The translations under genes were made by a program, and so were the position numbers. Under the pieces are notes generated by a model, which searched no databases, had not been told where the DNA came from, and was given only the letters and a program-made list of their open reading frames with translations. Positions 1 to 13,938 of a stretch of DNA of 13,938 nucleotides are shown here, one piece after another; positions within the stretch are counted from its first letter, which is position 1; every line of letters starts with the position of its first letter. Source of the DNA: a bacterium (GTDB taxonomy: Bacteria; JAMCPX01); contig JAJYUJ010000050.1 in assembly GCA_021792615.1 (NCBI GenBank), positions 1-13,938 of the forward strand. The letters are read 5' to 3'.

Positions 1-121
1 GGGACTTCACCGGGAAATCATCGCCGGCCTTACCATAAAGCTCTCCTTTTCTCTTGAGAAAAACCTGCTGACATCCATTCTTGCGGGCAATCACGATACC
101 ATCAGAAGTTTTTTGCGCTAA
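1..121 (+). CDS. C-terminal end of an unidentified protein (partial)
   Basis: An open frame enters from the left edge and ends at the TAA at 119-121, giving about 39 residues that finish in SFLR. The frame has no internal stop and a coding-like residue mix with alternating hydrophobic and charged residues. No motif is recognisable in so short a piece, so no function is assigned. The gene begins outside the window. It is separated from the next gene by about 157 bases that contain a possible promoter, so the two are probably not in one operon. Confidence 0.4.
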   Translation, partial: GLHREIIAGLTIKLSFSLEKNLLTSILAGNHDTIRSFLR

Positions 122-216
122 AACGCAATCTGACGGACTTTGCGCGATAGCCCTATAGGAACAGAGGATCTCTTCCACGAAAAGAATGGGTTCAAATACA
201 TCGCACAAAGGCTGTA

Positions 217-245
217 TTGATTGATTCGGGATCGCATGGTATAGA
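217..245 (+). promoter_or_regulatory. Possible sigma70-type promoter for the 279-1043 gene
   Basis: TTGATT at 217-222 and TATAGA at 240-245 are separated by exactly 17 bases. Each hexamer matches the consensus at four of six positions. The start site would fall near 252, about 27 bases before the ATG, leaving room for the AGGAGG ribosome-binding site just ahead of it. This is a pattern match only. Confidence 0.4.
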
Positions 246-278
246 TAAGGAAACATACCTGACAAAGGAGGAACCAAA

Positions 279-1043
279 ATGAAAAAGTTACTCTTAGGGC
301 TCATACTTTTGATACCGGTAATTTCCGCACCTGTTCCGGCAATGGCAGGGGTGGATATCAGTATCGGAATCTCTCTGCCGCCGCCGGTCGTATTCGAGGC
401 GCCGCCGGATGTAGTGGTACTGCCGGATACGAACGATGTGTACGTTGTTCCGAATGTAGGGGTAGATTTATTCTTCTGGAACGGATGGTGGTGGCGTCCG
501 TGGGAAGGCGGCTGGTATCGATCACGATATTATAACCGCGGCTGGATTTATTTCAACCGTGTACCGCGTTTCTACTACGACGTAGACCCGCGCTGGAGAG
601 AATACTACAGGGACCGAGATTGGCAGGGACACCCGTGGATCTATCAACGCATTCCCGACCGGGAACTGCAACGCAACTGGAGAGGCTGGCACAACGACAG
701 GTATTGGGAACGGCAAAGGACATGGGGTGTGCGGGACTATCATCCCAGAGCTATACAGCAGAGGCGGGATATAAGATACCAAAGGCAGCAGGAGTACCAG
801 AGAAGACCTGAGGTTATAAGACACCAGCAGTGGATACGGGAACACCCTGGACAGTCCCATGGACAAAGGTATCAGCACCAGCCGCAGGGCCAGCCCCAGG
901 GGCAGAGATACCAGCGTCAGCCGCAAGGACGCCCCCATGGCCCCCAGGGACAGAGATATCAGCGTCAGCCGCAAGAACAGGGACGCGGACAGGGACAGCA
1001 GAGGCGTGAAGAAAAATCCAGGGGAAGGTCAGACGAACGATAG
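279..1043 (+). CDS. Secreted Trp/Arg-rich protein with Gln-rich C-terminal repeats
   Basis: This encodes a 254-residue exported protein of unknown function. The start has a strong AGGAGG about 6 bases upstream. Residues 1-23 form a signal peptide (Lys-Lys, hydrophobic core, cleavage after Ala-Met-Ala). Residues 24-60 are Pro/Val rich. Residues 66-145 are extremely rich in Trp, Tyr and Arg (for example NGWWWRPWEGGW). From about residue 165 the protein becomes very basic and Gln-rich, with three copies of GQRYQ(R/H)QPQ. The Pro/Val start plus the WWWRPWEG block resembles a family of uncharacterised periplasmic proteins I associate with Geobacter-like and other deltaproteobacteria; that is recalled family knowledge, not a search. 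The extended tail is probably disordered and strongly cationic. The gene stands alone between a possible promoter and a clear terminator. Confidence 0.8.
   Translation: MKKLLLGLILLIPVISAPVPAMAGVDISIGISLPPPVVFEAPPDVVVLPDTNDVYVVPNVGVDLFFWNGWWWRPWEGGWYRSRYYNRGWIYFNRVPRFYYDVDPRWREYYRDRDWQGHPWIYQRIPDRELQRNWRGWHNDRYWERQRTWGVRDYHPRAIQQRRDIRYQRQQEYQRRPEVIRHQQWIREHPGQSHGQRYQHQPQGQPQGQRYQRQPQGRPHGPQGQRYQRQPQEQGRGQGQQRREEKSRGRSDER
861..974 (+). repeat. Three imperfect 27-base repeats inside the 279-1043 gene
   Basis: Near-identical 27-base units occur at 861-887, 900-926 and 948-974, spaced 39 and 48 bases apart. They encode GQRYQHQPQ and twice GQRYQRQPQ. The linkers are short Gln/Pro/Gly/Arg stretches. 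This looks like internal duplication of a low-complexity tail, and copy number may vary between strains. Confidence 0.8.
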
Positions 1044-1076
1044 CTTGATAAAAACATCGAATAGATGAATCGACAC

Positions 1077-1106
1077 AAGGGGGCACGCTTCAACGTGCCC
1101 CCTTTA
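1077..1106 (+). terminator. Rho-independent terminator of the 279-1043 gene
   Basis: The stem pairs AAGGGGGCACG (1077-1087) with CGTGCCCCCTT (1094-1104), enclosing a six-base loop, and runs into a T-rich stretch (CCTTTATTT). The 11-bp GC-rich stem lies 33 bases after the stop codon. It also sits just downstream of the minus-strand relic ending at 1135, but the T-tract favours + strand termination. Confidence 0.9.
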
Positions 1107-1134
1107 TTTGATAGATAGGACAATGGGATCCCGA

Positions 1135-1248
1135 TCAAAAATGATACAGGAACGAGAAGTTCAGGGACGTAAAGCTCATGTTCAGATTGTAAGGGGTTGT
1201 AACACTTCCATTGAGCTTGTTGAGGTAAGGTGGCGTCTCTGACAAAGG
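1135..1248 (-). pseudogene. Relic of an outer-membrane beta-barrel protein (C-terminal end only)
   Basis: Read on the minus strand, 1248 down to the TGA at 1137-1135 encodes 37 residues beginning PLSETPPYLNKLNG and ending LNFSFLYHF. The last nine residues have hydrophobic or aromatic residues at positions 0, -2, -4, -6 and -8 with a terminal Phe. That is the classic C-terminal insertion signal of outer-membrane beta-barrels. Upstream the frame is interrupted by TGA at 1254-1252, and the remainder of a barrel gene is absent. It is best read as the remnant of a deleted porin-like gene. The family cannot be named from this length, and a chance frame is possible. Confidence 0.35.
1169..1186 (+). 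repeat. 18-base direct repeat, copy 1
   Basis: GTAAAGCTCATGTTCAGA here matches 1918-1935 at 17 of 18 positions. Both copies lie in non-coding sequence, upstream of the lipoprotein gene and of flp respectively. It could be a shared regulatory site or a chance match. Confidence 0.45.
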
Positions 1249-1292
1249 GCATCAAGGAAGAGCGTCGCCTCAAATAAGATCTAAAAGTGGCT

Positions 1293-1321
1293 TTGACAAA
1301 CCAGGTCATTGCTACTATTAT
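1293..1321 (+). promoter_or_regulatory. Near-consensus sigma70 promoter upstream of the lipoprotein gene
   Basis: A perfect TTGACA at 1293-1298 is followed by a 17-base spacer and TATTAT (1316-1321), which is five of six to consensus. The predicted start near 1328 leaves a leader of about 115 bases before the ATG at 1445. That leader is long enough to hold regulatory structure or the 42-codon overlapping ORF. Confidence 0.65.
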
Positions 1322-1444
1322 GGTAAAAGACGAGCAACCGGCATTCACGCATACTATGGATATCGCGAAGGTCGTTGATGCAGTAGGGAATTATGCAAAG
1401 GTTCTTTACACAAACACTCATGTTATCAAGAAACGGGTAACAGG

Positions 1445-1882
1445 ATGAAAAAGAGTTCATTCATAATTATTCTTATTATCCTGCTCACCCAGTCATGCGC
1501 TGCCACAATACGCTCCAGACAAGCACTCTACGATGCGGACACCCTTTTCGATAACCGGAAGTATAATGAGGCAATCAAAGCCTACACAGAGGTGACAACC
1601 CGTTACCCAAAATCCTTTGCAGCAGAACAGGCCCAATACCTAATCGCTTACACGCTTATTTACTATGACAACCCAAACGCCGATTACGCAAGAGCACTGA
1701 TAGAATTTAACAGGTTTATCCAATTATATCCGTCCGGTAACAAGATACGTGAAGCCAGAAACTGGGTAAACGTCTTGAGCAGGCTGAACCACTCGATGAA
1801 TAAAAATGAGATACTTCAGAGCAGGTGCAGTGGCGATAACAGCAGCAAGGAGTTAAAAATCATCGTAACATGCCCTCAGTAG
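1445..1882 (+). CDS. Probable outer-membrane lipoprotein with TPR-like repeats
   Basis: This is a 145-residue exported protein. Residues 1-17 are a hydrophobic signal ending LLTQSC. Cys18 is the likely lipidation site, although the -3 to -1 residues (Thr-Gln-Ser) are a relaxed lipobox. Residues 25-110 form helical tetratricopeptide-type repeats with the pattern ALYDADTLFDNRKYNEAIKA, then FAAEQAQYLIAYTLIYYD and a third helix pair ending near Tyr-Pro. The layout resembles small YbgF/BamD-type TPR lipoproteins. Tad loci often carry a TPR lipoprotein (TadD), so it may serve pilus assembly, but it precedes flp, has its own promoter, and is shorter than I would expect for TadD. The ribosome-binding site is weak, and the ATG overlaps the stop of a small upstream frame, so coupled translation is possible. 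Confidence 0.75.
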   Translation: MKKSSFIIILIILLTQSCAATIRSRQALYDADTLFDNRKYNEAIKAYTEVTTRYPKSFAAEQAQYLIAYTLIYYDNPNADYARALIEFNRFIQLYPSGNKIREARNWVNVLSRLNHSMNKNEILQSRCSGDNSSKELKIIVTCPQ

Positions 1883-1917
1883 ACAGCCGTCTACGATGAT
1901 TTACTCCATTGTTGGAT

Positions 1918-1935
1918 GTAAAGCTCATGTTTAGA
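1918..1935 (+). repeat. 18-base direct repeat, copy 2
   Basis: This is the second copy of the 1169-1186 repeat, with one mismatch. It lies 35 bases after the lipoprotein stop and about 120 bases before the flp start codon. Confidence 0.45.
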
Positions 1936-2031
1936 CGGTAGTCCTCCGCGAGATTTTTGCCGCACACAGAACAACAAATCCTCTAACGCATAATTTTCTT
2001 GACAAACCGAACGCCACCAGTGTTTAACGAA

Positions 2032-2057
2032 TATAATTCGTCTTTAAGGAGGACAAT
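2032..2057 (+). promoter_or_regulatory. -10 element and strong ribosome-binding site ahead of flp
   Basis: A perfect TATAAT (2032-2037) lies 20 bases before the flp ATG, and AAGGAGG (2046-2052) sits 5 bases before it. A perfect TTGACA exists at 1999-2004 but is 27 bases from the TATAAT, too far for a standard sigma70 promoter. No -35 match is seen at 16-18 bases. An activator-dependent promoter is possible. The ribosome-binding site is certain; the promoter is tentative. Confidence 0.4.
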
Positions 2058-2267
2058 ATGGTTTATTTCAATCTTGTGCCAGGGAGACAAAATAATGGTC
2101 AGAAAGGACAGGGCATGACAGAGTACATCCTGATCGTCCTGCTCATAGCCATCGCGCTCATCGCCGCGTTCGGTGTATTCCGGGACAAACTTATCAAAGG
2201 CGTTCAGACCGCAAGCAGCCAGATAGAAAACGTAACAACCAAGAGCACCAGCGGGAACAACAATTAA
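2058..2267 (+). CDS. flp: Flp-type IVb pilin precursor
   Basis: This is the major structural subunit of the Tad/Flp pilus, 69 residues. A basic leader of 17 residues ends in Gly17. The mature protein would begin QGMTEY, with the obligatory Glu at +5 followed by Tyr. This is the prepilin-peptidase site and Flp motif of the family. Residues 24-44 form the hydrophobic stalk helix (ILIVLLIAIALIAAFG), followed by a short polar Ser/Thr/Asn-rich tail. The length is typical of Flp pilins. The start is fixed by AAGGAGG 5 bases upstream. It heads the pilus cluster, and a 150-base gap separates it from the next gene, which would allow it to be expressed at a higher level. The processing peptidase is not in this window. 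Confidence 0.95.
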   Translation: MVYFNLVPGRQNNGQKGQGMTEYILIVLLIAIALIAAFGVFRDKLIKGVQTASSQIENVTTKSTSGNNN

Positions 2268-2295
2268 CTTAAAACACGGACAGGAGAGCTGTAAC

Positions 2296-2439
2296 TTGAA
2301 AACGATCATCACGGGAGTATCTGCACAAGTTATCCGCGAACCAAAAAAACATCTGGGTAACAGAGAACAATACAGGGGCCGGATTTCCCTGCCCTTGATA
2401 AAAAAATACTTCATTCTATGTCAGAAACATATAAATTGA
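2296..2439 (+). CDS. Doubtful 47-codon ORF between flp and the first TadE-like gene
   Basis: A frame starting at TTG (2296) lies 9 bases after AGGAG (2282-2286). It runs to TGA at 2437-2439 and overlaps the next gene's start by 22 bases. The product would be basic and has no signal or motif I recognise. The only support is the ribosome-binding site and the spacing. It may simply be leader sequence of the next gene, whose own ATG has no clear ribosome-binding site, so coupling from this frame is conceivable. Confidence 0.15.
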   Translation: MKTIITGVSAQVIREPKKHLGNREQYRGRISLPLIKKYFILCQKHIN

Positions 2440-3248
2440 AAAACAAAACAAGCAGCTGTAGGGGCGATTCTGCAAATCGCCCTGATTTGGAATGCGGCCA
2501 GACCATGGTGGAGTTTGTGGTTGCATTCCCGCTTGTGCTCATCACGGTTCTTGCCATCGTTCAACTATCCCTGCTTGCCCAGACAAAACTCTTTGTTGAA
2601 TACGCGGCCTTCAATGCCGCAAGAACAGCAATCGTCCAGCCGGATAACCTAGACGATATCGCTGAATCGGCAAAATTATCTATGACGCCCATATCGCCAC
2701 GCGTTGATGCAATGGCCGGGTTGTCCGTAGTATCAGGTGTTTTTAACAATATTGCAGACATATTTGGAGACGCAGGCACCCTGCTTTTGCGGTATGCATA
2801 TGCAAAACAATTTACTGATGCAAAGATTGTAATAAACCCGTCACAATCCAATGATGACATTACCGTGCATGTGGATTATCTTACCCTGCTTACAATTCCC
2901 CTTATCAACAAAATCATCGGCACAAAAGCGTCCGGCATCTTAACCATGCTGTCAAACTACGCAGGAGCGGATAACAACTGGATAACTGCTCTCTCGTCAA
3001 TCATCGGTACCGACTATTTCTATCCTTTATCTTCCGAAGTAACACTAAGCAACGAGGCTTTGCATGAGCCGCTCCCGGCCGATCCGTCGCAATGCACCTA
3101 CAGCTATACAGATAACCAGGGTATAAAACATACCTATACAAATGACGAGGTATATCAGTCAGGCACGTATAAAAACGGCAGACCACAGTACCATACGGAT
3201 AAAGACAAAACCGGAATCAGCAGGATCGTACACCAGGAGTGTCTGTGA
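2418..3248 (+). CDS. TadE-like pseudopilin / minor pilin
   Basis: This is a 276-residue TadE-type protein of the Tad pilus. After a 27-residue leader, the sequence G^QTMVEF is a prepilin-peptidase site with Glu at +5. It is followed by a hydrophobic helix at 34-54 (VVAFPLVLITVLAIVQLSLL) and the conserved-looking AAFNAARTA stretch that follows the helix in TadE proteins. Residues 90-276 are extracytoplasmic, with no motif I recognise. TadE proteins are cleaved pseudopilins needed for Flp pilus assembly. The leader is unusual: residues 14-22 are encoded by a short palindromic repeat (2461-2483). No clear ribosome-binding site precedes the ATG. A TTG at 2487, after the repeat, would give a four-residue leader and is less likely. 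The stop overlaps the next gene's GTG. Confidence 0.85.
   Translation: MSETYKLKNKTSSCRGDSANRPDLECGQTMVEFVVAFPLVLITVLAIVQLSLLAQTKLFVEYAAFNAARTAIVQPDNLDDIAESAKLSMTPISPRVDAMAGLSVVSGVFNNIADIFGDAGTLLLRYAYAKQFTDAKIVINPSQSNDDITVHVDYLTLLTIPLINKIIGTKASGILTMLSNYAGADNNWITALSSIIGTDYFYPLSSEVTLSNEALHEPLPADPSQCTYSYTDNQGIKHTYTNDEVYQSGTYKNGRPQYHTDKDKTGISRIVHQECL
2461..2483 (+). repeat. Short palindromic repeat inside a pilin leader
   Basis: GGGCGATT (2462-2469) and AATCGCCC (2475-2482) form an 8-bp perfect inverted repeat around a 5-base loop. The surrounding TGTAGGGGCGATT...AATCGCCCT resembles a dispersed intergenic palindrome common in many bacterial genomes, which typically encodes CRGDS-like peptides when read through. 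Here it is translated as residues 14-22 of the 2418-3248 protein. Only one copy is visible in this window. Confidence 0.6.
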
Positions 3249-4696
3249 GCATAATAAAATTCCGGTACAGTTCTCATGGAGAACAAGGACAGGCTATAGT
3301 TTTTGTTGTGATCACTCTTGTAACATTACTTATATTTATTGCTGCAGTTGCTAATGTTGGCAGGGAGCTTTCCTACAAAATGGATATGCAGAATACAGCG
3401 GACAGTGCTTCCATGGCAGGTACAGTCTGGGAGGCTCGCGGACTCAATCTTATAGCGGGTCTGAATCAGGGTATTGTTCTCACGGTTGAATTGATTATTA
3501 TCATCGTAGCGGCTATTGCGATATTAGCTGTGTGTTCGGCCACCTTATGGTGGGCCGGTATTGGTGAAGCATGTGCCACTGCGCTTCCCGTGGTTTTGAA
3601 CTTTGCCAATAATGCTATTCGGAGACTGTGGAATACAGCTGTCGAAATGTCAAAGCTCGAAGAAAAAATTGCCAAAAACTTTCCCTATATGGTTCCTGTA
3701 GCTGTTGAACTTGCAAGTGGAGCAAACCAGAACAGTCCTATATCCATTCCGTATCCCTATCAGCCATCCGACAGCGTACCGCCGCCGCTGACGCCGCAGT
3801 CAATCTCTCTGAATGTAGAGAAAGGGAATTTTCAGGACATGATAAGCGCTATAATGAAGGAAATAAGCAAAACGATTGATAAGATCTTTCCCTTATTGTC
3901 TCAGGCTTTGGGATTGCTCGGAAAAGCAATAAATCCTGGCTCACTTTCTTCGAATGGATCTATTGCAACGACATTTAATGATAGTCACAGCTATGATAAT
4001 TACCCGCAGGCCGTAGATGCGAACACCAAGGCGCATGAACCTGCCGGCTCAGTATCAGGTGTCACCAGTACAAAGAAAGTTCATGCAGACTGGTTTTATA
4101 TTACCACCGATTATAACGACCCGGATCCCTGCAATAATTGTTCAGTTTCTGTGAAAAAGCAGAGCTCCTGCAATAAAATATTGTGGAACAAAGATGAAGC
4201 GCCGACAGAGAAAATATCTTCATATTTTGTAAGCTGTATTGTTAAAAATTGCGGTAACAGTTCCGGAGAAAGTGCAGGAAGCGCCGTATCTACTCCCTTA
4301 AAAGTGCAAGACTTTTGCAGGCTTGACCTGTCCGTGAAAACAACCACAAAAACAAGCGCACCTTCACAACTGCCGGTCCCGATGAAACTGCATCCGCGGG
4401 CTGAAGAATTTCTTTTTATGGCAGTCGCTACGACAGACCTTGGCAAGAAAAGACCGCCGGTATTCATCAGCAACAAAAACCTACTCCCTGAAGATAAAAA
4501 TCCTTGGGGCTTTGTTGCACTTTCCCAGTCAAGACCTCAAAGTCCAAGCACAAAACCAGGTGATATTCTACTGGAGATGGATTGGGATGCACATCTTACC
4601 AGATTCACTGCTTTGAAGGCTATTGCACAGCAGATCGGACTAAAATCTTCTAATAGTATCATGAAGTATATAGATGAGAAACTCATTCTACATTGA
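3245..4696 (+). CDS. TadG-like pilus assembly protein
   Basis: The start is taken as the GTG at 3245, which overlaps the upstream stop (GTGA) and has AGGAG 5 bases upstream. An in-frame GTG at 3239 would overlap that ribosome-binding site. The product has 483 residues. Residues 12-38 (EQGQAIVFVVITLV...) match the TadG N-terminal type: a Gly-Gln followed by a long hydrophobic helix, without the Glu of true prepilins. It is followed by MDMQNTADSASMAG, like the 'adaAA' segment after the helix in TadG proteins. A second hydrophobic segment lies near 78-103 (ELIIIIVAAIAILAVC) and extends to a WWAG turn. The rest is extracytoplasmic, with six Cys between residues 296 and 358 that could form disulfides. 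TadG proteins anchor or control pilus assembly in the envelope. No von Willebrand-type metal site is evident. Confidence 0.75.
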   Translation: MSIIKFRYSSHGEQGQAIVFVVITLVTLLIFIAAVANVGRELSYKMDMQNTADSASMAGTVWEARGLNLIAGLNQGIVLTVELIIIIVAAIAILAVCSATLWWAGIGEACATALPVVLNFANNAIRRLWNTAVEMSKLEEKIAKNFPYMVPVAVELASGANQNSPISIPYPYQPSDSVPPPLTPQSISLNVEKGNFQDMISAIMKEISKTIDKIFPLLSQALGLLGKAINPGSLSSNGSIATTFNDSHSYDNYPQAVDANTKAHEPAGSVSGVTSTKKVHADWFYITTDYNDPDPCNNCSVSVKKQSSCNKILWNKDEAPTEKISSYFVSCIVKNCGNSSGESAGSAVSTPLKVQDFCRLDLSVKTTTKTSAPSQLPVPMKLHPRAEEFLFMAVATTDLGKKRPPVFISNKNLLPEDKNPWGFVALSQSRPQSPSTKPGDILLEMDWDAHLTRFTALKAIAQQIGLKSSNSIMKYIDEKLILH

Positions 4697-5391
4697 TGGA
4701 CCACGGAGTTTATGAACGAGATAATGAGAAAGCTAAACAGACAGGTGATTCGGTGAATCGCGCCGTCATTCCTACAAAAGTTGGGACCCGGTTTTTAAAG
4801 AGATCCCTTCTAGATTCTCGTTTACACGGGAATGATAATAAAATAGTAAGAGCGACGGGGCAATCCGTAACGGAATTTATCATCGTATTCCCTGTGCTTT
4901 TGCTCATGCTGTGCAGTGTGATCTTTTTTGCGAGGATGCTCGTATTAAAACAGCGATCCGTGACGGCCGTGCGCTATATTGCATGGTACGCTGGAAGGAA
5001 TGGAGGCAATGAGCCGTCTCAAGATACGATAAAGGCTCTGTTTTTTAATAAAAGCTCTGAAATCGCCATAACACATCCGGCACCAAGTATCGGTTTTGCC
5101 GGTAATTCTCTTGGTGATCTCGGAAGTGTGCTGGGCAGTGTGGCAGGTATCAATGGGACTGCTCTCCGAGTAAAGGGAGACCATTATCCGTTCTCACAGC
5201 AAAAATCCAGTACCGGTTCACAGCATTTTTTATTTATGGATACATGGAAGGATAGTGGCGTTACTGGGAAGGCGTTGAAGTACGGTCTCTGGGCTATTGC
5301 TGTGGCAAAAGGTTTTCAAAATGGGAGCGGCAGTAATAATGGTGGAAATAACAGCATTGATCTTGAAAATCCATCTATCTTCGGTAACTAA
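4696..5391 (+). CDS. Second TadE-like pseudopilin with repeat-derived leader
   Basis: The product has 231 residues from the ATG at 4696, which overlaps the upstream TGA. An in-frame TTG at 4693 is an alternative start. The leader is long, 55 residues, ending Ala-Thr-Gly55. It is followed by ^QSVTEF with Glu at +5, then the hydrophobic helix at 61-82 (IIVFPVLLLMLCSVIFFARM) and a short TadE-like segment (RYIAWYAGR). Residues 24-48 come from a 74-base palindromic element (4764-4837), giving AVIPTKVG and LDSRLHGND peptides typical of that repeat family when translated. The C-terminal 140 residues are Gly/Ser/Asn rich with no motif seen. As with other TadE proteins, it is probably processed by prepilin peptidase and acts in pilus assembly or at the tip. 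The next gene starts one base after the stop. Confidence 0.8.
   Translation: MDHGVYERDNEKAKQTGDSVNRAVIPTKVGTRFLKRSLLDSRLHGNDNKIVRATGQSVTEFIIVFPVLLLMLCSVIFFARMLVLKQRSVTAVRYIAWYAGRNGGNEPSQDTIKALFFNKSSEIAITHPAPSIGFAGNSLGDLGSVLGSVAGINGTALRVKGDHYPFSQQKSSTGSQHFLFMDTWKDSGVTGKALKYGLWAIAVAKGFQNGSGSNNGGNNSIDLENPSIFGN
4764..4837 (+). repeat. Degenerate 74-base palindromic element inside a pilin leader
   Basis: The ends CGTCATTCC (4764-4772) and GGAATGATA (4829-4837) form terminal inverted repeats with one G-T-type mismatch. Inner arms (GGGACCCGG and CTAGATTCTCG) are degraded forms of the same symmetry. This is the widespread proteobacterial dispersed repeat whose canonical ends are GTCATTCCCGC...GCGGGAATGAC. 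Here it is fully inside a coding frame and encodes about 25 residues of leader. The degradation suggests it is an old insertion. Confidence 0.75.
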
Positions 5392-5392
5392 C

Positions 5393-6106
5393 ATGGGCAA
5401 GCGACACAGAAATCATATACGATTCATACTATTGGTCTTTTTGCTTGTTAATTTATTTTTTGTATCCAAAAGCAAAAGCACATTCTACGACCTGTTTTCT
5501 TCCGAAACTACCTTCGATAACATGCCGCACAACACACTGCATTTTAAAGTGAATGGTCAAAATATGGATCTGCTTGTCCGGAATCAGGACGATTATGGAG
5601 CACTGCTTTCAAAGGTGCGCAACAACAAATCGCTTCCATTTTATCGTGACAAAAACGGCGGACTGTCCGTGCATGTGCATGGAGGTATTGACAAAGAAAG
5701 ACTGTCCTCGCCCGGCGCACTCATGTCCATGCTAGAGCCTCTCATGGGCTTTGTAAACGGGCGTTCCACAAAATACGTAAGTCTGCGGCTCGACAAAGGG
5801 TTTGATGCAAGCAGGTTTTTAGACACCGCTGTCCATGACTCTGAAGACCTTCCTGTTTATCCGTCTGCCGAAAAAATAAATATCCTGCAAACAAAACAAT
5901 TCTGCCTGGGCCATTACAAGGCACAGGCAACCGCGAGCGCAGTTCTTGTTTATTATGATTCCCGGCTCAAATCCCAAGGTTATAAAAAATTACGAGAGGC
6001 GAATGGTATGGCACTGTATCAATCCGCCATGCGACTGATGATAGTAAACGTGGAAGAGGAACCTAACTATGTTTCAATCATTACCTATACTGTCAAAAAA
6101 AAATAA
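5393..6106 (+). CDS. Unrecognised membrane-anchored protein of the tad cluster
   Basis: The ATG at 5393 lies one base after the upstream stop and gives 237 residues. The frame is open further upstream to 5297, but that would overlap the TadE-like gene by 95 bases. Residues 11-27 are a single hydrophobic segment (FILLVFLLVNLFFV) after a basic start, so this is a signal anchor with the body outside the cytoplasm. Residues 150-235 have the pattern DLPVYPSAEK ... LGHYKA ... VLVYYDSRLKSQGYKKL, which I recognise as the layout of a small alpha/beta domain found in many uncharacterised secreted proteins (Pro-x-Tyr-Pro-x-Ala, then a Tyr-rich helix and a Gly-Tyr/Trp turn). The function is unknown. Its place between two pseudopilin genes suggests a periplasmic accessory of the pilus. 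Confidence 0.75.
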   Translation: MGKRHRNHIRFILLVFLLVNLFFVSKSKSTFYDLFSSETTFDNMPHNTLHFKVNGQNMDLLVRNQDDYGALLSKVRNNKSLPFYRDKNGGLSVHVHGGIDKERLSSPGALMSMLEPLMGFVNGRSTKYVSLRLDKGFDASRFLDTAVHDSEDLPVYPSAEKINILQTKQFCLGHYKAQATASAVLVYYDSRLKSQGYKKLREANGMALYQSAMRLMIVNVEEEPNYVSIITYTVKKK

Positions 6107-6245
6107 TGGCCAGGCTATGGTGGAATACCTGCTTGTTACCGCTGTTCTTTCGATAAGCGCAGGAATAGCTGTGAAAATGTTCGGTACTGCACTATCGGCT
6201 TATTTTAGCTTTCTAGCGGCATTTATTGCCCTCCCCATACCATAG
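6069..6245 (+). CDS. 58-residue Flp-like pseudopilin
   Basis: A small gene starts inside the end of the preceding one (38-base overlap), with GAGGA (6054-6058) 10 bases ahead of its ATG. The product has a short basic leader ending Lys-Lys-Asn-Asn-Gly14. The site ^QAMVEY follows, with Glu at +5 and Tyr at +6 exactly as in Flp pilins. The helix LLVTAVLSISAGIAVKMF comes next, then an unusually hydrophobic tail (FSFLAAFIALPIP). Unlike the flp product, it has no polar tail and the C-terminal half is nonpolar. It is therefore probably a minor pilin or membrane-resident pseudopilin rather than the filament subunit. It sits 8 bases before cpaB. The prepilin site, ribosome-binding site and tight packing together make it a convincing gene despite its size. 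Confidence 0.8.
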   Translation: MFQSLPILSKKNNGQAMVEYLLVTAVLSISAGIAVKMFGTALSAYFSFLAAFIALPIP

Positions 6246-6253
6246 GAGAAAAT

Positions 6254-7042
6254 ATGAAACTTGAAAAGAATAAAAAATTACTCCTAGGAATTGCGAGCGG
6301 GATAATCGCGATTATACTGGTTCAACTTTATCTTGCTGCCTTCAGACATGCTGTTTACAGCGAACTTGAGACGATTGATGTGCTTGTAGCAAAAACGGAT
6401 ATAAAACCAGGCTCGATTATTACAAAAAATAACCTTACATCAATGCCTCAACCAAAGCGGTATCTGTCTCACAATACAATTCAGCAGAAAGATCAAGATG
6501 CCGTGATCGGTCATAGGGCAGTCATGCAGGCGGAAAAAGGAGAACCTCTTCAATGGACAATGCTTGGAGCGGCAAAAGGCTCAGGGTTTACCTCCTTGAT
6601 AAAGGAAAATGAAAGGGCAATATCTATTGCAGTTGACAACCAGAGCAGCGTATCAGGTTTGATAAGACCGGGAGATCATGTGGATATTCTCGGTACTTTT
6701 TCATTTCCGGTATTAAGCGGGGCAACAAAACTTGCAACAATTACCCTGCTTCAGAATGTTACGGTGCTTGCAACGGGAGGAATATGGGGAAGAGGACTTC
6801 AGGAATCAGAACCTTATAATTATACCAGCTTAACGCTTGCTGTTTCAACAATAGAAGCAGAACTCCTTACCTTCGCGTCTGAAAGAGCAAGATTAAATTT
6901 CGTTTTAAGAAATGCAGACAATATACAAGCAGAAGAAAACCTGCCGGTTGTAGGATGGGAAAACATCATGAAGATCGGTAATCTGAAACAGATTCAGCAT
7001 GAGCGAAACATCAGGGTAATAAAAGGCAGGGGCGGGGAATAG
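6254..7042 (+). CDS. cpaB: Flp pilus assembly protein CpaB/RcpC
   Basis: This is a 262-residue periplasmic component of the Tad secretion apparatus. AGGAG lies about 7 bases before the ATG. Residues 8-29 form an N-terminal membrane anchor. Residues 40-105 form an SAF-type domain: VLVAKTDIKPGSIITKNNL, then GHRAVMQAEKGEPLQ, the hallmark order of CpaB proteins. Residues 110-255 carry the RcpC-type region with AISIAVDNQSSVSGLIRPGD and VDILGTF. The usual LTLAVS strand follows before the helical end. CpaB is thought to contact the secretin in the periplasm and affect its assembly. The gene is complete, with typical length and gene order (cpaB then cpaC). Confidence 0.95.
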   Translation: MKLEKNKKLLLGIASGIIAIILVQLYLAAFRHAVYSELETIDVLVAKTDIKPGSIITKNNLTSMPQPKRYLSHNTIQQKDQDAVIGHRAVMQAEKGEPLQWTMLGAAKGSGFTSLIKENERAISIAVDNQSSVSGLIRPGDHVDILGTFSFPVLSGATKLATITLLQNVTVLATGGIWGRGLQESEPYNYTSLTLAVSTIEAELLTFASERARLNFVLRNADNIQAEENLPVVGWENIMKIGNLKQIQHERNIRVIKGRGGE

Positions 7043-7047
7043 GGAAA

Positions 7048-8313
7048 ATGGGTAAGAATATACCCTCCGGGTCATATGCGGCCTATTTTCTTTTTTGTTT
7101 GCTCGTCTTGATGCCACCTATCGCGTATGCTGATCAAAACATCATCTCCCTGGTGCAAGGACAAAGCAGGGTCATAGAGCAGCCAAACATAGCAAAAGTT
7201 GCAATCGGCGATGCGACCATAGCAAGTGTAAAGGTCATAAACAGCAGTCAAGTTATGGTCACGGGTATATCAAGAGGTATAACGAACCTTTCTCTATGGC
7301 AGGTCTCTGGTAAAAAGAAAGATTTCACGATACGGGTTACCGTAGAAGACATTAAGCTTGTTGCTTTCGACGTTAAGGAACTTCTGCATGATATCGAAGG
7401 TATAAAAACGAATGTCATTGGCAATAGGGTCGTACTCGAAGGCCAGGTAATAAAGGCCGATGATTACGATAAGATTGAAAAAGTGATTTCTCTGTATCCC
7501 CAGGTAATAAATTTTGTAAAAAAGAACAACGTGCGCCTCGATAAGATGGTACAGATAGATGTCAAGATGATGGAGGTTGATAAAGGGTTTGCGAAAAATA
7601 TCGGAATTGGCTGGCCTCAAACAATTTCTCTATCATCAGAATTCAAAGGTGCGTATCCGGCACTCGACAACCAAGCCCGTATAGGTGCCTTTTCTATTGC
7701 AGGCTCTATTCTCTCTGATTTCGGTTTTGTCTTTAATCTGATGGTTGCCAATAATCTTGGAAGGGTTCTCAGTAATCCTGTGCTTGTCTGCCGCTCAGGC
7801 GATCAAGCAAGCTTCATTGCAGGCGGAGAGATCCCGATACCAAGCACGTCAACTTTGGGGCAAACGAACGTGAATTGGAAAGAATTCGGCGTGATCCTTA
7901 ACATACAGCCTGCAACGGATGAATTTAACAATATAAGTCTTAAAATACACGCAGAGACAAGCGACATCGATATGGCAAATGCTGTTTCTGCGAACGGTAT
8001 TAATCTGCCTGCATTTGTAACAAGAAAAACGGAAACCGTTGTGAATCTTACACAGGGCGAGACACTGGTTATGTCGGAGCTTTTAAGTGATAAAGGGTTT
8101 AAAAGTGTTGCAAAGTTTCCTTTATTGGGAAGCATACCGATTATAGGTGAGTTGTTTAAATCCAGAAAATACCAGTATGCACAATCACAATTTCTGGTGT
8201 TTATAACGCCGGCAATCATAAGGCCCGGCAGTATAGATACGACAAGGATAAAGGAGATGAACCGGAGATATAATGATGCCGGCAAATCTCTGGGGTACGA
8301 TCCATTAGACTAA
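7048..8313 (+). CDS. cpaC: Tad pilus secretin CpaC/RcpA
   Basis: This is the outer-membrane channel for the Flp pilus, 421 residues. The signal peptide spans 1-28 with cleavage after Ala-Tyr-Ala. Residues 30-100 form the pilus/T3SS-type secretin N-domain (VQGQSRVIEQPNIAKVAIGD, then GITNLSLW). Residues 103-165 form a BON-like segment (VIGNRVVLEGQV). Residues 168-400 form the secretin core. It contains VQIDVKMMEVDKG, the LSNPVLVCRSGDQASFIAGG and IPIP motifs, and the late FPLLGSIPIIGELF motif (357-370) shared by secretins, ending in FLVFITPAIIRP. The start is six bases after cpaB with AGGGAA upstream. Length and domain order are normal. No dedicated pilotin is seen, although the lipoprotein at 1445 is a conceivable partner. 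Confidence 0.95.
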   Translation: MGKNIPSGSYAAYFLFCLLVLMPPIAYADQNIISLVQGQSRVIEQPNIAKVAIGDATIASVKVINSSQVMVTGISRGITNLSLWQVSGKKKDFTIRVTVEDIKLVAFDVKELLHDIEGIKTNVIGNRVVLEGQVIKADDYDKIEKVISLYPQVINFVKKNNVRLDKMVQIDVKMMEVDKGFAKNIGIGWPQTISLSSEFKGAYPALDNQARIGAFSIAGSILSDFGFVFNLMVANNLGRVLSNPVLVCRSGDQASFIAGGEIPIPSTSTLGQTNVNWKEFGVILNIQPATDEFNNISLKIHAETSDIDMANAVSANGINLPAFVTRKTETVVNLTQGETLVMSELLSDKGFKSVAKFPLLGSIPIIGELFKSRKYQYAQSQFLVFITPAIIRPGSIDTTRIKEMNRRYNDAGKSLGYDPLD

Positions 8314-8314
8314 T

Positions 8315-9982
8315 ATGCTTGAGATAGAAATTACTAAGAAGGGCACAAAAATACTTACGACAACAATACAGTTACAAGCTGTTATAGGCAGGTCACCGGA
8401 TGTTGATGTCAGGCTTGATGATACCCTGTGTTCAAGAAAACATCTCAAGATATTCAAGCAGGACGATATGTGGTTCGCAACCGATATGAATAGCTCGAAC
8501 GGTACATTCTACAATGAGCGTCGTTTGTTGGAATCCGTTGTTCTTCATGAAGGAGACAAGCTAAAAATTGGTTCGTACGAGGTTTTTGTCAAACAAATCA
8601 TGAACAAAACAGAGGGTAATGGATCGCAGGGACTTCCGGCAGATGAAACGATGGCTTCCGATCCGGTGTCTGGACCTGTTTTATCTTATTCTTTTCAGCA
8701 ACACTTAATCACGGAAAAACTGGATAACCTAAAACAAGAGATACACCGGCAGTTACTTGATGAACTTGATCTTAAAAATATCGATCTTTCGAAGCTAAAA
8801 ACATCCGAGGTAAAATATAAGGCTACCGAGGCTGTAAAGAGTATTATAGCTAAATTAAAAACGGACAACATCTTAGACACCCCCATAGATGAAGCAATCC
8901 TGCTTAAGGATGTTATTGATGAAGCCCTTGGCCTTGGTCCAATAGAGACTTTGCTTGAGAATAAATCTATAACCGAGGTTATGATAAATGCCAAAGATCA
9001 GATTTACATCGAGGAAAGCGGCAAACTTCAAAAGACTCAATTAAGGTTTTCGTCCGACAGGGCTGTCATGAGTGTTATCGAGAGGATCGTTTCACCCATA
9101 GGAAGGAGGATAGACGAGAGTTCCCCGACAGTAGACGCCCGGCTAAAGGACGGCTCAAGAGTGCATGTAATAATACCGCCGCTTGCGATAAAGGGTCCTA
9201 CAATTACTATAAGAAAGTTTTCAAAAACGCCTTATGTCATTGACGATCTTATAAAGTTTGGATCTTTAACGGAAAAGATGTCGGAATTTTTAAAAATAGC
9301 AATCGGAACTCGGAAAAATATCATTATTTCCGGCGGGACGGGTTCCGGGAAAACAACGCTGCTCAATGTGCTTTCAAATTTTATTACGCAAGACGAACGC
9401 ATATTGACTATCGAGGATGCCGCGGAGCTGAAACTAAATCAACCGCACGTTGTTGCCCTTGAGGCAAGACCTGCGAACATTGAGGGCAAGGGTGCGATAA
9501 CCATCAGGGAGCTGGTACGCAATGCACTGCGCATGAGGCCTGACAGGATTATTGTTGGTGAGTGCAGGGGCGGGGAGGCACTTGATATGCTTCAGGCTAT
9601 GAATACAGGCCATGACGGCTCACTCACGACGCTGCATGCCAATAGTCCGAGAGACGCACTCTCAAGGCTGGAGACCATGGTTTTGATGTCCGGTATGGAG
9701 CTCCCCGTCAAGGCGATACGCGAGCAGATAAAGTCGGCCGTTGATCTCATTGTCCAGCAGACAAGGTTCAAGGATGGCATTCGACGAATATCGGCTATTA
9801 CCGAGGTCCAAGGTATGGAAGGCGACACCGTGGTACTTCAGGACATTTTTGCGTTCGAGGCCGGTGAGATCGATCAAGCCGGTAAAATAACGGGCGGGTT
9901 TAAACCAACAGGCTTTGTTCCGAAGTTCGTAGAAGAACTACGCGCACACCGGATCGATGTACCTCAGGAGATCTTCCAGTGA
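8315..9982 (+). CDS. cpaF: FHA-domain fusion of the pilus ATPase CpaF/TadA
   Basis: This is the hexameric cytoplasmic ATPase that powers Flp pilus assembly, 555 residues. Residues 1-100 are a forkhead-associated domain with its key residues in place: Gly25-Arg26, Ser40-Arg-Lys-His43 and Ser60-Ser-Asn-Gly-Thr64. These predict phosphothreonine binding. A linker and N-terminal helical domain (125-200) lead into the CpaF ATPase core. The Walker A motif GGTGSGKTT is at 340-348. IIVGECRGGEA (Walker B region, Glu416) precedes the His box TTLHAN (His441). CpaF proteins lacking the fused domain are about 100 residues shorter. FHA fusions suggest that ATPase activity or location responds to Ser/Thr phosphorylation. 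The start is one base after the cpaC stop with no ribosome-binding site of its own, so translation is probably coupled. Confidence 0.95.
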   Translation: MLEIEITKKGTKILTTTIQLQAVIGRSPDVDVRLDDTLCSRKHLKIFKQDDMWFATDMNSSNGTFYNERRLLESVVLHEGDKLKIGSYEVFVKQIMNKTEGNGSQGLPADETMASDPVSGPVLSYSFQQHLITEKLDNLKQEIHRQLLDELDLKNIDLSKLKTSEVKYKATEAVKSIIAKLKTDNILDTPIDEAILLKDVIDEALGLGPIETLLENKSITEVMINAKDQIYIEESGKLQKTQLRFSSDRAVMSVIERIVSPIGRRIDESSPTVDARLKDGSRVHVIIPPLAIKGPTITIRKFSKTPYVIDDLIKFGSLTEKMSEFLKIAIGTRKNIIISGGTGSGKTTLLNVLSNFITQDERILTIEDAAELKLNQPHVVALEARPANIEGKGAITIRELVRNALRMRPDRIIVGECRGGEALDMLQAMNTGHDGSLTTLHANSPRDALSRLETMVLMSGMELPVKAIREQIKSAVDLIVQQTRFKDGIRRISAITEVQGMEGDTVVLQDIFAFEAGEIDQAGKITGGFKPTGFVPKFVEELRAHRIDVPQEIFQ

Positions 9983-10830
9983 TACTCTTGATGCTCGGTG
10001 CTGCACTATCGGCAGGTATAAGCGTGTTTATTATTGTTTTTGAAGGTATTGCATTCCTTGAACAGGGTGCTGACGTGTATAGGGAGAAGGTCGAAAACCA
10101 GGTCAAAGAGCTTGATGAACTTTATATAAAGATGGTGCCGCAAAAATTGTTTTATCTCAACATCACTTCGTGCTTTCTGATGTTTGTCCTTGTCTCCATC
10201 CTTACATCCAGCATCCTTTTAGGCGTGTTGTGCTCTCCGTCCGGTTTGTTCATATCGAAACTTTGGATCAAATTCATGCGCATGAGACGCCTCAATCTGT
10301 TCAACGAACAATTCTTAGATGCAATTGGTGTTATCAGCAACGCATTAAAATCGGGACTTTCGCTCCAGCAGGCACTTGCCCGGGTGGCGTTGCAATATCC
10401 TGCACCATTGTCGCAGGAATTATCCATGATCAGTAAGGAGGTCGCACTCGGAGTTCCGCTTGAACGTTCACTGCTCAATATATGCAAAAGGGTTGAAAGC
10501 GAAGACCTCGATCTGTTTGTGACCGCAACGAGTGTTGTAAAAGATACCGGCGGCAATCTGTCCGAGATGTTTGATACAATCGCAGACACACTTCGCGAGC
10601 GCAATACCATCCGGGGGAAAATAAAGGGTTTGACGGCACAGGGGCGCATGCAAGGCATTGTCATCGGGATTATGCCGGTTGCACTCGGGTTTATCCTTTA
10701 CAAACTTGACCCGAACCTTATTATGCCCCTGTTCAATGACCCGATTGGCTGGGCTATCCTGTTTATAATTGTGCTGTTCGAGGCCATTGGGGCGTTCTTC
10801 ATAGCCAAGATAATAAGGATAGATGTATGA
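9979..10830 (+). CDS. tadB: Inner-membrane platform protein TadB
   Basis: This is one of two GspF-related polytopic proteins forming the inner-membrane platform on which CpaF acts, 283 residues. It starts at a GTG overlapping the cpaF stop, with AGGAG about 9 bases upstream. Hydrophobic segments lie near 1-22, 55-80, 226-244 and 258-278. The cytoplasmic T2SF domain lies at about 110-235: FNEQFLDAIGVISNALKSGL, then LSQELSMISKEVALGVPLE and the GGNLSEMFDTIADTLRER block typical of TadB. The length is standard. The stop overlaps the ATG of tadC (ATGA), indicating coupled expression of the two platform subunits. Confidence 0.93.
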   Translation: MILLMLGAALSAGISVFIIVFEGIAFLEQGADVYREKVENQVKELDELYIKMVPQKLFYLNITSCFLMFVLVSILTSSILLGVLCSPSGLFISKLWIKFMRMRRLNLFNEQFLDAIGVISNALKSGLSLQQALARVALQYPAPLSQELSMISKEVALGVPLERSLLNICKRVESEDLDLFVTATSVVKDTGGNLSEMFDTIADTLRERNTIRGKIKGLTAQGRMQGIVIGIMPVALGFILYKLDPNLIMPLFNDPIGWAILFIIVLFEAIGAFFIAKIIRIDV

Positions 10831-11702
10831 GGATATTTTATATTGTACTGGCAAGCCTTTCCATCGGCTTATGCGGGTATATGACAGTAACAGCGTTACT
10901 TGATATGGATGCGGTGAAAGAACAGGGCAGGATGAAACCAGATCGTGAAGCATGCATGAGATCTCCCCTGTACAGGCTTTTCGTAAAGACAGCGGGCTTT
11001 ATGATAAGCATGCATCCAAAGAAGGATAAATTATCCGGCTATTTCATCAGGGTGAAGAAGCGGCTTTTGCTTGCAGGTGAACCGCTTTACCTGATGCCGG
11101 AGGAGTTTTTAGCGCTTAAGGAACTTGCAGCTTTTTGCATGATAGTTATCTCGCTGGCACTCGGCTTCTCGATGAGCATTACTCTTATCCTTTCTGTTGC
11201 CGGATTTTTTTATCCGGACTTGTGGTTACGAGAACTCTATAAGAAACGGAGGGCAGCGATACTCAAGGAGCTTCCGTACATCCTTGACCTGCTGACCCTG
11301 TCCATCGAAGCAGGTCTTGATCTGACGGGCAGTGTGAGCAGGGTGGTCGAGAAATCAAAAAAGGGCATACTCAGTAAAGAGCTGTTTTATTTTTTGCAGG
11401 AACTCAAGATGGGAAAAGCACGCAAGCAGGCCTTGACCGACATGGCAGGACATGTGGGTGTGCCGGAGGTCACTTCGCTCGTCAATGCGATCATCCAGAG
11501 CGATGAGCTCGGGTCCGGGCTTGGCAGGACGCTGAGGATACAGTCGCAGGAATACAGAACGCGGCGGTTCCAACGTGCGGAGAAGCTCGCCATGGAGGCG
11601 CCTGTGAAAATGACCTTCCCGCTTCTGTTCATCTTCACCGCGGTCTTCCTCCTGCTCTTCGGCTCGTTTGCAATACAGGCAATGCGGGGGAAGCTGTTTT
11701 GA
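10827..11702 (+). CDS. tadC: Inner-membrane platform protein TadC
   Basis: This is the second GspF-like platform subunit, 291 residues. Membrane segments lie near 2-24, 90-130 (a hairpin) and 264-288. The T2SF domain lies at about 145-265 and has the features of TadC: ELPYILDLLTLSIEAGLDL, ELKMGKARKQALTDMA, then AIIQSDELGSGLGRTLRIQS and the RAEKLAMEAPVKMTFPLLF block before the last membrane segment. It starts within the tadB stop codon. It is the last recognisable pilus gene. No prepilin peptidase, TadZ/CpaE or TadD gene follows, and no clear terminator is seen before the next gene 55-91 bases downstream. Confidence 0.93.
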   Translation: MRIFYIVLASLSIGLCGYMTVTALLDMDAVKEQGRMKPDREACMRSPLYRLFVKTAGFMISMHPKKDKLSGYFIRVKKRLLLAGEPLYLMPEEFLALKELAAFCMIVISLALGFSMSITLILSVAGFFYPDLWLRELYKKRRAAILKELPYILDLLTLSIEAGLDLTGSVSRVVEKSKKGILSKELFYFLQELKMGKARKQALTDMAGHVGVPEVTSLVNAIIQSDELGSGLGRTLRIQSQEYRTRRFQRAEKLAMEAPVKMTFPLLFIFTAVFLLLFGSFAIQAMRGKLF

Positions 11703-11744
11703 CATTATGGCTCTTATGAATAAAATGTCGTTATGCATATTGAA

Positions 11745-11773
11745 TTGAATAATTATCATGAAAGAGTTACATT
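11745..11773 (+). promoter_or_regulatory. Possible promoter for the TIR-PIN gene pair
   Basis: TTGAAT (11745-11750) and TACATT (11768-11773) are 17 bases apart, each four of six to consensus, in AT-rich sequence where such matches arise easily. A start near 11780 would place the ATG at 11758 outside the transcript and favour the ATG at 11794. Confidence 0.25.
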
Positions 11774-11793
11774 ATTTACTAAAGGATAAACCA

Positions 11794-12270
11794 ATGTCTA
11801 ACTACAAAGTTTTTATAAGTTATTCTGTGAATAAAAGCGAAATGGTTGTGGTATGGAGGCTGCAAACATTGGGCGCTGCCCACGGCTTAACTGTTTATGT
11901 TCCTGACAGACAAAAAGGGAAATCCCTCTTGTTATCTGAAGCAGCAAAAGGTCAAATAGATAATTCAGATTGTGTAATAGCATTTTTAACAAGGGATATA
12001 TCAGAGGAAGTACAGTTAGAACTTAATTATGCGGTAACAAAGCATAAGAAGGTCATATATATAGTAGAAAAAGGAATTAAAATAACAACGGCCACGGGTG
12101 ATAATGTATTCTATTTTGATCCACTTACAGGTTTACCCGGACAAGTAGAAAAGGAAGTTATAGAATACCTTACAAAAGAACGTGTTAAAAAAGCAGACGG
12201 CCAGGCTGTTGGCTTGTTAGTCGGCATAGGTATAGGTCTTTTTTTGCTATTTGCACTAAGTAAAAAATAA
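11794..12270 (+). CDS. TIR-like domain protein with C-terminal membrane anchor
   Basis: The product has 158 residues from the ATG at 11794, which has AAAGGAT 7 bases upstream. An in-frame ATG at 11758 would add 12 residues but has no ribosome-binding site. Residues 4-120 look like a TIR domain: a KVFISYS first strand and loop (6-11), a predicted second strand TVYVPD followed by RQKGK, Glu49 in the following helix (a candidate NAD-cleaving residue), then NSDCVIAFLTRDIS and a QLELNYAV segment. TIR proteins act in immunity, often by cleaving NAD. Residues 134-155 form one hydrophobic membrane helix with a Lys-Lys end, placing the TIR domain in the cytoplasm at the membrane. The TAA overlaps the PIN gene's ATG by one base. 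Family assignment is from motif pattern only, and other Rossmann-like nucleotide-binding folds are possible. Confidence 0.6.
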   Translation: MSNYKVFISYSVNKSEMVVVWRLQTLGAAHGLTVYVPDRQKGKSLLLSEAAKGQIDNSDCVIAFLTRDISEEVQLELNYAVTKHKKVIYIVEKGIKITTATGDNVFYFDPLTGLPGQVEKEVIEYLTKERVKKADGQAVGLLVGIGIGLFLLFALSKK

Positions 12271-12773
12271 TGGGGAAAGCTATAGCAGTTATAGATAGTT
12301 CCTGTGTTATAGGACTATTGCACCTTAAGCTTCTGGATAAACTCAACTGGCGATACAATACAATTTATATTCCTGGCAATGTAAGAAGAGAAATATCCAA
12401 AAAGCGCGATGCGCGAAATAAATTAAAGAAGCTCATGAATAAATACGGAATCACAAAATGCAATGCATATGATGCAGCAAGTTTAAAATTATTATTAGTC
12501 GATGAACATATTGGGTCTGGAGAGGCGGAGGCTATAATACAGGCAAGAGAAAAAAATGCCGGAACCATTTTTATAGATGAGAAAAAAGCCAGAAAAATAG
12601 CAGAAAGACACGGCTTACAGACTAAAGGTATTTTAGGTTTATTGTTAGACCTTAAAAGGGTAGGAGAAATTAAAACAATAAAGCCTTCAATTTTAAAATT
12701 ACAGCAACGGGGTTTTCGGTTTGATCAAACTTTATATAAACATATCTTACAACAAGCCAGTGAGGATGCATAA
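12270..12773 (+). CDS. PIN-domain putative ribonuclease (DUF3368-like)
   Basis: This is a 167-residue protein with the order of a DUF3368-type PIN domain. It starts AIAVIDSSCVIGLL (Asp9), then has YIPGNVRREI (Glu41), IGSGEAEAI (Glu85) and GTIFIDEKKARKIAE (Asp103). The helix TKGILGLLLDLKRVGEI follows near 115. The four acidic positions fit the metal-binding site of PIN nucleases, which cut RNA in many toxin-antitoxin modules. DUF3368 genes are usually preceded by a small UPF0175-type antitoxin. None is visible here, and the preceding gene is the TIR-like one, overlapping by a base (TAATG), so the two are co-translated. There is no ribosome-binding site of its own beyond AAGTAAAAAA. The sequence is AT-rich (22 G+C of 60 at 12481-12540 by hand), unlike parts of the pilus genes. 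Confidence 0.75.
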   Translation: MGKAIAVIDSSCVIGLLHLKLLDKLNWRYNTIYIPGNVRREISKKRDARNKLKKLMNKYGITKCNAYDAASLKLLLVDEHIGSGEAEAIIQAREKNAGTIFIDEKKARKIAERHGLQTKGILGLLLDLKRVGEIKTIKPSILKLQQRGFRFDQTLYKHILQQASEDA

Positions 12774-12774
12774 A

Positions 12775-13137
12775 GTGCAGAATAATAATTTAGGTGCTCG
12801 CATTTCACTGGAATAACTTGTAGCAATTGGAGCGATAAAGCGGCCCGATAAAAACTACAGAAATAATGTTTTTACGGAGGCTGGCTCAGATAATTCGCCG
12901 GCAGATTTTAGTTTTGAACTTGGTTGGTTGTATACTGAACAAGATTTCAGGAGACAAGGCATAAGTAAAGACATCGTGTTGCAATTACTCGCTAAGGTTC
13001 CCAAAAAAGCTATTTATGCAACAACCAGACACGATTATATAGCATCTTTTCTGAAACAATTCGGATTTATCAAATCCGGTTCGTGCTATAAATCAAAAAG
13101 AGGGGATTACAAGCTTGCCCTATTGATAAAAAACTGA
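12775..13137 (+). pseudogene. Broken GNAT acetyltransferase
   Basis: The frame from 12775 to TAA at 13135-13137 reads like a GNAT acetyltransferase but is interrupted by TAA at 12814-12816 and lacks its N-terminal part. After the stop it reads LVAIGAIKRPDKNYR, then FELGWLYTEQDFRRQGISK, the central strand plus acetyl-CoA-binding loop (R-R-Q-G-I-S), then AIYATTRHDYIASFLKQFGF and KLALLIKN, which are typical of a small GNAT family. About 35-40 N-terminal residues expected for the family are missing, replaced by 13 residues directly after the PIN stop. A rescue start at TTG 12928 would give only 69 residues and half a domain. It is therefore probably an inactive remnant, perhaps truncated when the TIR-PIN segment arrived. 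Confidence 0.65.
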
Positions 13138-13168
13138 TTGAAGAAGGACGTTTCAGGGAAAAGCGGGC

Positions 13169-13199
13169 TTGACAACATGCAGGGGACTGTCTACATAAG
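13169..13199 (+). promoter_or_regulatory. Weak promoter candidate for the glycosylase gene
   Basis: A perfect TTGACA (13169-13174) is followed 19 bases later by CATAAG (13194-13199), four of six to the -10 consensus. A start near 13206 would leave a leader of about 36 bases to the ATG at 13242. The spacing is at the long end, so this is tentative. Confidence 0.35.
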
Positions 13200-13241
13200 C
13201 GATATACTATGGAGGCATCCAAGGAACCGGGAATCCAAACA

Positions 13242-13938
13242 ATGAGCGGTATAATCAATAAAGTCCGTCATGAGCTGAAACAAAGCAGCGACAAGAAGAC
13301 ACTGATAAGCAGCCAGCGTTTTTTCAAGGAAAAGATCAGGTCGCATGGCGTGAAGACACCGGTTGTAATAAAGATCGGAAAAAAATACTTGAAAGAAATC
13401 AAAGACAAAAAGAAAACCGTCGTTTTTGATTTATGCGAAGAGCTCTGGAGATCGGGCTACATGGAAGAATCATTTATCGCATGCCTCTGGGCTTATTCTG
13501 TCCGCAAGGATTTCGCACCGGAGGATTTTAAAGTATTCGAAAAATGGGTAAACAATTTCGTCGGCAACTGGGCATCGTGCGATACACTCTGCAATCATAC
13601 AATCGGCGCTTTTGTGGAAATGTATCCAGAATATGTTTCGGGTTTAAAAAATTGGGCTTCATCGAAAAACCGCTGGATGCGCCGGGCCTCTGCGGTATCG
13701 CTCATTGTCCCTGCAAAACAAGGAAAGTTTTTGAAGGATATTCTGGAGATTGCCGGCATCCTGCTTTTGGATCGGGACGACCTGGTACAAAAGGGTTATG
13801 GCTGGCTGCTCAAGGCGGCCAGCCATACACACCGGAAAGAAATTTTTGATTACATCATGAGAAAAAAGACAATCATGCCCCGTACGGCTCTGCGGTATGC
13901 CATTGAAAAAATGCCCAAAAGACTCAAGAAAAAAGCTA
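13242..13938 (+). CDS. AlkD-like DNA alkylation repair glycosylase (cut at right edge)
   Basis: An open frame of 232 residues runs off the right edge with no stop seen. It has the all-helical HEAT-like pattern of the AlkD family, which removes 3-methyl- and 7-methyl-purines from DNA. Key residues fall almost exactly where I recall them in Bacillus cereus AlkD (Trp109, Asp113, Arg148, Trp187): NWASCDTLC gives Trp110 and Asp114, RWMRRASAVS gives Arg147-Arg148, and YGWLLKAAS gives Trp188, with Lys where an Arg commonly follows. AlkD proteins are about 230 residues, so nearly all of the gene is present. The ATG at 13242 is preferred. An in-frame ATG at 13209 adds 11 residues but would overlap the predicted transcription start. 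Neither start has a strong ribosome-binding site. Confidence 0.88.
   Translation, partial: MSGIINKVRHELKQSSDKKTLISSQRFFKEKIRSHGVKTPVVIKIGKKYLKEIKDKKKTVVFDLCEELWRSGYMEESFIACLWAYSVRKDFAPEDFKVFEKWVNNFVGNWASCDTLCNHTIGAFVEMYPEYVSGLKNWASSKNRWMRRASAVSLIVPAKQGKFLKDILEIAGILLLDRDDLVQKGYGWLLKAASHTHRKEIFDYIMRKKTIMPRTALRYAIEKMPKRLKKKA

What the first reader, a model, noticed from the sequence alone, without database searches (positions are those of the whole stretch)
11794..12773. TIR-membrane protein and PIN nuclease pair as a candidate compact defence cassette
Seen: a TIR-like domain with a C-terminal membrane helix overlaps by one base (TAATG) a complete PIN-domain protein with four acidic active-site positions. 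Known: TIR domains act as NAD-consuming effectors or signal makers in bacterial immunity, and DUF3368-like PIN proteins are usually toxins beside a UPF0175-type antitoxin, which is absent here. Inference: the pair may be a two-gene abortive-infection or toxin system in which one domain senses or restrains the other. I do not know of a named system with exactly this pair.
Basis: partly seen in the sequence, partly recalled or inferred. Interest (0 to 1): 0.7.

Follow-up and report, generated by a model that had tools for sequence, protein, structure and literature searches.

The report
Membrane-anchored TIR enzyme with toxin-type RNase
Two small overlapping genes encode a membrane-tethered TIR enzyme, of the kind bacteria use to sense infection and burn NAD, and a toxin-type RNA-cutting PIN protein; the same pairing, or close variants of it, turns up in about ten distant, mostly uncultured lineages, so it is probably a real and so far unnamed stress or anti-virus module rather than a chance neighbourhood.

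Summary
Window 11794-12270 encodes a 158-aa TIR-family protein with one C-terminal membrane helix; its stop codon overlaps by one base (TAATG) a 167-aa DUF3368-type PIN protein with all four acidic positions. Pfam and a confident model (pLDDT 85; Z 14 to TIR domains) keep the first protein in the TIR superfamily. The exact pair recurs in a genome of another phylum (L046; about 42% and 38% identity). Other DUF3368 PINs follow a UPF0175 antitoxin (12 of 13 upstream neighbours); here the TIR protein holds that position. The window protein is a divergent member of a compact, tail-anchored TIR family found in about 22 loci from some ten phyla. In 15 of them a PIN or HEPN RNase gene follows; no PIN or HEPN neighbour was found beside 23 generic TIR genes. 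The commonest form is an undescribed three-gene operon: TIR, antitoxin-like protein, PIN. No library searched names it. It most likely works as an abortive or toxin-type unit joining NAD cleavage to RNA cleavage. The operon linkage is well supported; mechanism and phage defence are inferred.

The parts
11699..11726 (+). promoter-like site TTGACA-16-TAAAAT (11 of 12) ahead of the pair, overlapping the end of the last pilus gene
   Evidence: consensus match only; 8 sites found against 5.3 expected in the scanned region, so weak
11781..11786 (+). Shine-Dalgarno-like AAAGGA, 7 nt before ATG 11794
   Evidence: sequence read; supports the start at 11794, as does the family alignment
11794..12270 (+). 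compact TIR-family protein, 158 aa, C-terminal membrane anchor
   Evidence: TIR_2 34.6 bits, cut-off 28; AlphaFold model pLDDT 85, pTM 0.78; Z 14.4 to TIR of RPV1, 14.1 to NAD-bound RUN1 TIR, 14.1 to DNPH1
12019..12021 (+). Glu76 (GAA), aligned with the TIR/N-glycosidase catalytic glutamate; the only invariant column in 22 family members
12205..12261 (+). C-terminal transmembrane helix, residues 138-156
   Evidence: hydropathy 2.47 over 19 residues; similar tail in all 22 relatives; long helix 116-157 in model
12270..12773 (+). DUF3368-type PIN nuclease, 167 aa; active-site acids D9, E41, E85, D103
   Evidence: Pfam DUF3368 44.2 bits; PADLOC candidate PDC-S70 116.8 bits; conserved acids
12294..12296 (+). 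codon of PIN Asp9 (IDSS motif)
12576..12578 (+). codon of PIN Asp103 (FIDE motif), invariant in 15 sequences

Best explanation
The pair is a probably acquired two-gene operon of a wider module, 'tail-anchored TIR plus toxin-type RNase'. Proposed mechanism: in resting cells the TIR protein sits at the inner membrane through its C-terminal helix, with the TIR domain in the cytosol, and is made in step with the PIN RNase by translational coupling. In this variant the TIR protein takes the place of the usual UPF0175 antitoxin, so it is likely to bind the PIN protein and hold it inactive. Infection or membrane stress makes the TIR domains cluster; they cleave NAD (Glu76), and the PIN RNase is freed or switched on and cuts RNA, so the cell stops growing before the invader can spread. 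Shown here: gene structure, family membership, intact active-site residues, membrane tail (predicted), recurrence of the pair, absence of the antitoxin. Inferred: binding, restraint, trigger, NAD cleavage, RNA cleavage, defence.
For: Exact pair in another phylum (L046): TIR 42-44% and PIN 37-38% identical, 1 nt apart. The two TIRs form a supported clade (99/97) and the two PINs group (92/96), as expected if the pair was inherited together. DUF3368 PIN relatives elsewhere sit behind UPF0175 (12 of 13 upstream neighbours), an antitoxin family for PIN toxins (PMC2701414). In the wider family the RNase partner changes while the TIR-anchor gene stays: Y-PIN in 11 loci, DUF2281(VapB)-PIN in L037, HEPN in L041. 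Generic TIR loci show none (Fisher p from 5e-7 to 2e-4 by how the control is counted). The catalytic Glu is the sole invariant column of 22. GC is 35% against 44% for the contig, GC3 27 against 43-61, and four same-genus genomes (80-87% complete) lack matches to either protein. SpbK shows that TIR clustering drives NAD cleavage and abortive infection (PMC12847820).
Against: No experiment. The window TIR is divergent: the WVxxE motif has lost its Trp, and nucleotide N-glycosidases (DNPH1, MilB) match its fold about as well as TIR domains, so the substrate could be another nucleotide. No defence genes flank it in the window. Only two examples of the exact TIR-DUF3368 pair were found. The TIR gene survives without an RNase next door in several loci (L024, L031, L034, L045, L050, L051). 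Restraint of PIN by TIR is argued from gene position only. The association counts are dominated by one TIR-Y-PIN subclade; with it collapsed to one event the Fisher p is only 0.007-0.045.
Confidence: 0.4

Rival explanations
1. The RNase and, where present, its antitoxin only stabilise the cassette (addiction), while the TIR-anchor protein is the working cargo, for example an anti-phage NADase; the two proteins never touch.
For: The RNase partner varies in family while the TIR is constant, and the TIR gene is sometimes kept after the Y-PIN part has decayed (L031, L034). The TIR-Y-PIN units look mobile: shared ends and insertion inside housekeeping operons.
Against: Addiction needs an antitoxin, and window and L046 have none beside the PIN gene. 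The one-base overlap suggests dosage coupling.
Confidence: 0.25
2. TIR makes a nucleotide signal from NAD, as Thoeris ThsB does, and the PIN protein is its receiver effector, activated by that signal.
For: Invariant glutamate; ThsB similarity of the family (28.4 bits to PF08937 for L022; best PADLOC ThsB model 40.6 bits).
Against: The PIN protein has no added sensor domain; receivers in known Thoeris carry SLOG, macro or TM parts (own knowledge). A soluble signal does not need a membrane anchor.
Confidence: 0.15
3. Two separate effectors of one stress operon, both active, with no restraint of one by the other; control lies in transcription or in NAD level.
For: Promoter-like site of its own (weak); both active sites intact.
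Against: Unrestrained PIN toxins are normally harmful (own knowledge), and a one-base overlap argues for coupled dosage.
Confidence: 0.13
4. Chance neighbours: an orphan PIN toxin gene that landed next to an orphan TIR gene.
For: Both are common accessory gene types; only two exact pairs seen.
Against: Recurrence with both genes diverged to about 40% identity and the same order and spacing; no PIN/HEPN neighbours at control TIR loci.
Confidence: 0.05

Closest known systems
UPF0175 (COG2886)-DUF3368 PIN type II toxin-antitoxin pair
   Same: Same PIN subfamily, same gene order (partner gene, then PIN) and overlapping start.
   Different: The antitoxin gene is replaced by a TIR-membrane protein; window and L046 PINs have a lysine-rich stretch where the others carry a conserved W(I) motif.
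Thoeris ThsB and other bacterial TIR NADases (SpbK)
   Same: TIR fold and catalytic glutamate; compact single TIR domain.
   Different: C-terminal membrane tail; no ThsA partner; PADLOC ThsB model E = 0.011 for the window protein.
VapBC toxin-antitoxin modules
   Same: The wider family has TIR followed by an antitoxin-like gene and a PF01850 PIN gene; L037 has a VapB-like (DUF2281) gene.
   Different: An additional tail-anchored TIR gene leads the operon; the usual middle protein matches no Pfam, NCBIfam or PADLOC model.
PADLOC candidate PDC-S70
   Same: The window PIN matches over its whole length (116.8 bits).
   Different: The model also matches UPF0175-linked PINs; it denotes a PIN family, not this pair.

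Membership tests
TIR domain superfamily | profile match above curated cut-off | tested here: met
   TIR_2 34.6 bits, cut-off 28; relatives L022 and L024 76 and 63 bits
TIR domain superfamily | TIR fold | tested here: met
   Z 13-14 to plant TIR domains over 121-132 residues, with equal Z to DNPH1/MilB N-glycosidases of the same broad fold
TIR domain superfamily | catalytic glutamate | tested here: met
   E76 lies in the sole invariant column of 22
TIR domain superfamily | NAD cleavage | not testable with these tools
   needs a biochemical assay
Thoeris | ThsB match plus a ThsA partner gene | tested here: not met
   ThsB_TIR 13.5 bits, cut-off 21.2; next gene is PIN, and no ThsA-like gene was seen in the window
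DUF3368-UPF0175 toxin-antitoxin | DUF3368 PIN toxin with active-site acids | tested here: met
DUF3368-UPF0175 toxin-antitoxin | UPF0175 antitoxin directly upstream | tested here: not met
   the upstream gene is the TIR protein; no UPF0175 match
DUF3368-UPF0175 toxin-antitoxin | toxicity relieved by partner | not testable with these tools
   needs an expression assay
compact TIR-anchor plus RNase module (described here) | about 160-aa TIR with C-terminal membrane tail, RNase toxin gene downstream | tested here: met
compact TIR-anchor plus RNase module (described here) | antitoxin-like middle gene Y (commonest form) | tested here: not met
   absent in window and L046; present in 13 loci, truncated in two of them

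The most novel reading that the evidence does not exclude
A new class of prokaryotic immune or stress module in which a tail-anchored TIR enzyme serves as the sensor and control subunit (in effect a membrane antitoxin) of interchangeable RNase toxins (DUF3368 PIN, VapC-like PIN, HEPN), linking NAD cleavage to RNA cleavage in one response.
Probability: 0.3. Interest if true: 0.85.

Novelty: new variant of a known kind. Interest (0 to 1): 0.62.

Why it matters
Toxin-antitoxin modules and TIR NADases are two large families of bacterial self-sacrifice machinery that are usually described apart. An operon family that keeps one membrane-tethered TIR gene while its RNase toxin changes would show them working as one unit, and would offer a small, easily cloned system to test whether a TIR protein can act as an antitoxin. 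It also gives a concrete handle on defence in candidate phyla known mainly from metagenomes.

Tried and rejected
Close relatives of either protein in plasmids and phage records (window TIR only) and in IMG/VR: none. Plasmid hits to a central family member covered only part of it and were generic TIR proteins, and the middle protein had none. Thoeris membership: rejected, below cut-off and no ThsA. Sequence search of solved structures: no informative hit. Middle protein Y as a UPF0175 relative: no support (hhalign probability 0.2%). Structure of Y: model too poor (pLDDT 44), not used. Mobile-cassette ends around the window pair: no inverted repeats beyond chance (p about 0.78), so the cassette ends seen in TIR-Y-PIN relatives are not claimed for the window. 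Rfam: nothing in window, L029, L036, L040, L046. Papers with both TIR and PIN terms describe unrelated neighbourhoods (for example a Rhodococcus equi element with a TIR protein and a separate MerR-PIN operon); no named TIR-PIN system was found in the held library, which lacks most subscription journals. The genome collection could be scanned only once, with narrow patterns, so the counts are lower bounds.

Full report
What is there. The window is an entire 13,938-bp contig (C15) of a 2.54-Mb genome. Its first 11.7 kb carry a Tad-type pilus locus (secretin, FHA-T2SSE ATPase, two T2SSF proteins). After a 91-bp AT-rich gap come the two genes of the finding, then a broken GNAT acetyltransferase remnant and an AlkD-like DNA alkylation repair gene that runs to the contig end. 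TIR is 11794-12270 and PIN 12270-12773, overlapping by one base as TAATG. The start at 11794 is preferred to 11758: AAAGGA lies 7 nt upstream, and the homologues start at the matching residue. GC is 35.3% for the pair against 44.3% for the contig, and GC3 is 27 against 43-61 for the neighbouring genes. Four same-genus genomes, each only 80-87% complete, have no match to either protein. The pair therefore looks acquired.

First protein. TIR_2 scores 34.6 bits (cut-off 28); the nucleoside deoxyribosyltransferase families stay below their cut-offs. Its relatives L022 and L024 score 76 and 63 bits to TIR_2. An AlphaFold model from 15 sequences has pLDDT 85 and pTM 0.78. Its closest solved folds are TIR domains (RPV1 Z 14.4, NAD-bound RUN1 Z 14.1) and the related N-glycosidases DNPH1 and MilB (Z 13-14). 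Both groups cleave N-glycosidic bonds through a glutamate (own knowledge). The corresponding Glu76 is the only invariant column in 22 family members, although the window protein has lost the tryptophan of the usual WVxxE motif. All 22 end in a hydrophobic stretch of about 19 residues and a short polar end: a C-tail membrane anchor, by prediction only.

Second protein. DUF3368 PIN, 44.2 bits; PADLOC phage-defence candidate PDC-S70, 116.8 bits. That model also hits UPF0175-linked PINs, so it names the PIN family and does not by itself show defence. Four acids are in place: D9, E41, E85, D103.

Does the pair recur? Yes. A genome of another phylum (G386, locus L046) has a TIR of 157 aa, 42-44% identical, followed 1 nt later by a DUF3368 PIN of 153 aa, 37-38% identical. 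The TIR gene there overlaps the end of an Eco57I-type restriction-modification methylase. The TIRs of window and L046 form a clade with support 99/97, and the PINs group with 92/96. Co-inheritance over such divergence is the strongest argument for a working unit. By contrast, 12 of 13 genes found upstream of other P0002-like PINs match UPF0175, the antitoxin family reported for PIN toxins (PMC2701414). Here the TIR gene holds that slot, and no antitoxin candidate was seen nearby in either genome.

The wider family. One genome-collection scan and several whole-genome searches gave about 22 non-redundant loci of compact tail-anchored TIR genes. Named records include Nitrospira, Nitrospinae, Planctomycetota, Elusimicrobia, Acetothermia (Bipolaricaulota), WOR-3, Desantisbacteria, Aerophobetes and Chloroflexi. 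In 11 loci the next two genes, mostly in overlapping frames, are a protein 'Y' of about 93 aa (consensus; no Pfam, NCBIfam or PADLOC match) and a PF01850 PIN of about 132 aa. Y has the size and position of an antitoxin. In L037 its place is taken by a DUF2281/VapB-type protein. In L031 and L034 Y is truncated and PIN is gone, as expected if PIN cannot be kept without Y. In L041 the partner is a HEPN protein (57 bits). In L002, from the window's own family, a 147-aa protein and a small protein that I read as HEPN-like (no Pfam match) follow, with a HEPN-nucleotidyltransferase pair upstream. L024, L045, L050 and L051 have no RNase next door. Overall 15 of 22 have a PIN or HEPN gene as first or second downstream gene. 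As a control I took 23 generic TIR loci from the same searches: none of their 25 co-directional neighbour ORFs matched PIN or HEPN. Fisher p is 5e-7 if all 23 control loci are counted, 7e-6 for the 17 with any neighbour, and 2e-4 for the 11 with a downstream neighbour. Most positives belong to one subclade; with that subclade collapsed to one event the p-value is only 0.007-0.045. At least three separate partner types remain.

How it most likely works. Best supported is an abortive or toxin-type unit: a membrane-tethered TIR N-glycosidase, most likely an NADase, coupled to a toxin RNase. In the TIR-Y-PIN form, Y would be the antitoxin and TIR a sensor or second effector. In the window form, with no Y and no UPF0175, the TIR protein itself is the best candidate for holding PIN in check. 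This PIN subtype also differs from UPF0175-linked ones in a lysine-rich stretch after E41 in place of a W(I) motif, a possible contact site. SpbK sets the precedent for activation by TIR clustering during phage infection (PMC12847820). Steps shown: gene order, recurrence, domain identity, intact active sites, predicted membrane tail. Steps inferred: binding, restraint, trigger, both enzyme activities, defence.

Known or new. None of Pfam, NCBIfam and PADLOC names the pair or the three-gene operon (PHROGs was not run), and ten paper searches found no description; the library lacks most subscription journals, so an earlier mention cannot be excluded. The parts are known kinds and the combination appears to be a new variant, hence the novelty rating.

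Noticed in passing
L029:5950-6080, 5424-5484, 3935-3980; L036:3954-3975 and 5156-5176; L040:880-925 and 2065-2150: Several TIR-Y-PIN operons share conserved ends outside the ORFs: 5' TTATACGCAAAGCCGTGCCTA and 3' TAGGCACGGCACAGCGTATAA are inverted repeats (86% over 21 nt in L036). L029 holds a further gene bounded by similar but gene-specific inverted repeats, and an imperfect palindrome of about 90 nt that resembles an integron attC site. They may be mobile gene cassettes; no integrase was looked for and Rfam has no match.
   Followed up: partly
L032:3470-6823; L036:2353-6525: The TIR-Y-PIN cassette sits co-directionally inside housekeeping operons: between genes that read as 2-oxoacid:ferredoxin oxidoreductase subunits in L032, and between nuoB/nuoC-like and nuoD-like genes in L036 (beside a HicB-like gene), read by eye.
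   Followed up: no
window 12780-13137: GNAT acetyltransferase remnant broken by stop codons between PIN and the AlkD-like gene (weak PF13508/PF13673 matches).
   Followed up: no
window 2058-11702: Tad/Flp-type pilus locus with several short pilin-like or TadE/F-like genes; the pair sits directly after its last T2SSF gene.
   Followed up: no
L004:209-1971: TPR protein whose C-terminal part reads as a UPF0175 domain, directly upstream of a DUF3368 PIN gene.
   Followed up: no
L028 and L029: The same cassette region with the same neighbours lies in contigs labelled Methanobacteriaceae archaeon and bacterium from one sampling series; likely a binning error in one of them.
   Followed up: no
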